Program-made: the position numbers and the translations under genes
Source of the DNA: Pseudomonas sediminis
GTDB taxonomy: Bacteria; Pseudomonadota; Gammaproteobacteria; Pseudomonadales; Pseudomonadaceae
Assembly (NCBI RefSeq): GCF_002741105.1
Contig: NZ_NIQU01000002.1
Coordinates: forward strand, 496,001-560,000
Direction: 5' to 3'
DNA: 64,000 nucleotides
Part shown: positions 1-64,000 of the stretch, piece after piece
How positions within the stretch are numbered: position 1 is the stretch's first letter
Layout of the letters: each line of letters opens with the position of its first letter
The notes under the pieces: generated by a model
The model's input: the letters and a program-made list of their open reading frames with translations, nothing else
The model's database searches: none
Told to the model about the DNA's origin: nothing

Positions 1-421
1 CACCCTCAACACGTACCAGACGACGGATGTTGACGTTTTCGCCTACTTTGGCGACCAGAGCGGTACGCTCGGCTTCCTGAGCTTCGATCAGCGGAGCCGC
101 GTCGGTCAGCTTGTCAGCGAACGCCTTGTCCACGCTGCTGGTAACGAAATTCTTGAAGTCGTCCTGCAGGGCCAGGAAGTCGGTCTGCGAGTTAACTTCG
201 ATCAGCACGGCGGCCTTACCGTCGGCCTTGACGGCGATAGCGCCTTCAGCAGCAACGTTACCAGCCTTTTTGGCGGCCTTGATGGCGCCGGAAGCGCGCA
301 TATCGTCGATGGCTTTTTCGATGTCGCCGCCAGCCTTGGTCAAGGCCTTTTTGCAATCCATCATGCCTTCGCCGGTACGCTCGCGCAGTTCTTTAACCAG
401 TGCTGCAGTAATCTCTGCCAT
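1..421 (-). CDS. tsf: Elongation factor Ts, N-terminal part (cut by window edge)
   Basis: The reading frame starts at 421 with [20 protein letters not shown] and runs off the left edge. It contains the EF-Ts N-terminal UBA-like domain (MMDCKKAL) followed by the TDFVA-type motif, here NSQTDFLA, which contacts EF-Tu. EF-Ts exchanges GDP for GTP on EF-Tu in the cytoplasm. A GAGGA ribosome-binding site lies just upstream of the ATG. It is downstream of rpsB in the same direction, the usual rpsB-tsf order, with a strong hairpin between the two genes. Only about 140 residues are visible, so the C-terminal dimerisation part cannot be judged. Confidence 0.96.
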
Positions 422-488
422 TTTGAAAATCCTCTCGGTAGGTCTTCAACCATCGCCCGCATCACGGACGATCAAATCTTTGAGTGGC

Positions 489-513
489 AAAAAGGGGGCC
501 TAGCCCCCTTTTT
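489..513 (-). terminator. Hairpin between rpsB and tsf (partial terminator/attenuator)
   Basis: A perfect hairpin with 11-bp arms (AAAAAGGGGGC and its complement) and a 3-nt loop lies 37 bp after the rpsB stop and ends in a run of T. It has the form of an intrinsic terminator but sits inside the rpsB-tsf transcription unit, so it probably attenuates tsf relative to rpsB or stabilises an rpsB-only transcript. The function is inferred; the structure is seen directly. Confidence 0.75.
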
Positions 514-549
514 GCACAGCGCGTAACGCTAGATGCTTAGCGTTACCGC

Positions 550-1293
550 TTAGCCTTCGGCGCTCTCGGCAGCCGCGGCTTCTTCGACGAACTCTTCAGT
601 GGCGCCGCCAGCATTGCTGCGACCACGGATCACGGCGTCGGCCATGGCACCCATGTACAGCTGGATGGCGCGGATGGCGTCGTCGTTACCCGGGATGATG
701 TAGTCAACGCCTTCCGGGCTGCTGTTGGTATCGACGATGCCGATAACCGGGATGCCCAGCTTGTTGGCTTCGGTGATAGCGATGCGCTCGTGGTCAACGT
801 CGATGACGAACAGTGCGTCCGGCAGGCCGCCCATGTCCTTGATACCGCCCAGGCTGCGATCCAGTTTTTCCAGATCACGCGAACGCATCAGGGCTTCTTT
901 CTTGGTCAGCTTAGCGAAAGTACCGTCCTGAGACTGAACTTCCAGCTCACGCAGACGCTTGATCGAGGCGCGGATGGTTTTGTAGTTGGTCAGCATGCCA
1001 CCCAACCAGCGGTGATCGACGAACGGCGAGCCGCAACGAGCAGCTTCTTCGCGAACGATCTTGCCAGCGGAACGCTTGGTGCCGACGAACAGGATCTTGT
1101 TCTTGCCAGCAGCCAGCTTCTCAACGAAAGCCTGAGCTTCGTTGAACATCGGCAGGGTTTTTTCGAGGTTGATGATGTGAATCTTGTTGCGCGCGCCGAA
1201 AATGTACTTGCCCATTTTCGGATTCCAGTAACGGGTCTGGTGGCCGAAGTGCACACCGGCCTTCAGCATATCGCGCATGTTGACTTGGGACAT
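550..1293 (-). CDS. rpsB: 30S ribosomal protein S2
   Basis: The 247-residue protein begins [20 protein letters not shown] and contains the S2 signatures [15 protein letters not shown] near the N-terminus and the [15 protein letters not shown] segment. It binds the 30S head/body junction and is needed for S1 recruitment. The open frame extends upstream to 1446, but the family start is the ATG at 1293, preceded by AAGGA at a good distance. The upstream 150 bp is a leader, where S2 autoregulation acts in gammaproteobacteria. It is followed by a hairpin and tsf. Confidence 0.97.
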
Positions 1294-1440
1294 GATAGTT
1301 CCTTGATAAGTCGGGTTAGGCCTCCACGCATCCCAGCTTCCAACCCTCGAACTTGTCGAAAGGCACCCAGGAAACCGTGTCGATACGTGTGTGGGTTTAA
1401 GCTTTCGGGCACTGATGCCCGTAAAGCGGCGCGTTTTATA
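1294..1440 (-). promoter_or_regulatory. rpsB leader and candidate promoter
   Basis: About 145 bp separate the rpsB ATG from a TGTGG-TATAAA box (minus strand, TATAAA at 1435-1440) that could be an extended -10. The transcribed part contains a GCGGGCATCAGTGCCCG-like hairpin (around 1410-1423). S2 is known to autoregulate through its mRNA leader in enteric bacteria; whether this leader folds that way was not tested. No convincing -35 was found. Confidence 0.4.
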
Positions 1441-1575
1441 CCACACAAAGCCAGCTCAGGCTACAAAAGCTGGCAAACAACGCAGCGACTCCCCAACGCG
1501 GTTACAGCGCCCTTTGGGGCTGAGACGGCGAAGCTGTTAATATGTCGCCCTTTCCGTCGCGCCTGAGAGCTTGAT

Positions 1576-2364
1576 ATGACCGTCACCATCAAATCCGCCG
1601 AAGAAATCGAGAAAATGCGCGTCGCTGGCCGCCTGGCCGCCGAAGTGCTGGAGATGATCGGTGAGCACGTCAAGCCAGGCGTCACCACTGAGGAAATCGA
1701 CCGCATCTGCCATGACTATATCGTCAACGTGCAGCAGGCGATTCCCGCCCCGCTCAACTACAAGGGTTTTCCCAAGTCGATCTGCACCTCGATCAACCAC
1801 GTGGTGTGCCACGGCATCCCCAACGACAAGCCACTGAAAGACGGCGATGTACTGAACATCGACGTGACCGTGATCAAGGACGGCTACCACGGCGATACCA
1901 GCAAGATGTTCATGGTCGGCAAAGTGGCCGAGTGGGCCGAGCGCCTGGCCAAGATCACCCAGGAATGCATGTATAAAGGCATCGAGCTGGTCAAACCGGG
2001 TACACGCCTCGGCGATATCGGCGAAGTGATCCAGAAGCACGCGGAAAAGAACGGTTTCTCCGTGGTCCGCGAATACTGCGGCCATGGCATTGGTGCGGTG
2101 TTCCACGAGGAGCCGCAGGTGCTGCATTACGGCAAGGCAGGCACCGGCATGGAGCTCAAGGAGGGCATGACCTTCACCATCGAGCCGATGATCAACCAGG
2201 GTCGCCCGGAAACCCGCCTGCTCGGCGACGGCTGGACCGCCATCACCAAGGACCGCAAACTCTCGGCGCAATGGGAGCACACCGTGCTGGTTACCGCCGA
2301 TGGCTACGAGATTTTCACCCTGCGCAGCGATGACACCATCGCGCGCACCTCAGCTGGCCACTGA
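1576..2364 (+). CDS. map: Methionine aminopeptidase, type I
   Basis: This 262-residue enzyme removes the initiator methionine from nascent proteins. All five metal ligands of the type I family can be placed: D96 and D107 ([16 protein letters not shown]), H170 (CGHGIG), E203 (IEPM) and E234 (WEHT), plus the substrate-binding H79 (VVCHGIP). The length is typical of the bacterial type Ia enzyme without an N-terminal extension. It is divergent from rpsB, a conserved arrangement in Pseudomonas, and is followed by a repeat palindrome and glnD. Confidence 0.97.
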
Positions 2365-2366
2365 CT

Positions 2367-2422
2367 CGTAGGGTGCGCCATGCGCACCATGAATTGAAAC
2401 GGTGCGCACGACGCACCCTACG
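2367..2422. repeat. GTAGGGTGCGC-type intergenic palindrome
   Basis: Two 22-bp arms (2367-2388 and 2401-2422) match as an inverted repeat at 20 of 22 positions around a 12-nt loop. The same sequence family recurs at 34145-34204, and as fragments near 24450 and 35570. It fills the map-glnD spacer, so it may fold in the mRNA. The glnD frame stays open through it, but that extension is not coding. Confidence 0.8.
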
Positions 2423-2447
2423 AACCCTTGATAAGGAAGGCAACTGC

Positions 2448-5147
2448 ATGCCGCAGATGGACCCCGAACTGTTTGACCGCGGTCAGTTCCAGGCCGAGCT
2501 GGCGTTAAAATCCAGCCCCATCGCCGCATTCAAGAAAGCCATCCGCGGTGCGCATGAGGTGCTCGATGCGCGCTTTCGCGACGGCCGCGACATTCGCCGC
2601 CTGGTCGAAGACCGCGCCTGGCTCGTCGATCAGATCCTGCAGGAAGCCTGGAAGCGCTTCACCTGGAGCGAGGACGCCGACATCGCCCTGCTCGCGGTCG
2701 GCGGCTACGGCCGTGGCGAGTTGCACCCCTATTCGGACATCGACCTGCTGATCCTGCTCGACAGCAGCGACCACGAAATCTTCCGCGAGCCCATCGAAGG
2801 CTTTCTCACGCTGCTATGGGACATCGGCCTGGAGGTCGGCCAGAGCGTGCGCTCGGTCGATGAATGCGCCGAGGAGGCACGCGCTGACCTGACGGTGATC
2901 ACCAACCTGATGGAAAGCCGCACCATCGCCGGCCCAGAGCACCTGCGCCAGCGCATGCAGCAGGTGACCAGCACCGACGCCATGTGGCCGAGCAAGCACT
3001 TCTATCTGGCCAAGCGCGAAGAACGCAAAGCCCGCCATGGCAAGTACAACGACACCGAGTACAACCTCGAACCCAACGTCAAAGGCTCGCCGGGTGGTTT
3101 GCGCGACATCCAGACCGTGCTCTGGGTCGCGCGCCGCCAGTTCGGCACGCTCAACCTGCAGGCCCTAGTCGGCCAGGGCTTTCTGCTGGAAAGCGAGTAC
3201 GCCCTGCTCTCCTCCAGCCAGGAGTTCTTGTGGAAGGTACGCTACGCCCTGCACATGCTCGCCGGACGCGCCGAGGACCGCCTGCTGTTCGATTACCAGG
3301 TGAAGATCGCCGCCCTGTTCGGCTATCAGGACGGTGACGGCAAGCGCAGCATCGAACACTTCATGCAGAAGTATTACCGCGTGGTGATGGGGATTTCCGA
3401 ACTCTCGGATTTGATCAACCAGCACTTCGAGGAAGTCATCCTGCGTGCCGGCGAAAGTGGCCCGGCAACGCCGTTGAACAGCCGCTTCCAGGTGCGCGAC
3501 CGCTACATCGAGGTCACCCACCCCAACGTCTTCAAGCGCACGCCCTTCGCCATCATCGAAATCTTCGTACTGATGGCGCAGCACCCTGAGATCAAGGGCG
3601 TACGTGCCGACAGCATCCGCCTGCTGCGCGACAGCCGCCACCTGATCGACGACGACTTCCGCAAGGACATTCGCAACACCAGCCTGTTCATCGAACTGTT
3701 CAAGTGCCGCGAGGGCATTCACCGCAACCTGCGGCGGATGAACCGCTACGGCATTCTCGGCCGTTACCTGCCGGAGTTCGGTCATATCGTCGGGCAGATG
3801 CAGCACGACCTGTTCCACATTTATACGGTCGACGCGCACACGCTCAACCTGATCAAGCACCTGCGCAAGTTCCGCTGGCCGGAACTGGCAGAGAAATTCC
3901 CGCTGGCCAGCAAACTGATCGACAAGCTGCCCAAGCCGGAACTGATCTATCTCGCCGGCCTGTATCACGACATCGGCAAGGGCCGTGGTGGTGACCATTC
4001 GGAGCTGGGCGCCGTGGACGCCGAGGCCTTCGCCCGCCGCCATCACCTGCCGGCCTGGGACAGCGCGCTGATCGTCTGGCTGGTGCAGCACCACCTGGTG
4101 ATGTCCACCACTGCACAGCGCAAGGACCTTTCCGACCCACAGGTGATCCACGACTTCGCCCAGTTCGTCGGCGACCAGACGCACCTGGACTACCTCTACG
4201 TGCTGACCGTGGCCGACATCAACGCCACCAACCCCAGCCTGTGGAACTCCTGGCGCGCCAGCCTGCTGCGCCAGCTCTACACCGAGACCAAGCGCGCCCT
4301 GCGCCGCGGCCTGGAAAACCCGCTGGACCGCGAAGAACAGATTCGCCAGACCCAGAGCGCGGCCCTGGACGCCCTGGTACGCGGCGGTACCGACCCGGAT
4401 GATGCCGAACAACTGTGGAGCCAGCTCGGCGACGACTACTTCCTGCGCCACACCGCCACTGACGTAGCCTGGCACACCGATGCCATTCTCCAGCATCCCA
4501 ACGATGGTGGCCCGCTGGTGTTGATGAAGGAAACCACCCAGCGCGAATTCGAGGGCGGCACGCAGATATTCATCTACGCGCCGGACCAGCATGACTTCTT
4601 CGCCGTGACCGTGGCCGCGATGAGCCAGCTCAACCTGAATATTCACGACGCGCGGATCATCACCTCCACCAGCCAATTCACCCTCGACACCTACGTGGTG
4701 CTGGATGCCGACGGCGGCTCCATCGGTAACAACCCCGCGCGTATCCAGCAGATTCGCGAAGGCCTGATCGAAGCGCTGAAGAACCCGGACGACTACCCGA
4801 CCATCATTCAGCGCCGCGTACCGCGCCAGCTCAAGCATTTCGCCTTCGCGCCGCAGGTGACCATCCACAACGACGCGCAGCGCCCGGTGACCATCCTCGA
4901 GCTGACCGCACCGGACCGCCCCGGCCTGCTGGCGCGAATCGGGCGCATCTTCCTCGAGTACGACCTGTCACTGCAGAACGCCAAGATCGCCACCCTGGGC
5001 GAGCGCGTCGAGGACGTGTTCTTCGTCACCGACGCCAACAACCAGCCGCTGTCCGACCCCGAGCTCTGCGCGCGCCTGCAGGAAACCATCGTCCGCCGCC
5101 TGTCAGAGCCGAGCATTCAGCCGCAGAGTCTGCAGATAAACATTTGA
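2448..5147 (+). CDS. glnD: Bifunctional PII uridylyltransferase/uridylyl-removing enzyme
   Basis: GlnD senses glutamine and adds or removes UMP on PII proteins, setting nitrogen status. The 899-residue protein shows the nucleotidyltransferase motif [15 protein letters not shown] at 85-99, the HD hydrolase motif [13 protein letters not shown] with H507/D508, and two C-terminal ACT domains starting near 708 ([11 protein letters not shown]) and 815 ([14 protein letters not shown]). The start at 2448 (MPQMDPELF) is chosen because AAGGAAGG precedes it and the 25 residues upstream would be encoded by a repeat palindrome. It is followed 37 bp later by dapC. Confidence 0.97.
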
Positions 5148-5184
5148 TCGAGCCGCCCCGCTTTCCGACGTACACGAGATAACG

Positions 5185-6381
5185 ATGAATCCAGCCCTCG
5201 ACCAGCTCCAGCCCTACCCCTTCGAGAAACTGCGCGAACTGCTCGGCAGCGTACAACCGGCCGCCGACAAGCGTCCGATCGCGCTGTCCATCGGCGAACC
5301 CAAGCATCGCTCGCCGGACTTCGTCGGCCAGGCGCTGACCGCCAACCTCGACAAGCTCGCCGTCTACCCGACCACGCTCGGTCTGCCAGAGCTGCGCCAG
5401 AGCATCGCCACCTGGTGCGAGCGCCGTTTCGGTGTGCCCGGCGGCTGGCTGGATGCTGCGCGCCACGTGCTGCCGGTCAATGGCACGCGCGAAGCGCTGT
5501 TCGCCTTCACCCAGGCGGTGGTCGACCGCAACGCCAAGGGCCTGGTGATCAGCCCCAACCCCTTCTATCAGATCTACGAAGGTGCGGCCTTCCTCGCCGG
5601 TGCCGAGCCACACTACCTGCCGTGCCTGGAAGCCCATGGCTTCAACCCGGACTTCGATGCCGTGCCGGCCGAGACCTGGAAGCGCTGCCAGATACTGTTC
5701 CTCTGCTCGCCGGGCAACCCCACGGGTGCATTGATCCCGGTCGAGACACTGAAGAAACTGATCGCCCTGGCTGACGAGCACGACTTCGTCATCGCCGCCG
5801 ACGAGTGCTACAGCGAGCTGTATTTCGATGAAGACGCACCGCCGCCCGGCCTGCTCAGCGCCTGCGCCGAGCTGGGTCGCAGCGATTTCGCCCGTTGCGT
5901 GGTGTTCCACAGTCTGTCCAAGCGTTCCAACCTGCCGGGGCTGCGCTCAGGCTTCGTCGCCGGTGACGCCAGCATCCTCAAGCACTTCTTGCTGTACCGC
6001 ACCTACCACGGCTGCGCCATGCCGGTACAAACCCAGCTGGCCAGCGTTACCGCCTGGAACGACGAAGCGCACGTACGCGCCAACCGCGATATGTACCGCG
6101 AGAAGTTCGCCGCCGTGCTGGACATCCTCGCCCCGGTGATGGACGTGCAGCGTCCGGATGGTGGCTTCTACCTGTGGGCACGCACCCCGGGTGATGACAC
6201 CCTGTTCACCCGCGACCTGTTCGCCGCCGAGCACGTTACCGTAGTGCCGGGCTCGTACCTGTCGCGCGAAGTGAACGGCGTCAACCCTGGCGCCGGCCGT
6301 GTACGCATGGCGCTGGTTGCACCACTGGCCGAGTGCATCGAAGCCGCCGAGCGCATCGCCCGCTTCATTCGCGGCGCCTGA
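5185..6381 (+). CDS. dapC: Succinyldiaminopimelate transaminase
   Basis: This is a PLP-dependent class I/II aminotransferase of 398 residues. The PLP lysine lies in SLSKRSNLPG (K246) and the NPTG motif is present (CSPGNPTGAL). The opening MNPALDQLQPYPFEKLR and the position directly after glnD match DapC of pseudomonads, which makes N-succinyl-LL-2,6-diaminopimelate from the keto precursor in lysine and peptidoglycan synthesis. dapD and dapE, the flanking steps, are in this window at 8.7 and 14.3 kb. It ends before a palindrome that may stop transcription. Confidence 0.93.
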   Translation: MNPALDQLQPYPFEKLRELLGSVQPAADKRPIALSIGEPKHRSPDFVGQALTANLDKLAVYPTTLGLPELRQSIATWCERRFGVPGGWLDAARHVLPVNGTREALFAFTQAVVDRNAKGLVISPNPFYQIYEGAAFLAGAEPHYLPCLEAHGFNPDFDAVPAETWKRCQILFLCSPGNPTGALIPVETLKKLIALADEHDFVIAADECYSELYFDEDAPPPGLLSACAELGRSDFARCVVFHSLSKRSNLPGLRSGFVAGDASILKHFLLYRTYHGCAMPVQTQLASVTAWNDEAHVRANRDMYREKFAAVLDILAPVMDVQRPDGGFYLWARTPGDDTLFTRDLFAAEHVTVVPGSYLSREVNGVNPGAGRVRMALVAPLAECIEAAERIARFIRGA

Positions 6382-6397
6382 GCGACTTCAGAAGCAG

Positions 6398-6454
6398 TCG
6401 CGGCTAAAGCCCCTCCCACAGCTAATTGATTTGTAGGAGGGGCTTTAGCCGCGA
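6398..6454. repeat. Perfect palindrome between convergent genes
   Basis: Arms of 19 bp at 6398-6416 and 6436-6454 are perfectly complementary around a 19-nt spacer. The sequence (CGGCTAAAGCCCCTCC core) belongs to the widespread Pseudomonas 'GTAGGAGCGGC' intergenic repeat group also seen at 11157-11220 and 25348-25381. Lying between the ends of dapC and the antiporter gene, it could act as a bidirectional terminator. Confidence 0.8.
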
Positions 6455-6465
6455 GCCTCTAACTC

Positions 6466-6528
6466 CGTAGCCCGGATGCAATCCGGGGATAGCCCGCCCA
6501 AGGCCTCCCAGATTGCATCCGGGCTACG
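6466..6528. repeat. GTAGCCCGGATGCAATCCGGG REP-type palindrome
   Basis: Inverted arms beginning GTAGCCCGGATGCAAT and its complement are separated by about 22 nt. This is one of six copies or part-copies in the window (also 16825, 32512, 34080, 35605 and 43721). It sits directly after the preceding palindrome in the dapC/antiporter gap. Confidence 0.85.
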
Positions 6529-6540
6529 CCTATCTGTGAC

Positions 6541-8175
6541 TCAACTCTTGTGCAGGCGCGCCTCGGCGATATCCAGATCGCGCAGGATCTCGGTCAGCAT
6601 ATCGTCATCCAGTTCATTGTCCTTGCGCATGCGATACAGCTCCAGCCGCTGGGTGCGCAGCGCCTGCAGGCGCAAGCGATACTCCAGGCGATCCACTTCA
6701 CGCTGCTGCTCGCGTGCTTCGTCGCCATCATGGGCGCGCTCCAGCAGATCACGGTATTCGCTCATCAGTCGCGCCTTCACCTCCACCGAGGTGATCGCGC
6801 CCTCGGCATCGGCCGCGCGCTCATCTTCCGACTCCAGGTAGCGAATCGCCGACTCCAGCATCAGCGCACGGTGGCGATTGAGTTCACGCTCGCGCAGGGC
6901 GGCGTTGTCCTGCGGAAGTCGCGGCAGGAGGCGCGGCAAGGCCACGCTGGCCACCAGCAGCGACAGTAGGATCACCCCAGCAGCGATCAGAATCAGCAGA
7001 TCGCGCTGCGGAAACGCCTGCCCGTTGTTGAGCAGCAACGGCAGCGACATCACCCCCGCCAGCGTCACCGCACCGCGTACCCCGCCTAACGTCAGCACCG
7101 CACTCAGGGCGACACGCGATTGCCCGGCAAAACGCGTCGGCTCTCCACGCAGGCGACGCACCGCACCGGACACCCGCCAGTAGCTGTAGACCCAGACGAA
7201 GCGCAGCAGCATGAGCACCGCATAGATCGCCAGCACCATGCCGGCCGCTTCCAGGGCAAACGACCAGGACGCTGCGTGCTCGCCCAATGCCGCATTGAGG
7301 ATGTCGGGTAACTGCAGGCCCAGCAGCAGGAAGATCAGGCCGTTGAAGGTGAACTCCAGCAAGGCCCAGACACTGCGATTGAGCATCCTCGTGGACGTTT
7401 GCCGCGGCAGCAGATCGAGACGGCTCTGCATCATCCCTGCCGCGACTGCCGACAGAATACCGGACAACCCCAGGTGCTCGGCCGCCACATAAGCGGCGAA
7501 CGGCAACAGCAGAAGCAGCAGCACGTGCGGCGCCGGGTCTTCCCAGCCGCGAGCGATCATCCAGGCGCGCAAGCGCCCCAACATGTAACTGAGCGCGACA
7601 CCGATGGCCAGTCCGCCACAGGCCACCAGCACGAACTGCAGGCTGGCATCGGTGATCGAGAACACGCCGGTGAGGGTCGCAGCCACCGCGAACTTGAACG
7701 CCACCAGGCCAGAGGCATCGTTCATCAGCGCTTCGCCCTGCAGCAGGTTGTTCAAGGTGCTCGGCAAACGGCCGTGGGTGATCGCCGCCACAGCCACCGC
7801 ATCGGTTGGAGACAGCACGGCAGCCAGGGCGAAGCAGGCAGCCAGCGGCACCTGCGGCAACAGCCAGTGGATGAAGTGGCCAGCACCAAGGATGGTGAAA
7901 AACACCAGTGCGAAGGCCAGTAGCAGTATCGGCGTGCGCAACTGGCGAAACTGCCCCTTGGGCATGCGCCAGCCATCGACGAACAGCAACGGCGGGATGA
8001 ACAGCAGCAGAAACAACTCGGGATCGAGCCGCACATGCAGCCCCAACACGGGAATCGCCAGCAGCGCACCGATCAGAATCTGCAGCAGCGGCAGTGGCAG
8101 GGGAATGAACTGGGCGGTAATGCGGGTGCCACTGACCACCAGCAACATGGTCAGAATGGTGTAGAGCAATTGCAT
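6541..8175 (-). CDS. Na+/H+ antiporter, CPA1 family
   Basis: The 544-residue protein has about 12 hydrophobic segments in the first 400 residues and a charged C-terminal tail (about 430-544) rich in Arg/Glu that probably lies in the cytoplasm. Conserved family residues appear as SPTDAVAVA (122-130) and NDASG (152-156), which carry the ion-binding Asp residues. It would expel Na+ for H+ across the inner membrane. The start at 8175 (MQLLYTILTMLL) is preferred over an upstream ATG at 8271 because the latter adds an Arg-rich non-family segment. Confidence 0.88.
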   Translation of the reverse strand: MQLLYTILTMLLVVSGTRITAQFIPLPLPLLQILIGALLAIPVLGLHVRLDPELFLLLFIPPLLFVDGWRMPKGQFRQLRTPILLLAFALVFFTILGAGHFIHWLLPQVPLAACFALAAVLSPTDAVAVAAITHGRLPSTLNNLLQGEALMNDASGLVAFKFAVAATLTGVFSITDASLQFVLVACGGLAIGVALSYMLGRLRAWMIARGWEDPAPHVLLLLLLPFAAYVAAEHLGLSGILSAVAAGMMQSRLDLLPRQTSTRMLNRSVWALLEFTFNGLIFLLLGLQLPDILNAALGEHAASWSFALEAAGMVLAIYAVLMLLRFVWVYSYWRVSGAVRRLRGEPTRFAGQSRVALSAVLTLGGVRGAVTLAGVMSLPLLLNNGQAFPQRDLLILIAAGVILLSLLVASVALPRLLPRLPQDNAALRERELNRHRALMLESAIRYLESEDERAADAEGAITSVEVKARLMSEYRDLLERAHDGDEAREQQREVDRLEYRLRLQALRTQRLELYRMRKDNELDDDMLTEILRDLDIAEARLHKS

Positions 8176-8327
8176 GGCGTGGAACCGGCGGGAACGAGCG
8201 GGAGGCCGTGATTCTAGCGCCGTAACACATCGCAGCGACAGCCACCGCCATGCAAGGACACGACGTGGCATAATGGCCCGCCGTATTTACCGGACCTTCC
8301 GGCACGCCACTCATCAGAGGAAGATCA

Positions 8328-8675
8328 ATGAGTTACGTCCTGTATGGCATCAAGGCCTGCGACACGATGAAAAAGGCCAGAACCTGGCTCGATGAACACC
8401 AGGTCGACTATGCCTTTCACGACTACAAGAGCGTCGGAATCGACCGTGCAAACCTGGAAAAGTGGTGCAACGAGCATGGCTGGCAGACCATCCTGAACCG
8501 TGCAGGCACCACCTTCCGCAAACTGGACGACGCGCAGAAAGCCGATCTCGACCAGGCCAAGGCCATCGAACTGATGCTGGCCCAGCCATCGATGATCAAG
8601 CGCCCGGTACTCGACCTGGGCGACAAGACCCTGGTCGGCTTCAAGCCGGATAACTACCAAGCCGCGCTGGCCTGA
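8328..8675 (+). CDS. ArsC-family (YffB-like) thiol reductase
   Basis: This 115-residue protein has the ArsC/Spx thioredoxin-like fold signature. It opens with YVLYGIKACDTMKKA carrying the active-site C11, continues through a TFRKLDD segment and ends with the SMIKRPVLD cis-proline motif. In the YffB group the substrate is not firmly known; glutathione-dependent reduction has been proposed. True arsenate reductase is less likely because no ars genes are near. An AGAGGAAG ribosome site lies just before the ATG. dapD follows 38 bp later and may be co-transcribed. Confidence 0.85.
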   Translation: MSYVLYGIKACDTMKKARTWLDEHQVDYAFHDYKSVGIDRANLEKWCNEHGWQTILNRAGTTFRKLDDAQKADLDQAKAIELMLAQPSMIKRPVLDLGDKTLVGFKPDNYQAALA

Positions 8676-8713
8676 TCACTCTCACCCGATTTCGTTGCAA
8701 GGAACCCATCTTA

Positions 8714-9748
8714 ATGAGCACCTCCCTTTACAGCATCGCCTTTGGTGTTGGCACCCAGAACCGCCAGGGCAACTGGCTGGAAGTCTTCTACGCCCTGCCG
8801 CTGCTCAACCCGGCCAGCGAGCTGGTGGCCAAGGCCGCCGAGAAGCTCGGCTATCAAGGCGGCAACCAGGCCATCACCTTTACCACTGCGCAAGCCGCCG
8901 ATCTGGCCGAAGCCCTGAAAGGCGTGGATGCTGCTCAAGCGGCGCTACTGACCCGCCTGGCCGAAAGCCACAACCCGCTGGTCGCCACCTTCCTGGCTGA
9001 AGATGCCGCGCTGACCAGCACCCCGGAGGCCTACCTCAAACTGCACCTGCTGTCGCATCGCCTGGTCAAGCCTCACGGCCTGAGCCTGGCAGGCATCTTC
9101 CCGCTGCTGCCCAACGTCGCCTGGACCAGCCAGGGCGCTGTCGACCTGAACGAGCTGGCCGAGCGCCAACTGGAAGCGCGCCTCAAAGGCGAGCTGCTGG
9201 AAGTGTTCTCGGTGGACAAGTTCCCGAAAATGACCGACTACGTGGTACCGGCCGGCGTGCGTATCGCCGATAGCGCCCGTGTGCGCCTGGGCGCCTATAT
9301 CGGCGAAGGCACCACCGTGATGCACGAAGGCTTCGTCAACTTCAACGGCGGCACCGAAGGCCCGGGCATGATCGAAGGCCGCGTTTCCGCTGGTGTATTC
9401 GTCGGCAAAGGTTCGGACCTGGGCGGCGGCTGCTCGACTATGGGTACCCTGTCCGGTGGTGGCAACATCATTATCAGCGTCGGCGAAGGCTGCCTGATCG
9501 GTGCCAACGCCGGTATCGGTATCCCGCTGGGCGACCGCAACACCGTCGAAGCCGGCCTGTACATCACCGCCGGCACCAAGGTGAACCTGCTCGACGAGGG
9601 CAACGCCCTGGTCAAGGTGGTCAAGGCACGCGACCTGGCTGGCCAGCCGGATCTGCTGTTCCGTCGCAACTCGCTGACCGGCGCCGTGGAGTGCAAGACC
9701 CACAAGTCGGCTATCGAGCTGAACGAAGCCCTGCACGCCCACAACTGA
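8714..9748 (+). CDS. dapD: Tetrahydrodipicolinate N-succinyltransferase
   Basis: DapD transfers succinyl from succinyl-CoA to tetrahydrodipicolinate, committing flux to the succinylase lysine/DAP route. The 344-residue form is the long DapD of pseudomonads and actinobacteria. The C-terminal half shows the left-handed beta-helix hexapeptide pattern (VRLGAYIGEGTTVMHEGFVN, then GVFVGKGSDLGGGCSTMGTLSGGG). An AAGGA site precedes the start. The stop codon touches the left arm of the inverted-repeat element at 9748. Confidence 0.95.
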   Translation: MSTSLYSIAFGVGTQNRQGNWLEVFYALPLLNPASELVAKAAEKLGYQGGNQAITFTTAQAADLAEALKGVDAAQAALLTRLAESHNPLVATFLAEDAALTSTPEAYLKLHLLSHRLVKPHGLSLAGIFPLLPNVAWTSQGAVDLNELAERQLEARLKGELLEVFSVDKFPKMTDYVVPAGVRIADSARVRLGAYIGEGTTVMHEGFVNFNGGTEGPGMIEGRVSAGVFVGKGSDLGGGCSTMGTLSGGGNIIISVGEGCLIGANAGIGIPLGDRNTVEAGLYITAGTKVNLLDEGNALVKVVKARDLAGQPDLLFRRNSLTGAVECKTHKSAIELNEALHAHN

Positions 9749-9903
9749 AAAGTTGGTTTAACGCTGCTGCGCTAGCCCATACTGCGTAGCAATAAGGCTC
9801 GGATCGGTCATTCAGATCAGTAAAGTCGCCCGCGACTCCGACCGTTCCTCGCCTTATTGCGCCTTGTCTGGCCTTCGCTCGCTAGACGTTAAACCCAACT
9901 TTT
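9748..9903. repeat. 156-bp element with nested inverted repeats
   Basis: The outer arms AAAAGTTGGTTTAACG (9748-9763) and its complement (9887-9903, with one extra base) bracket an inner pair GCAATAAGGC (9789-9798) and GCCTTATTGC (9851-9860). It overlaps the dapD stop codon and fills most of the dapD-csdA gap. I see no clear target-site repeat. It could be a mobile intergenic repeat or a structured RNA between two genes read in the same direction. Confidence 0.7.
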
Positions 9904-9931
9904 AACCGCCGGATGATCTCTGGAAGCATCC

Positions 9932-11137
9932 ATGTCACTGATCTCCCCCTGGCGTGCCGACTTTCCCGGCATTCTCGCCCTCGCAGCCGAAGGCCAGACC
10001 TACCTGGACAGCGCCGCCACTGCGCAAAAACCGCAGGCGGTGCTGGACGCTTTGCTCGGCTACCTAGCCAGCGGCGTGGCCAACGTGCATCGCGCCCAGC
10101 ATCTGCCAGGCGAGCGCGCCACTCGCGCCTTCGAGGCGACACGCAGCCAGGCGGCGCAGTGGCTGAATGCGGCCCGCGCCGAGGAGATCATCTTTACCCG
10201 CGGCACCACCGAATCATTGAACCTGCTGGCCTACGGCCTGGAGCACTTGCTACAGCCGGGCGAGCAGATCGTCATCAGCGCACTGGAACACCACGCCAAT
10301 CTGCTGCCCTGGCAACAACTGGCCAAGCGTCGCGGCCTGGAACTGGTGATCCTGCCGCTCGATGACGCCGGCAGCATCGACCTGCAACAAGCGGCCCGGC
10401 TGATCGGCACACGCACCCGCCTGCTGGCAGTTTCGCAACTGTCCAACGTACTAGGTCGCTGGCAGCCGCTGGACGAGCTACTGGCACTGGCGCGCACGCA
10501 AGGCGCTCTCACTGTGGTCGACGGCGCTCAGGGCGCGGTGCATGGTCGTCATGACCTGCAAGCGCTGGGCTGCGACTTCTACGTCTGTTCGTCACATAAG
10601 CTCTACGGCCCGGATGGCGTCGGCCTGCTATATGGCCGCCGCGAAGCGTTGGGCCAATTGCAGCACTGGCAATTCGGCGGCGAGATGGTGCTCGACGCCG
10701 ACTACCATGAGGCGCGCTTTCGCCCTGCTCCACTGGGTTTCGAGGCCGGTACACCGGCGGTTTCTGCGGTCATCGCGCTGGGCGCCGCACTGAACTGGCT
10801 GAACGGCCTGGATCACGCAGCCGTGGCACGTCATGAGGCGACCCTGCATGCCGAACTGCTGGCCGGCCTGCAGGCGCGTGACGGTGTTCGCCTGCTGGGC
10901 CAACCCCAATTGGCCCTGGCCAGCTTTTGTGTCGATGGCGTGCATAACGCCGACCTGGCGCACCTGCTCAGCGAACAGGGTATCGCCGTGCGCGCCGGGC
11001 ATCACTGCGCCATGCCGCTGATGAAAGGCCTCGGCCTGAGTGGTGCGATTCGCGTGTCGCTCGGCCTGTACAACGATGGCGAGGACCTGCAGCGCTTCTT
11101 CAGCGCCCTGGATAACGCCCTGGAGCTGTTGCGATGA
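9932..11137 (+). CDS. csdA: Cysteine desulfurase CsdA
   Basis: This 401-residue class V aminotransferase-fold enzyme takes sulfur from cysteine as a persulfide. The PLP lysine is K223 in SSHKLYGPDG and the persulfide cysteine is C359 in GHHCAMPLM, on the short SufS/CsdA-type loop. The partner csdE follows directly, which favours CsdA over SufS. With TcdA encoded at 13.1 kb it would supply the CSD system used for cyclic t6A formation. It lies after the 156-bp inverted-repeat element. Confidence 0.93.
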   Translation: MSLISPWRADFPGILALAAEGQTYLDSAATAQKPQAVLDALLGYLASGVANVHRAQHLPGERATRAFEATRSQAAQWLNAARAEEIIFTRGTTESLNLLAYGLEHLLQPGEQIVISALEHHANLLPWQQLAKRRGLELVILPLDDAGSIDLQQAARLIGTRTRLLAVSQLSNVLGRWQPLDELLALARTQGALTVVDGAQGAVHGRHDLQALGCDFYVCSSHKLYGPDGVGLLYGRREALGQLQHWQFGGEMVLDADYHEARFRPAPLGFEAGTPAVSAVIALGAALNWLNGLDHAAVARHEATLHAELLAGLQARDGVRLLGQPQLALASFCVDGVHNADLAHLLSEQGIAVRAGHHCAMPLMKGLGLSGAIRVSLGLYNDGEDLQRFFSALDNALELLR

Positions 11138-11156
11138 AATGCCGCCAATTGCTCGT

Positions 11157-11220
11157 TGTAGGAGCGGCTTCAGCCGCGAATATCGGTACCCGGACCATCG
11201 CGGCTGAAGCCGCTCCTACA
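11157..11220. repeat. Perfect palindrome between csdA and csdE
   Basis: Two perfectly complementary 23-bp arms (11157-11179 and 11198-11220; core GGAGCGGCTTCAGCCGC) surround an 18-nt loop. It separates two genes that are expected to be co-expressed, so it probably folds in the transcript and may make expression of csdA and csdE uneven. Confidence 0.88.
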
Positions 11221-11240
11221 TGCTACGGGAGTCTCTCGCC

Positions 11241-11654
11241 ATGAGTCTGCCAGTCGCCGCTCAGGAAGCACTGGCAGCCTTTGCCGCCTGCCTCGGCTGG
11301 GAACAGCGCGCGCGCCTGCTGATGCAATGGGGTGAGCGCCTGGCGCCATTGAGCGACGCCGAGCGGGTCGACGAGCACCGTGTGCATGGCTGCGAGAGCC
11401 TGGTCTGGCTGATCGCCGAGCGCAGCGGTGAACATCTGCACTTTCGCGCCAGTAGCGACGCTCGCCTGCTACGCGGCCTGCTTGCCGTATTGCTGGCGCG
11501 GGTCGATGGTCTGCCTCGCGCCGAGCTGGCCAGTGTCGATCTGGTCGACTGGTTCAACCAATTAGGACTGCAAAGACAACTGTCGCCATCACGCAGCAAT
11601 GGTCTCAATGCCGTGCTGCAGCGTATGCGCGAGCTGGCAGGTCGACCAGCCTAA
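11241..11654 (+). CDS. csdE: SufE-like sulfur acceptor CsdE
   Basis: The 137-residue SufE-domain protein has its acceptor cysteine C51 in the family motif HGCESLVWL, and ends with the SRSNGLNAVLQRM helix typical of SufE/CsdE. It accepts persulfide sulfur from CsdA and passes it on. The start at 11241 follows a GGGAGTC site; an ATG at 11220 lies inside the preceding palindrome and is rejected. It is convergent with the DUF1456 gene, only 25 bp apart. Confidence 0.92.
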   Translation: MSLPVAAQEALAAFAACLGWEQRARLLMQWGERLAPLSDAERVDEHRVHGCESLVWLIAERSGEHLHFRASSDARLLRGLLAVLLARVDGLPRAELASVDLVDWFNQLGLQRQLSPSRSNGLNAVLQRMRELAGRPA

Positions 11655-11679
11655 GCCGCACTCTTCGCGGGCGAAGCGG

Positions 11680-12150
11680 TCAGGCGCCTTTGCCCCGCTC
11701 ACGCAAGGTCAAACCCCGCAGGAAATTGCGCAGAATCTGGTCGCCGCACTCGCGAAAATGCTTGTGCCCCGGAGCCCGGAACAGCGCGCTGAGCTCGGTC
11801 TTGGTCATCGGCAGGTCAGCCGCTTGCAGAATGGACTGAATATCATCGTCACGCAGCTCGAAGGCCACGCGCAGCTTCTTCAGGATCAGGTTGTTGGTCA
11901 GACGCTTTTCCACCGGCAAGCGCGGCCGGCTGTCGTCCTTGCCACGCTTGTGGAACACCAGCCCTTCGAGCACGTGCGCCAACAGCACATCGTTGCACGA
12001 GCGATAGCCTGGCTCGTCCTCGTGCAACAGACAGGCCGAGATCAAACCCGGCTCGACGGGATAATCCGCCAACCGGCAGAGGTCTTCCAGCTTGGCGTCG
12101 CTGACGTCTAACAGATAGCGCAGGCTGCGCAGTACATCGTTATTGAGCAT
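11680..12150 (-). CDS. DUF1456 (YehS-like) protein
   Basis: This 156-residue protein shows the two-repeat architecture of DUF1456: MLNNDVLRSLRYLLDVSDAKLEDLC at the N-terminus is echoed by LILKKLRVAFELRDDDIQSIL at the centre. Function is unknown in E. coli YehS and here. The start at 12150 gives the family N-terminus MLNNDVLR; a longer frame exists upstream. No membrane segment or signal is visible, so it is probably cytoplasmic. It lies downstream of the periplasmic binding protein gene, same strand, with a 38-bp gap. Confidence 0.88.
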   Translation of the reverse strand: MLNNDVLRSLRYLLDVSDAKLEDLCRLADYPVEPGLISACLLHEDEPGYRSCNDVLLAHVLEGLVFHKRGKDDSRPRLPVEKRLTNNLILKKLRVAFELRDDDIQSILQAADLPMTKTELSALFRAPGHKHFRECGDQILRNFLRGLTLRERGKGA

Positions 12151-12188
12151 GCAAAAGACTCTTGAGAACGGAATTCGGCGAGTGCCGT

Positions 12189-13031
12189 TCAATCTCGCGC
12201 CAGCGGAGTTGACTGGCTGGGTTTCCAGTCATCGGCATCGCCGGAGTTGAGTGCCTGCTGCAGTCGCTGCAGATCACCACGGTTGGCGAACTCACGCAGC
12301 CCGGCATTGAACTTGCGCAACAGCATGACACTTTCCGGATCGTCCTTACGAAACAACAGGCGCAAAGGCTCTGTATTAAGCTGACGCGGATGGTGAATGA
12401 TGTTACCGCCGTCTTTTGGAAACAGCCGGCGCAACATGGCGTAACCCACCGCACGATCCTGCGGGTGCAAGTCGATGCGCCCCAGTTCAAGCAGACGGAA
12501 GCTGGTGTCTTCCTTGCCATTTTGCTCGACGTTGAGCCGACCGGCCTGCAACGCTGCATCGAACGCCGGGCCGTAGGAGTAACCCAGAGTCGTGCCAATA
12601 CGGTAGCTCAGTAAATCCTCGACCGTGGTCCAGTCGAACGCCTGCTCGCGACGATGGAACAGGACGATCTCTCCGCGCACCAGCGTGTCGCTACAAATCC
12701 CATAGTTGAGCCGGCTGGGCGTACAACTGTAGGGCATGATCGCGTGCAACTGTCCCTGCTGCAGCATCAGCACGTTGCGGTCCCAGGGACGAAAGACGTA
12801 CTCGACCTGATAGCCCGCCTCAGCAAAGACCGCGCTGATCAGACGCGCCAGAGCACCACCATCACTGCGCTGCTGATCGACGTAAGGCGCCCAGTCGCCG
12901 GTACCGATAAACAACTTCTGAGGTTCAGCCTGAACCGGTCCCATCGCCACCCACAACAAAGGCAACGTCAGGGAGGCGAACATCCGTGCCCAGCGTCTTT
13001 TCAGAGAGACGCTACAAAACAGGTACGACAC
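12189..13031 (-). CDS. Periplasmic solute-binding protein, family 3 type
   Basis: This 280-residue protein has a basic then hydrophobic N-terminus ending in PVQAEP, a likely Sec signal cleaved near residue 35, followed by an SBP_bac_3-like fold (GTGDWAPYVDQQRSDGGALARLISAVFAEAGYQVEYVFRPWDR). No permease or ATPase gene is adjacent. Such orphan family 3 proteins in Pseudomonas are usually of unknown ligand; some act as sensor or scavenging proteins rather than transporter parts. A start at the internal Met 17 is possible. Confidence 0.8.
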   Translation of the reverse strand: MSYLFCSVSLKRRWARMFASLTLPLLWVAMGPVQAEPQKLFIGTGDWAPYVDQQRSDGGALARLISAVFAEAGYQVEYVFRPWDRNVLMLQQGQLHAIMPYSCTPSRLNYGICSDTLVRGEIVLFHRREQAFDWTTVEDLLSYRIGTTLGYSYGPAFDAALQAGRLNVEQNGKEDTSFRLLELGRIDLHPQDRAVGYAMLRRLFPKDGGNIIHHPRQLNTEPLRLLFRKDDPESVMLLRKFNAGLREFANRGDLQRLQQALNSGDADDWKPSQSTPLARD

Positions 13032-13134
13032 AAATCACCTCTGATACGAATCATCTACGACCTATCCCTGTCAGCTACGGCAACCTCTCCGTTATCGCCC
13101 CAGCATAGTCAAACGAAGCATGGCCGGGGATTTT

Positions 13135-13944
13135 TCAAGCCTTGGGCAAACGCTCCGCCGGGCGGCGAGCCCCGGCCACCAGCTTGTCCACCAACTTGGC
13201 CGCTGCGGCCATACCGAAGCTGGCGGTGACCATCATCACCGCACCGAAACCACCAGCGCAGTCAAGGCGCACGCCTTCTCCGACGAACCCCTTGGCCTGG
13301 CAGACCGTGCCGTCCGGCTTGGGATAGCGCAACTGCTCGGTGGAAAACACGCAGGGCACGCTGTAGGTGCGCCCCGGTGTACGAGAGAAGCCGTAATCGC
13401 GACGCAGCATGCTGCGCACCTTGGCCGCCAGCGGGTCATTGAAGGTCTTGTTCAGATCGGTGACCTGAATCTGCGTCGGGTCGACCTGCCCGCCTGCCCC
13501 ACCGGTAGTAACGATCTGAATCTTGCGCCGCTTGCACCAGGCGATCAGCGCCGCCTTGGCCGGCACGCTGTCGATGCAATCGATAACCCCGTCGAGCTGC
13601 TCGGTGATGTACTCGGCCATGGTTTCGCGAGTGACGAAATCTGCCACCGCATGCACCACGCAGGCCGGGTTGATGGCGCGGATGCGCGCGGCCATCTCAT
13701 CGACCTTGGCCTTGCCTACCGCGCCTTCGACGGCATGCACCTGGCGATTGGTGTTGGTAATGCAGACGTCGTCCAGGTCGAACAGGGAGATCTCGCCCAC
13801 GCCCGAGCGCGCCAGCGCCTCGGCCGCCCAGGAGCCGACCCCGCCGATGCCGACTACCGCCACATGCGCGGCCGCCAGGCGTTGATAGCCTTCCTGGCCG
13901 TAGAGCCGGGCTATGCCGCCGAAGCGTTGATCGTCTGTACTCAT
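13135..13944 (-). CDS. tcdA: tRNA cyclic t6A37 synthase (dehydratase) TcdA
   Basis: This 269-residue E1/MoeB/ThiF-like enzyme has the ATP-binding GIGGVGSWAAE motif at 32-42 and the DLDDVCITNTNRQ nucleotide/Mg segment. It activates the t6A carboxylate with ATP to close the cyclic form at tRNA position 37. In E. coli it forms a gene and functional set with csdA and csdE, both present 2-3 kb away here. The start at 13944 (MSTDDQRFGG) follows a G-rich GGGGGGAG site. It is read away from dapE, and a MITE-like element sits between the two promoters. Confidence 0.93.
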   Translation of the reverse strand: MSTDDQRFGGIARLYGQEGYQRLAAAHVAVVGIGGVGSWAAEALARSGVGEISLFDLDDVCITNTNRQVHAVEGAVGKAKVDEMAARIRAINPACVVHAVADFVTRETMAEYITEQLDGVIDCIDSVPAKAALIAWCKRRKIQIVTTGGAGGQVDPTQIQVTDLNKTFNDPLAAKVRSMLRRDYGFSRTPGRTYSVPCVFSTEQLRYPKPDGTVCQAKGFVGEGVRLDCAGGFGAVMMVTASFGMAAAAKLVDKLVAGARRPAERLPKA

Positions 13945-13954
13945 CTCCCCCCCC

Positions 13955-14102
13955 TGAAGGGCGCCTCTAAAAACGTAAGCGAGGCAGCCAGTGCAAGGCA
14001 AAAACAGGCGAAAAAGCGCAGTTTACGTGCTGTAAATGAGCATTTTGAGCCTGTTTTTAACGCAGCGATGGCAACGCAGGTAGTTTTTAGAGATGCCCTG
14101 AA
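13955..14102. mobile_element. MITE-like element with 16-bp terminal inverted repeats
   Basis: Terminal inverted repeats GGGCGCCTCTAAAAAC (13959-13974) and GTTTTTAGAGATGCCC (14083-14098) match at 14 of 16 positions. The 140-bp unit is flanked by a 4-bp direct repeat TGAA (13955-13958 and 14099-14102), as expected from transposition. A second inverted pair, AAAAACAGGC and GCCTGTTTTT, lies inside. There is no coding capacity, so it would depend on a transposase elsewhere. It sits between the divergent genes tcdA and dapE. Confidence 0.75.
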
Positions 14103-14288
14103 CGAAGCGGCGCATTATAGAGATAGCCACCTGCCCACCCAAGCCCGTCATGCCGGTCAGCCGTCGGCCAGTCGCAGCAGGCGACTTTTATGGCGAAGAT
14201 GCCGTACGGCGCGCCTTATCACCTGATCGGTAACGACTTTTGCTTTAAGATGGCCAGCCTTCACGCTAGCTGTCGTACCGGAGCCATC

Positions 14289-15431
14289 ATGACCGCCCCC
14301 CTCACCCCGACCCTGGACCTCGCCTTCGACCTGATCCGCCGCCCGTCCGTGACCCCGGTCGACGAAGGCTGTCAGGAGCTGATGATGCGCCGCCTGGCCG
14401 CCTGCGGCTTCGAGGTCGAGCACATGCGTATCGAAGAGGTGGAGAATTTCTGGGCCAAGCGCGGGGGTGACGGCCCGGTACTGTGCTTCGCCGGCCACAC
14501 CGATGTGGTGCCAACCGGCCCGCTGGACGCCTGGCAGTACCAGCCGTTCGATGTGCGCTTGGATGAAGACGGCATGCTCTGCGGCCGTGGCGCAGCGGAC
14601 ATGAAAGGCAGCCTGGCGAGCATGATCATCGCCGTGGAGCGTTTCGTCGCCGACTACCCAGAGCACAAGGGCGCCATCAGCTTTCTTATCACCAGCGATG
14701 AAGAAGGCCCGGCCCAGCACGGCACCAAAGCCGTGGTCGAGCGCCTGCGCGACCGCAGCGAGCGCCTGGACTGGTGCATCGTCGGCGAACCGTCGAGCAC
14801 CACCCTGCTCGGTGACGTGGTCAAGAACGGCCGCCGCGGCTCGCTCGGTTGCACCCTGACCGTGTACGGCAAGCAAGGCCACGTCGCCTACCCGCACCTG
14901 GCGAAGAACCCGATTCATCTGGCCGCTCCGGCGCTGGCTGAACTGGCCGCCGAGCACTGGGATCACGGCAACGACTACTTCCCGCCGACCAGCTTCCAGG
15001 TGTCCAACCTCAATTCCGGCACCGGTGCGACCAACGTCATCCCCGGCGAGCTGAAAGCGGTGTTCAACTTCCGCTTCTCCACCGAATCTACCGTCGAAGG
15101 TCTGCAGCAGCGCGTCACCGCCATCCTCGACAAGCATGGACTGGACTACCACCTGGAGTGGGCGCTGTCCGGCCTGCCCTTCCTTACCCAGCCGGGCGAT
15201 CTGCTGGACGCCGTGGCCGCCAGCATCAAGGCCGTCACCGGCCGCGACACCACGCCGTCGACCAGTGGCGGCACCTCCGACGGGCGCTTCATCGCCACCC
15301 TGGGCACCCAGGTGGTCGAACTCGGCCCGGTCAACGCCACCATCCACCAGATCAACGAGCGTGTACTGGCCAGCGATCTGGACCTGCTCACCGAGGTTTA
15401 CTACCAAACCATGGTGAAGTTGCTGGCATGA
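14289..15431 (+). CDS. dapE: Succinyl-diaminopimelate desuccinylase
   Basis: DapE hydrolyses N-succinyl-LL-DAP to LL-DAP and succinate. The 380-residue M20 peptidase-fold enzyme has the metal-ligand motif FAGHTDVVP (H70, catalytic D72), the bridging Asp in GRGAADMKG, the catalytic Glu in SDEEGPA and the dimerisation-domain His segment ([10 protein letters not shown]). The start at 14289 gives the standard N-terminus [20 protein letters not shown]; the frame is open 99 bp further upstream without family similarity. Its stop overlaps the rlmA start (ATGA), implying coupled translation. Confidence 0.96.
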
Positions 15432-16255
15432 GCCTGATCTGCCCCATCTGCCAGACATCGCTGGAGCCGAGTGACAGCGGTCTGATCTGCAGCAACCGGC
15501 ACAGCTTCGACCGCGCTCGCCAGGGGTACTACAACCTGCTGCCGGTGCAACACAAGAACAGTCGCGACCCCGGCGACAACGCCGCCATGGTCGAGGCCCG
15601 CCGGCGTTTTCTCGACGCTGGCCACTATGCACCGCTGGCTGCTCGTCTGGCCGCACTGGCTGCCGACTACAAGCCGGTGCGCTGGCTGGATATCGGCTGC
15701 GGCGAGGGTTACTACACTGAACAGATCGCCCGTGGCCTGCCGGCGGCCGACGGTTATGCCCTGGACATCTCTCGTGAGGCGGTCAAACGCGCGTGCAAAC
15801 GTGCTCCGCAGTTGAACTGGCTGGTGGCGAGCATGGCCCGCGTGCCCTTGGCCGATGCCAGTTGCAGCCTGCTCGCCAGCGTCTTCAGCCCACTCGACTG
15901 GAACGAGGCCAAACGCCTGCTCGCCCCAGGTGGCGGCCTGCTGCGTATGGGCCCAACCCGTGGCCACCTGATGGAGCTGCGGCAGAAGCTGTACGACGAA
16001 GTCCGTGACTACGACGACGAGAAGCACCTGGCGCTGATTCCGCCCGGCATGCACTTGGCCCACAGCGAGACCCTCGAATTCCCGCTGCATCTGGCCGACG
16101 CACAGGCTCGCGCCGACCTGCTAGCCATGACCCCGCACGGCTGGCGCGCCAGTGCCGAACGCCGCGAAGCGGTCATCGCCGAGCCCTTCGATGTCACCGT
16201 TTCAATCCGCTACGATTGGATCACCAAAACCCAGAGCCCACGCTCTCAGGACTGA
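15428..16255 (+). CDS. rlmA: 23S rRNA (guanine-N1)-methyltransferase RlmA type
   Basis: This 275-residue protein starts with a zinc-finger C5-x2-C8...C21-x3-H25 (CPIC...CSNRH) and has the SAM-binding motif [13 protein letters not shown] at 87-99. These are the two hallmarks of RlmA(I), which methylates N1 of G745 in 23S rRNA helix 35. The ATG overlaps the dapE stop by 4 nt. The open frame continues far upstream inside dapE, but that is a shadow. A paralogue with G748 specificity (RlmA(II)) is a Gram-positive alternative and less likely. Confidence 0.9.
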
Positions 16256-16260
16256 AAGCC

Positions 16261-16635
16261 ATGCGCCAACCCGACATCGAGATCTACCTCAAAGACGCCG
16301 AACGCGACGCCGTGGCTCAGTGGCTGGGCGAAGCCCTGGGCCCGTGCAGCGACTGGCAGCAAAAGGGCCAGACCTTCAAATGCAAGGCCGGTGACGTGCC
16401 GGTGACCTGGCTGCCGAAAGCCGTGGGCAAATGGCACAGCCTGTACCTGGAAAGCGACGCCACGCCCTGGGCCGACGACCTGGCCTGCGCCCGCGCCGCC
16501 CATGCCGCGCTCGGCGTGCAAGTGCGCTGCGCACCGGGCACCTGGGTAGAAGATGAAAGCGATGAGGAAGCCGATCGCTGGATCAAGGTCGACGCCGATG
16601 GTGAAACCGAGATCGTCTGGCGTACTGATCAATAG
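16261..16635 (+). CDS. Conserved hypothetical acidic protein
   Basis: This 124-residue protein is acidic, has no signal or membrane segment and starts MRQPDIEIYLKDAERDAVAQWL five bases after the rlmA stop, so it is very likely the last gene of the dapE-rlmA operon. It contains many Trp residues (WLGEALG, GKWHSLY, EIVW) and a C-terminal acidic stretch (EDESDEEADRW). I recognise it only as a Pseudomonas-conserved protein and cannot assign a function. A terminator-like hairpin follows at 16660. Confidence 0.75.
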   Translation: MRQPDIEIYLKDAERDAVAQWLGEALGPCSDWQQKGQTFKCKAGDVPVTWLPKAVGKWHSLYLESDATPWADDLACARAAHAALGVQVRCAPGTWVEDESDEEADRWIKVDADGETEIVWRTDQ

Positions 16636-16658
16636 CGGCCGCAAGGCGGCCATCTGAT

Positions 16659-16712
16659 GACCCTCTCCCGCTTGCGGGAGAGGGTGCCCGAAGGGCGGGA
16701 GAGGGTAAGGGG
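16659..16712. terminator. Hairpin repeat after the dapE operon
   Basis: A 12-bp perfect stem (ACCCTCTCCCGC, 16660-16671, with its complement at 16674-16685) has a 2-nt loop, followed by a further GGGAGAGGG copy. It belongs to the 'CCCTCTCCC' repeat group also at 32401 and 32464. No T tract follows, so it is a possible terminator or mRNA end-stabiliser rather than a classical intrinsic terminator. Confidence 0.6.
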
Positions 16713-16824
16713 TCTCGCGCTACGAGCTTTCTGAGTCGACAGCTAATCTAGGCGGCACCACCTAATATAGCTTCGCCCCGGGGCGGGGCTCCAACGCAAG
16801 GCTGTGCGGGGTCATTATCGTCGC

Positions 16825-16882
16825 CGTAGCCCGGATGAAATCCGGGAGATCAGCGCATTTCCCGGATTCCATCCGGGTCACA
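16825..16882. repeat. GTAGCCCGGAT REP-type palindrome
   Basis: The arms begin GTAGCCCGGATGAAATCCGGG and end CCCGGATTCCATCCGGG. The right arm has drifted (GGGTCAC instead of GGGCTAC). It lies between the dapE operon end and the cold-shock gene terminator, in a 330-bp stretch with no gene. Confidence 0.8.
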
Positions 16883-16920
16883 GTGATCCAGGCCCTAGTG
16901 GCCCAAGATACGCCATAAAC

Positions 16921-16949
16921 AACAAGGCCCGTCATCGACGGGCCTTGTT
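16921..16949 (-). terminator. Intrinsic terminator of the cold-shock gene
   Basis: On the minus strand a perfect 13-bp stem (AACAAGGCCCGTC and complement) with a 3-nt loop lies 18 bp after the csp stop and is followed by GTTTAT. It is a convincing Rho-independent terminator. Confidence 0.85.
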
Positions 16950-16966
16950 GTATGTCGAGCAGGAGC

Positions 16967-17176
16967 TCAGACCGCGGAGACGTCTTCCGCCTGCAGGCCT
17001 TTCTGGCCCTGGGTCACACCGAACTCGACCTTCTGGCCTTCGACCAGAGTGCGGTGGCCGTCGCCACGAATAGCGCGGTAGTGAACGAATACGTCCGGGC
17101 CGCTTTCGCGCTGAATGAACCCGTAACCCTTGGAATCATTGAACCATTTGACGGTTCCCGTCTCACGATCTGCCAT
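16967..17176 (-). CDS. Cold-shock domain protein (CspA family)
   Basis: This 69-residue single OB-fold protein binds single-stranded RNA and acts as an RNA chaperone. RNP1 (KGYGFI, 16-21) and RNP2 (VFVHY, 29-33) are both intact, and [22 protein letters not shown] is a typical Pseudomonas Csp start. The start at 17176 is set by family length and the GGAGAAG site upstream. A candidate sigma70 promoter lies about 150 bp upstream, giving a long 5' leader as in cspA-type genes. Whether it is cold-induced or constitutive cannot be told from sequence. Confidence 0.93.
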
Positions 17177-17352
17177 TACCAACTTCTCCAAACTCGCTAT
17201 GTTTTTATTGTCCCGAAGGCGCTTTGACGGCTCGGTAAAAACGTTCTTCTCAGCGTTCGCCACCCCCGGCAATCGAGCATGGAGCAGGTCAAGCGATTCG
17301 CGTTCTTGCTGCAGCCGAAGGCCGAGTATAAAGCATGAATTGTGGCTGAAAA
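17177..17352 (-). promoter_or_regulatory. Long leader and candidate promoter of the cold-shock gene
   Basis: On the minus strand a -35-like TTTTCA (17347-17352) and a -10 TATACT (17325-17330) are 16 bp apart, placing the transcription start near 17318 and giving an untranslated leader of about 140 nt. Long structured leaders are known to control cspA-type mRNAs. Confidence 0.55.
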
Positions 17353-17356
17353 GCAC

Positions 17357-17735
17357 TTTTTCAAAACCGCCAAGAACCCAGAAGATATGCAGGTTACAGC
17401 TTGTTTTATGAGCTTTTGACTAACAGATCGCGCAACTTCTTAAACAGCCATTGCGCCTGAATCAGGCGCCAGACGACACGCTAGCCAAGTACCTGCCAAT
17501 ACTGCTCAGCCTGCTCGCTCATCGAGGGCCTGTTCACCAAAACCAATAGACTCAGTGGCTGCACCGGCCCCAGCCTGAATCAACTGCGCGAGCGCACAGC
17601 GTCGTGACCTCTTCGAGGATATGGTTACCGGGATGAAATGGCGCACAGGTTGGAATCTCCATCCCGACTGCGTCCAACGTCTTCGCTTTGACGCTATGCT
17701 CTCCCCCGCTCATACCAACAAGGACGTAAACACCG
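17357..17735. other. Intergenic stretch without a supported gene
   Basis: No complete gene is visible. The part around 17430-17550 reads as a 40-residue open stretch on the plus strand (QIAQLLKQPLRLNQAPDDTL...) and as a broken frame on the minus strand with one in-frame stop. This may be the decayed end of a lost gene, but I cannot name a family. The remainder is upstream DNA of the 17736 gene. Confidence 0.4.
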
Positions 17736-18128
17736 ATGGACTTCATTGCACGCAATTTCAGATGGCTGATGCTGCTATCTGGCGTTCTCACAGCGACCAT
17801 GTTCTACGGCCTGTTCGCTCCACAGGAGGCGCTGCAGTCGATGTTTGGCGCATCCTTCGACGGGCAGTTGCAATCCTTGGTCGTTCGCAGTTGGTCGGCG
17901 CTGATCGGGTTGATGGGCATGCTGCTGATCTATGGCGCGCTGAGCCCGAAGCATCGGGTTCCCTGTGCCGTCATTGCCGCGCTGAGCAAGGCCATCTTCG
18001 TGTCGCTGTTGCTGATCCATGGCCAGAACTACCTGAGCAAGGCCGCGCCCGCCGTCGCCCTGGATCTGCTGGTGATCGCCTTTACCCTGCTGTTTCTGCT
18101 GGCCGTGCAAAAGCGGCGCAGCGCTTGA
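17736..18128 (+). CDS. Small four-helix membrane protein
   Basis: This 130-residue protein has about four hydrophobic helices (around residues 8-28, 48-70, 78-96 and 103-124) and ends in basic residues, indicating an inner-membrane protein with its C-terminus inside. It begins MDFIARNFRWLMLLSGVLTATM. I do not recognise a characterised family. It is followed 10 bp later by another small membrane protein of similar size and layout, so the two are probably an operon and may act together. Confidence 0.7.
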   Translation: MDFIARNFRWLMLLSGVLTATMFYGLFAPQEALQSMFGASFDGQLQSLVVRSWSALIGLMGMLLIYGALSPKHRVPCAVIAALSKAIFVSLLLIHGQNYLSKAAPAVALDLLVIAFTLLFLLAVQKRRSA

Positions 18129-18138
18129 GGCGGGCCCC

Positions 18139-18555
18139 ATGGGAATGATCAGGCATATCCTCTGGCTGGACTGCATGGCCGCAGCAGTCTCGGGGGTTCT
18201 CGTGCTGTCGTTCGCCGCCTGGTTGAGCGAGTGGTATGCCCTGCCCCGCGAGCTGCTGAGCTTCATCGGCGCGGTCAATATCGCCTATGCCTGCTTTTCC
18301 TTTTCGCTGGCGATTCATGTGCGGCGCTACGAAGCGCTGATCAAGCTGCTGGCAGTGGCCAACGGATTCTGGGCGTTGGTATGCCTTGGCATCGCTGCCG
18401 CCTTTGCCCCGATCATGACGCTACCGGGGTTTTTCCATGTGCTCGGCGAGGCTGCGTTCGTCGCAGGCTTGGGCATACTGGAGTGGAAATGGCGCAGGCA
18501 GCTGCTGGTGGCTGGCGAACAGGGCGTTTCGACTCAGCCTGTCGCGGACCAGTAG
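18139..18555 (+). CDS. Small four-helix membrane protein, second of a pair
   Basis: The 138-residue protein starts MGMIRHILWLDCMAAAVSGVLVL and has about four hydrophobic segments (10-30, 40-60, 68-90 and 100-116), then a soluble tail. The start is 10 bp after the previous stop. The central helices carry YACFSFSLAIHVRRYEALIKLLAVANGFW. No function can be assigned. It is convergent with the cyclase gene, ending 56 bp before that gene's stop. Confidence 0.72.
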   Translation: MGMIRHILWLDCMAAAVSGVLVLSFAAWLSEWYALPRELLSFIGAVNIAYACFSFSLAIHVRRYEALIKLLAVANGFWALVCLGIAAAFAPIMTLPGFFHVLGEAAFVAGLGILEWKWRRQLLVAGEQGVSTQPVADQ

Positions 18556-18611
18556 CCGTCCAAGGTACTCAGGCGAAGATCCGTAGATGGCTGTTCAAGC
18601 CATCATCAACC

Positions 18612-20513
18612 TTATCCGTCAGCGCTGTGAAAGCGGTTCTTGCCTGCGTGCTTGGCCGCATACATGGCCTGGTCCGCACGTTTGAGCAGGTCTTGGCCGC
18701 TTTCACCGTGCAGCGGAAACAGAGCGGCGCCGACACTAGCCGATATCCGCACCACGCTACCATCCAGGTCGAATGGACGTGCCAGAACATCCAGCACCTT
18801 GAGCGCCACGGCCTCACAATCCTGGCTGCTATGCAAGCTGGCGAGGACGATGCCGAACTCATCACCGCCGAAGCGCGCCACCGTGTCCGTGCTGCGCACA
18901 CATCCCTCGAGCCGCCTGGCGGCCATCTGCAGCAGGCCATCGCCGGCCGAATGACCTTGGCGGTCGTTGATTTCCTTGAATCCATCCAGGTCGATATAGA
19001 GCACGGCGCATAGCTCCTGCTGGTCGCGCGCAGACGCCAGCGCCTGGTCGAGCCGCTGGTGGAACCTGACGCGGTTGGCCAACCCGGTGAGGGCGTCATG
19101 CTCGGCATCATGACAAAGGCGCGCCTCCAGGTGCTTGCGCTCGGTGATGTCCTGCGTGACCAGCACCAGGAACTCCGGGTGACCATAGCGGTTGCGTACG
19201 ACGCTCGAGGCCTCGCAGACCCAGATCAGCGAGCCATCTTCGCGCCGATAGGTCTTCTCGATTTCCGGGGAAAGTGTGCGTGCCTCGCTGACCAGTTGTT
19301 CGCTCAGGAAGCTGCGCGCTGCGCTAGCCACTTCGGCGTCGCTAAGGTCGAAAATATTGACGCCTAGCAGCGCCCCGGCGGGGCGCCCCAGCATGCGCGC
19401 GAACGTGTCGTTGACCCGCAGTATCTGGCCATCAGGGCTGATGTGGGCGATACCCATGGCCGCCTGGTGGAAGGTGGCGCGAAACAGCGCTTCGCTGTCT
19501 TGCAGGGCATCAGTGGCCGCGCGCTGGCGGACCAGCATCAGCGCCAGCAGGCCAACGAACAACATCACCACCAAGGTGACGCCGACCGCGGCCATCAGGT
19601 AGGTGGAGCGCCGTTGCATGGTGGTGGCCATCTCCTCGTCGTAGGCGGTGGCCACGGTAATCATCAGTGGATAACCACTCATGGTGCGGTAGCTGACGAT
19701 ACGGGCGATGCCATCGAGCGCCTCGCCACTGTCGTAGAAATCGTCGGCATCGTGCAGCTTTTGCCGCTGGAACCAGGCCAACGACTCGGCACCCAGGCCA
19801 AATTCGCTGCGGGTGCCGACCTTGCGTGCACGCACCACGCCGTCGAGACCGGCGAGTTCCAATAGCCCCTGCGGTCCCAGATCGACCTGCTGGAAGAAAC
19901 GCGTGACATCCTCTGGACGCACGGCCATCACCACGACGCCAGCGAAGCTACCGTCAGCGTGCTCGATACGCAGCGACATGGGTATCAACCAGCGCCCGGA
20001 AACCCGCCCGAGTACTGGCTGATTGATGAACAGGTGATCGATACGGGCATCGCGCTGCGCGGTGAAGAACTCGCGGTCGGCGTAGTTGACCGGGCCAGTG
20101 TCCTGGCTACTGCTGACGATATCGCCATGCTCGTCCACCACGCTGACGATGGTGAACATCTCCTCGCGGATCACGCCCTCCTCGACCCAGCGGCGCAGGT
20201 CGATGGCCTCACCCTGCCGGCGGTACTGCTCGCGCACGAAGGCCGCCACCTGCTCGGCCGCCTTCAGCGCGCGAAACACCTGCTGCTCGAACGCGATGGC
20301 CAGGCTGGAGTTGGCCTCCATTTCTGCGGCCAGCGCCTGCTCACGCTCGAAGGCGATACGTTGCAGGGTGATCAACCAGACAACGGCAACGAATACGCTC
20401 GCCAGAACGATCAGCAGGTTCAAGGGTGTTGCGATTCGAGGGCGTCGAGCGACGGCGTCATGCGCGTCAATCGACAGTCTAGGCGGGGTCATCGCCTTAG
20501 TTCTCCAAGCCAT
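18612..20513 (-). CDS. Membrane dCache-PAS-GGDEF diguanylate cyclase
   Basis: This 633-residue protein should make c-di-GMP. Order: a transmembrane helix near 28-50; a periplasmic double-Cache sensor region about 55-295 (FTIVSVVDEHGDIVSSS, NYADREFF); a second transmembrane helix near 303-328; PAS about 340-455 (LFRATFHQAAMGIAHISPDGQIL); and GGDEF to the end. The catalytic GGDEF is intact at 549-553. An RSTD sequence five residues before it matches the inhibitory I-site RxxD, so product feedback is expected. No EAL domain follows. A start at Met 8 (20492) is equally plausible. It stands alone, convergent with the membrane-protein pair. Confidence 0.92.
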   Translation of the reverse strand: MAWRTKAMTPPRLSIDAHDAVARRPRIATPLNLLIVLASVFVAVVWLITLQRIAFEREQALAAEMEANSSLAIAFEQQVFRALKAAEQVAAFVREQYRRQGEAIDLRRWVEEGVIREEMFTIVSVVDEHGDIVSSSQDTGPVNYADREFFTAQRDARIDHLFINQPVLGRVSGRWLIPMSLRIEHADGSFAGVVVMAVRPEDVTRFFQQVDLGPQGLLELAGLDGVVRARKVGTRSEFGLGAESLAWFQRQKLHDADDFYDSGEALDGIARIVSYRTMSGYPLMITVATAYDEEMATTMQRRSTYLMAAVGVTLVVMLFVGLLALMLVRQRAATDALQDSEALFRATFHQAAMGIAHISPDGQILRVNDTFARMLGRPAGALLGVNIFDLSDAEVASAARSFLSEQLVSEARTLSPEIEKTYRREDGSLIWVCEASSVVRNRYGHPEFLVLVTQDITERKHLEARLCHDAEHDALTGLANRVRFHQRLDQALASARDQQELCAVLYIDLDGFKEINDRQGHSAGDGLLQMAARRLEGCVRSTDTVARFGGDEFGIVLASLHSSQDCEAVALKVLDVLARPFDLDGSVVRISASVGAALFPLHGESGQDLLKRADQAMYAAKHAGKNRFHSADG

Positions 20514-20782
20514 GCACGGGCGGGCTGTTTTCTAGTTGTCGAGGGCAAGGGTTTGCTGCCCTTTCGTTCAGCGTCGCGGGGGTGATCCATCGCCTTGCGT
20601 TGAATCATAGGCATTGTTGCGCCACTGTGCTGCCATCACGTTGTAATGGGTTTTGCCCGAAAATAGAGCTTGCGGCAAACTGACGACCGGCACTGCACCT
20701 CAGCCACATCACTTCGAGCCGAGCGCTATCCGCACTGCTCCTGCTCTATTTCTTCGACAACCGCCTGCCTTCGAGGCCCGCC

Positions 20783-21625
20783 TTGGAAACCACGGTCTTT
20801 CTCGCCGTCATCGCTGCCGCTGCCCTGCATGCCGGCTGGAACGCCCTGCTCAAGATTGGTCTGGATCGCTTTCTCACCGCCACGCTGATTCAGATAGGCG
20901 CTGGTCTGGTAGCGCTCTGCGCCTTACCACTGGTGGCGCTGCCACAAGCCTCGGCCTGGCCGTGGATCGCGCTGTCGGCGTTGCTGCATATCGGCTACAA
21001 CTTTTTTCTCGCCCGCGCCTACCAGTACGGCGACCTGGGCCAGGTCTACCCCATTGCGCGGGGCAGCTCGCCGCTGATGGTCGCCCTGCTCTCACTGCTG
21101 CTGTTGCATGACGGGCTCGGTGCCTTGCAGTTGCTGGGTTTGCTGGTTCTGGTACTGGGCATCTGGCTGATGGCGCTGCGCGGCGGCCATCACCAGGCGC
21201 CACAGGGGGCGATGCTGGGCTGTGCGTTGATGACGGCGCTGTTCATCGCCGGCTACACCCTCAGCGATGCCGTGGGCGCACGCAGCAATGGCGATGCACT
21301 GAGCTATTCGCTGTGGCTGTTTACCGTCAACGGCGTGGTGATGGCGGCGGTATTGGCCATCAGCCGTGGGCCGCGCGCCTTCCTGCAGCTGGGCCCGCAC
21401 TGGCGTGGCGGGCTGGCCGGCGGGGCGATGTCGATGGCGGCCTACACCATCGTCATCTGGGCCATGACCCAGGCGCCGGTGGCATTGGTTTCGGCCCTGC
21501 GCGAGACCAGCGTGGTGTTCGCCGTGCTGCTGGGAGTGGTGTTGCTCAAGGAAAGGTTGCGACCGATTCGTCTGGTGGCGTGCGCGGTGATCGCGGCTGG
21601 CGTGGTGGTGATGAAGCTGGCGTAG
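20783..21625 (+). CDS. EamA/DMT-family inner-membrane transporter
   Basis: This 280-residue protein has ten predicted helices in two EamA repeats (1-135 and 145-280), typical of drug/metabolite transporters that export amino acids or metabolites. The second half ends with the family signature VALVSALRETSVVFAVLLGVVLLKERL. The apparent start is TTG at 20783 with GAGG a few bases upstream; the N-terminus METTVFLAVIAAAALHAGWNALLK matches the family. The substrate is unknown. It is divergent from the cyclase gene by about 270 bp. Confidence 0.85.
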   Translation: METTVFLAVIAAAALHAGWNALLKIGLDRFLTATLIQIGAGLVALCALPLVALPQASAWPWIALSALLHIGYNFFLARAYQYGDLGQVYPIARGSSPLMVALLSLLLLHDGLGALQLLGLLVLVLGIWLMALRGGHHQAPQGAMLGCALMTALFIAGYTLSDAVGARSNGDALSYSLWLFTVNGVVMAAVLAISRGPRAFLQLGPHWRGGLAGGAMSMAAYTIVIWAMTQAPVALVSALRETSVVFAVLLGVVLLKERLRPIRLVACAVIAAGVVVMKLA

Positions 21626-21962
21626 GGGTTCGGTCAAGGCCGCATCGGAGCAGGTGGTGGCTGAAGCGGATCGCCGCCCGGCCCACCCTACAATGTCATA
21701 ACGCTGTTCGCCCTCCCTGCTCAGGTCACTGCAATCATCCTGAAAGCTGACTCGGTATTCCAATCGGGAACCCGGGACCCGCTTTACGGTTCTGTTGATC
21801 AACGGGTGCTGAGTCATTGACCGTTTTTTCGTCATACGCCGCCTCCATGCTGGTCGGGCTGACCGCCTGGACGCACGAGTTTTTTGCCCGCCAGACGCGG
21901 CTTGCGGCACACTAGCGCCCTTCCCGAGCCACCGCTCGTTTTGCCATACAAGCAGAGTCCGT
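21626..21962. other. Gene-free gap upstream of plsB
   Basis: 337 bp without a supported gene. I see no repeat copy or clear hairpin here. It should contain the plsB promoter, but no convincing -35/-10 pair stands out. Confidence 0.5.
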
Positions 21963-24446
21963 ATGACCCGTTCCCCCTTCCGCCGCCTCGTCTTCGGATC
22001 GTTGCGCCGCCTGCTGTACCTCTGGGTACGCTCGGAAACCATCAACCAGTCCGCCTTCACCCTCAAACTCGACCGCAGCAAGCCGGTGTTCTACGTGCTG
22101 CAGCAGCCGTCAGTGAGCGACCTGGCAGTGGTCGACCGCGAGTGCACCAAGGCTGGCCTGCCACGCCCGGTGTTGCCGGTAGCCGTCGGGGAACATATCG
22201 AACCCGCCGCTTTCTTCTACCTGACGCCGGAACCGGACTGGTTCGGCCGCCAGGACAAGCGCGGCATCTCGCCGACCCTCGATCGCGTGGTCAGTGCCCT
22301 CAGCCAGCACGCTGTGGATGACGCGCAGATCGTCCCGGTCAGCGTGTTCTGGGGCCAGTCGCCAGATCGCGAAACCAGCGCCTGGAAGCTGCTCTTCGCT
22401 GACAGCTGGGCCGTCACCGGGCGCCTGCGCCGGCTGGTCAGCATCCTGATTCTCGGGCGCAAGACCCGCGTGCAGTTCTCCACGCCGATTCACCTGCGCG
22501 AGCTGGTCGAGCAGGACAAGGGCAAGGAGCGCACCCTGCGCATGGTGCACCGCATCCTGCGCGTGCACTTCCGCAACCAGAAGGCGGCGGTGATCGGCCC
22601 AGACGTGTCGCACCGGCGCAACCTGGTCAAAGGCCTGGTGCACGACCCGATGGTGCGCCAGGCGATTGCCGAGGAAGCCGAGCGCGAGAAGATCAGCCTG
22701 GAGAAGGCCGAAGCCCAGGCGCTGCGCTACGGCAACGAGATCGCCTCGGACTACACCTACACGGTGATCCGCTTCCTCGAACTGGTGCTGAGCTGGTTCT
22801 GGAACAAGATCTACGACGGTATCAAGGTGCACAACGTCGAAGGCGTGCGCGACATCGCCCAGGGCCACGAGGTGATCTATGTGCCCTGTCACCGCAGCCA
22901 CATCGACTACCTGCTGCTGTCCTACCTGCTGTTCCGCAATGGCCTGACGCCGCCGCACATCGCCGCCGGCATCAACCTCAACATGCCAGTGATTGGCGGC
23001 CTGCTGCGCCGTGGCGGCGCCTTCTTCATGCGCCGCACCTTCAAGGGCAACCCGCTGTATACGGCGGTGTTCAACGAATACCTGCACACCCTGTTCAGCA
23101 AGGGCTTCCCGGTCGAGTACTTCGTCGAGGGCGGCCGCTCGCGCACCGGGCGCATGCTGCGGCCGAAGACCGGCATGCTGGCCATCACCCTGCGCAGCTT
23201 CCTGCGCAGCAACCGCCTGCCCATCGTCTTCGTGCCGGTGTACATCGGCTACGAGCGCGTGCTGGAAGGCCGCACCTACCTGGGCGAGCTGCGTGGCGCG
23301 AGCAAGAAGAAGGAGTCGATCTTCGACCTGTTCAAGGTGCTCGGCGCGCTCAAGCAGCGCTTCGGCCAGGTCTCGGTGAACTTCGGCGAGCCGATCAAGC
23401 TGGCCGAATTCCTCGACCAGCGGCAGCCCGGTTGGCGTGAACAGGAGCTGGGGCCGCAGTACCGCCCTGCCTGGCTCAACGACACCACCAATCGCCTGGG
23501 CGAGCGCGTGGCGCGTCACCTCAACGAGGCGGCGTCGATCAACCCGGTCAACCTGGTGGCCCTGGCGCTGTTGTCCACCAGCAAGCTGGCGCTGGATGAC
23601 CGCGCCCTGGCCCGTGTGCTCGACCTGTACCTGGCCCTGCTGCGCGCGGTGCCCTACTCGCCCCATACCACCCTGCCGGAAGGCGACGGCGCGGCGCTGA
23701 TCGAGCACGTCAAGGGCATGGACCTGCTGGCCGAGCAGAAGGATGCACTGGGCAAGATTCTCTATCTGGACGAGCAGAACGCCGTCCTGATGACCTACTA
23801 CCGCAACAACGTGCTGCACATCTTCGCCCTGCCAGCGCTGCTGGCGAGCGTCTTCCAGAGCAGCGCACGGATCAGCCGCGAGCAGATCCTGCGCTACGCC
23901 GGCGCGCTGTATCCGTATCTGCAATCCGAGCTGTTCATCCGCTGGGAGCAGAGCGAGCTGGAAGGCGTGATCGACCAGTGGCTGGCGGCCTTCGTAGAAC
24001 AGGGCCTGCTCAAGGTCGAGGGCGATGTGTACGTGCGCCCGGCGCCGAGTTCGCGCCAGTTCGTGCTGCTGACGCTGCTGTCGCGCTCGGTGGCGCAGAC
24101 CCTGCAGCGCTTCTACATGGCCATCGCCCTGCTGCTCAATGCCGGGCAGAACGCGATCAGCGCCGAGGAGCTGGAAGACCTGTGTACGGTCATGGCCCAG
24201 CGACTGTCGATTCTGCATGGTTTGAACGCGCCGGAGTTCTTCGACAAGAGTCTGTTCCGCCACTTCATCCAGAGCCTGCTGGATCAGGGCGTGCTGCGCC
24301 AGGACGAAGCCGGCAAGCTCAGCCATCACCCGCTGCTCAGCGAACTGGCCGAAGGCGCCGCCAAGCGCGTGCTGCCGGCAGAGATTCGCCTGTCGATCCG
24401 CCAGGTGGCGCTGGATCGCAACGAGGATGAACCGGCCGTGCCGTGA
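21963..24446 (+). CDS. plsB: Glycerol-3-phosphate 1-O-acyltransferase
   Basis: PlsB starts phospholipid synthesis at the inner membrane by acylating glycerol-3-phosphate. The 827-residue length is typical. The acyltransferase block I HRSHID is at 310-315 with H310 and D315 as the HX4D pair. Block III is [20 protein letters not shown], and block IV is the proline motif [16 protein letters not shown]. The start [16 protein letters not shown] is followed by the family motif [12 protein letters not shown]. It is a single gene. The convergent 739-residue antisense frame is a shadow of its high GC third positions. Confidence 0.97.
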
Positions 24447-24474
24447 TGTGTGTAGGGTGCGCTACTGCCTCGGA

Positions 24475-24496
24475 TGGATGTCACGTGTTACATCCA
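24475..24496. other. Small hairpin after plsB with a repeat remnant
   Basis: TGGATGT (24475-24481) and ACATCCA (24490-24496) form a 7-bp stem. Just before it, GTAGGGTGCGC (24452-24462) is a half-copy of the intergenic palindrome family at 2367 and 34145. It could mark the plsB transcript end, but there is no T tract. Confidence 0.35.
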
Positions 24497-24583
24497 CCAT
24501 GGCGGAGGCTCAGAACAAACAGACGAACCTGTCACGGGTTTGGCAGTCAGTGATAGACCACATACCGGCAGGAGGCCCTGGCC

Positions 24584-25297
24584 ATGATCGACTCCCTGAT
24601 GTTGAGCGCTGCACGCATCACCACCCTGGCCGCGGGGCAGATACTGACCAACGCCAGTGGTTTCTTCTTCCGCCGGGAGCAACGGCTGTTTCTCGTCACC
24701 AGCCGCCATGTAGTCCTCGACGAACCCAGCGGCCATCAGCCGGACAGCCTGCAGATCGAGCTACATACCGACGCGAACAACCTTGCCAGCACCGTCAGCT
24801 TCTCCATCCCGCTGTATGACGGCGACCAGCACCTATGGCGTCAGGGCATGGATGGCGCGGGCGAGATCGATGTGGCGGTGATCGAGCTGGATCAGGCCGC
24901 GCTTCCCAACGGCGGCGCCTACCAGGCCTTTACCCCGCAGCACCTGCTGCAAGCCGACGAGCATGTAGAAATCGGCTCGACGCTGCTGGTGGTGGGCTTC
25001 CCGCTGGGCTTTCAGGACACCCTGCACCGTATGCCGGTGGCGCGTCACGCCGGGTTGGCCTCCTCTTTCGGCCTGCGCTTTCAGGGGTTGGGTTACTTTC
25101 TCACCGACGGCCGCACCCATCGCGGCATCAGCGGCGCGCCCGTAGTCAAGCGCGCCAGTGTCGATGGCGACCTGCCCTGGCATTTGCTTGGTATCCACTC
25201 GACACGCCTGCTCGGCAATCGCGACGAGGATCAGGACGAAGCGCTGGGTCTGAACTGCACCTGGTATGCCGATATTCTGATGACGCTGACGGAGTGA
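24584..25297 (+). CDS. Orphan trypsin-like serine peptidase
   Basis: This 237-residue protein has a plausible catalytic triad: H42 in LVTSRHVV, D96 in EIDVAVIEL and S183 in GISGAPVV, with the spacing and GxSG(A)P context of trypsin-like peptidases. No Sec signal or membrane anchor is visible, unlike DegP/HtrA proteins, and there is no PDZ domain; residues after 205 are short. It may act in the cytoplasm or be processed by an unseen route. The gene is preceded by CAGGAGG. No partner gene is adjacent. Substrate unknown. Confidence 0.8.
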   Translation: MIDSLMLSAARITTLAAGQILTNASGFFFRREQRLFLVTSRHVVLDEPSGHQPDSLQIELHTDANNLASTVSFSIPLYDGDQHLWRQGMDGAGEIDVAVIELDQAALPNGGAYQAFTPQHLLQADEHVEIGSTLLVVGFPLGFQDTLHRMPVARHAGLASSFGLRFQGLGYFLTDGRTHRGISGAPVVKRASVDGDLPWHLLGIHSTRLLGNRDEDQDEALGLNCTWYADILMTLTE

Positions 25298-25347
25298 TCA
25301 GCCTGCCCATGACCCGGGCGTAAACCTAGCAATCACCCTGCTATAAC

Positions 25348-25381
25348 CCCTCCCACAGCCACAGCGGGATCTGTGGGAGGG
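25348..25381. repeat. Short palindrome of the GGGAGGGGC group
   Basis: CCCTCCCACAG (25348-25358) pairs with CTGTGGGAGGG (25371-25381). The right arm runs on into GCTTCAGCCGCGAA, the core shared with the csdA-csdE palindrome. It lies between the convergent protease and mqo genes. Confidence 0.65.
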
Positions 25382-25425
25382 CTTCAGCCGCGAAAGATTC
25401 AGCTCACGAATATCAGCGGCCCAAG

Positions 25426-25460
25426 AAAAAACCCGCCGTGCGCATCACGCAGGGCGGGTT
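25426..25460 (-). terminator. Intrinsic terminator of mqo
   Basis: On the minus strand AACCCGCC (25453-25460) pairs with GGCGGGTT (25430-25437), with a smaller inner stem, followed by TTTT. It lies 20 bp after the mqo stop and is a good Rho-independent terminator. Confidence 0.82.
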
Positions 25461-25479
25461 CCTTCGCAGCGTTTAAGCC

Positions 25480-27087
25480 TTACAGCGTCACGGGCGTCGG
25501 CTCGGGCTCGACAGCCATTTCCACGTCCGGCGCCACTTCGATGTGCTGCAGTTCGAGACGCTCGCTGCTCCACTGACGAATACGGTTGGTCAGCGCCAGG
25601 TCGTCGTTCAGCTTCTGCCCGTAGGACGGGATGATTTCCTTCAGGCGCGCTTGCCACTCAGGAGTGGCGACCTTGTCAGCGAAAGCCTTCTCGATCAGTT
25701 GCAGCATGATCGGCGCGGCAGTGGAGGCCCCCGGCGAGGCGCCCAGCAGCGCGCTGATGCTGCCATCGGCGGAAGTCACCACTTCGGTACCGAACTGCAG
25801 TACGCCGCCCTTCTCGGCATCCTTCTTGATGATCTGCACGCGCTGGCCGGCGGTGAGCAGCTCCCAGTCGGAGTCCTGCGCCTCCGGGAAGTACTCGCGC
25901 AGCGACGCCATGCGGTCTTCCTGGCTGAGCATCAGCTGGCCCATCAGGTAGGTGCTCAGCGACCAGTTGTCCATGCCGGCATTGACCATCGGCATGAAGT
26001 TGTCGGTGGTCATGCTGCTGAACATGTCGAGCAGCGAGCCATTCTTGAGGAACTTGGTGGAGAAGGTGGCGAACGGGCCGAACAGCAGCACGTTCTCGCC
26101 GTCGATCACGCGGGTATCCAGGTGCGGCACGGACATGGGCGGCGAACCGACCGAGGCCTTGCCGTAGACCTTAGCCAGGTGCTGGGCAACCACCTCCTGG
26201 TTACGCGTCATGAGGAACTGGCCGCCAACCGGGAAGCCGGCGTAGCCCTTGGCTTCTTCGATGCCGGACTTCTGCAGCAGCTTGAGCGCGCCACCACCGG
26301 CGCCGATGAACACGAAGCGTGCATTGATGCTCTGCTCGGCGCCGCCTTTGGCCAGGTCGGCCACGGTCACGCGCCAGGTGCCGTCATCGTTGCGCTGCAG
26401 ATCACGAACTTCGTGTTCCAGGTGCAGGCTGGCCTGCTCCTTGCCGATCAGCGAGTCGATCAGCTGACGGGTAATCTCGCCGAAATTGACGTCGGTACCG
26501 ATGGCCATGCGGGTAGCCGCAACCTTCTGCTGCGGATCACGACCTTGCATGATCAGCGGTACCCACTGAGCGATCTGTGCGTGGTCCTCGGTGAACTCCA
26601 TGCCGCGGAACAGGTTGCTGTGCTGCAGGGCTGCGTGACGCTTGCGCAGGTACTCGACGTTGTCGTCGCCCCAGACGAAGCTCATGTGCGGAGTGATGTT
26701 GATGAAGCTCTTGGGCTTGCTCAGCACGTCGCGCTCGATCTGGGTGGCCCAGAACTGCTTGGAGATCTCGAACGATTCGTTGATCGCGATGGCCTTGCTG
26801 ATATCGATGCCACCGTCGGCGGTTTCCGGGGTGTAGTTCAACTCGCAGAAGGCCGAGTGGCCGGTGCCAGCATTGTTCCAACCATTTGAGCTTTCAGCGG
26901 CTACCTTGTCGAGGCGCTCGTAAATTTCGATGCTCCAGTCCGGCTGCAGCTCGTGGAGGTAGGTGCCGAGGGTGGCGCTCATCACTCCAGCGCCGATCAG
27001 CAGCACGTCGACGGTTTTCTCGGGCTCGCGGGGTTTCGAGCAACCGATCACGCTGAGACAAAGCAGCGTCAGCAGGATTTTTTTCAT
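25480..27087 (-). CDS. mqo: Malate:quinone oxidoreductase with lipoprotein-type N-terminus
   Basis: Mqo oxidises malate to oxaloacetate and passes electrons to quinone. The 535-residue protein has the FAD-binding motif [18 protein letters not shown] (27-44), the [23 protein letters not shown] block and the C-terminal [14 protein letters not shown] motif of the Mqo family. Residues 1-16 ([16 protein letters not shown]) form a lipobox with C16, so the mature enzyme may be lipid-anchored on the periplasmic side. That is unusual for Mqo, normally a cytoplasmic-face peripheral protein. It is a single gene with its own terminator. Confidence 0.94.
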
Positions 27088-27320
27088 GGGACAGTCCTAT
27101 TCGTCGCACGACGACAAGGGCCGTGCAGGCAAGGTTTCGGGCAGCGGCCGTTTGGGCCGCACATGAGCGATAGCCGCAGGTCTGCGACAGGGCGAAAGGA
27201 AGGGGGTTCCAGGCCTCTTGGCGGGCGTGTTCCGATCGCGCCGCGTGCTAGAGCAATATGCGTGCCGCTGAATGGATTCAGCAGGTCGAATGCGGCTTTC
27301 TGCCACACAGCAGACTCGGC

Positions 27321-27340
27321 GCTGGCGGGAACTCGCCAGC
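27321..27340. other. Hairpin after lrgB
   Basis: GCTGGCG and CGCCAGC form a 7-bp stem with a 6-nt loop about 45 bp after the lrgB stop. There is no T tract on either strand. The rest of the 27088-27383 gap holds the mqo upstream region and nothing else I can support. Confidence 0.35.
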
Positions 27341-27383
27341 ACCCCGTGAAGAGCCCTTTGGAAATGGCGGAATCCCGCCCGAT

Positions 27384-28067
27384 TCAGGCCAGCAGTAGCG
27401 GCAGCAGCAAGGCAGTGCCGATGCCCAGCAGGCTCATCGCCAGGGCGGCGAAGGCGCCGCACTCCTCCCCTTCCTGCAAGGCATGGGCAGTACCGATGGC
27501 ATGGGCGTTGATGCCGTAGCTCAGGCCACGCGCCGCCGGGTGGTCGACGCCCGCCCAACGCAGTAGCAGCGGCCCCATGGCCGTACCAATCACACCGGTG
27601 AGCATGACCATCACCGCCGCCAGCGACGCCACGCCACCGATCTGCTCGGCCACCGGCATGGCAATCGGCATGGTCACGAATTTCGGCGCCAAACTCATCA
27701 CCACGCTCCAGTCGGCCCCCAGCGCCCAGCCGATGGCCAGGGTCAACGCCACCGACAGCACGCCGCCGGCCGTAAGGGTGATCAGCACCGGCCAGAACAA
27801 CTGGCGGATGCGCTTGATGTTGTGTTGCAGCGGCACCGCCAGGGCCACGGTGGCTGGCCCCAGCAGCCAGGCAACGGGCTCGGCGCCGGCGCGGTAGGTG
27901 GCGTAGTCCACCCCGCACAGCAGCAAGGTGGCGACGATCAGCGTCACCGACACCAGAACCGGCTGCAGCAGCAGCCAACCGCTGCGGCGATAAAGCCAGG
28001 CGGCGATCAGAAAGGCGGCCAGGGTCAGGGCAATGGCGAATAGCGGGTGATGAGTCAACAGGGTCAT
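27384..28067 (-). CDS. LrgB/CidB-family membrane protein
   Basis: This 227-residue protein has about seven hydrophobic helices and the LrgB signatures APKFVTMPIAMPVAEQIGG and RGLSYGINAHAIGTAHA. LrgB proteins pair with LrgA/CidA and affect murein hydrolase release and, in some bacteria, uptake of pyruvate or glycolate. Its start overlaps the lrgA stop by 4 nt, so the two are translationally coupled. It is the last gene in a run lrgA-lrgB downstream of DUF934 and cysI. Confidence 0.88.
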   Translation of the reverse strand: MTLLTHHPLFAIALTLAAFLIAAWLYRRSGWLLLQPVLVSVTLIVATLLLCGVDYATYRAGAEPVAWLLGPATVALAVPLQHNIKRIRQLFWPVLITLTAGGVLSVALTLAIGWALGADWSVVMSLAPKFVTMPIAMPVAEQIGGVASLAAVMVMLTGVIGTAMGPLLLRWAGVDHPAARGLSYGINAHAIGTAHALQEGEECGAFAALAMSLLGIGTALLLPLLLA

Positions 28068-28417
28068 CCCTTGCGCTCCTGACGGCGAATCAACGTCTGC
28101 AGCAACCAGCCACAGAAAGGCACGGTCACCAGCAGCGACAGCACCAGCGCCGTGGCGATCACCGGCAGTTCACCGAGCAGCAGATCGCTGCTGGTCATGA
28201 TTCCAGAGGCCGGTACGGCCAGCAGCAGCGGCAGATACGGCAGTAAACCACCGGCGGCCTGCTGCAGCGGCTCGGGCACGGCGCCGCGCCACATCAGCCA
28301 GACCGAGAGCAGCAGCAGGCCGATGATCGAGGCCGGCAGCATCGGCAACAGCCAGTGATTGAGCGCCACGCCGAACAATTGCAGCAATACCAGCCAGAAC
28401 AGGCCACGCACCATCAT
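28064..28417 (-). CDS. LrgA/CidA-family holin-like protein
   Basis: The 117-residue protein has four hydrophobic helices and the family segment LPASIIGLLLLSVWL followed by PYLPLLLAVPASGIM. LrgA/CidA resemble phage holins, sit in the inner membrane and work with LrgB. It overlaps the DUF934 stop by 4 nt and the lrgB start by 4 nt, so all of cysI-DUF934-lrgA-lrgB are likely one transcript. The link to sulfite reduction genes is positional only. Confidence 0.87.
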   Translation of the reverse strand: MMVRGLFWLVLLQLFGVALNHWLLPMLPASIIGLLLLSVWLMWRGAVPEPLQQAAGGLLPYLPLLLAVPASGIMTSSDLLLGELPVIATALVLSLLVTVPFCGWLLQTLIRRQERKG

Positions 28418-28928
28418 GATCTCGACTCCTCCTTATGGCGCCCCCGACGAAATAGCGGACGCGGCTCGATAACCGAACGACCATACAACACACTGAGCCC
28501 TTGCAGGCCCTTGAGTGCATCCTCCAGCGATTTATCGGCGCGCACGGCGAAGGCATCGAAGCCGCACTGGCGCATGTGCGCCAGTTGGTCACGCAGCACG
28601 TCGCCCACCGCGCGCAACTCGCCGCGCCAGCCCAGTCGGGTACGTAGCAGGTAGGCCTGGCTGTAGCCACGGCCATCGCGAAAACTGGGGAAGTCGATGG
28701 CGATCAGCGGCAGGCTGAAAAGAAACGGCTGCAGCGCTTCCGGCTCGTCGTCGACCTGCAGCAGCAGACCATCGGCGCTCATCGCCCTACCCTCCAGCAC
28801 CTCCACAGACTGCCGCTCACGCCAGGCCGCCAGCGGCAGGATCAATGGCGCGTCAGCCTCCACATCGAGCTGCCAGGGATCGTCATCGACGATGCAGGCC
28901 TGGCCCTCGACCAGGCGAATCAGGTTGT

Positions 28929-28932
<4 letters not shown>
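28414..28932 (-). CDS. DUF934 protein, partner of sulfite reductase
   Basis: This 172-residue protein carries the DUF934 core IAIDFPSFRDGRGYSQAYLLRTRLGWRGELRAVGDVLRDQL, then an FAVRADKSLEDAL segment. DUF934 genes regularly follow cysI in pseudomonads and other proteobacteria and are annotated as probably involved in sulfite reduction; the biochemical role is not settled. The start overlaps the cysI stop (ATGA), which indicates coupled translation. Confidence 0.9.
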
Positions 28933-30596
<1,664 letters not shown>

Positions 30597-30672
30597 GCCG
30601 GCAGGCCTCCTGATCACGGGGCGTCGACTATGCCTGCCAGGCGTGCACCGAAAACAGCGCCAGAAAAGCCTT

Positions 30673-30855
30673 AAAAAAGCGGATCAGATAGATACGACAG
30701 TGACCAGCGCAGGTCACTGATTGCCGCGGCGCGATGTCGCAGGGCGTCCGTGGCATAGCCAGACGGCAAAGCTCCAGACGCCAGAAATGGCAGGGCCTGG
30801 CGACCTTTCTGACATTTTTCCATACGTCCAACGCGATCATCTGATCCGCTTTTTT
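30673..30855. promoter_or_regulatory. Divergent cysI/ccoG control region with a perfect 17-bp inverted repeat
   Basis: AAAAAAGCGGATCAGAT (30673-30689) recurs as its exact complement at 30839-30855, 149 bp apart. The copies lie 76 bp before the cysI start and 82 bp before the ccoG start. Between them sits another inverted pair, CAGTGACC (30698-30705) and GGTCACTG (30712-30719). I found no clear ANR box (TTGAT-N4-ATCAA). The layout suggests the same factor or structure serving both promoters. Confidence 0.6.
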
Positions 30856-30937
30856 ATCGAAAACCTGAGTCTGTTTCGCGATCAGTTGCCCTCGGATCAT
30901 GGCGCCAGCCTGATAAACGCCTGATGAGGGCAACTAA

Positions 30938-32350
30938 ATGACCGATCTGATCCCCGTGCGCAGCGTCGAGACCATCGACCCGAGCAAACCCATCCGCCTG
31001 ACACCGGCCCAGGCCGGCGGCCCGATCCATACGCGCAGCTTCACCGGACGCTTTCGCAACCTGCGTCTGCTCGGTGCCGGCCTGCTGTTCCTGCTGTTCT
31101 TCGGCACCGCCTGGATCGATTGGAACGGCCGCCAGGCCGTGCTCTGGGATCTGGATAACCGCCAGTTCCATATCTTCGGCGCGACCTTCTGGCCACAGGA
31201 TTTCATCCTGCTCTCGGCGATCCTGATCATCGCCGCCTTCGGCCTGTTCTTCATCACCGTGCTGGCCGGCCGCGTCTGGTGCGGCTACGCCTGCCCGCAG
31301 AGCGTGTGGACCTGGGTCTTCATGCGCGTGGAGCAGATCACCGAGGGGGACCGCGGCCAGCGCATCAAGCTCGATGCCGCGCCCTGGTCGCTGAACAAGC
31401 TGCTGCGGCGCAGCGCCAAGCACGGCCTGTGGCTGGCGGTGAGTCTAATCACGGCGATGGCCTTCATCGGCTACTTCACCCCGGTGCGCCAACTGACGCT
31501 CGATCTGGCGACCCTCGAAGTCGGTGCCACCACAGCGTTCTGGGTGCTGTTCTTCACCGCGGCCACCTACATCAACGCTGGCTGGCTGCGTGAGAAGGTG
31601 TGCCGCGACATGTGCCCTTACTCGCGCTTCCAGAGCGTGATGTTCGACAGCGATACGCTGGTCATCTCCTACGACGCCGCCCGCGGCGAAAACCGTGGCC
31701 CGCGCCGCAAGGACGCCGACTACAAGGCCGAAGGCCTGGGCGATTGCATCGACTGCACGATGTGCGTGCAGGTCTGCCCCACCGGCATCGACATCCGCGA
31801 CGGCCTGCAACTGGAGTGCATCGGCTGCGGCGCCTGCGTCGATGCCTGTGACAGCATCATGGACAAGCTCGGCTATGACCGTGGCCTGGTGCGCTACAGC
31901 TCGGAGAACGAGCTGGCCGGCGGCAAGACCCACTGGTTGCGCCCTCGCCTGATCGGCTACGCGGCGATGCTGGCAGTGATGATCGGCGCCTTCGCCTGGG
32001 CCCTGGCCGAACGCCCGCTGATCTCGCTGGACGTGACCCGCGACCGTGGCCTGTTCCGTGAGAACTCGCTGGGCCAGATCGAGAACATCTACAGCCTGAA
32101 GATAATCAACAAGACCCAGCAACCGCGCAGCTATGCCATCAGTCTGGTCGAGCCCGGCGACTTCGAGCTGCATGGCCCGAGCACGCTGAACCTGGCGCCG
32201 GGGGAGATTCGCGACCTGCCGGTAAGCGTCGCGCTGACGGCCTCGCACAACGCTGCCGGGCCGCAGACCTTGCGTTTCGAAGTGCGCGACAAGGCCGATT
32301 CGCAGAGCCATGTGAGCACCAAGAGCACCTTCTTGGCACCGCTGCGTTGA
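30938..32350 (+). CDS. ccoG: Cytochrome c oxidase accessory protein CcoG (RdxA/FixG)
   Basis: This 470-residue membrane protein with about five helices carries two 4Fe-4S ferredoxin clusters: C270, C273, C276, C280 (CIDCTMCVQVCP) and C294, C297, C300, C304 (CIGCGACVDACD). Further conserved cysteines lie in GYACPQSVW and CRDMCPYSRFQ. CcoG helps mature cbb3-type oxidases, probably by reducing copper. The C-terminal 120 residues form an Ig-like periplasmic domain. No ccoNOPQ or ccoHIS genes are in the window, so here it stands alone beside cysI. Confidence 0.94.
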   Translation: MTDLIPVRSVETIDPSKPIRLTPAQAGGPIHTRSFTGRFRNLRLLGAGLLFLLFFGTAWIDWNGRQAVLWDLDNRQFHIFGATFWPQDFILLSAILIIAAFGLFFITVLAGRVWCGYACPQSVWTWVFMRVEQITEGDRGQRIKLDAAPWSLNKLLRRSAKHGLWLAVSLITAMAFIGYFTPVRQLTLDLATLEVGATTAFWVLFFTAATYINAGWLREKVCRDMCPYSRFQSVMFDSDTLVISYDAARGENRGPRRKDADYKAEGLGDCIDCTMCVQVCPTGIDIRDGLQLECIGCGACVDACDSIMDKLGYDRGLVRYSSENELAGGKTHWLRPRLIGYAAMLAVMIGAFAWALAERPLISLDVTRDRGLFRENSLGQIENIYSLKIINKTQQPRSYAISLVEPGDFELHGPSTLNLAPGEIRDLPVSVALTASHNAAGPQTLRFEVRDKADSQSHVSTKSTFLAPLR

Positions 32351-32400
32351 GGCGCAGTAAACCGTGCTGTTCACCTAACGAAAGGTGGACACGATCAATC

Positions 32401-32533
32401 CCCTCTCCCCCACGGGGAGAGGGCTAGGGAGAGGGTGTAACGGTTACACGGAGATGTATCTAACCCTCTCCCCCGGCCCCCCTCCCATGAACGGGAGAGG
32501 GGAGCAAGTGTTGTAGCCCGGATGCAATCCTGG
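32401..32533. repeat. Cluster of CCCTCTCCC hairpins plus half a REP palindrome
   Basis: CCCTCTCCCC (32401-32410) pairs with GGGGAGAGGG (32414-32423). Another CCCTCTCCC run at 32464 is followed by GGGAGAGGGG near 32493, and TGTAGCCCGGATGCAATCC at 32512 is a left half of the REP family. It fills the ccoG-regulator gap and explains the apparent open frame extending upstream of the next gene. Confidence 0.7.
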
Positions 32534-32632
32534 GCGATTCGAGATACGTCCCCTTCACGAGGCACTGCCATGTCTGCCGCTCACCCCGTAAAGTGTTCGC
32601 CCATACCCTTTGCGGCGGTGAACCAGGACAGG

Positions 32633-34045
32633 ATGAAACGCTACGAAAAATTTGCCGACGAGATCGCCGAGCTGATCCGTACCGGCGTGCTCGGCCCCGG
32701 TGAGAAAGTGCCCTCGGTGCGCCATGCCAGCCGCACCTACGGCGTCAGCCCGTCCACCGTGTTCCAGGCCTACTACCTGCTGGAGGATCGCGGCCTGATC
32801 CAGGCCCGCGCCCGTTCCGGGTACTTCGTCCGCGAACACGCCAAACGCCCGCTGCACGAACCGGAACTGACCGCTCACGCGGCGCAAACCACCGACGTCG
32901 ACGTCAGCGAACTGGTGTTCTCCGTGCTCGCCTCGCTGAAGGACCCGCATACCGTCCCCTTCGGCTCGGCCTTCCCCAGCCCCGACCTGTTCCCGCTGCC
33001 GCGTCTGGCCAAGAGCATGGCGCACGCGCTGCGCATGCTATCGCCGCACGAGATCATCGCCGACATGACCGCCGGCAACGCCGACCTGCGCCGGCAGATC
33101 GCCCTGCGCTACATGGTCAGCGGCGTGATGCTGCCGATGGAGGAGCTGGTGATCAGCAACGGCGCCATGGAGGCACTCAACCTCTGCCTGCAGTGCGTGA
33201 CCCAACCGGGCGACCTGGTGGCCATCGAGTCCCCCACCTTCTACGCCTGCCTGCAGGTGCTGGAGCGCCTGCAGCTCAAGGCGGTGGAGATCCCCGTGCA
33301 CCCGCGCGAAGGCATCGACCTGGGTGCCCTGTCCGATAGCCTCAAGCAACTGCCGATCAAGGCCTGCTGGTTCATGAGCAGCCTTCAGAACCCGCTCGGC
33401 GCCAGCATGAGCGAGACCAAGAAGCAGGCGCTGTACGAGCTGCTGGTCGAGCATCAGGTACCGCTGATCGAGGACGACGTGTACGCCGAGCTGTACTTCG
33501 GCAGTCACCCGCCCAAACCGGTGAAGAGCTTTGACCGCGAAGGGCTGGTGATGCATTGCAGCTCTTTCTCCAAGAGCCTGGCGCCGGGCTATCGCATCGG
33601 CTGGGTAGCCGGCGGGCGCTATGCCGAACAGATCGCCCGGCTCAAGCTGATGACCACCATCTCGCCGTCGGTGCCGGCACAGGCGGCGCTGGCCGACTAC
33701 CTGCAGCACGGCGGCTATGACCGTCACCTGCGCAAGCTGCGCCACTCGCTGGAAATGCAACAGAGCGCGATGCTCGCCTCCGCCGCCCGACACTTTCCCG
33801 CCAGCACGCGGGTCACAAGGCCTTCGGGTGGCTACTTCCTCTGGTTCGAATTCCCCGAGCGCCTGGACTCGCTGCAACTGCTGCGCCTGGCGCTGGCCCA
33901 GGGCATCAGCCTGGCGCCGGGGCCGATCTTCTCTGCCAGCCAGGGATTCCGTCATTGCGCGCGGCTAAATTACGGCCACCCATGGAGCCCGCGCAGCGAA
34001 CAGGCCATGGAAGTGCTTGGGCGCCTGGTAGCGGGATTGCTCTGA
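32633..34045 (+). CDS. MocR-type regulator (GntR helix-turn-helix plus aminotransferase domain)
   Basis: The 470-residue protein joins an N-terminal GntR winged helix (about 3-70, KFADEIAELIRTGVLGPGEKVPSVRHASRTYGVSPSTVFQAYYLLEDRGLI) to a class I aminotransferase-like domain. The PLP lysine K314 in SSFSKSLAPGYRIGW is kept. MocR proteins bind PLP or an aldimine to control nearby metabolic genes. The start at 32633 gives the family N-terminus MKRYEKFADE after AGGACAGG; in-frame ATGs at 32570 and 32522 would add residues without family similarity, the latter inside a REP. Target unknown. Confidence 0.85.
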   Translation: MKRYEKFADEIAELIRTGVLGPGEKVPSVRHASRTYGVSPSTVFQAYYLLEDRGLIQARARSGYFVREHAKRPLHEPELTAHAAQTTDVDVSELVFSVLASLKDPHTVPFGSAFPSPDLFPLPRLAKSMAHALRMLSPHEIIADMTAGNADLRRQIALRYMVSGVMLPMEELVISNGAMEALNLCLQCVTQPGDLVAIESPTFYACLQVLERLQLKAVEIPVHPREGIDLGALSDSLKQLPIKACWFMSSLQNPLGASMSETKKQALYELLVEHQVPLIEDDVYAELYFGSHPPKPVKSFDREGLVMHCSSFSKSLAPGYRIGWVAGGRYAEQIARLKLMTTISPSVPAQAALADYLQHGGYDRHLRKLRHSLEMQQSAMLASAARHFPASTRVTRPSGGYFLWFEFPERLDSLQLLRLALAQGISLAPGPIFSASQGFRHCARLNYGHPWSPRSEQAMEVLGRLVAGLL

Positions 34046-34079
34046 CGCCTGGCGCGCACAGCGCACCTTACGCGCTGTT

Positions 34080-34138
34080 GTAGCCCGGATGAAATCCGGG
34101 GCTGGAGAAGGAGCTTTCCCGGATTGCATCCGGGCTAC
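34080..34138. repeat. GTAGCCCGGAT REP-type palindrome
   Basis: The left arm begins GTAGCCCGGATGAAATCCGG and the right arm ends CCGGATTGCATCCGGGCTAC, separated by about 18 nt. It is in the gap between the MocR gene and the convergent porin gene. Confidence 0.88.
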
Positions 34139-34144
34139 GGTCCT

Positions 34145-34204
34145 GGTGCGCACGGCGCACCCTACGATAACCCCGCAGGTCACGTAGGGTGCGCCATGCG
34201 CACC
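34145..34204. repeat. GTAGGGTGCGC-type palindrome, second copy
   Basis: Arms at 34145-34166 and 34183-34204 match at 21 of 22 positions around a 16-nt loop. It is the same family as 2367-2422 but with the two arms in the opposite order. It stands immediately beside the REP palindrome. Confidence 0.85.
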
Positions 34205-34256
34205 GCGTCTCATGACCAGACGCTACCTCTGCAGCGCGATCCACCCTACCGACTGG

Positions 34257-35513
<1,257 letters not shown>

Positions 35514-35604
35514 TTATTGAGCGATGCTGCGGAATAGCCGCCGCAGCGACGGTTCTTCGTTTCCCTGGTGCGCACGGCACCTCCTACGTGACGTGGTACG
35601 TCGC

Positions 35605-35663
35605 GTAGCCCGGATGCAATGCGGAAGGTTGTTTCGGCAGAGCCCGGATTTCATCCGGGCTAC
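35605..35663. repeat. GTAGCCCGGAT REP-type palindrome
   Basis: The left arm starts GTAGCCCGGATGCAAT and the right arm ends CCCGGATTTCATCCGGGCTAC. It lies between the ATPase gene stop and the porin gene start, two genes of the same locus. A decayed GTGCGCACGGCAC piece of the other palindrome family is next to it near 35568. Confidence 0.85.
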
Positions 35664-35667
35664 ACGG

Positions 35668-36834
35668 CTAACCGCGCTTCAATTGCGCCACCTTGTTGTC
35701 AGTGGCCTGGCGCTTTTTTGCCAGCAGGCGCTCGCCGCTCTGGGCATCGAACAGCAACACCCGGCTCGGCTCGAAACGCAGCGACAGCGTGCTGCCCACC
35801 TGCGGCGTCATGTCCGGTGCCAGGCGGCAGCAGACCTTGGTCTGGTTGAGGTTGACGAACACCAGGGTGTCCGGCCCGGTGGGCTCGGTGACCTCCACTT
35901 CGGCGCAGATACTCGGTGCCTCAGCACCGTCGTCGGCAGCCAACTGGATCTGTTCGGGACGAATGCCGAGGATCAGGTCGCGGTTGTCCATGCCTGCCTC
36001 CAGCTCGCCCAACGGCAGTTCGCAGCGCGCCTGCCCGGCGACGCCGAGCGACGAGCTGAGCACGGCCCAGCACTGACCATCGCGACGCTGCAGGCGCACG
36101 GGGATGAAGTTCATCGGCGGCGAACCGATGAAACTGGCGACGAACAGGTTGGCCGGGTCGTTGTAGATCTGCTGTGGCGTACCGAACTGCTGGATGATGC
36201 CGTCCTTCATCACCGCCACCTTGTCGCCCAGGGTCATGGCTTCGATCTGGTCGTGGGTGACGTACACCGTGGTGGTCTTCAGGCGCTGGTGCATCAGCTT
36301 GATTTCGGTACGCATCTCCACGCGCAGCTTGGCGTCGAGGTTCGACAGTGGCTCGTCGAACAGGTAGATCTTCGGTCGCCGCGCCAGCGCCCGGCCCATG
36401 GCCACGCGCTGCTGCTGGCCGCCGGACAGTTGGCCGGGCTTGCGCTGCAACAGGTGCTCGATCTGCAGCAGCTTGGCCACCCGCGCCACTTCTTCGTCGA
36501 TGGCGGCCGGAGCCATCTTGCGCATCTTCAGGCCAAAGGCGATGTTGTCGCGCACGTTCATGGTCGGGTACAGCGCATAGGACTGGAACACCATGGCGAT
36601 GTCGCGATCCTTCGGGCTCATGCCGCTGATGTCTGCGCCGTCCACCAGGATCGCGCCGCCGCTGATGCTTTCCAGCCCGGCGATGCAGTTCATCAGGGTG
36701 GATTTACCGCAGCCGGACGGGCCAACGAGGATCAGGAATTCGCCAGAATCGATCGACAGTTCGATGTTCTTCAGCGTGTCGGCCAGGCCGCTGCCGTAGG
36801 ATTTGTTGACGTTGCGCAGTTCGAGAGTAGCCAT
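35668..36834 (-). CDS. gtsD: Sugar ABC transporter ATP-binding protein (MalK/UgpC type)
   Basis: This 388-residue ATPase drives sugar import. Walker A is GPSGCGKST (38-46), the signature LSGGQ is 136-140, Walker B LFDEP is 158-162, and the H-loop lies in [17 protein letters not shown]-terminal TOBE/regulatory domain spans about 240-388. The neighbouring permeases and binding protein make this the CUT1-type glucose/mannose system (gts, called glt in P. aeruginosa). The TOBE extension can allow regulation by other proteins, as in MalK. Confidence 0.9.
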
Positions 36835-36859
36835 GTTGCGTCCTCCAATCTCTGAGGCG

Positions 36860-37765
36860 TCAGCCTTTCACCGCACCGGCCGTCAGGCCGCGCAGGAAGT
36901 ACTTTCCAGCCACGATGTAGACCAGCAGGGTCGGTAGCCCGGCGATCATCGCGGCGGCCATGTCGACGTTGTATTCCTTGGCGCCGGTGCTGGTATTGAC
37001 CAGGTTGTTCAGCGCCACGGTGATCGGTTGCGCGTCGCCACTGGCGAACACCACGCCGAAGAGGAAGTCGTTCCAGATCTGGGTGAACTGCCAGATCAGG
37101 CAGACCATGATGATCGGCACCGACATGGGCAGCAGAATTCGCCCGAAGATGGTGAAGAACCCGGCGCCATCGAGCCGCGCCGCGCGCACCAGGGCATCGG
37201 GCACGGTGACGTAGTAATTGCGGAAGAACAGCGTGGTGAAGGCGATGCCGTAGACCACATGCACCAGCACCAGGCCGGCCGTGGTATTGGCCAGGCCCAG
37301 CTTGCCGAGGGTGAACGAAGCCGGCAGCAGCACGGTCTGGAATGGCAGGAAGCAGCCGAACAGCAGCAGGCCGAAGAAGAGCTGCGAACCACGAAAGCGC
37401 CACATCGACAGCACGTAGCCGTTCAACGCGCCGACGGCGGTGGAAATCAGCACGGCGGGAATGGCGATCTTCACCGAATTCCAGAAGTAGCCGTCGACCA
37501 CGCTCCAGGCCTTGACCCAACCGATCAGGGTGAAGGTCTCGGGCCAGGACAGCAGGTTGCCGGTGCGAATGTCCTCGGGCGTCTTGATGCTGGTCAGCAG
37601 CATCACCACCAGCGGCACCAGGTACAGCGCGGCGGCGAACAGCAGGGTGGCGTGGATGGCCAGGCGGCTCGGGCTGATCGCCCTCATCCGGCGCTTCGCG
37701 CCACCGTCTCCCGAGGGCAGAAGGTCAGCGGCAGATCGTCGCTGCGCGACGCTCGCATCATTCAT
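36860..37765 (-). CDS. gtsC: Sugar ABC transporter permease
   Basis: This 301-residue inner-membrane permease of the MalG type has six helices. The cytoplasmic EAA loop appears as RAARLDGAGFFTIFGRILLPMS. The start MNDASVAQRRSAADLLPSGDG gives a long hydrophilic N-terminus before the first helix (about 32-53). It overlaps the gtsB stop by 8 bp (ATGAATGA), so translation is coupled. It pairs with GtsB as the membrane channel. Confidence 0.9.
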   Translation of the reverse strand: MNDASVAQRRSAADLLPSGDGGAKRRMRAISPSRLAIHATLLFAAALYLVPLVVMLLTSIKTPEDIRTGNLLSWPETFTLIGWVKAWSVVDGYFWNSVKIAIPAVLISTAVGALNGYVLSMWRFRGSQLFFGLLLFGCFLPFQTVLLPASFTLGKLGLANTTAGLVLVHVVYGIAFTTLFFRNYYVTVPDALVRAARLDGAGFFTIFGRILLPMSVPIIMVCLIWQFTQIWNDFLFGVVFASGDAQPITVALNNLVNTSTGAKEYNVDMAAAMIAGLPTLLVYIVAGKYFLRGLTAGAVKG

Positions 37766-38666
37766 GGCGTTTGCCTCGCAGTTCCGAATAGAGATACGGC
37801 ACCAGCAGTGTGAGGATCGCGGCCAGCATCAGCATCGCGCTGGCCGAACCGATACCCATCTGGCCGCGGCTGAAGGTGAAGGAGTACATGAACATCGCCG
37901 GCAAGTCGGAGGAGTAGCCGGGGCCGCCTGCGGTCATCGCCGCCACCAGGTCGAAGCTCTTGATGGCAATGTGCGCGAGGATCATCACCGCGCTGAAGAA
38001 CACCGGGCGCAGGCTCGGCAGGACGATGCGTAGGTAGATGGTCGGCAGCCCTGCCCCATCCACCTGAGCTGCGCGGATGATCGACTGGTCGACGCTGCGC
38101 AGCCCGGCCAGGAACAGCGCCATGACGAAGCCCGAGGCCTGCCACACCGCTGCGATCACCAGGCAGTAGATGACCCGGTCCTGATCCACCAGCCAGTCGA
38201 GGCGGAAGCCTTCCCAGCCCCAGTCGCGGAGCATCTTGTCCAGACCCAGGCCGGGGTTGAGCAGCCACTTCCAGGCGGTGCCGGTGACAATCATCGACAG
38301 CGCCATGGGGTACAGGTAGATGGTGCGGATGAAACCTTCGCGGCGGATACGCTGGTCCAGCAGCACCGCCAGGAACACGCCGATCACCAGGCTGATGCCG
38401 ATGAACAGGCCACCGAACACCAGCAGGTTCTGGCTCGCGACCCACCAGCGGTCGTTGTCCATCAGGCGCATGTACTGCTGCAGTCCGACCCACTTGTAGC
38501 TGGGCATGAAACTGGAGTTGGTGAACGACAGCACCAGGGTCCAGAGGATGTAGCCGTAGAAACCGACCAGCACCACCAGCATGCTCGGCGCCAGCACCAA
38601 CTTGGGCAGCCAGCGTTGCAGCACATCGAGTGGAGAGGTCTTGGTCATTACCGTGGCGATACTCAT
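37758..38666 (-). CDS. gtsB: Sugar ABC transporter permease
   Basis: This 302-residue MalF-type permease has six helices and the EAA loop IRAAQVDGAGLPTIYLRIVLPSLRP. It is the partner of GtsC. Two in-frame ATGs (38666 and 38648) are possible starts; neither has a strong ribosome site, fitting translation mainly from the upstream mRNA. A competing long frame on the same strand is a shadow. A strong hairpin lies between gtsA and this gene. Confidence 0.89.
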   Translation of the reverse strand: MSIATVMTKTSPLDVLQRWLPKLVLAPSMLVVLVGFYGYILWTLVLSFTNSSFMPSYKWVGLQQYMRLMDNDRWWVASQNLLVFGGLFIGISLVIGVFLAVLLDQRIRREGFIRTIYLYPMALSMIVTGTAWKWLLNPGLGLDKMLRDWGWEGFRLDWLVDQDRVIYCLVIAAVWQASGFVMALFLAGLRSVDQSIIRAAQVDGAGLPTIYLRIVLPSLRPVFFSAVMILAHIAIKSFDLVAAMTAGGPGYSSDLPAMFMYSFTFSRGQMGIGSASAMLMLAAILTLLVPYLYSELRGKRHE

Positions 38667-38756
38667 CGGGCATTACCAGTTGGCGAAGTGAAATCCGGGC
38701 CGAGCGCCGCCCTGACGGGGCCAGAGCCCTGTCGTGCGAGGCGGTGCTTGGGAGTT

Positions 38757-38775
38757 GGGCCGGCAGCGCCGGCCC
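38757..38775 (-). other. mRNA hairpin between gtsA and gtsB
   Basis: GGGCCGGC and GCCGGCCC form a perfect 8-bp GC stem with a 3-nt loop directly after the gtsA stop. Such hairpins after binding-protein genes protect the upstream mRNA and let the binding protein be made in excess over the permeases; that role here is inferred. Confidence 0.6.
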
Positions 38776-38782
38776 GGTGGCG

Positions 38783-40051
38783 CTACTGAGCGGCCTTGAT
38801 CGCCGCGTAGATCTGCGCGCCGGCCTTGCTCGGGTCGGCGTTCTTCTCGCTCATGAAGTTGGTCACCACATCGAAGATGGCGCCCTGCACGGCGAGGTTG
38901 GTGGCCATGCTGTGGGCCATGCTCGGTTCCAGCTTGCCGTTCTTGTCGGCCTCCTGGAAATCCTTCATCGAGGCCTGGGCGCAGCTGTCGAACTTGCTCA
39001 TGTCCAGGTCCGAGCGCACCGGGATCGAGCCCTTGTTCTCGTTGAACACGTACTGGAACTCAGGCTCCAGGGCGATCCGTGCCAGAGCGTGCTGGGCAGC
39101 GATGTCGCCTTCGTTCTTGAGCTTGAACATGGCCATGGAGTCGATGTTGTAGGTGTAGCTGCCGGCGGTGCCCGGCATCGGCACGCACTGGTAGTCCTTG
39201 CCCGCCACCTTGCCGGCGGCCGTCCATTCGCTCTTGGCCCAGTCGCCCATGATCTGCATGCCGGCCTTGCCGTCGATCACCTCGGCGGTGGCCAGGTTCC
39301 AGTCGCGCCCGGCGCGGTTGTCGTCCATGTAGGTGGAGAGCTTCTTCAGCGCGGTGAACACTTCGGTCATCTGCGCGCTGGTCAGGGTCGCCTCGTCGTT
39401 CTCGACGAACGCCTTGTGGAAGCCCTCGGCACCCATGATGCTCAGCACCAGGCCTTCGAACACGGTGCTGTCCTGCCAGGGCTGGCCGCCGTGGGCCAGC
39501 GGGATGAAGCCGGCAGCCTTGAGTTTGTCACCGGCAGCGTAGAGTTCGTCGAGGGTGGTCGGCGCCTTGTCGATGCCGGCCTTCTCGAACACCTGCGGGT
39601 TGATCCACAGCCAGTTGACCCGGTGGATGTTCACCGGCACCGCGACGTAGTGACCGTCGTACTGCATGGTCTTGGCCACGGTCTTCGACAGCAGGCCATC
39701 CCAGTCATTGGCCTGGGCCACTTCATCCAGTGGTGCAAGCAGATCCAACGCGCCCCACTCCTGCAAGTCGGGGCCTTTGATCTGCGCCGCCCCCGGCGGG
39801 TTGCCGGACACCACACGGGTCTTCAGCACGGTCATGGCGGCGGAACCGGCGCCACCGGCCACGGCGCCGTCCTTCCAGGTGAAACCATCCTTCTCGACCA
39901 GGTCACGCAGAACCTTCACCGCAGCAGCTTCACCACCGGAGGTCCACCAATGCACCACTTCCACCGTACCTTTGGAGTCGGCGGCCAGCGCGGCGAAGGG
40001 AAACAGGGAGGCGAGAGAAACGGCGGTAGCGAGGCGAGTAATAGCGTTCAT
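38783..40051 (-). CDS. gtsA: Periplasmic sugar-binding protein of the gts transporter
   Basis: This 422-residue family 1 solute-binding protein starts [23 protein letters not shown], a Sec signal cleaved near residue 24, followed by [22 protein letters not shown], the opening of glucose/mannose-binding proteins such as P. putida GtsA. The start at 40051 follows AAGG; an upstream ATG adds ten residues. It delivers sugar to GtsBC. The gap upstream contains a 39-bp element also found before the AGE gene, with a -10-like TACACT. Confidence 0.9.
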
Positions 40052-40105
40052 CGGAATACCTTTCTTGTTGTTATCGGGCAAGTCGTGGCGCTTGCGTTAA
40101 CAGGG

Positions 40106-40111
40106 AGTGTA
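40106..40111 (-). promoter_or_regulatory. Candidate -10 of gtsA
   Basis: On the minus strand TACACT lies exactly 21 nt downstream of the 39-bp element at 40133-40171. There is no good -35, which suits a promoter that needs an activator. Confidence 0.45.
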
Positions 40112-40132
40112 ATCAGGGTCGTTGCCGGCTCG

Positions 40133-40171
40133 GGTAACGAAAGGATGCATGAATGTCACCGCCTCGTTACA
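40133..40171 (-). promoter_or_regulatory. 39-bp shared element upstream of gtsA
   Basis: Read on the minus strand it is TGTAAC-N4-CGGTGACA-N10-CTTTCGTTACC. The copy at 41477-41515 has TGTCAC-N4-CGGTGACA-N10-CTTTCGTGACC with identical spacing. It contains three GTnAC half-sites. It overlaps the last codons of the AGE gene. GltR is the obvious candidate binder because its gene is in the locus, but this is inference. Confidence 0.65.
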
Positions 40172-41400
40172 TCGGCGGCAAGTGCCGTGGCCAGGCTCGG
40201 CGCTAGCGCCAGAGGCGGCAACAGCACGGCCTGGTAGGCGTGATAGAGATCGGGTTTGCCCGCCCAGATACGGGCGGCCGGCTGGTTGTGTTCATCGAGT
40301 TCGTGGTGCCAGCTACCGCCGTGCAGGTCGATGAAATGCTCGGTTATGAACGCCCAGCCCTGCCGATACCACTGCTCGTAGGCCGCTTCGCCGGTTCGCT
40401 GCACAAGCGCCGCCGCCGCCGCAACGGCCTCGGCATGCACCCAGTGCAGGCGTGCGCGAACCACCGGTTGCTGGTTCCAGTCGAGGCTGTAGACCAAGCC
40501 CGGCGCACCGTCGGCCTGCCAGGCATGCTGGCAGGCGCTGGCGAACAAGCCCTTGGCATCGATCAGCAGCCAGTCGGGCGCGGCGAGCACGGCCTTAGTC
40601 AGCGCCGCTTCCAGATGCAGCAGCAGGCGCGCCCACTCGAAAGCATGACCAGGCGTGCTGCCGTAGGGACGAAAGGGGTCGGCGCGGTTATCCGCGTTGT
40701 ACTCCGGCAGCGCCTGCCAGTGCGCATCGAAGTGCTCGACCACGACATGCCCGCACGCGGCGGCGTGCCGATGGATCAGGCGCTCGGCGATGCGCAGCGC
40801 GCGCTGCAACCAGAGCGCATTACCGGTGACATCGGCCAGGGCAAGAAAGGCCTCCACGCCATGCATGTTGCTGTTGGCGCCGCGGTAGGCCTCTTCATCA
40901 CGCCAGTCACGGTTGAAGCTCTCGCGCAGCGCGCCCTCCTCTTCGCTCCAGAAATGCCGCTCGATGATCTCGATAGCGTCATCGAGCAACGCCTGCGCGG
41001 CAGGACGACCAGCGACCCTGGCGGAGCTGGCCGCCAGCGCGACGAAGGCATGCAGGTAGGCGGACTTGCCGCCGCTGCGCGTCGCATCGGCGAACCAGCC
41101 GCCGTGCGCCTCGTCCCATAGCGCGCCGCGCAGTGCAGCAAGGCCATGGTCGACCAGCGCGGCATGGCCGGGAATGCCCTGGATATGTGCCAGGGCAAAG
41201 CAGTGGGTCATGCGCGTGGTGTGAATCAGCTCGGCAATCGCGCCTTCTGGCAAGCGCCCGTGCACATCGAGCGCGGCGAAGCCCTGCTCGACCTTCGCCC
41301 CGCGTGCGAACGGCAGCAGACGCAGGCATTCGTCATTCAGCCAGGTGAGGTGAGCGGGCTGACATAGCCAGCTGTCGGGGCGCCAGGCAGGTGCTTTCAC
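40156..41400 (-). CDS. AGE-family sugar epimerase/isomerase
   Basis: This 414-residue (alpha/alpha)6-barrel protein is of the N-acylglucosamine 2-epimerase family, which also includes mannose isomerase and YihS-type aldose-ketose isomerases. Segments such as TRMTHCFALAH, the ANSNMHGVEAFLAL helix, PFRPYGSTPGHAFEWARLLLHLE and WHHELDEHNQP are the usual active-site positions. The start is GTG at 41400 with GGAG seven bases upstream; an in-frame ATG at 41466 lies in promoter DNA. Within the sugar locus it may interconvert mannose and fructose or a similar pair before phosphorylation. Substrate unproven. Confidence 0.85.
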   Translation of the reverse strand: MKAPAWRPDSWLCQPAHLTWLNDECLRLLPFARGAKVEQGFAALDVHGRLPEGAIAELIHTTRMTHCFALAHIQGIPGHAALVDHGLAALRGALWDEAHGGWFADATRSGGKSAYLHAFVALAASSARVAGRPAAQALLDDAIEIIERHFWSEEEGALRESFNRDWRDEEAYRGANSNMHGVEAFLALADVTGNALWLQRALRIAERLIHRHAAACGHVVVEHFDAHWQALPEYNADNRADPFRPYGSTPGHAFEWARLLLHLEAALTKAVLAAPDWLLIDAKGLFASACQHAWQADGAPGLVYSLDWNQQPVVRARLHWVHAEAVAAAAALVQRTGEAAYEQWYRQGWAFITEHFIDLHGGSWHHELDEHNQPAARIWAGKPDLYHAYQAVLLPPLALAPSLATALAADVTRR

Positions 41401-41449
41401 GGTTGTGCTCCATACGCAGCGCGGCGTGATGCCGCTGGGTCGAAGCCGG

Positions 41450-41455
41450 ATTCTA
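41450..41455 (-). promoter_or_regulatory. Candidate -10 of the AGE gene
   Basis: TAGAAT on the minus strand lies exactly 21 nt downstream of the 39-bp element at 41477-41515, the same spacing as upstream of gtsA. The start codon is 50 bp further on. Confidence 0.45.
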
Positions 41456-41476
41456 GTCAGTGCCATCCGTGGCTCC

Positions 41477-41515
41477 GGTCACGAAAGCGCGCGCCTTTGT
41501 CACCGTTCGGTGACA
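41477..41515 (-). promoter_or_regulatory. 39-bp shared element upstream of the AGE gene
   Basis: This is the second copy of the element at 40133. Here its first half is a perfect palindrome, TGTCACCG-AA-CGGTGACA on the minus strand (41498-41515). It begins one base after the gtrS stop codon, so it could double as a weak transcript-end hairpin of gtrS, but the conserved distal CTTTCGT(G)ACC part argues for a protein-binding site. Confidence 0.65.
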
Positions 41516-41516
41516 T

Positions 41517-42968
41517 TCACTCCGGCGTACGCGGCAGACGCAGGGTGACGCGCAAGCCGCCCTCGCGCAGGTTACGCAGGCTGACTTCACCACCATGGCT
41601 GTGGGCAATGTTGCGCGCGATGCCGAGGCCCAGGCCGTAGCCCTGCTGCTGCCCGGCCAGGCGAAAATGCGGCTCGAACACCTGTTCCAGGCGTTGCTCC
41701 GGCACACCTGGGCCGTCGTCATCGACATGCAGGACGAAGGCTGCGTTGTCGTCCTCGATATGCAGATGCGCGTTGTGCCCGTACTTCAAGGCGTTGTCGA
41801 TCAGGTTGCCAATGCAGCGGCGCAGCGCCAGCGGCTTGCCCGGATACGGCGCGCAGGCCTCGCCATCGAGGGTCACGCGGCCATTGCCTGCCGGCGCCAG
41901 GCAGGGTTCGACCAGACAATGCAGGAGGTGGTTGAGGTCCACCGGCTCGATGTTCTCGTGAATGTCGGTGTCCTTCACGCACTGCAGGGCACCTTTGACC
42001 AGCAGCTCGAGGTCATCCAGATCACGACCGAACTTGGTCTGCAGACTTTCGTCGTCGAGCAGTTCGACGCGCAGGCGCAGACGCGTGATGGGTGTGCGCA
42101 GGTCATGGGAAATAGCGCTGAACAGCTGGCTGCGCTCGGTCAGGTAGCGGCTGATGCGCTCGCGCATGGCATTGAAGGCGCGGGCCACCTCGACCACTTC
42201 GCGGCCGCCTCCCTCGGCCACCGGCTCCACCTCGGCGCCCAGCGACATATGCCGCGCGGTGCGCGCCAGGCGCTTGAGCGGGCGGCTCTGCAGGTGCACC
42301 AGCAGACCGATGAACAGCAGCAGGAAAGCCGTGGTCAGCAGGATGAACCACAGCTGCTGGGTCGGCAGGATAGGTTCTTCCAGGCTGGTGTAGGGTTCGG
42401 GCAGCAACGAGGCGATGTACAGCCACTCCCCCGGCGCCAGCTGGATCTGCGTCACCAACACGGGCGGATTGACCGGCTCCAGAGTCAGCGCGTAATGCGC
42501 CCAGGAACGTGGCAGCTCGTCGAGTTTCAGGCCGCCGTTGAAGATGCGCAGGTCATCCGGGCTGACGAAGGTCACCGAGATGTCCGCGGCGGTGCCCAGC
42601 GACTGGTGCAGCACCTCGGCCACCGCCTCGGTCACCGCCTGCTTGCGCGGCGTGGCCGGCAGCAACTCCATCTGCAGCGGACGATCATTGAGGCTGACCA
42701 CGAAGCGCGTGCCACCCATGCTACGCAACTGATCGAGCACCAGCGGCCGATACGCCACCGGCAGCGAGCGGAAGTAACGCACGCTGGCGGACATCGAATG
42801 CGCCAGGCTGCGCGCAGTGGTGACCAGGCCTTCGAGCTGGGTGGCGCGCAGTTGCGACAGCCAGATCACGCTGGACAGCGTCTGCGCCGCCAATATCGCC
42901 AGCAAGGTGAGCAGCAGCATGCGCCCGAGCAGCGAGCGCGGCAGCCAGCGCCGCGGGTTAACGCCCAT
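41517..42968 (-). CDS. gtrS: Sensor histidine kinase GtrS
   Basis: The 483-residue kinase has two transmembrane helices (about 14-38 and 206-226) enclosing a periplasmic sensor region, a HAMP segment (228-280), the phospho-acceptor H288 in SAISHDLRTP, the N-box NLIDNALKYG and G-boxes DDGPGVPE and GYGLGLGIA. In P. aeruginosa the homologous GtrS senses 2-ketogluconate/6-phosphogluconate and controls glucose genes with GltR. The start at 42968 (MGVNPRRWLPRSLLGRM) overlaps the gltR end by 11 bp. It lies downstream of gltR and upstream of the AGE gene. Confidence 0.9.
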   Translation of the reverse strand: MGVNPRRWLPRSLLGRMLLLTLLAILAAQTLSSVIWLSQLRATQLEGLVTTARSLAHSMSASVRYFRSLPVAYRPLVLDQLRSMGGTRFVVSLNDRPLQMELLPATPRKQAVTEAVAEVLHQSLGTAADISVTFVSPDDLRIFNGGLKLDELPRSWAHYALTLEPVNPPVLVTQIQLAPGEWLYIASLLPEPYTSLEEPILPTQQLWFILLTTAFLLLFIGLLVHLQSRPLKRLARTARHMSLGAEVEPVAEGGGREVVEVARAFNAMRERISRYLTERSQLFSAISHDLRTPITRLRLRVELLDDESLQTKFGRDLDDLELLVKGALQCVKDTDIHENIEPVDLNHLLHCLVEPCLAPAGNGRVTLDGEACAPYPGKPLALRRCIGNLIDNALKYGHNAHLHIEDDNAAFVLHVDDDGPGVPEQRLEQVFEPHFRLAGQQQGYGLGLGIARNIAHSHGGEVSLRNLREGGLRVTLRLPRTPE

Positions 42969-43692
42969 CGCCGGCCTGCAGGCTGACCGTGGCCGCCAGT
43001 TGATAGCCGCTGCCACGCACGGTGCGAATCAGCCGCGGCGGCTTGTCGGTATCGCGCAGGCGCTGGCGCAGGCGGCTGACGGCCATGTCGACGATGCGCT
43101 CCAGCGGCATCACCTCGCGGCCACGGGTGGCGTTACCGATGGTGTCGCGGTCGAGAATCTGCTGCGGGTGGTCGAGAAACAGTTTGAGCAGGGCGAAGTC
43201 GGCGCCGGACAGAATCACCTCCTCGCCGTCACGGTGAAACAACCGATGGCTGACCATGTCCAGGCGCCAGTCCTCGAAGGCCAGCACCTCGCCGCTGCGC
43301 TCCTGGGTGAACTGCGCGCGGCGCAGCAAGGCCTTGATCCGCGCCAGCAATTCGCGCGGGCTGAATGGCTTGCCGAGGTAGTCGTCGGCGCCCAGCTCCA
43401 GGCCGATCACGCGGTCGGCTTCGTCGGAGCTGGCGGTGAGCATGATGATCGGCACCTGGGCGAAGCGTTGGTGCTCGCGCACCCAGCGGCACAGGCTGAA
43501 GCCGTCCTCGTCGGGCAGCATCACATCGAGAATCACCAGGTCGGCCGACTCCGCACACAGGCTCTGGCGGAAGGCGGCGCCATCGGCCACGGCGCGCACC
43601 TGAAAGCCAACGCGGCTCAGGTAGGTATCGAGCAGTTCGCGAATTTCCTGATCGTCATCGACCAGCAGAATCGATTTGCCGGGCTGGCTCAT
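42958..43692 (-). CDS. gltR: OmpR-type response regulator GltR
   Basis: This 244-residue regulator has a receiver domain with acidic pocket D12/D13, phospho-acceptor D56 (VILDVMLPDE) and switch K (LGKPFSPRELLARI), then a winged-helix OmpR domain (about 145-235, ending PRLIRTVRGSGYQL). With GtrS it controls glucose transport and Entner-Doudoroff genes in Pseudomonas. It overlaps gtrS and is separated from glk by a REP palindrome. Confidence 0.92.
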   Translation of the reverse strand: MSQPGKSILLVDDDQEIRELLDTYLSRVGFQVRAVADGAAFRQSLCAESADLVILDVMLPDEDGFSLCRWVREHQRFAQVPIIMLTASSDEADRVIGLELGADDYLGKPFSPRELLARIKALLRRAQFTQERSGEVLAFEDWRLDMVSHRLFHRDGEEVILSGADFALLKLFLDHPQQILDRDTIGNATRGREVMPLERIVDMAVSRLRQRLRDTDKPPRLIRTVRGSGYQLAATVSLQAGDGR

Positions 43693-43720
43693 GGTCCGCC
43701 ACCTTTCTTGTTATGACTAT

Positions 43721-43779
43721 GTAGCCCGGATCAAATCCGGGGGGCTATCAATGCTTCTCCCGGATTGCATCCGGGCTAC
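43721..43779. repeat. GTAGCCCGGAT REP-type palindrome overlapping the glk end
   Basis: The left arm starts GTAGCCCGGATCAAATCCGG and the right arm ends CCCGGATTGCATCCGGGCTAC. The glk stop codon (43748-43750) falls inside the loop, so the right arm is translated as the last residues of glucokinase. Confidence 0.88.
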
Positions 43780-44734
43780 GTTCCGATGCCTGTTGCAAGG
43801 CCACGCCAGCGCCGGTCAGGCCGGGATACTCGGCCGTCACCAGCCACACTGGAATGCCGTGAAGGTAATCGCTCATGCAACCCTTGTCGCTGAAGCTCTT
43901 GGCAAAACCGCTGGCGAGAAAACGTTCGGCAAAACGCGGCACCACGCCGCCGACGATGTAGACCCCGCCGCGCGCGCCCAACGTCAGTACGTTGTTACCA
44001 GCCACGCGCCCGAGCCAGCAACTGAACTGTTCCAGCACTTCGCCGGCGACGGGCTCGCCCGCCAGGCCGGCAGCGGTGATGGCCGCTGGCGTCGCGTGCT
44101 GCACAGGCTGACCGCCCAGCTCACAGATGGCCCGATACAGCACCAGCAGGCCATTGCCGCTGAGCACGTCTTCGGCGCGCACATGGCCCAGTTGCCGATA
44201 AAGAATTTGCCAGAGCTCGGCTTCGCGCGGGCTGCCGATGGGCAGGTCGACGTGGCCGCCCTCGCCTGGCAGCACCAGCCAGCGCCCCTGCGTCTGCTCC
44301 AGCAGCGTGCCGACACCGAGACCGGTGCCGGCGCCGATCACCAGGGCTGGACGGTCGGCCTGCGGCTCGCCCGGGCACACCTGCACACGCTCGTGCTCGG
44401 CGATGCGGGTCATGCCCAGGGCCATGGCGGAGAAGTCGTTGATCATCAGCAAGCGGTCGATCTGCAACGCCTCGCAGAACGCCGTGCGGTCGATACGCCA
44501 GTGATTGTTGGTGAAGCGAAACAGGTTGCCGCTGACCGGCCCGGCGCAGGCCAGACACACCGAGCCGATGGCTCCCGGCTGCAGACCCTGAGCCTGCAGA
44601 TAGGCGGCAATGGCCTGCTCCGGCCCTGCGTAATCGGCGGTCGGCAGAACCTGCACCGCCTCCAGTTGCTCGTCACGCCACAGGGCGAAGCGTGCGTTGG
44701 TACCACCGATATCGCCGACCAGAGCCAGTTTCAC
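43748..44734 (-). CDS. glk: Glucokinase with a REP-encoded C-terminus
   Basis: This 328-residue ROK-distinct bacterial glucokinase phosphorylates glucose to glucose-6-phosphate. The phosphate-binding motif GDIGGTNARFAL is at 8-19, with NDFSAMA carrying the catalytic Asp and the second ATP motif VIGAGTGLGVG. Start is GTG at 44734 with GGAGG seven bases before it. The family similarity ends near GAGVALQQ; the final residues SERSPDAIREKH are read from the REP palindrome. In P. aeruginosa edd precedes glk, but here no edd is present in the window. A HexR-like box lies about 90 bp upstream. Confidence 0.93.
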   Translation of the reverse strand: MKLALVGDIGGTNARFALWRDEQLEAVQVLPTADYAGPEQAIAAYLQAQGLQPGAIGSVCLACAGPVSGNLFRFTNNHWRIDRTAFCEALQIDRLLMINDFSAMALGMTRIAEHERVQVCPGEPQADRPALVIGAGTGLGVGTLLEQTQGRWLVLPGEGGHVDLPIGSPREAELWQILYRQLGHVRAEDVLSGNGLLVLYRAICELGGQPVQHATPAAITAAGLAGEPVAGEVLEQFSCWLGRVAGNNVLTLGARGGVYIVGGVVPRFAERFLASGFAKSFSDKGCMSDYLHGIPVWLVTAEYPGLTGAGVALQQASERSPDAIREKH

Positions 44735-44823
44735 TTGAACGCCTCCGGAGCGAAAGCCGTTCGATGATCGGCAACTGCAGAAAAGTGAGGATGCATGGCA
44801 TCGACTCCAAACTCGAATTATTT

Positions 44824-44838
44824 TTGTAGTTCAAACAA
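44824..44838 (-). promoter_or_regulatory. HexR-type operator upstream of glk
   Basis: TTGT-N7-ACAA occurs exactly (minus strand TTGTTTGAACTACAA). TTGT-N7/8-ACAA is the published recognition pattern of HexR, which represses glucose-catabolic genes of Pseudomonas until 2-keto-3-deoxy-6-phosphogluconate binds. It is 90 bp upstream of the glk start, next to AT-rich promoter-like DNA. The rest of 44735-45056 has no gene. Confidence 0.65.
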
Positions 44839-45056
44839 CGCGCACCACAGTAAACCCGAAAATTACGCCTATCAAGCCGGCCAAAGTCGTAATAACAACA
44901 ATATTCAATGCCAACCCATAGCCATCGACCCGCTCAACGGATTCAGCCCTCGGCATGATCCCGGACAATATCGGCGGCGTTGCGGCGACCTAGACTCGCA
45001 CCGGCGCATGGCGGGTATCAACCGCCCCCTTGGTCATCCGCACGGAGAGCTGCAGC

Positions 45057-46226
45057 ATGTCACCCGATATCGTCATCGTCGGCGCCGGCCCGGCGGGCCT
45101 GTGCCTGGCACGCACCCTGTCCGGGCATGGCCTGTCCATCGTGGTACTGGAACGCCAAGCCGAGCAGGCCCTGGCCGAACCGGCCTTCGACGGCCGCGAG
45201 ATCGCCCTCACCCATGGCTCGCAAGCCTTGCTCGAGCGCCTGGGATTATGGGCGCGTCTGCCCACCGAGGAGATCGCCGTACTGCGCGACGCTCAGGTAT
45301 TCAACGGCCCCTCGCTGTTCGCCTTGAAGATCCGCGCCGAACAGGCCGGTGCCGAGCGCCTCGGCCATCTGGTGGCCAACCAGGCCATTCGCCGCGCTGC
45401 CTATCAGGGGGTACGCGACTGCGCCGATGTGCAAATGCTGTGCGACACCAGCGTGCGCGCCATCCAGACAAGCGAGAACGAAGTGAAGTTGGTGCTGCAA
45501 GACGGCCAGGTGCTGCAACCGCGCTTGCTGGTCGCTGCCGACAGCCGTTTCTCGGAAACCCGTCGTCAGCTCGGCATCGGCGCGCAGCTGAAGGACTTCG
45601 GCAAAAGCATGCTGGTGTGCCGCATGCAGCATGAACAGGATCACCAGCAAGTGGCCTGGGAATGGTTCGGCTATGGCCAGACCCTGGCCCTGCTGCCGCT
45701 CAATGGCCGGCAATCGTCCGTGGTGCTGACCTTGCCGCCGCGCGAGATCGAACGCCTGCAGAAGCTGGACGAAGCCACCTTTGCCCGCGAGATGGAGCAA
45801 CGCTTCGACCGCCGCCTGGGCGCCATGCAACTGCTCAGCAGCCGCCACGTTTACCCGCTGGTGGGCGCCTATGCGCGGCGCATGGTCGGCACTCGCTGCG
45901 CCCTGCTCGGCGATGCCGCCGTGGGCATGCACCCGGTCACCGCGCATGGTTTCAACTTCGGTCTGATTGGCGTGCAGCTGCTCAGCGACGCCCTGCTGGC
46001 CGCCCATGGCAAACACCAGGACATCGGTTCAACATCAGCGTTGGCCTGCTACGAACGCCAGCTGCGTCTGGCTACCTGGCCGCTGTACCAGGCCACCAAC
46101 CTGCTGGTGGAGCTGTACACCAACGACCACCTGCCCGCCCGTCTGCTGCGCGGTGCCGGCCTGCGTGTGGCGCAGGGTCTGCTGCCGCTGAGGAAGGGCA
46201 TCGCCCGTCACCTGACTGCTCAATGA
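45057..46226 (+). CDS. ubiM: UbiH/UbiM-type FAD monooxygenase of ubiquinone synthesis
   Basis: This 389-residue flavoprotein hydroxylase has the GAGPAGL dinucleotide motif (9-15), the EPAFDGREIALTHGSQALLERLG segment and the FAD-ribityl motif ALLGDAAVGMHPVTAHGFNFGL. These place it in the UbiH/UbiF/VisC/COQ6 family; the overall look is closest to UbiM, a broad-range ring hydroxylase found patchily in proteobacteria. Start 45057 follows GGAGAG. It stands outside the usual ubiH-ubiI operon, consistent with UbiM. The exact ring position cannot be told from sequence, so the symbol is tentative. Confidence 0.75.
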   Translation: MSPDIVIVGAGPAGLCLARTLSGHGLSIVVLERQAEQALAEPAFDGREIALTHGSQALLERLGLWARLPTEEIAVLRDAQVFNGPSLFALKIRAEQAGAERLGHLVANQAIRRAAYQGVRDCADVQMLCDTSVRAIQTSENEVKLVLQDGQVLQPRLLVAADSRFSETRRQLGIGAQLKDFGKSMLVCRMQHEQDHQQVAWEWFGYGQTLALLPLNGRQSSVVLTLPPREIERLQKLDEATFAREMEQRFDRRLGAMQLLSSRHVYPLVGAYARRMVGTRCALLGDAAVGMHPVTAHGFNFGLIGVQLLSDALLAAHGKHQDIGSTSALACYERQLRLATWPLYQATNLLVELYTNDHLPARLLRGAGLRVAQGLLPLRKGIARHLTAQ

Positions 46227-46240
46227 AGATTGGTCGCCAA

Positions 46241-46261
46241 TTCTGGACAATGCATCCAGAA
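46241..46261. promoter_or_regulatory. Inverted repeat upstream of the SDR gene
   Basis: TTCTGGA-N7-TCCAGAA is centred 80 bp before the SDR start. It could be an operator for the LysR-type regulator encoded at 47403, or the hairpin at the end of the ubiM transcript. There is no T tract. Confidence 0.4.
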
Positions 46262-46331
46262 CCACGACGCTGATCAGCCCCGGATGGTTACCTAGACTCA
46301 GGTTTCCTCAACCCGAGTCGGGAGACATCTC

Positions 46332-47105
46332 ATGGTCAATCATTCCATTGCAGGCAAGACGGTACTCATCGCCGGTGGCGGCAAGAATCTCGGTGGGCTG
46401 CTGGCCCGCGATCTGGCGGCTCACGGAGCCAGTGCGGTGGTCATCCACTACAACAGCGCAGCCAGCAAGGCAGAAGCCGAGGCCACGGTGCAGGCGGTAC
46501 AGCAGCTCGGTGCCAAGGCCGTGGCGCTACAGGGCGACCTGACCAGCGCTGCCGCGGTGGAGAAACTCTTCGCCGATGCAGTGGCCGCCGTCGGCCGTCC
46601 CGATATCGCCATCAACACCGTAGGCAAGGTGCTGAAGAAACCCTTCAGCGAGATCAGCGAAGCCGAGTACGACGAGATGACCGCGGTCAACTCCAAGTCG
46701 GCGTTCTTCTTCCTCAAGGAAGCCGGCAAGCACGTCAAGGACAACGGCAAGATCTGCACCCTGGTGACCTCGTTGCTGGGCGCCTACACCCCTTTCTACG
46801 CGGCCTACGCCGGCACCAAGGCGCCAGTGGAACACTACACCCGCGCCGCCTCCAAGGAGTTCGGCGCGCGCGGCATCTCGGTCACCGCCATCGGTCCAGG
46901 ACCGATGGACACGCCGTTCTTCTACGGCCAGGAAGGCGCCGATGCGGTGGCCTACCACAAGAGCGCAGCGGCGCTGTCGCCATTTTCCAAGACTGGCCTG
47001 ACCGATATCGAAGACGTGGTGCCCTTCATTCGCCATCTGGTCAGCGATGGCTGGTGGATCACTGGGCAGACAATTCTGATCAATGGCGGCTATACCACTA
47101 AGTAA
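46332..47105 (+). CDS. Short-chain dehydrogenase/reductase
   Basis: This 257-residue classical SDR has the cofactor loop AGGGKNLGG (14-22) and the catalytic residues S147, Y159 and K163 (SLLGAYTPFYAAYAGTK). The C-terminus has the Rossmann-typical GQTILINGGYTTK. The GGGKNLGG form of the glycine motif suggests the cofactor is NADP(H), but the substrate is unknown. It is preceded by GGGAG. A small membrane protein and a LysR regulator follow on the same strand. Confidence 0.88.
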   Translation: MVNHSIAGKTVLIAGGGKNLGGLLARDLAAHGASAVVIHYNSAASKAEAEATVQAVQQLGAKAVALQGDLTSAAAVEKLFADAVAAVGRPDIAINTVGKVLKKPFSEISEAEYDEMTAVNSKSAFFFLKEAGKHVKDNGKICTLVTSLLGAYTPFYAAYAGTKAPVEHYTRAASKEFGARGISVTAIGPGPMDTPFFYGQEGADAVAYHKSAAALSPFSKTGLTDIEDVVPFIRHLVSDGWWITGQTILINGGYTTK

Positions 47106-47135
47106 GCACCTGGAAAAAGCCTGGGAGGTGGGCGG

Positions 47136-47390
47136 ATGCGAACCTTGATTCTGCTGGTTATAGGCCTGGCGATAGCCGCCCTGGCCCTGCGCTTCGCACC
47201 GGCGGCACAGCGCACGCTGGCAATCACGCTGTTCACCTTATTGTGGTTGGGCGTCTGCACGCTCAACCTGCGCACCGGGCTTTCCCATGGCTATACCCTG
47301 GCCGAGGAACTGCCGATCCATGCCGTACTGTTCGGCGTTCCTGCGGTTGCCGCCTGGCTCGCCTGGTGGTGGCTGCGTCGGGCCAGTTGA
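47136..47390 (+). CDS. Small membrane protein
   Basis: The 84-residue protein consists of about three hydrophobic helices (1-20, 27-45 and 60-80), with GGAGGTGG just before the ATG. I do not recognise a family. It lies between the SDR and LysR genes with short gaps (30 and 12 bp), so it is probably co-transcribed with one of them. Confidence 0.65.
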   Translation: MRTLILLVIGLAIAALALRFAPAAQRTLAITLFTLLWLGVCTLNLRTGLSHGYTLAEELPIHAVLFGVPAVAAWLAWWWLRRAS

Positions 47391-47402
47391 ACAGGTAGAA
47401 CA

Positions 47403-48308
47403 ATGGACAAACTCGAGCAGTACCGCGTTTTCCTGCAGATCGCCGAGATGGGTAGCTTCATCAAGGCAGCCAATGCCCTGGAACTGCCACGCGCGTCGGT
47501 ATCGGCGGCGTTGCAGCAACTGGAAAGCCAACTGGGCGTTCGCCTGTTGCACCGCACCACCCGCAACGTACGCCTGACGCCCGATGGCAGTCAGTTGCTC
47601 GAACGTATTCGCGAATTGCTGGCGCTGGCCGAGGATATCGAGCAGAGCGCGCAAGGAACTGCCAGCCAGGTCAGCGGACGCTTGAAAATCGACGTGCCCA
47701 GCCGTATCGCCCGGCGCCTAATCGCTCCGGCGCTAGCGCCGCTGCTACGTCGCCACCCACAACTGCAACTGCTGCTGAGTTCGACCGACCGCGCTATCGA
47801 CCTGGTCAAGGAAGGCGTCGACTGCGTGCTGCGCGTCGGCACGCTCAGCGACAGCAGTCTGGCTGCACGGCAACTGGGCAACCTGGCGCTGATCAATTGC
47901 GCCAGCCCGGCCTACCTGCGTGAACATGGCGAGCCGCAGCAGGCCGAGGACCTGGAAGGCGGCCACTGGATGGTTGGCTACGCTTCACCCACCAGCGGCC
48001 GCGAGCTGCCCTGGGAATATGTCGACGAGAATGGCGAACTGTGCGGACTGCGCCCGGCCAGCCGGGTGATCGTCAACAACGCTGAGAACTACATCGCCTG
48101 TTGCCTGGCCGGCCTGGGCCTGATCCAGATTCCGCGCTTCGACGTGCAGCACCTGCTGGCCTCCGGCGAACTACTGGAGGTGATGCCACAGCAGCGCGCC
48201 GCCGCCATGCCGATCGCCCTGCTCTACCCGCACCGCCGCCAGCGCTCACGGCGTCTGGCAGTGTTGATCGAATGGCTGGAGCAGTTGATGGCGCCGCACC
48301 TGGAATGA
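47403..48308 (+). CDS. LysR-family transcriptional regulator
   Basis: The 301-residue protein has the LysR helix-turn-helix at 1-60 (MDKLEQYRVFLQIAEMGSFIKAANALELPRASVSAALQQLE, then LLHRTTRNVRLTPDG) and an inducer-binding domain (90-300). It is a CrgA-like subgroup member by the HRTTR motif. The likely target is the SDR gene upstream, which carries an inverted repeat in its promoter, but LysR genes usually diverge from their targets and this one does not. Confidence 0.9.
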   Translation: MDKLEQYRVFLQIAEMGSFIKAANALELPRASVSAALQQLESQLGVRLLHRTTRNVRLTPDGSQLLERIRELLALAEDIEQSAQGTASQVSGRLKIDVPSRIARRLIAPALAPLLRRHPQLQLLLSSTDRAIDLVKEGVDCVLRVGTLSDSSLAARQLGNLALINCASPAYLREHGEPQQAEDLEGGHWMVGYASPTSGRELPWEYVDENGELCGLRPASRVIVNNAENYIACCLAGLGLIQIPRFDVQHLLASGELLEVMPQQRAAAMPIALLYPHRRQRSRRLAVLIEWLEQLMAPHLE

Positions 48309-48359
48309 CTCAGGGCCTGTTGATGTTCTGCACCGGCCTGGCGTCATTGAAAGCAGGCT

Positions 48360-49016
48360 CTACACCCACTGATCATTACGCTTGCGCTTGACCCGCAGCA
48401 TGGTCGGCAAAATCAGACCGAGCAGCAGGCCGGCGCCGGCGATGCTGCCGCCATAGGCCATGTAGCGCATCAACACCTGCTGCTGCTCCTCGCCCAATTG
48501 CGCCTGGGCATCACGCAGCTGCGAACGGGTGGTGGTCAGCTCGGCGTCCAGCGCGCCGCGGGCGGCCTGCAGTTCGTCGATCAGGTTCTTGCGCGTGTCG
48601 AGGGTTTCCTGCATGCCTTGCACACGAGCCTTCCAGGCATCGTCGATGCCTTTGAGCTCGGCGCTGAGGTCGGCGACTTTCTGTTCGAGTTGCGGCAGGC
48701 GTTCGGTCTGGCCTGGCACCGATTGCAGGTCGCGGCTGGGAATCCAGACGCTGTTGCCGCTTGCGCTACGCACCTGGCTGTAGTCGCCCTGAGTGCGCAG
48801 CAGCTCCACTTTCTCCCCGGAAACCAGCGTGCCGACGATACGGTAGCCATCGGTGGGGCCGCTGCGTACGTAGGTATTGAGGCTGTCGCTGACCCAGCGC
48901 TGGTTACTGGCGGCCTCTTCCGCCAATGAGGGCTGCACGCCGCCAAGCAGGCCACCGAGCAGCAGGCAGGCACCGAGAATGCGGGGTTGGAGTGGAGCAT
49001 GACGAGATAAAAACAT
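48360..49016 (-). CDS. SH3-domain membrane protein of the YgiM/TIGR04211 type
   Basis: This 218-residue protein has an N-terminal signal (cleaved near SLAEEA, residue 33), a bacterial SH3 domain (42-100, RWVSDSLNTYVRSGPTDGYRIVGTLVSGEKVELL), a long coiled coil (105-180) and one C-terminal helix (185-208) followed by basic residues RVKRKRNDQW. The topology is a periplasmic SH3 held to the inner membrane. Members are linked to the cell envelope, with no defined activity. Convergent with the LysR gene. Confidence 0.9.
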   Translation of the reverse strand: MFLSRHAPLQPRILGACLLLGGLLGGVQPSLAEEAASNQRWVSDSLNTYVRSGPTDGYRIVGTLVSGEKVELLRTQGDYSQVRSASGNSVWIPSRDLQSVPGQTERLPQLEQKVADLSAELKGIDDAWKARVQGMQETLDTRKNLIDELQAARGALDAELTTTRSQLRDAQAQLGEEQQQVLMRYMAYGGSIAGAGLLLGLILPTMLRVKRKRNDQWV

Positions 49017-49247
49017 GGGGCGATCTTCACATGGCAGTCAGACGAACCCGGCGAACGGGATGAACGATGCCGGCCACACGCACGAGCATATGCTCAAGCA
49101 CGATCCAGGCAGAATCAGCGACGTAGACGCCACACTAACGGCCAATAGCCATCAATTCCTGCCGGTACGGGCCGACAGCAGACAGACATTGGCCACTTGC
49201 TTCGAGTTCACTCGCAGCAGGAGATGGTAGATGGACGGAGCGTGGGT

Positions 49248-50609
49248 TCAGCCGTTGTGGCGCTGCACGAAGGAGCAGAAGTCCGCCAGTGGCATCGGCC
49301 GGCCAAGCAGGTAGCCCTGGAACTGGCTGCAGCCGTTATCAGCCAGAAACCGCCGCTGCGCCTCGGTTTCCACGCCCTCGGCGATCACCGTCATGCCCAT
49401 GCTCTGCCCCAGGGCGATCACCGTGCGCACGATGGTTTCGCTGTTGGCATCGGTGAGCACGTCGCAGATGAACGACCGGTCTATTTTCAGTTTGCTCAGC
49501 GGCAGACGCTTGAGATGGCTGAGGGAAGAAAAACCGGTACCAAAGTCATCCAGCGAAAAGCGCACGCCCTGCTCGACCAGGGCCGCCATCTTGCGCGTAA
49601 GGTCCTCCATGTCGCGGACGATCAGCGTCTCGGTCAACTCCAGTTCCAGGCGCTGGGCATCGATACCGTGACGCTCGATCAGGCCGAGGATTTCGGCGAC
49701 GAAACTGCTCTGTGAGAATTGCTTCTGACTGATATTCACCGCCAGCCCCACATCGCCAAAGAGCGGGTCATCCTTCCATTGCCGCAAGCGCGCGGCCGTT
49801 TGCTCCAGCACCCACTGGCCAATGGGGATGATCAACCCGGTGTTCTCGGCGTGGTCGATGAACTCACCCGGCGCCAGCAAACCACGCTGTGGGTGCTGCC
49901 AGCGAATCAGCAATTCGGCACCGATCACCCGGTTCGCGTCATTGAGCTGCGGTTGGTAATACAGCACGAACTGCCGCTCACGCACGGCCGCGCGCAAGTC
50001 ACGATCCAGCTCCGAGCGCTCGGCGGTATCGCTCTGCAGGATGTGCAGGAGCAGGAAAAACAGCGCCATGGCGGCAACGCCCTGCACCCAGGAGCCGACG
50101 ATGCGCACATCGTCCGGCAGCGCATAAAGATCGGTGGGCCGCCAGTTGGACGCGGCCAGTGCAACGAACAGCAGCAGGCAGAACAGGCACATGCCGTAAC
50201 GCAGCCACAAGGGCTCATCGCGGAAGGCCATCAACGCACCGACGGCCACCGGCAGCAGATAGAGATGAGTCGCACGCGGCGCCGTGAGCGTCGGCGGGTC
50301 GAGCAGCAGGGTCGAGGCGACGACGATAAGGATCAGCGCACCGAACAGAATCAGGTTGGCGCTGCGCGCCTGGTTGCGCAGGGTCAGCGCGAAAACCGCC
50401 ACACCACTGCAGACGATAGCCACATCCATGATGACGATGGCCCAGTAGCCGCGAGAGGAAAAGAACAGCCCCCAGAGCAGGCCCATCACGATCATCACCA
50501 AGCTCGACAGCATGCGCATCCGGCGCTCACGTCGCTGGCCGACCAGAGCCAGGTCTGCCCCATGCCAGAGTTTGCGCACGCGTCTGCCGAAGCTTGAGAG
50601 TGATGGCAT
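49248..50609 (-). CDS. Membrane EAL-domain c-di-GMP phosphodiesterase
   Basis: This 453-residue protein has five to six N-terminal helices (about 35-190) and a C-terminal EAL domain. The catalytic set is present: ExLxR as E232-LLIR, N292 (AVNIS), E327, D354/D355 ([10 protein letters not shown]), K375, E411 (AEGVE) and Q431. The first motif reads ELL rather than EAL, which is tolerated. It should cleave c-di-GMP to pGpG. No GGDEF is fused; the helix bundle may sense a membrane signal. It is divergent from the acyl-CoA dehydrogenase gene across a 370-bp gap. Confidence 0.9.
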
Positions 50610-50937
50610 GATGAAATCCTTATCCGATCACTTCATTCTTGAAGCTGCCTGGCCGAATGCAAGTTTCCCAGATGCTTTTAATGCTGCTTGCACGCGGTGC
50701 CTGCAAATAGCCCGACAATAAATCAATCGCCGCCTCCCTGGCTTGTCCGCCTGAACCTTCAGAACCATGGCTTGGCCTATGACACCGACACCCACTGCTA
50801 GCACAAGGGGCGCAATCGGGCGCTTTTGCTTGTGAACCAGCAAAACCTGTACAGCCTGCACAACTTCAGGCGTGACGCAGCAGTCATTGCACGAACTAAC
50901 TCGAAAGGGCTTGCAAAGGAAGAAAAACAGCTATACA
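50610..50937. other. Divergent intergenic region
   Basis: No gene is supported between the EAL gene and the acyl-CoA dehydrogenase promoter. The stretch should hold the EAL gene promoter. I see no repeat-family copy here. Confidence 0.45.
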
Positions 50938-50970
50938 AAAGCTGTACACAGCAAAATATTGTACAGCTTT
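50938..50970. promoter_or_regulatory. Operator-like 11-bp perfect inverted repeat before the acyl-CoA dehydrogenase
   Basis: AAAGCTGTACA (50938-50948) and TGTACAGCTTT (50960-50970) are exact complements with 11 nt between, and a further CAGCTATACA sits just upstream (50928-50937). The pair ends 12 bp before the start codon, overlapping the translation signal region. This looks like a repressor site, for instance of a TetR-type fatty-acid regulator, though no such gene is next to it. Confidence 0.6.
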
Positions 50971-50982
50971 AGGTAAATCGAT

Positions 50983-52761
50983 ATGCCGTCCTACCGTGCT
51001 CCGCTGCGTGACATGCGCTTCGTGTTCGAAGAACTGCTCGACGCCTACACCCAGCTGCAAAACCTGCCCGAACACCATGAACTCAGCGCTGATCTCGGTG
51101 GTGCGATTCTCGAAGAAGCTGCAAAGCTGGCCGAGAACGTGCTGGCACCACTGAACGGCCCTGGCGATAAGCAAGGCTGCCAGTACGACCCGCAGAGCCG
51201 TAGCGTGCGCACACCGGATGGATTCAAGGCCGCCTACAAGCAGTTTGCTGAAGGGGGCTGGACAGCCCTGGCCTGTACGCCCGAGTTTGGTGGCCAGGGT
51301 CTGCCACATGTACTGAACATGCTGGTCGAGGAAATGACCTGCTCAGCCAACCTGTCGCTGGGCATGTACCCGGGCCTGACCCATGGCGCCATCAATGCCC
51401 TGACCAGCCATGGCACCCCCGAACAACAGGCGCAATACCTGCCGCGTCTGATCAGTGGTGAGTGGACCGGCACCATGTGCCTGACCGAACCGCAGTGCGG
51501 TACCGACCTTGGCCTGATACGCACCCGCGCCGTACCGCAGGCCGATGGCAGCTACGCCATCACTGGCACCAAGATCTGGATCACCGGCGGCGAGCACGAT
51601 CTGGTCGACAACATCGTCCATCTGGTGCTGGCCAAGCTGCCGGACGCACCGGATAGCGTCAAAGGCATCTCCCTGTTCCTGGTGCCCAAGGTGCTTGAAG
51701 ATGGCAGCCGCAACCCGGCCTTCTGCGGTGGTCTCGAGCACAAGATGGGCATCAAGGGTTCGGCCACCTGCGTGATGAACTTCGAAGGCGCCAAAGGCTG
51801 GCTGATCGGCGAACCGAACAAGGGTTTGAGCTGCATGTTCACCATGATGAACTCGGCCCGCCTGATGGTCGGCATGCAAGGGCTGGGCGTGGCAGAGAGC
51901 GCCTACCAGGTCGCCCTGGGCTTCGCGCGTGAGCGCCTGCAGAGCCGTTCAATCTCAGGGCCGAAAGCGGCCGACAAGCCCGCTGACCCGATCATGGTGC
52001 ACCCGGATGTGCGGCGCATGTTGCTGCGGCAGAAGGTGATGATCGAAGGCTGCCGCGCCCTCGCCTATTTCGCCGGCCTGCAGCAGGACATCGCCCACGG
52101 CGCCGAGGACGCCGAAGCCCGCACCCGCGCCGACGACCTGGTGCAGTTGCTCACGCCTGTGGTCAAGGCCTTCCTAACAGATGAGGGTTTCACCTGCGCC
52201 AACGAAGGTCTACAGGTGTTGGGCGGCTCGGGCTTCACCGAAGACTGGGGCATCGAACAACTGGTGCGCGACAGTCGCATCACCCGTATTTACGAAGGCA
52301 CCAACGGCATCCAGGCGCTGGACCTGGTGGGCCGCAAGCTCGCACTCGGCGGTGGTCGCGCCGTGCGTGCCTATTTCGCCTTGGTCGAAGGCTGGCTCAA
52401 GAGCAATGCCGATGCCCCGCACGCAGCGGCCGTCACCCAGGCACTTAAGCAACTGCAGCAAGCCACCCTATGGCTGGCCAGCGAAGGCAGCAAGGATCCG
52501 GAGCAGGCCGCCGCTGCGGCAACCCCTTACCTGCGCCTGTTCGGCCTGGCTAGCCTGGCGTGGTTGTGGTCGCAACAAGCCCAACTGGCCCAGCGTCACC
52601 TCGATGCCGGAACCTCGGAAACCCATTTCTATGCAGCCAAGGTCAAGTCTGCCGACTTCTTCATGGCGCGCATCCTGCCAGAAACCGATGCCCTGCTCAG
52701 CGAAATCAAGGCTGGCAAGGCGACGCTGATGGCCTTCACTGACGAGGAGTTCGCTGCCTGA
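50983..52761 (+). CDS. Acyl-CoA dehydrogenase (long, DmdC/FadE-like)
   Basis: This 592-residue acyl-CoA dehydrogenase has an extra C-terminal domain. FAD/substrate motifs include TGTMCLTEPQCGTDLG and TKIWITGGEHD; the catalytic-base region is GSGFTEDWGIEQLVRDSRITRIYEGTNGIQALDLVGRKL. The N-terminus MPSYRAPLRDMRFVFEEL is typical of the group that includes 3-methylmercaptopropionyl-CoA dehydrogenase and many beta-oxidation paralogues. It makes trans-2-enoyl-CoA while reducing ETF. Which chain length is used cannot be inferred. It is a single gene with its own operator and terminator. Confidence 0.92.
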   Translation: MPSYRAPLRDMRFVFEELLDAYTQLQNLPEHHELSADLGGAILEEAAKLAENVLAPLNGPGDKQGCQYDPQSRSVRTPDGFKAAYKQFAEGGWTALACTPEFGGQGLPHVLNMLVEEMTCSANLSLGMYPGLTHGAINALTSHGTPEQQAQYLPRLISGEWTGTMCLTEPQCGTDLGLIRTRAVPQADGSYAITGTKIWITGGEHDLVDNIVHLVLAKLPDAPDSVKGISLFLVPKVLEDGSRNPAFCGGLEHKMGIKGSATCVMNFEGAKGWLIGEPNKGLSCMFTMMNSARLMVGMQGLGVAESAYQVALGFARERLQSRSISGPKAADKPADPIMVHPDVRRMLLRQKVMIEGCRALAYFAGLQQDIAHGAEDAEARTRADDLVQLLTPVVKAFLTDEGFTCANEGLQVLGGSGFTEDWGIEQLVRDSRITRIYEGTNGIQALDLVGRKLALGGGRAVRAYFALVEGWLKSNADAPHAAAVTQALKQLQQATLWLASEGSKDPEQAAAAATPYLRLFGLASLAWLWSQQAQLAQRHLDAGTSETHFYAAKVKSADFFMARILPETDALLSEIKAGKATLMAFTDEEFAA

Positions 52762-52788
52762 TTGCAGGCAGCGCCAACAAGCTGCGCA

Positions 52789-52832
52789 ATCCGGCAACCC
52801 ACTTCTCCCCTTTTGGTTGTCGGATTTTTTTA
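52789..52832 (+). terminator. Intrinsic terminator of the acyl-CoA dehydrogenase gene
   Basis: ATCCGGCAACC (52789-52799) pairs with GGTTGTCGGAT (52815-52825) with one G-T pair, followed by seven T. A second perfect 10-bp hairpin (CTGCGGCCAG, 52841-52863) comes just before the next gene. Confidence 0.85.
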
Positions 52833-52890
52833 TTCTTCACCTGCGGCCAGTTACTGGCCGCAGTCAAATTCAACTGCGGAGCGATGAGCC

Positions 52891-53436
52891 ATGGCAACCC
52901 CGAGATCACGCCTCTGTTCAGTCCTGCTGCTATCGCTGGCACTCGCTGCTGGAGCGGCACAGGCCAATAGCCCGAGCGGTTGGCGCGAACAACTGCCACA
53001 AGCGACGCTTATTGGCAGTGGCGACTTCAGCTGGTTCGGTTTCTCCGTCTACAACGCCAAATTGTGGAGCCCGAGCAGTCGAGTTGACTTCACCGAGCCC
53101 TTTGCTCTCGAACTGACATACCGACGCACCATCAGCCGGGAAACCCTGGTCGACACCAGTCTCGACGAAATCCGCAGGATCAACGGTCAACCGCTGGACC
53201 CTGAACAGCAGTCCGCCTGGACGGAGCAGATGAGCCAGGCCTTTGTCGACGTCAAGGACGGTACGCGCATCACCGGCGTATTCCTGCCCGGCGAGGGCTG
53301 CCGTTTCTATGTCGACGGCCAATTGCAACACGTCATAGATGATCCGGAGTTCGCCCGCGCCTTTTTCTCCATCTGGCTCGACCCGCAGACCCGCAGCCCG
53401 AAACTGCGTGCCGCCCTGCTTGGCCTTAACCCATGA
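52891..53436 (+). CDS. Chalcone-isomerase-like periplasmic protein
   Basis: This 181-residue protein has a Sec signal (cleaved after about AAQA, residue 25) and the chalcone isomerase-like fold segment GSGDFSWFGFSVYNAKLW ... ELTYRRTISRETLVDTSLDEIRR. Bacterial members have no shown isomerase activity and may bind fatty acids. It is the first of three genes; the next starts 8 bp after its stop. In several proteobacteria this gene group travels with lipid-modification genes. Confidence 0.85.
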   Translation: MATPRSRLCSVLLLSLALAAGAAQANSPSGWREQLPQATLIGSGDFSWFGFSVYNAKLWSPSSRVDFTEPFALELTYRRTISRETLVDTSLDEIRRINGQPLDPEQQSAWTEQMSQAFVDVKDGTRITGVFLPGEGCRFYVDGQLQHVIDDPEFARAFFSIWLDPQTRSPKLRAALLGLNP

Positions 53437-53444
53437 GGTACTAC

Positions 53445-53978
53445 ATGAAAGCCCTATTGATCGTGCTGAGCACTCTGCTGCTGATCAGCTGCGGCCAGGT
53501 CCCGGTCGAACATTACGCCAACGAGAAACCCGTGCTGGATCTGCCCACCTACTTCTCCGGACCGGTGCAGGCCTGGGGCATGTTCCAGGATCGCTCCGGT
53601 GAGGTGATCAAGCGCTTCCACGTCGACATCCAGAGTCGCCGCGACGGCGAAAAACTGATTCTCGATGAACGCTTCCTGTACAGCGACGGCACCCGCCAGC
53701 GCCGGGTCTGGACCCTGACCCCGGACGGTGAAGGACGCTGGATCGGCACCGCCGACGACGTGGTCGGCGAGGCCATCGGTGAAGTGGCTGGCAACGCCCT
53801 GCGCTGGCGTTATCACCTCAACCTGCCGGTAGATGACAGCACCTACGTCGTCTACTTCGACGACTGGATGTACCTGATGGATGACGACACCCTGATCAAC
53901 CGCTCGGCCATGAGCAAGTTCGGCATCGAGCTGGGCCAGGTCACGCTGTTCTTCCGCCGGGGCGCTGCCACACCATGA
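53445..53978 (+). CDS. DUF3833 lipoprotein
   Basis: The 177-residue protein begins MKALLIVLSTLLLISCG, a lipobox with the lipid cysteine at residue 16, then the DUF3833 core (LDLPTYFSGPVQAWGMFQDRSGEVIKRFHVDIQ ... DDWMYLMDDDTLINRSAMSKFGI). The start at 53445 follows GAGG; an ATG at 53433 overlaps the previous stop and is also possible. It is probably anchored in the outer or inner membrane. Its function is unknown; it overlaps the next gene by 4 nt. Confidence 0.88.
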   Translation: MKALLIVLSTLLLISCGQVPVEHYANEKPVLDLPTYFSGPVQAWGMFQDRSGEVIKRFHVDIQSRRDGEKLILDERFLYSDGTRQRRVWTLTPDGEGRWIGTADDVVGEAIGEVAGNALRWRYHLNLPVDDSTYVVYFDDWMYLMDDDTLINRSAMSKFGIELGQVTLFFRRGAATP

Positions 53979-54673
53979 CCCTGCACAGCCTCGGTAGCGG
54001 CTACAAGGCGCTGGTGATTGGCGCCAGCGGCAGCATCGGCAAGGCCTTCTGCCAGGCGCTGCGTGCCGACCCCAACTGCGCCAGTGTGCGCGAGCTGAGC
54101 CGCAGCAGCGCGCCGTCACTCGATCTGGAGCTTCCAACCAGCATCGCCGAGGCCGCAGCGGCACTGACCGACGAAGGGCCGTATCAGTTGATCCTGCACA
54201 CGGCCGGGCTATTGCACCGCGACGGTATCGCACCGGAGAAAAGCCTGGCGGCCATCGAGGCCGATGCGTTGCAGGCCGTATTCCAGGTCAACACACTGGG
54301 ACCGGCGCTGGTGCTGCGCCACTTCCTGCCACTGCTGGACAAACAGGGCGCCATGGCCATGCTCTCGGCCAAGGTCGGCAGCATCGGCGACAACCGTCTC
54401 GGTGGTTGGTACGCCTACCGTGCGTCCAAGGCGGCGCTGAACATGCTGATCAAGACCGCCGCCATCGAGCTGGCACGCAGCAAGCCCAAGGCTCGGCTGC
54501 TCAGCCTGCATCCCGGCACAGTGATTTCGCCCCTGTCACAGCCCTTTCGCGGCGCCACAGCCGCACGACCGGCCGAACAGGCAGCAGCGGAAATGCTGCG
54601 GGTGATCGATGCATTAGGGCCCGAGCACAGCGGCAGCTTTCACGCCTACGACGGCCAGCCCTTGCCGTGGTGA
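53975..54673 (+). CDS. Short-chain dehydrogenase (CsgA/C-factor-like)
   Basis: This 232-residue SDR has GASGSIG (16-22), S131 and the Y148/K152 pair (WYAYRASKAALNM). It is short and lacks the usual C-terminal NGG motif, like CsgA-type SDRs. The start overlaps the DUF3833 stop (ATGA), so the three genes form one operon. The substrate is unknown. It is convergent with nfxB, with only 10 bp between the stops. Confidence 0.87.
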   Translation: MTLHSLGSGYKALVIGASGSIGKAFCQALRADPNCASVRELSRSSAPSLDLELPTSIAEAAAALTDEGPYQLILHTAGLLHRDGIAPEKSLAAIEADALQAVFQVNTLGPALVLRHFLPLLDKQGAMAMLSAKVGSIGDNRLGGWYAYRASKAALNMLIKTAAIELARSKPKARLLSLHPGTVISPLSQPFRGATAARPAEQAAAEMLRVIDALGPEHSGSFHAYDGQPLPW

Positions 54674-54683
54674 CAGGCTTGAA

Positions 54684-55235
54684 TCAGGGCCGTTGCTGCC
54701 CGGCACCCTTGAGAAAGAACTGCTCCAGCACCGCCAGCGAACGCGCACTGGCGGCGCGGCCACGGCGCTCGGCATCGACCATGCCATAAACAAGCGATAC
54801 GAACAGTTCGGTCAGCAGCTCGGCGGTGATGTCTATGCGGAAGTACCCCTCCTGCTGGCCACGCAGGAAGAAGCTGTCCAACGCATCGGTGTAGGCAATC
54901 CAGCGTGCCCCGTCCTGGTCCGGGTCGAGGCTGTCCGGGCGGTACTGGAAGATCATGAACACCAGCAATTCGCGGTGTCTGAGGTGATTCTCGATCAGGT
55001 CACGCAATGCCTGCGCCACATCGGCAACCTGCAGGTTGGCGTCTTCGATCACCTGGTTGAGCGCTGCCTGACTGTGATTCATCAGGCGCTCGACCAGGCT
55101 GTCACGCGTGCCACAGAAACGATGCAAGGTGGCCTTGCTGACGCCTGCAGCTTCGGCCAGGTCTTTCAGCGTCGCCCGCGGGCGATCGACGATGGCAACA
55201 GCCAGGGCCTTGAGCAGCTTTTCATCATTGGACAT
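54684..55235 (-). CDS. nfxB: HTH repressor NfxB
   Basis: The 183-residue regulator begins MSNDEKLLKALAVAIVDRPR and has the helix-turn-helix TLKDLAEAAGVSKATLHRFCGTRDSLVERL (23-52). The whole protein closely resembles P. aeruginosa NfxB as I remember it, including LLVFMIFQYRPDSLDP and FFLRGQQEGYFRIDITAELLTELF. NfxB represses mexCD-oprJ; nfxB mutants overproduce the pump. It is divergent from mexC with a perfect palindrome between, and starts after GGAGG. Confidence 0.93.
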   Translation of the reverse strand: MSNDEKLLKALAVAIVDRPRATLKDLAEAAGVSKATLHRFCGTRDSLVERLMNHSQAALNQVIEDANLQVADVAQALRDLIENHLRHRELLVFMIFQYRPDSLDPDQDGARWIAYTDALDSFFLRGQQEGYFRIDITAELLTELFVSLVYGMVDAERRGRAASARSLAVLEQFFLKGAGQQRP

Positions 55236-55324
55236 CGAAGGCCTCCAGCTTGAGCAGCGCGCATTGTGCAGAAAGAGTCCCCAGACTCAACGGGGACTTA
55301 CAATTTTGCTCACAGAAGACCCAC

Positions 55325-55344
55325 ATGAGTCAATATTGACTCAT
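55325..55344. promoter_or_regulatory. 20-bp perfect palindrome in the nfxB-mexC gap
   Basis: ATGAGTCAATATTGACTCAT is symmetric at every base. It lies 90 bp from the nfxB start and 64 bp from the mexC start, where a repressor would cover both promoters. NfxB is the likely binder, by position and symmetry. Confidence 0.82.
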
Positions 55345-55407
55345 TTAAGCCAAAGTACGATCATTCGCGCCTTTCAGGGAAAATGAATCTCAATCCAGGT
55401 GACAGGC

Positions 55408-56577
55408 ATGAGCAGAATTCGCGGACGTTACGTTTTTTCAGTGGTCACTCTGTTGGCAGCAATCGGCCTGGCCGGCTGCGACAAAGGCGAGCAAGGCTGG
55501 GGCGAGGCACCGCCACGCGAAGTCGACGTACTGACCGTCAAGCCCGAGCCGTTCACCGTGATCGCCGAACTGCCAGGCCGTATCGAACCGGTGCGCACCG
55601 CTGAAGTACGCGCCCGGGTCGCCGGCATCGTGCTCAAGCGCACCTTCGAGGAAGGCAGCGACGTCAAGGCCGGCGACCTGCTGTTCCAGATCGACCCGGC
55701 GCCGTTCAAGGCCGCCCTATCTCGTGCCCAGGGCGAACTGGCGCGCGCCGAGGCGCAGCTGTTCCAGGCTCAGGCCACGGTCAAGCGCTACGAGCCGCTG
55801 GTGAAGATCGATGCCGTCAGCAAGCAGGACTTCGATGTAGCCAAGGCCGCCCTGCAAAGCGCGCAGGCCGACAAGCGCTCGGCACAAGCCAGCGTGGAAA
55901 CGGCACGCCTTGATCTGGGTTACGCCGAAGTCCGCGCGCCGATTGCCGGGCGTATCGGCCGTGCCCAGGTGACCGAAGGCGCACTGGTCGGCCAGGGTGA
56001 AGCCACCCTGCTCGCGCGCATCCAGCAGCTCGACCCGGTGTATGCCGACTTCACCCAGCCAGCCGCCGATGCCCTGCGCCTGCGTGCCGCCATCGCCGAT
56101 GGCAAGGTCTCCGGTGAGACCGACAAGCAGCTGTCGCTGCGCGTCGACGGCACCGACATCGAGAGCAACGGCACTCTGCTGTTCACCGATATCTCGGTGG
56201 ATCGCAGCACCGGCCAGATCGCTCTGCGCGGGCGTTTCGACAACCCGCAAGGCGTGCTGCTGCCCGGTATGTACGTACGTGTGCGCACCCCGCAAGGCCT
56301 CGACCAGAACGCCATTCTGGTACCGCAACGCGCCGTTCAACGCTCTGCCGATGGCCAGGCCAGCGTGATGTTGCTGGACGCTGACGATACCGTCGAGTCA
56401 CGCCCGGTCACCACTGGCGCCATGCAGGGTTCGCGCTGGCAGATCAGTGAAGGCCTCAAGCCGGGTGACAAGGTCATCGTCAGCTCGCTGTCGGCGATCC
56501 GCCCCGGTGCCAAGGTGATGCCCCGCGAAGAAGGTGCGCCAGCGTCCGACGCCGCCAGCCAACCCAAGGCGCAATAA
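55408..56577 (+). CDS. mexC: RND efflux adaptor MexC
   Basis: This 389-residue periplasmic adaptor has a lipoprotein signal (LLAAIGLAGC, lipid Cys near residue 24), paired lipoyl half-motifs around the coiled coil (RIEPVRTAEVRARVAGIVLKR and LDLGYAEVRAPIAGRIGRAQV) and the C-terminal GMYVRVRTPQGLDQNAILVP barrel. It resembles MexC more than MexA. Start 55408 is chosen after AGGTGACAGG; a GTG three codons earlier is possible. It joins MexD and OprJ into a tripartite pump. mexD follows 15 bp later. Confidence 0.93.
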   Translation: MSRIRGRYVFSVVTLLAAIGLAGCDKGEQGWGEAPPREVDVLTVKPEPFTVIAELPGRIEPVRTAEVRARVAGIVLKRTFEEGSDVKAGDLLFQIDPAPFKAALSRAQGELARAEAQLFQAQATVKRYEPLVKIDAVSKQDFDVAKAALQSAQADKRSAQASVETARLDLGYAEVRAPIAGRIGRAQVTEGALVGQGEATLLARIQQLDPVYADFTQPAADALRLRAAIADGKVSGETDKQLSLRVDGTDIESNGTLLFTDISVDRSTGQIALRGRFDNPQGVLLPGMYVRVRTPQGLDQNAILVPQRAVQRSADGQASVMLLDADDTVESRPVTTGAMQGSRWQISEGLKPGDKVIVSSLSAIRPGAKVMPREEGAPASDAASQPKAQ

Positions 56578-56592
56578 GCCGGAGTCCATGAC

Positions 56593-59500
56593 ATGACGCC
56601 CCAGTTTTTCATCAAACGCCCGCGCTTTGCCTGGGTGGTCGCGCTGTTCATCTCGATGGCAGGCCTATTGGTCATCCCGTTTCTGCCGGTGGCCCAGTAC
56701 CCCAACGTGGCGCCCCCGCAGATCACAGTCACCGCCACCTACCCCGGTGCCTCGGCTCAGGTACTGACCGACTCGGTGACCAGCGTCATCGAGGACGAAC
56801 TCAACGGCGCGAAGAACATGCTGTACTTCGAGTCGACCAGCAACGCCAACGGCATCGCCGAAATCACCGTAACCTTCCAGCCCGGTACCGACCCGGATCT
56901 GGCCCAGGTCGACGTGCAGAACCGCCTGAAGAAGGCCGAATCGCGCATGCCGCAGGCGGTACTCACGCTGGGCATTCAGACCGAGCAGGCCACCGCCGGC
57001 TTCCTGCTGGTCTACTCGCTGCGCTACAAGGACGGCGACAAGAACGCCAACACCACGGCGTTGGCGGACTACGCCGTGCGTAACGTCAACAACGAGATTC
57101 GCCGCCTGCCCGGCGTCGGCAAGTTGCAGTTCTTCGACTCCGAAGCCGCCATGCGCGTGTGGATCGACCCACAGAAACTGGTCGGTTACGGCCTGTCCAT
57201 CGACGACGTCAATCAAGCGATCCGCACGCAGAACGTTCAGGTACCGGCCGGCGCGTTCGGCAGCACACCGGGCTCCAGCGAACAGGAACTGACCGCCACA
57301 CTGACCGTCAAGGGCACGCTGGACAACCCGGAGGAGTTCGCCGCCATCGTACTGCGCGCCAACCAGGACGGTTCGCAACTGACCCTGGGCGACGTCGCAC
57401 GCATCGAAGTCGGCCGCCAGGATTACAACTTCGGCTCGCGCCAGGATGGCAAGCCTTCCGTCGCCGCAGCCGTGCAGCTGGCGCCTGGCGCCAACGCCAT
57501 CCAGACCGCCAAGCTTGTAAAAGAGCGTCTGACCGAGCTGTCCGCGAATTTCCCCGACAACGTCGAATTTTCGGTGCCTTACGACACCTCACGCTTCGTC
57601 GACGTGGCCATCCAGAAAGTCATCACCACCCTGGCTGAAGCCATGCTGCTGGTGTTCCTGGTGATGTTCCTGTTCCTGCAGAACCTGCGCTACACGCTGA
57701 TTCCCACCATCGTGGTGCCGGTGTGCCTGCTCGGCACCCTGACCTTCATGTACCTGCTGGGCTTCTCGGTGAACATGATGACCATGTTCGGCATGGTGCT
57801 GGCCATCGGCATTCTGGTCGACGATGCCATCGTGGTGGTGGAGAACGTCGAGCGGATCATGGCCGAAGAAGGTCTGGCGCCGCTGCCAGCGACCATCAAG
57901 GCGATGGGCCAGGTATCCGGAGCGATCATCGGTATTACCCTGGTGCTGTCGGCGGTGTTTCTGCCACTGGCGTTCATGGCCGGTTCGGTCGGGGTGATCT
58001 ACCAGCAGTTCTCACTGTCGCTGGCAGTATCGGTCCTGTTCTCCGGTTTCCTGGCACTGACCTTCACCCCGGCCTTGTGCGCCACCCTGCTCAAGCCGAT
58101 CCCTCAGGGTCACCATGAAAAAACCGGCTTTTTTGGCTGGTTCAATCGCCAGTTCACCCGACTGACTGGCCGCTATACCGCTGTGAACAAGACCCTGGTG
58201 CCGCGCGCCGGGCGCTTCATGTTCATCTATATCGGCATCGTCGTACTGATGGGCTTCTTCTACCTGCGTCTGCCGGAATCCTTCGTACCGGTGGAAGACC
58301 AGGGCTACATGATCGTCGATATCCAACTGCCACCGGGCGCCACCCGCGAGCGTACATCGGCAGCAGGCGAAGAACTGGAAGCCTTCCTCGCGTCTCGCGA
58401 AGCGGTAGCCACCTCCTTCCTGGTGATGGGCTTCAGCTTCTCGGGCATGGGCGAAAACGCCGCGATTGCCTTCCCCCTGCTCAAGGACTGGTCCGAGCGC
58501 GATAGCTCGCAATCCGTGCAGGCGGAAACCGAGGCGGTCAACGCTCACTTTGCCAACCTCGATGACGGCGCAATGATGGCCGTGCCGCCTCCGCCTATCG
58601 AAGGCCTGGGTAATTCCGGCGGCTTCTCGCTGCGCCTGCAGGACCGCGGCAGCCTGGGCCGTGAAGTGCTGCTCGCCGCCCGCGACCAACTGCTCGGCGA
58701 GGTCAACGGCAACCCGCTGTTCCTCTACGGCATGATGGAGGGCCTGGCCGAAGCGCCACAATTGCGCCTGGTCATCGACCGCGAGAAAGCGCGTAGCCAG
58801 GGCGTCGCCTTCGACTCGATCAGCACCGCGCTGTCCACCGCCTTCGGCTCTGCGGTGATCAACGACTTCGCCAACGCGGGTCGCCAGCAGCGGGTCGTCG
58901 TGCAGGCCGAACAGGCCGCGCGAATGACCCCGGAAAGCGTGCTCAAGCTGCATGTACCCAACGATAGCGGCAGCCTGGTGCCACTGAGCGCCTTCGTCAC
59001 CACCCAGTGGGAACAAGGCCCAGTGCAGATCGCTCGCTACAACGGCTACCCGTCAATTCGCATCTCCGGCGACGCCGCCCCCGGTGTCAGCACTGGTGAT
59101 GCCATGGCCGAACTGGAGCGCATCGCCGCCGAGTTGCCGGAAGGTATCGGCTACGAATGGACGGGGCTGTCTTACCAAGAGCGGGTTGCCAGCGGCCAGG
59201 CGGTGATGCTGTTCGCACTGGCCATCGTGGTGGTGTTCCTGCTGCTGGTCGCACTCTACGAGAGCTGGGCGATTCCGCTGGCGGTGATGCTGATCGTACC
59301 GGTCGGCGCACTCGGCGCGGTGCTGGCAGTGACCGCCGTCGGCCTGCCCAACGACGTGTACTTCAAGGTCGGCCTGATCACCGTGATCGGTCTGGCAGCG
59401 AAGAACGCCATCCTGATCGTCGAGTTCGCCAAGGACTTGTGGGAAGACGGCTACTCGCTGCGTGACGCCGCCATCGAGGCAGCGCGTATGCGTTTCCGCC

Positions 59501-59730
59501 CGATCCTGATGACCTCCATGGCGTTCATGCTCGGCGTGGTGCCACTGGTGATCGCGTCCGGCGCCGGCGCCGCCAGCCAGCGCGCCATCGGTACCGGTGT
59601 GCTGGGCGGCATGTTCAGCGCGACGCTTCTCGGGGTGATTTTCGTGCCGATCTTCTTCGTCTGGGTGCTGTCGCTGATGCGTGCCAAACCTCAGCAAACC
59701 GACAACCATCCCCTGCACAAAGCGGAGTAA
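56593..59730 (+). CDS. mexD: RND efflux pump MexD
   Basis: The 1045-residue HAE1 RND transporter has twelve helices and two large periplasmic loops. The proton-relay aspartates are D410/D411 in [15 protein letters not shown] on helix 4, and the second-half relay Lys is in [17 protein letters not shown]. The sequence follows MexD from the N-terminus ([20 protein letters not shown]) on. MexCD-OprJ exports fluoroquinolones, some beta-lactams and biocides in P. aeruginosa; the same range here is an inference. oprJ follows after 4 bp. Confidence 0.94.
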
Positions 59731-59734
59731 TGCG

Positions 59735-61135
59735 ATGACTACTCACTTCATGCTCCGCCCCGCTCTGTTGACCCTGGCCATCGCCCTAGGCGGCTGCTCC
59801 CTGACGCCGACCTACGAACGCCCGGCTGCGCCGGTGGCGGCAGACTGGCAGGTGGCCAACGCCAATGGCACCCGTGCGCAAGCGCTGGACTGGCAGACCT
59901 TTATCGTCGATGCCGACCTGCGCCGCGCGGTGGATACTGCGCTGAACAACAACCGCAGCCTGCGTCAGGCATTGCTGGACATCGAGGCGGCGCGTGCGCA
60001 GTACCGCATCCAGCGTGCCGACCGTCTGCCGTCGATCAACGCCAACGCCACGGGCAACCGCCAGCGCCTGCCGGCCGATCAGTCACAGACCGGCCGTTCG
60101 GAGGTCGCCAGCGTCTACCAGGTCGGTCTGGGTCTGGCCGAGTACGAGGTCGACCTGTTCGGCCGCGTGCGCAACCTATCCGAGGCCGCCCTGGAAACCT
60201 ATCTGGCTACAGAGGAAGCGACCCGCGCCACGCAGATCAGCCTGATCGCCGAAGTGATCCAGGCCTACCTGACCCGCGATGGCGCGCTACGCCGCCAAGT
60301 GCTGGTGGAGCAGACCCTGGAAAGCCGCCTGGCCTCGCTGGAGCTGGTCAGCAAACGTCGTGAAGTCGGCGCCGCCACCGCCCTGGATTACCAGGAAGCG
60401 GTCGGCCTCGCCGAGCAGGCCAAGGCCGAGCGGGAAAGCACCGAACGCCAGCTGCGCCAGGCGGACAACGCCCTGGCGCTGCTGCTCGGCACGCCAGACG
60501 CCGGACAATTCTTGCCGTCGACCCCACGCGACGAGCTGATGGTGCTGCAAGACATCGCCCCCGGCACCAGCTCGGAACTGATTGAGCGCCGCCCCGACAT
60601 TCTTGCCAGCGAGCACCGCCTCAAGGCGCGCAATGCCGATATCGGTGCGGCCCGTGCGGCGTTCTTCCCGCGCATCACCCTGACCGGTTCGGTCGGCAGT
60701 TCCAGCACCGAGCTGTCCGGGCTTTTCGAGGGCGGCTCGCGGGCCTGGAGCTTCGCCCCGACGCTGTCGCTGCCGATCTTCGCCGGCGGTCGCAACCGCG
60801 CCAACCTGGATCTCGCTGAAGTCCGCCAGGACGCCGCCGTGGCCAACTACGAAGGCACCATCCAGACCGCCTTCCGCGAAGTCGCCGATGCCCTTGCCGC
60901 CACCGATACACTGCGCCGTGAGGAAACTGCGCGGCGCGCCCTGGCCGAGTCCAGCCGAGCGGCCGAAGCCCTGGCTGAAGCACGCTACAGAGGCGGTGTG
61001 GATGACCACCTGCGCTACCTGGATGCCCAACGCAGCAGCTTCAACGACCAGACCACACTGATCCAGATCAGCACCGACCGCCAACTGGCGCTGGCCGATC
61101 TGTTCCGGGCGCTGGGCGGTGGCTGGCAGCGCTAG
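59735..61135 (+). CDS. oprJ: Outer-membrane efflux channel OprJ
   Basis: This 466-residue TolC-like lipoprotein has the signal TLAIALGGCSLTPTYERP with the lipid cysteine near residue 21, and two OEP repeats (about 60-250 and 270-460). The motifs LLDIEAARAQYRIQRADRLPSINA and RNADIGAARAAFFPRITLTGSVGSSS are typical of OprJ/OprM. Start 59735 (MTTHFMLRP) lies 4 bp after the mexD stop with GGAG inside the mexD end. An earlier in-frame ATG at 59681 is inside mexD. A hairpin terminator follows. Confidence 0.93.
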   Translation: MTTHFMLRPALLTLAIALGGCSLTPTYERPAAPVAADWQVANANGTRAQALDWQTFIVDADLRRAVDTALNNNRSLRQALLDIEAARAQYRIQRADRLPSINANATGNRQRLPADQSQTGRSEVASVYQVGLGLAEYEVDLFGRVRNLSEAALETYLATEEATRATQISLIAEVIQAYLTRDGALRRQVLVEQTLESRLASLELVSKRREVGAATALDYQEAVGLAEQAKAERESTERQLRQADNALALLLGTPDAGQFLPSTPRDELMVLQDIAPGTSSELIERRPDILASEHRLKARNADIGAARAAFFPRITLTGSVGSSSTELSGLFEGGSRAWSFAPTLSLPIFAGGRNRANLDLAEVRQDAAVANYEGTIQTAFREVADALAATDTLRREETARRALAESSRAAEALAEARYRGGVDDHLRYLDAQRSSFNDQTTLIQISTDRQLALADLFRALGGGWQR

Positions 61136-61153
61136 CCTGCTCATCCGCCATAA

Positions 61154-61187
61154 ACGACAACGCCACGCTTATGCGTGGCGTTGTCGT
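61154..61187. terminator. Bidirectional hairpin between oprJ and a convergent gene
   Basis: A perfect 15-bp stem (ACGACAACGCCACGC and complement) with the loop TTAT lies 18 bp after the oprJ stop and 22 bp before the next, convergent stop. T-rich tails are short, but the stem is strong enough to end both transcripts. Confidence 0.78.
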
Positions 61188-61209
61188 ATTCGATCAATGC
61201 GTATTCGAC

Positions 61210-61611
61210 CTAGCCAGCTCCCAGCAAATCGTTGGCGTCGAGCAGGCGCCAGGCGATTTCTGGCCTTTTCTCCATGGCCCGGCGGATCGCAGCCGGGATG
61301 CTTTGCCGCGTTTTACGACACAGCCCCGGATGCGCGTCGAAGCGCATGTGAATGCCGCGCATGCTGCGTACCTCGCCATGTGCGGGTTCGATATGCAGGC
61401 GAATGCCCAGGTTTTCGAACATACGCTGCTGCATACGCTCAAGGTCTTCCAGGCTCTGCAGGCTTTCCAGTCGCTCCAGAAGGCGCTGCTCCTCGTTACG
61501 CGTTAGTAACAGCACGCGCGTGTCGGCACCCGGCACCCCCAGCAGCTCATCGCGCTGGCAGTCGCAGGCACCCGGAGGGCAAGAATTTCGGAGGGGAAGC
61601 GGTGAATTCAT
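61210..61611 (-). CDS. Conserved small protein with a CPPGACDC motif
   Basis: The 133-residue protein has a cysteine cluster at the N-terminus (C11-x4-C16-x-C18 in NSCPPGACDC) and another Cys near residue 100 (GLCRKTRQSIPAAIRRAM). The middle is a Leu/Glu-rich helix (EEQRLLERLESLQSLEDLERMQQRM). No signal or membrane segment is seen. The cysteine set could bind Zn or an Fe-S cluster. I do not recognise the family. The start at 61611 gives MNSPLPLRNSC after GGGG/AGCGG; a much longer frame upstream lacks support. Confidence 0.7.
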   Translation of the reverse strand: MNSPLPLRNSCPPGACDCQRDELLGVPGADTRVLLLTRNEEQRLLERLESLQSLEDLERMQQRMFENLGIRLHIEPAHGEVRSMRGIHMRFDAHPGLCRKTRQSIPAAIRRAMEKRPEIAWRLLDANDLLGAG

Positions 61612-61728
61612 GGCGCCGATCATAGCCATAGCTGAGCGCGCTGCCCATCCACGCCTATCGGTTGGCTTGCCTACGCTGCAGACTCCGTTAAGCTCACAGC
61701 ATTTCCCCCCGATGCAAGGATCATCATC

Positions 61729-62406
61729 ATGCTGCGCCTCACCACTCTCGCCGCTGGCCTGCTGCTCTCGGCCAACGTCTTCGCGCTGTCCCTCTCCGAC
61801 CTGAGCCAGCAGGACGCCAGCGGCGGCCTCAAGGATGCGTTGATCCAAGGCGCGCAAGTTGCAGTCAAGCAACTGGGCGCGCCCGGCGGTTTCAGCAACA
61901 ACCCGGAGGTGCGCATCGAGCTGCCCGGCAAACTCGGCAAAGCCGCCAAGACCATGAAGATGATGGGCATGGGCGCCCAGGTCGATCAGCTCGAAGCGAG
62001 CATGAACAAGGCCGCCGAAGCCGCCGTGCCGCAGGCTCAGGCATTGTTGGTCGACGCGGTGAAGAAGATGACCGTGGCCGACGCCAAGTCGATTCTCAGT
62101 GGCCCGCAGGACTCGGCCACCCAGTACCTGAACAAGAGCAGCCGCGAGCAGATCCGCGCCAAGTTCCTGCCTATCGTCAAGCAGGCAACCGATCAGGTCG
62201 GCCTGGCCCAGCAATACAACGCCTTCGCCGGCCAGGCCGCCAGCTTTGGCGTGGGCGATGCCAAGAACAGCACGGTGGAAAGCTACGTGACCGAGCAGGC
62301 GCTCGATGGCCTGTTCGAGATGATTGCCAAGCAGGAAGCCAACATCCGCCAGAACCCGGCCGGCGCTGCTACCAGCCTGGCGAAGAAGGTATTTGGCGCA
62401 CTCTGA
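61729..62406 (+). CDS. DUF4197 periplasmic protein
   Basis: This 225-residue protein has a signal peptide (MLRLTTLAAGLLLSANVFA, cleaved near 19) followed by the DUF4197 core: LSDLSQQDASGGLKDALIQGAQVAVKQLG, VRIELPGKL, SILSGPQDSATQYL and the end segment EQALDGLFEMIAKQEANIR. Function unknown; it is widespread in proteobacteria as a single gene. A repeat cluster follows it. Confidence 0.88.
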   Translation: MLRLTTLAAGLLLSANVFALSLSDLSQQDASGGLKDALIQGAQVAVKQLGAPGGFSNNPEVRIELPGKLGKAAKTMKMMGMGAQVDQLEASMNKAAEAAVPQAQALLVDAVKKMTVADAKSILSGPQDSATQYLNKSSREQIRAKFLPIVKQATDQVGLAQQYNAFAGQAASFGVGDAKNSTVESYVTEQALDGLFEMIAKQEANIRQNPAGAATSLAKKVFGAL

Positions 62407-62451
62407 GAAAAGCCCCTGATGCCGATCAGATAAGTTTTCAAAGCGGCCTTT

Positions 62452-62525
62452 CGTAGGAGCCCCGCCCCGGGGCGAAGCCTTCCGATTGCGCCCCGCCCTT
62501 GTTCGCGGCGGGGCGCCGCTCCTCG
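62452..62525. repeat. GC-rich hairpin repeat cluster
   Basis: GTAGGAGCCCCGCCCCGGGGCG is followed by a second stem, GCGCCCCGCC (62488-62497) with GGCGGGGCGC (62507-62516). A related piece (CGCCCCGGGGCGGGGC) occurs at 16773. It lies between convergent genes and may stop transcription from both sides. Confidence 0.6.
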
Positions 62526-62566
62526 ATTAACTGACTGGCATTACCTGACGCCCCGCATGCTGTTCG

Positions 62567-63349
62567 CTAGTGGGGCAGGCAGAGTCGATTCAGTGCCGGC
62601 CGCGCAAAGAAAAAGCCCTGCATGTAGCGGATACCAAGCTCGATCAACGCATCACGCTCACCAACACTTTCGACGCCCTCGGCGATGATGCGAATACCCA
62701 GGCGCTGCGCGACCAGCACGATACCGGCGACGATGGCCTGGCGCACCGGGTCCTGATCGATGCCGCGGGTCAGGGCCATGTCCAGCTTGAGTAGGTGCGG
62801 TTGAAACTCGGCCAGCAGATTGAGCCCGGAATAGCCCGCGCCAAAATCGTCGATGGCGGTGGTGAAGCCCTGCTTGCCGTACTCGGCGAAGATTCGCTTG
62901 AGGTGCTCCGCATCGTGGATCTGCTCTCCCTCGGTCACCTCGAACATCAGCCGTTCGCGTGGAAAGTCGAAGCGCCTGGCTGCCTCCAAGGTGGCGCGAA
63001 TACAGGTCTCGGCCCGGTAAACCGCATTAGGCAGAAAATTGATGCTGAGCAGACAGTCGGGAATCTTGTGCAGGCCGAGGCCAGCCGCCAACTCGATGGC
63101 CTTGACCCGGCACGCCTGATCGAAGCGATAGCGATTGCCGTCGTTGACCCGCCCGAGTATTTCCCCCGCGGACTCGCCATTGAGGCCACGCACTAGTGCC
63201 TCGTAGGCGAATGGCCGCTGTTCCTCGACATCCAGAATCAGCTGGAACGCCATGGTGAAATCGAACCCCAGCGCTTCGGGATTGCGGCACTCGTTACAGC
63301 CAACTGAACGAAAGGGTTCAGGGAAAGTACTGGGGCTGACAATGTCCAT
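62567..63349 (-). CDS. EAL-domain c-di-GMP phosphodiesterase with CxxC N-terminus
   Basis: This 260-residue protein is a nearly bare EAL domain. Catalytic residues: E50-A-L (YEALVRG), N104 (SINFLPNAV), E137/E140 region (MFEVTEGE), D167/D168 (AIDDFGAGYS), K188, E224 (AEGVES) and Q244 (MQGFFFARP). The first 30 residues hold C18-x2-C21 (GCNEC), a possible redox or metal site as in other short EAL proteins. No membrane segment is present. It lies 42 bp downstream of a chemotaxis receptor gene on the same strand and may be co-transcribed with it. Confidence 0.9.
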   Translation of the reverse strand: MDIVSPSTFPEPFRSVGCNECRNPEALGFDFTMAFQLILDVEEQRPFAYEALVRGLNGESAGEILGRVNDGNRYRFDQACRVKAIELAAGLGLHKIPDCLLSINFLPNAVYRAETCIRATLEAARRFDFPRERLMFEVTEGEQIHDAEHLKRIFAEYGKQGFTTAIDDFGAGYSGLNLLAEFQPHLLKLDMALTRGIDQDPVRQAIVAGIVLVAQRLGIRIIAEGVESVGERDALIELGIRYMQGFFFARPALNRLCLPH

Positions 63350-63391
63350 TGAACGGGTCCTGACCAGGAGACGACACCGGCTGCTAACGAA

Positions 63392-64000
63392 TCAGAGCTT
63401 GAAGTAATCCACCTGCCTTTCCAGAGACAGCGCGAGTTGCTGCAGATCTCTCGCAGTGCTTGCCGTATCAGCCACTGCCTCACTGTTTTGCATCGACATC
63501 TGCGCGATGCGCTCGACGTTGCGCGCCACGTCCTGGCTGGCCACCGTCTGCTCGCGCAGTGCCAGAGAAATCTGATCGACCACACCAACCACGCGTTCGG
63601 AGGCCTGACGGATGGTGACGATGGCATCGCCTGCCTGGTTGGCCTGCTCCACCCCGCTACTGACCTGCTGCACGCCGATCTCCATGTTGCCCACCGCATT
63701 GCGCGTACCGGTCTGGATCTTCTTGATCATCTCGGTGATTTCCTGGGTGGAATTGGCAGTGCGCTGCGCCAGCAGACGCACCTCATCGGCGACCACGGCA
63801 AAGCCACGCCCCTGCTCACCGGCACGCGCGGCCTCGATGGCCGCGTTGAGGGCCAGCAGGTTGGTCTGATCGGCAATCTCCTTGATCACGTTGACGATCG
63901 AGGAAATCTGGTCCGAATGCTGGCCCAGCTCGCTGATCTGCACAGCGGCGCCCTGCACGGTATCGGCAATGCGCTGCATGCTCGACAGCGTGCTCTGAAT
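63392..64000 (-). CDS. Methyl-accepting chemotaxis protein, C-terminal part (cut by window edge)
   Basis: The visible 200 residues are an MCP signalling domain with the hairpin-tip sequence [47 protein letters not shown], which binds CheA/CheW. It ends in [18 protein letters not shown] and has no CheR-binding pentapeptide, as for most Pseudomonas receptors. The sensor and membrane parts lie beyond the right edge, so the ligand is unknown. Confidence 0.93.

Follow-up and report, generated by a model that had tools for sequence, protein, structure and literature searches.

The closest described system is the GltR regulon of Pseudomonas aeruginosa. In that species it was reported by others that GltR is phosphorylated by GtrS and that the glucose-binding protein GltB (GtsA) activates GtrS-GltR. 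According to the accessible sections of PMC7927077, ChIP-seq of GltR yielded the motif GTNACAAA with gltB (= gtsA) as the top peak, glucose induction was 64.5-fold and required gtrS-gltR, deletion of GTGACAAA abolished this induction, and GltR binding at gltB was improved by phosphorylation. Publications are at odds over GltR, some treating it as an activator and others as a repressor of glucose-uptake genes. In an earlier study, the start at the importer promoter was measured by primer extension; relative to the measured start, the GltR site spans -22 to -10, and GltR is described in that study as a repressor. As given in PMC7927077, GltR protected two blocks at gltB, one from -44 to -13 and one from -11 to +15, with the site beginning at -22.

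We analyzed a stretch of 64,000 nucleotides from Pseudomonas sediminis (contig NZ_NIQU01000002.1, positions 496,001 to 560,000), hereafter the window. Its sugar locus reads, on the minus strand, glk, gltR, gtrS, one copy of a 39-bp element (copy 2), an AGE-family gene, a second copy of the element (copy 1), gtsA, gtsB, gtsC, gtsD and a LamB-type porin gene, where gts names were taken from homology, synteny and literature. The gltR gene (42958..43692, minus strand) encodes an OmpR-type response regulator (Pfam Response_reg and Trans_reg_C), which is the predicted binder of the element, and gtrS (41517..43016, minus strand) encodes a sensor kinase (Pfam HAMP, HisKA and HATPase_c) whose stop codon immediately precedes copy 2. 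The AGE gene (40156..41400, minus strand, with a likely GTG start at 41400 judging from the sequence) had been labelled an AGE-epimerase in the initial annotation; this label has to be replaced by predicted D-mannose isomerase, as the protein scored 692 bits against NF051846, for which the curated cut-off is 600. The first gene past copy 1, gtsA (gltB; 38783..40051, minus strand), encodes the sugar-binding protein of an ABC importer (Pfam SBP_bac_1) and had its closest named relative, among the matches listed, in Pseudomonas composti (99%). The porin gene closing the gts genes (34257-35498) is of the LamB type (Pfam LamB, 400 bits), and a LamB-type porin at the gts genes is likewise reported for P. 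stutzeri A1501 in the part of that source that was accessible.

The pattern TGTMAC-N4-CGGTGACA-N10-CTTTCGTKACC was found with 0 mismatches at both places proposed by the initial annotation, always on the minus strand and with identical spacing: copy 1 (40133..40171) in the gtsA promoter and copy 2 (41477..41515) in the AGE promoter, for 0 matches expected from 100 shuffles. Scanning the whole 4.88-Mb genome with up to 3 mismatches returned the two window copies only, with 0 matches for the reversed control. As had been read from the sequence, a -10-like hexamer begins 21 nt past each copy (TACACT at 40106..40111, predicted start ~40099; TAGAAT at 41450..41455, predicted start ~41443; both minus strand), and the claimed lack of a -35 held as well, since the best candidate at the window copies matched TTGACA at 2/6 (spacers 15-19). 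We also built a 39-column sequence model (A1) from 46 sequences; both window copies were among them and therefore match it by construction (E 2.1e-9 for copy 1 and 2.0e-7 for copy 2). In the genome itself, the next match was the inverted repeat of copy 2 on the opposite strand (E 0.013), followed by partial ones at E 0.08 on C14 and E 0.6 on C10, and all matches beyond the two copies up to E 10 were partial. This search addressed sites with the full 39-column array and may miss weak ones, since 150 of 2247 candidates were scored in the model's initial step. At other P. aeruginosa promoters, GltR sites lacking the array have been reported.

Numbering the element from 1 to 39 along the minus strand, the pentamer GTNAC occupies positions 2-6, 13-17 and 34-38, which we call sites 1, 2 and 4 (40166-40170, 40155-40159 and 40134-40138 in copy 1; 41510-41514, 41499-41503 and 41478-41482 in copy 2). 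In gtsA copies a fourth position, GCRTC at 24-28, was conserved (109/132; C25 0.99, T27 0.98, C28 1.00) and reads GCATC in copy 1 (site 3, 40144-40148), so that the earlier statement that N10 differs freely fails for gtsA copies and stands for the 93 AGE copies, where positions 24-28 were not conserved. The sites thus start at 2, 13, 24 (in gtsA copies) and 34, spaced by 11, 11 and 10 bp, a subsite spacing of about 10.5-11 bp as asked of a class II activator site of the OmpR/PhoB family. Regarding a direct-repeat orientation, the flanks of sites 1 and 2 make an inverted repeat (TGTMAC-N6-GTGACA), and GTNAC is its own complement and therefore gives no orientation for the bound subunits. Per base, the gtsA element carried a mean information of 1.37 bits, compared with 0.20 in the DNA upstream of it (32 non-redundant sequences); for the AGE element the values were 1.23 and 0.36 (36 non-redundant sequences).

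The distance from position 39 to the -10 was nearly constant: 21 nt in 114/132 gtsA copies (20 in 17 and 22 in 1) and 21 nt in 76/93 AGE copies (20 in 16 and 22 in 1), which places site 4 about 22 nt from the hexamer. No -35 matching better than 3/6 (spacers 16-18) was detected in 78 gtsA-type and 52 AGE-type promoters, the two of this genome included. The proximal subsite therefore sits where the -35 is missing and at a near-constant distance from the -10, as in class II activation; assuming a start 7 nt past the -10, site 4 would be centred at about -37 and site 2 at about -58. The few departures in spacing preserved whole helical turns: sites 2 and 4 were 20 instead of 21 bp apart in the gtsA promoters of two genomes (G012 and G099) and 10 bp apart in one AGE promoter (G051), with the 21 nt to the -10 kept in all three.

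Allowing up to 3 mismatches, a scan of related genomes found the element in 50 of 95 genomes including this one, namely 49/58 other genomes of the same genus and 0/36 genomes from other families of the order, with 0 for the reversed control throughout. Among 80 named loci around gtsA, which are the best 80 of at least 591 candidates, GTNAC-N6-GTNAC-N16-GTNAC preceded gtsA in 77; the exceptions (L043, L045 and L049) are gtsA relatives that had no gltR, gtrS or gtsB match in the locus. An even sample of 149 genomes of the genus gave 140 gtsA loci read at at least 66% identity (that of the window plus 139 others), comprising 134 GltR-type loci and 6 paralogs without linked regulator genes. All 134 GltR-type loci carried the element at the gtsA/gltB promoter: 114 had the three pentamers at standard spacing, and 20 had an altered core base or spacer, with site 2 reading ATGAC (16) or CTGAC (2) at standard spacing in 18 and a spacer shorter by one base in the remaining 2 (G012 and G099). 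It was absent from all 6 paralogs, and the other gtsA copy in each of those genomes had it. The outcome named as refuting, loss of the blocks while the flanking code is conserved, did not occur, the element being kept genus-wide. All 15 sampled genomes that had no orthologous gtsA also had no GltR at E<=1e-75, and their best match to the array model reached E 0.0081 (first look of 150 candidates per genome).

Several irregular loci were recorded along the way. A second, element-less gtsA occurs in six genomes (L135, L151, L160, L178, L185 and L186). In G051 (L134), the gtsA element was kept and only a C-terminal piece of gltR (residues 127-236, beside gtrS) was found; positions 8690-12532 of this locus are rearranged, with a second partial AGE gene (residues 10-321) between a partial glk and the gltR piece, and an assembly fault is possible since the genome has 9% contamination. 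In another genome (G037, L136 2135-2152), a lone TGTCAC-N6-GTGACA inverted repeat, i.e. sites 1 and 2 only, lies away from the sugar locus. Among loci close to the query, TGTAAC appeared in gtsA copies only where an AGE gene precedes (53/55 vs 0/23); this tie was discarded after the even sample gave 73/98 vs 16/34.

The AGE gene was carried by 98 loci of the even sample, one of which (L184) is truncated where its contig stops, leaving 97 readable AGE promoters. The element was found at standard spacing in 93 of them. Of the other four, one (G051) has GTTAC one turn nearer site 2 and keeps the 21 nt to the -10; two (G156 and G122) retain the distal inverted repeat only, in genomes whose gltR was detected on a different contig (at 87% and 85% identity, respectively); and one (G149, L154) has no element. 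The AGE copy could be left over from a promoter duplication that accompanied the arrival of the AGE gene in the locus, having little effect while GltR activates gtsA, and the lack of a conserved site 3 in AGE copies, together with the partial or complete loss of the element in G156, G122 and G149, would fit such an origin. We consider this unlikely, given that sites 1, 2 and 4 and the distance to the -10 persist in 93/97 AGE promoters while the rest diverges. Downstream, the end of the AGE gene and the gtsA operator share bases, as GTAAC and GTGAC contain stop codons: the AGE stop codon lay within the gtsA element in 90/98 AGE-bearing loci, as TAA at positions 3-5 in 52, TGA at 14-16 in 36 and TGA at 11-13 in 2. 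The window belongs to the 14-16 type, with its TGA at 40156-40158 (minus strand) within copy 1.

Beyond the promoter, the gtsA leader (40065..40095, minus strand) contains a GCAAG/CTTGC inverted repeat (40078-40095) and, before the ribosome-binding site, the CA motif ATAACAACAA (40065-40074), where Hfq/Crc are predicted to bind. The repeat was present in 128/134 loci and the CA motif, mostly as ATAACAACAA, in 133/134. The leaders of several element-less gtsA paralogs also still carry a AACAACAA-type motif. In relatives, the accessible parts of two papers report repression of a gtsA fusion by Hfq in P. stutzeri (PMC11332353) and cite Hfq/Crc sites at gtsA in P. putida (PMC12533007). Given these reports and the conserved leader motifs, expression of the importer likely requires signalling through GltR as well as release from Crc-Hfq.

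The initial annotation had named GltR, encoded in the locus, as the first candidate binder. The co-occurrence of gltR with the element supports this choice, as does the P. aeruginosa motif GTNACAAA, taken from the accessible part of PMC7927077: site 2 of copy 2 followed by AAA is GTGACAAA and matches the motif at 7/7 (copy 2 itself lacks the conserved site 3), and the best match in copy 1 is GTAACGAA (6/7). No DAP-seq work on GltR was found in the literature searched. Alternatively, another sugar-catabolism regulator could bind the element, and a PtxR-like stretch does match at 8/11 in copy 2. It falls within the segment that lacks conservation among AGE copies and reaches 6/11 in copy 1, however, and using consensus sequences from the literature, the 14-base PtxS consensus was matched at no more than 8/14 and that of GntR at no more than 7/12. 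The HexR consensus was matched at no more than 5/8. We regard this alternative as the least probable of all those considered here. The element is real and strongly conserved, and on sequence grounds it is most likely an operator of GltR. Speaking against this are G051, which retains the gtsA element with only a piece of gltR, the AGE promoters of G149, G156 and G122, and the start measured in P. aeruginosa. The activator-dependent layout proposed initially is likewise backed by genus-wide conservation, the near-constant -10 distance and the absence of a -35. Both copies are very probably instances of one conserved operator, with phosphorylated GltR as predicted binder and class II activator of gtsA and AGE; binding and activation by GltR in this genome are what we infer from these data.

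The geometry of the element bears directly on the P. aeruginosa start site. If the GTGAC of the published site is site 2 (position 13), the two footprints run from position -9 to 22 and from 24 to 49 and cover sites 1 and 2 and sites 3 and 4, respectively, split at position 23. This alignment would put the -10 around +27 to +32 and the true start around +39 (+/-2), so that the published start would be about 39 nt too far upstream. Because that start was measured by primer extension, the conflict with the geometry of the element is a real one. The published 14-mer aligned best at position 13 in 145/225 elements, with up to 12/14 letters. Among 398 genomes of the genus, 11 contain the 14-mer of PMC7927077 and none of the 11 3-kb loci around it contains gtsA; the footprint comparison therefore rests on the published coordinates. 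We thus predict a shift of about 39 nt for the published gltB start, which would favor an activator over a repressor. The P. aeruginosa gltB promoter should then have GTNAC 11 bp before GTGACAAA, TTCGTTAC starting 18 bp past the first base of GTGACAAA, and TAnnnT 21-22 nt beyond.

The opposing model (Daddaoua et al. 2014), in which GltR is a repressor that leaves upon phosphorylation, draws on the primer-extension start and on in vitro transcription reported for the P. aeruginosa importer promoter in the portion of that work that was accessible. Here, the element is followed downstream by a conserved -10 and takes the place of the -35, and the accessible text of PMC7927077 has a gtrS-gltR deletion losing glucose induction and phosphorylation improving binding. 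The tgGTTTTTc operator (PMC4081096) concerns the same regulator and, according to the accessible part of PMC7927077, the same importer promoter DNA; its consensus (GGTTTTTC) was found in neither copy, the best match being 5/8 over both strands of either 81-nt promoter stretch. PMC7927077 further gives, in that same part, the importer site of the tgGTTTTTc study as GTGAAAAACCGGA in the strain sequence and GTGACAAACCCGGA in the reference, and we found GGTTTTTC in the reverse complement of GTGAAAAACCGGA but not of GTGACAAACCCGGA. Taken together, we judge the repressor model highly improbable, and only slightly less so than binding by another sugar-catabolism regulator.

For activation by GltR, one dimer would cover sites 1 and 2 and a second dimer sites 3 and 4, and the proximal dimer near -37, in place of a -35, would recruit sigma-70 RNA polymerase; a glucose signal through GtrS-GltR would then raise the importer and the isomerase together in this species. 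In its most complete form, this reading combines an activator array of four helically phased positions for two dimers, a published start that is off by about 39 nt, GltR acting here as activator only, and a copy of the array at AGE with a pentamer doubling as stop codon; we see the chances for and against this whole combination as evenly balanced. Under the same reading, the array would have been copied to the mannose-isomerase gene, and one glucose sensor would thereby command two sugars, the predicted mannose isomerase joining the targets of the sensor. The operator geometry predicts the true gltB/gtsA start, and an operator found genus-wide with a near-fixed -10 distance makes the activator or repressor question directly testable. 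The kind of operator was already known; the full array, its presence at the AGE promoter and its overlap with the stop codon are apparently new, with no report of them found in the accessible portions of the open-licence literature. The predicted shift of the gltB start is apparently new as well. We also found no report there of a link between GltR and mannose isomerase.

Compared with known systems, the GltR site of P. aeruginosa gltB, as given in the accessible part of PMC7927077, lies in a promoter at the orthologous position and has the same arrangement of GTNAC followed by A/T-rich bases, and the GltR-dependent activation by glucose reported there is the one predicted here. Its published form is an 8-base motif inside two footprints, whereas the present element is a complete 39-bp array that keeps a fixed distance from the -10 and occurs at a second promoter, that of AGE. 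The ArcA operators of E. coli, following the accessible text of PMC3798270, are alike in being bound by an OmpR/PhoB-family regulator with long footprints and in containing two to five elements at intervals of about 11 or 22 bp. The ArcA elements are direct repeats in variable number, in contrast to the array described here, which is fixed and whose outer two sites (1 and 2) are arranged as an inverted repeat.
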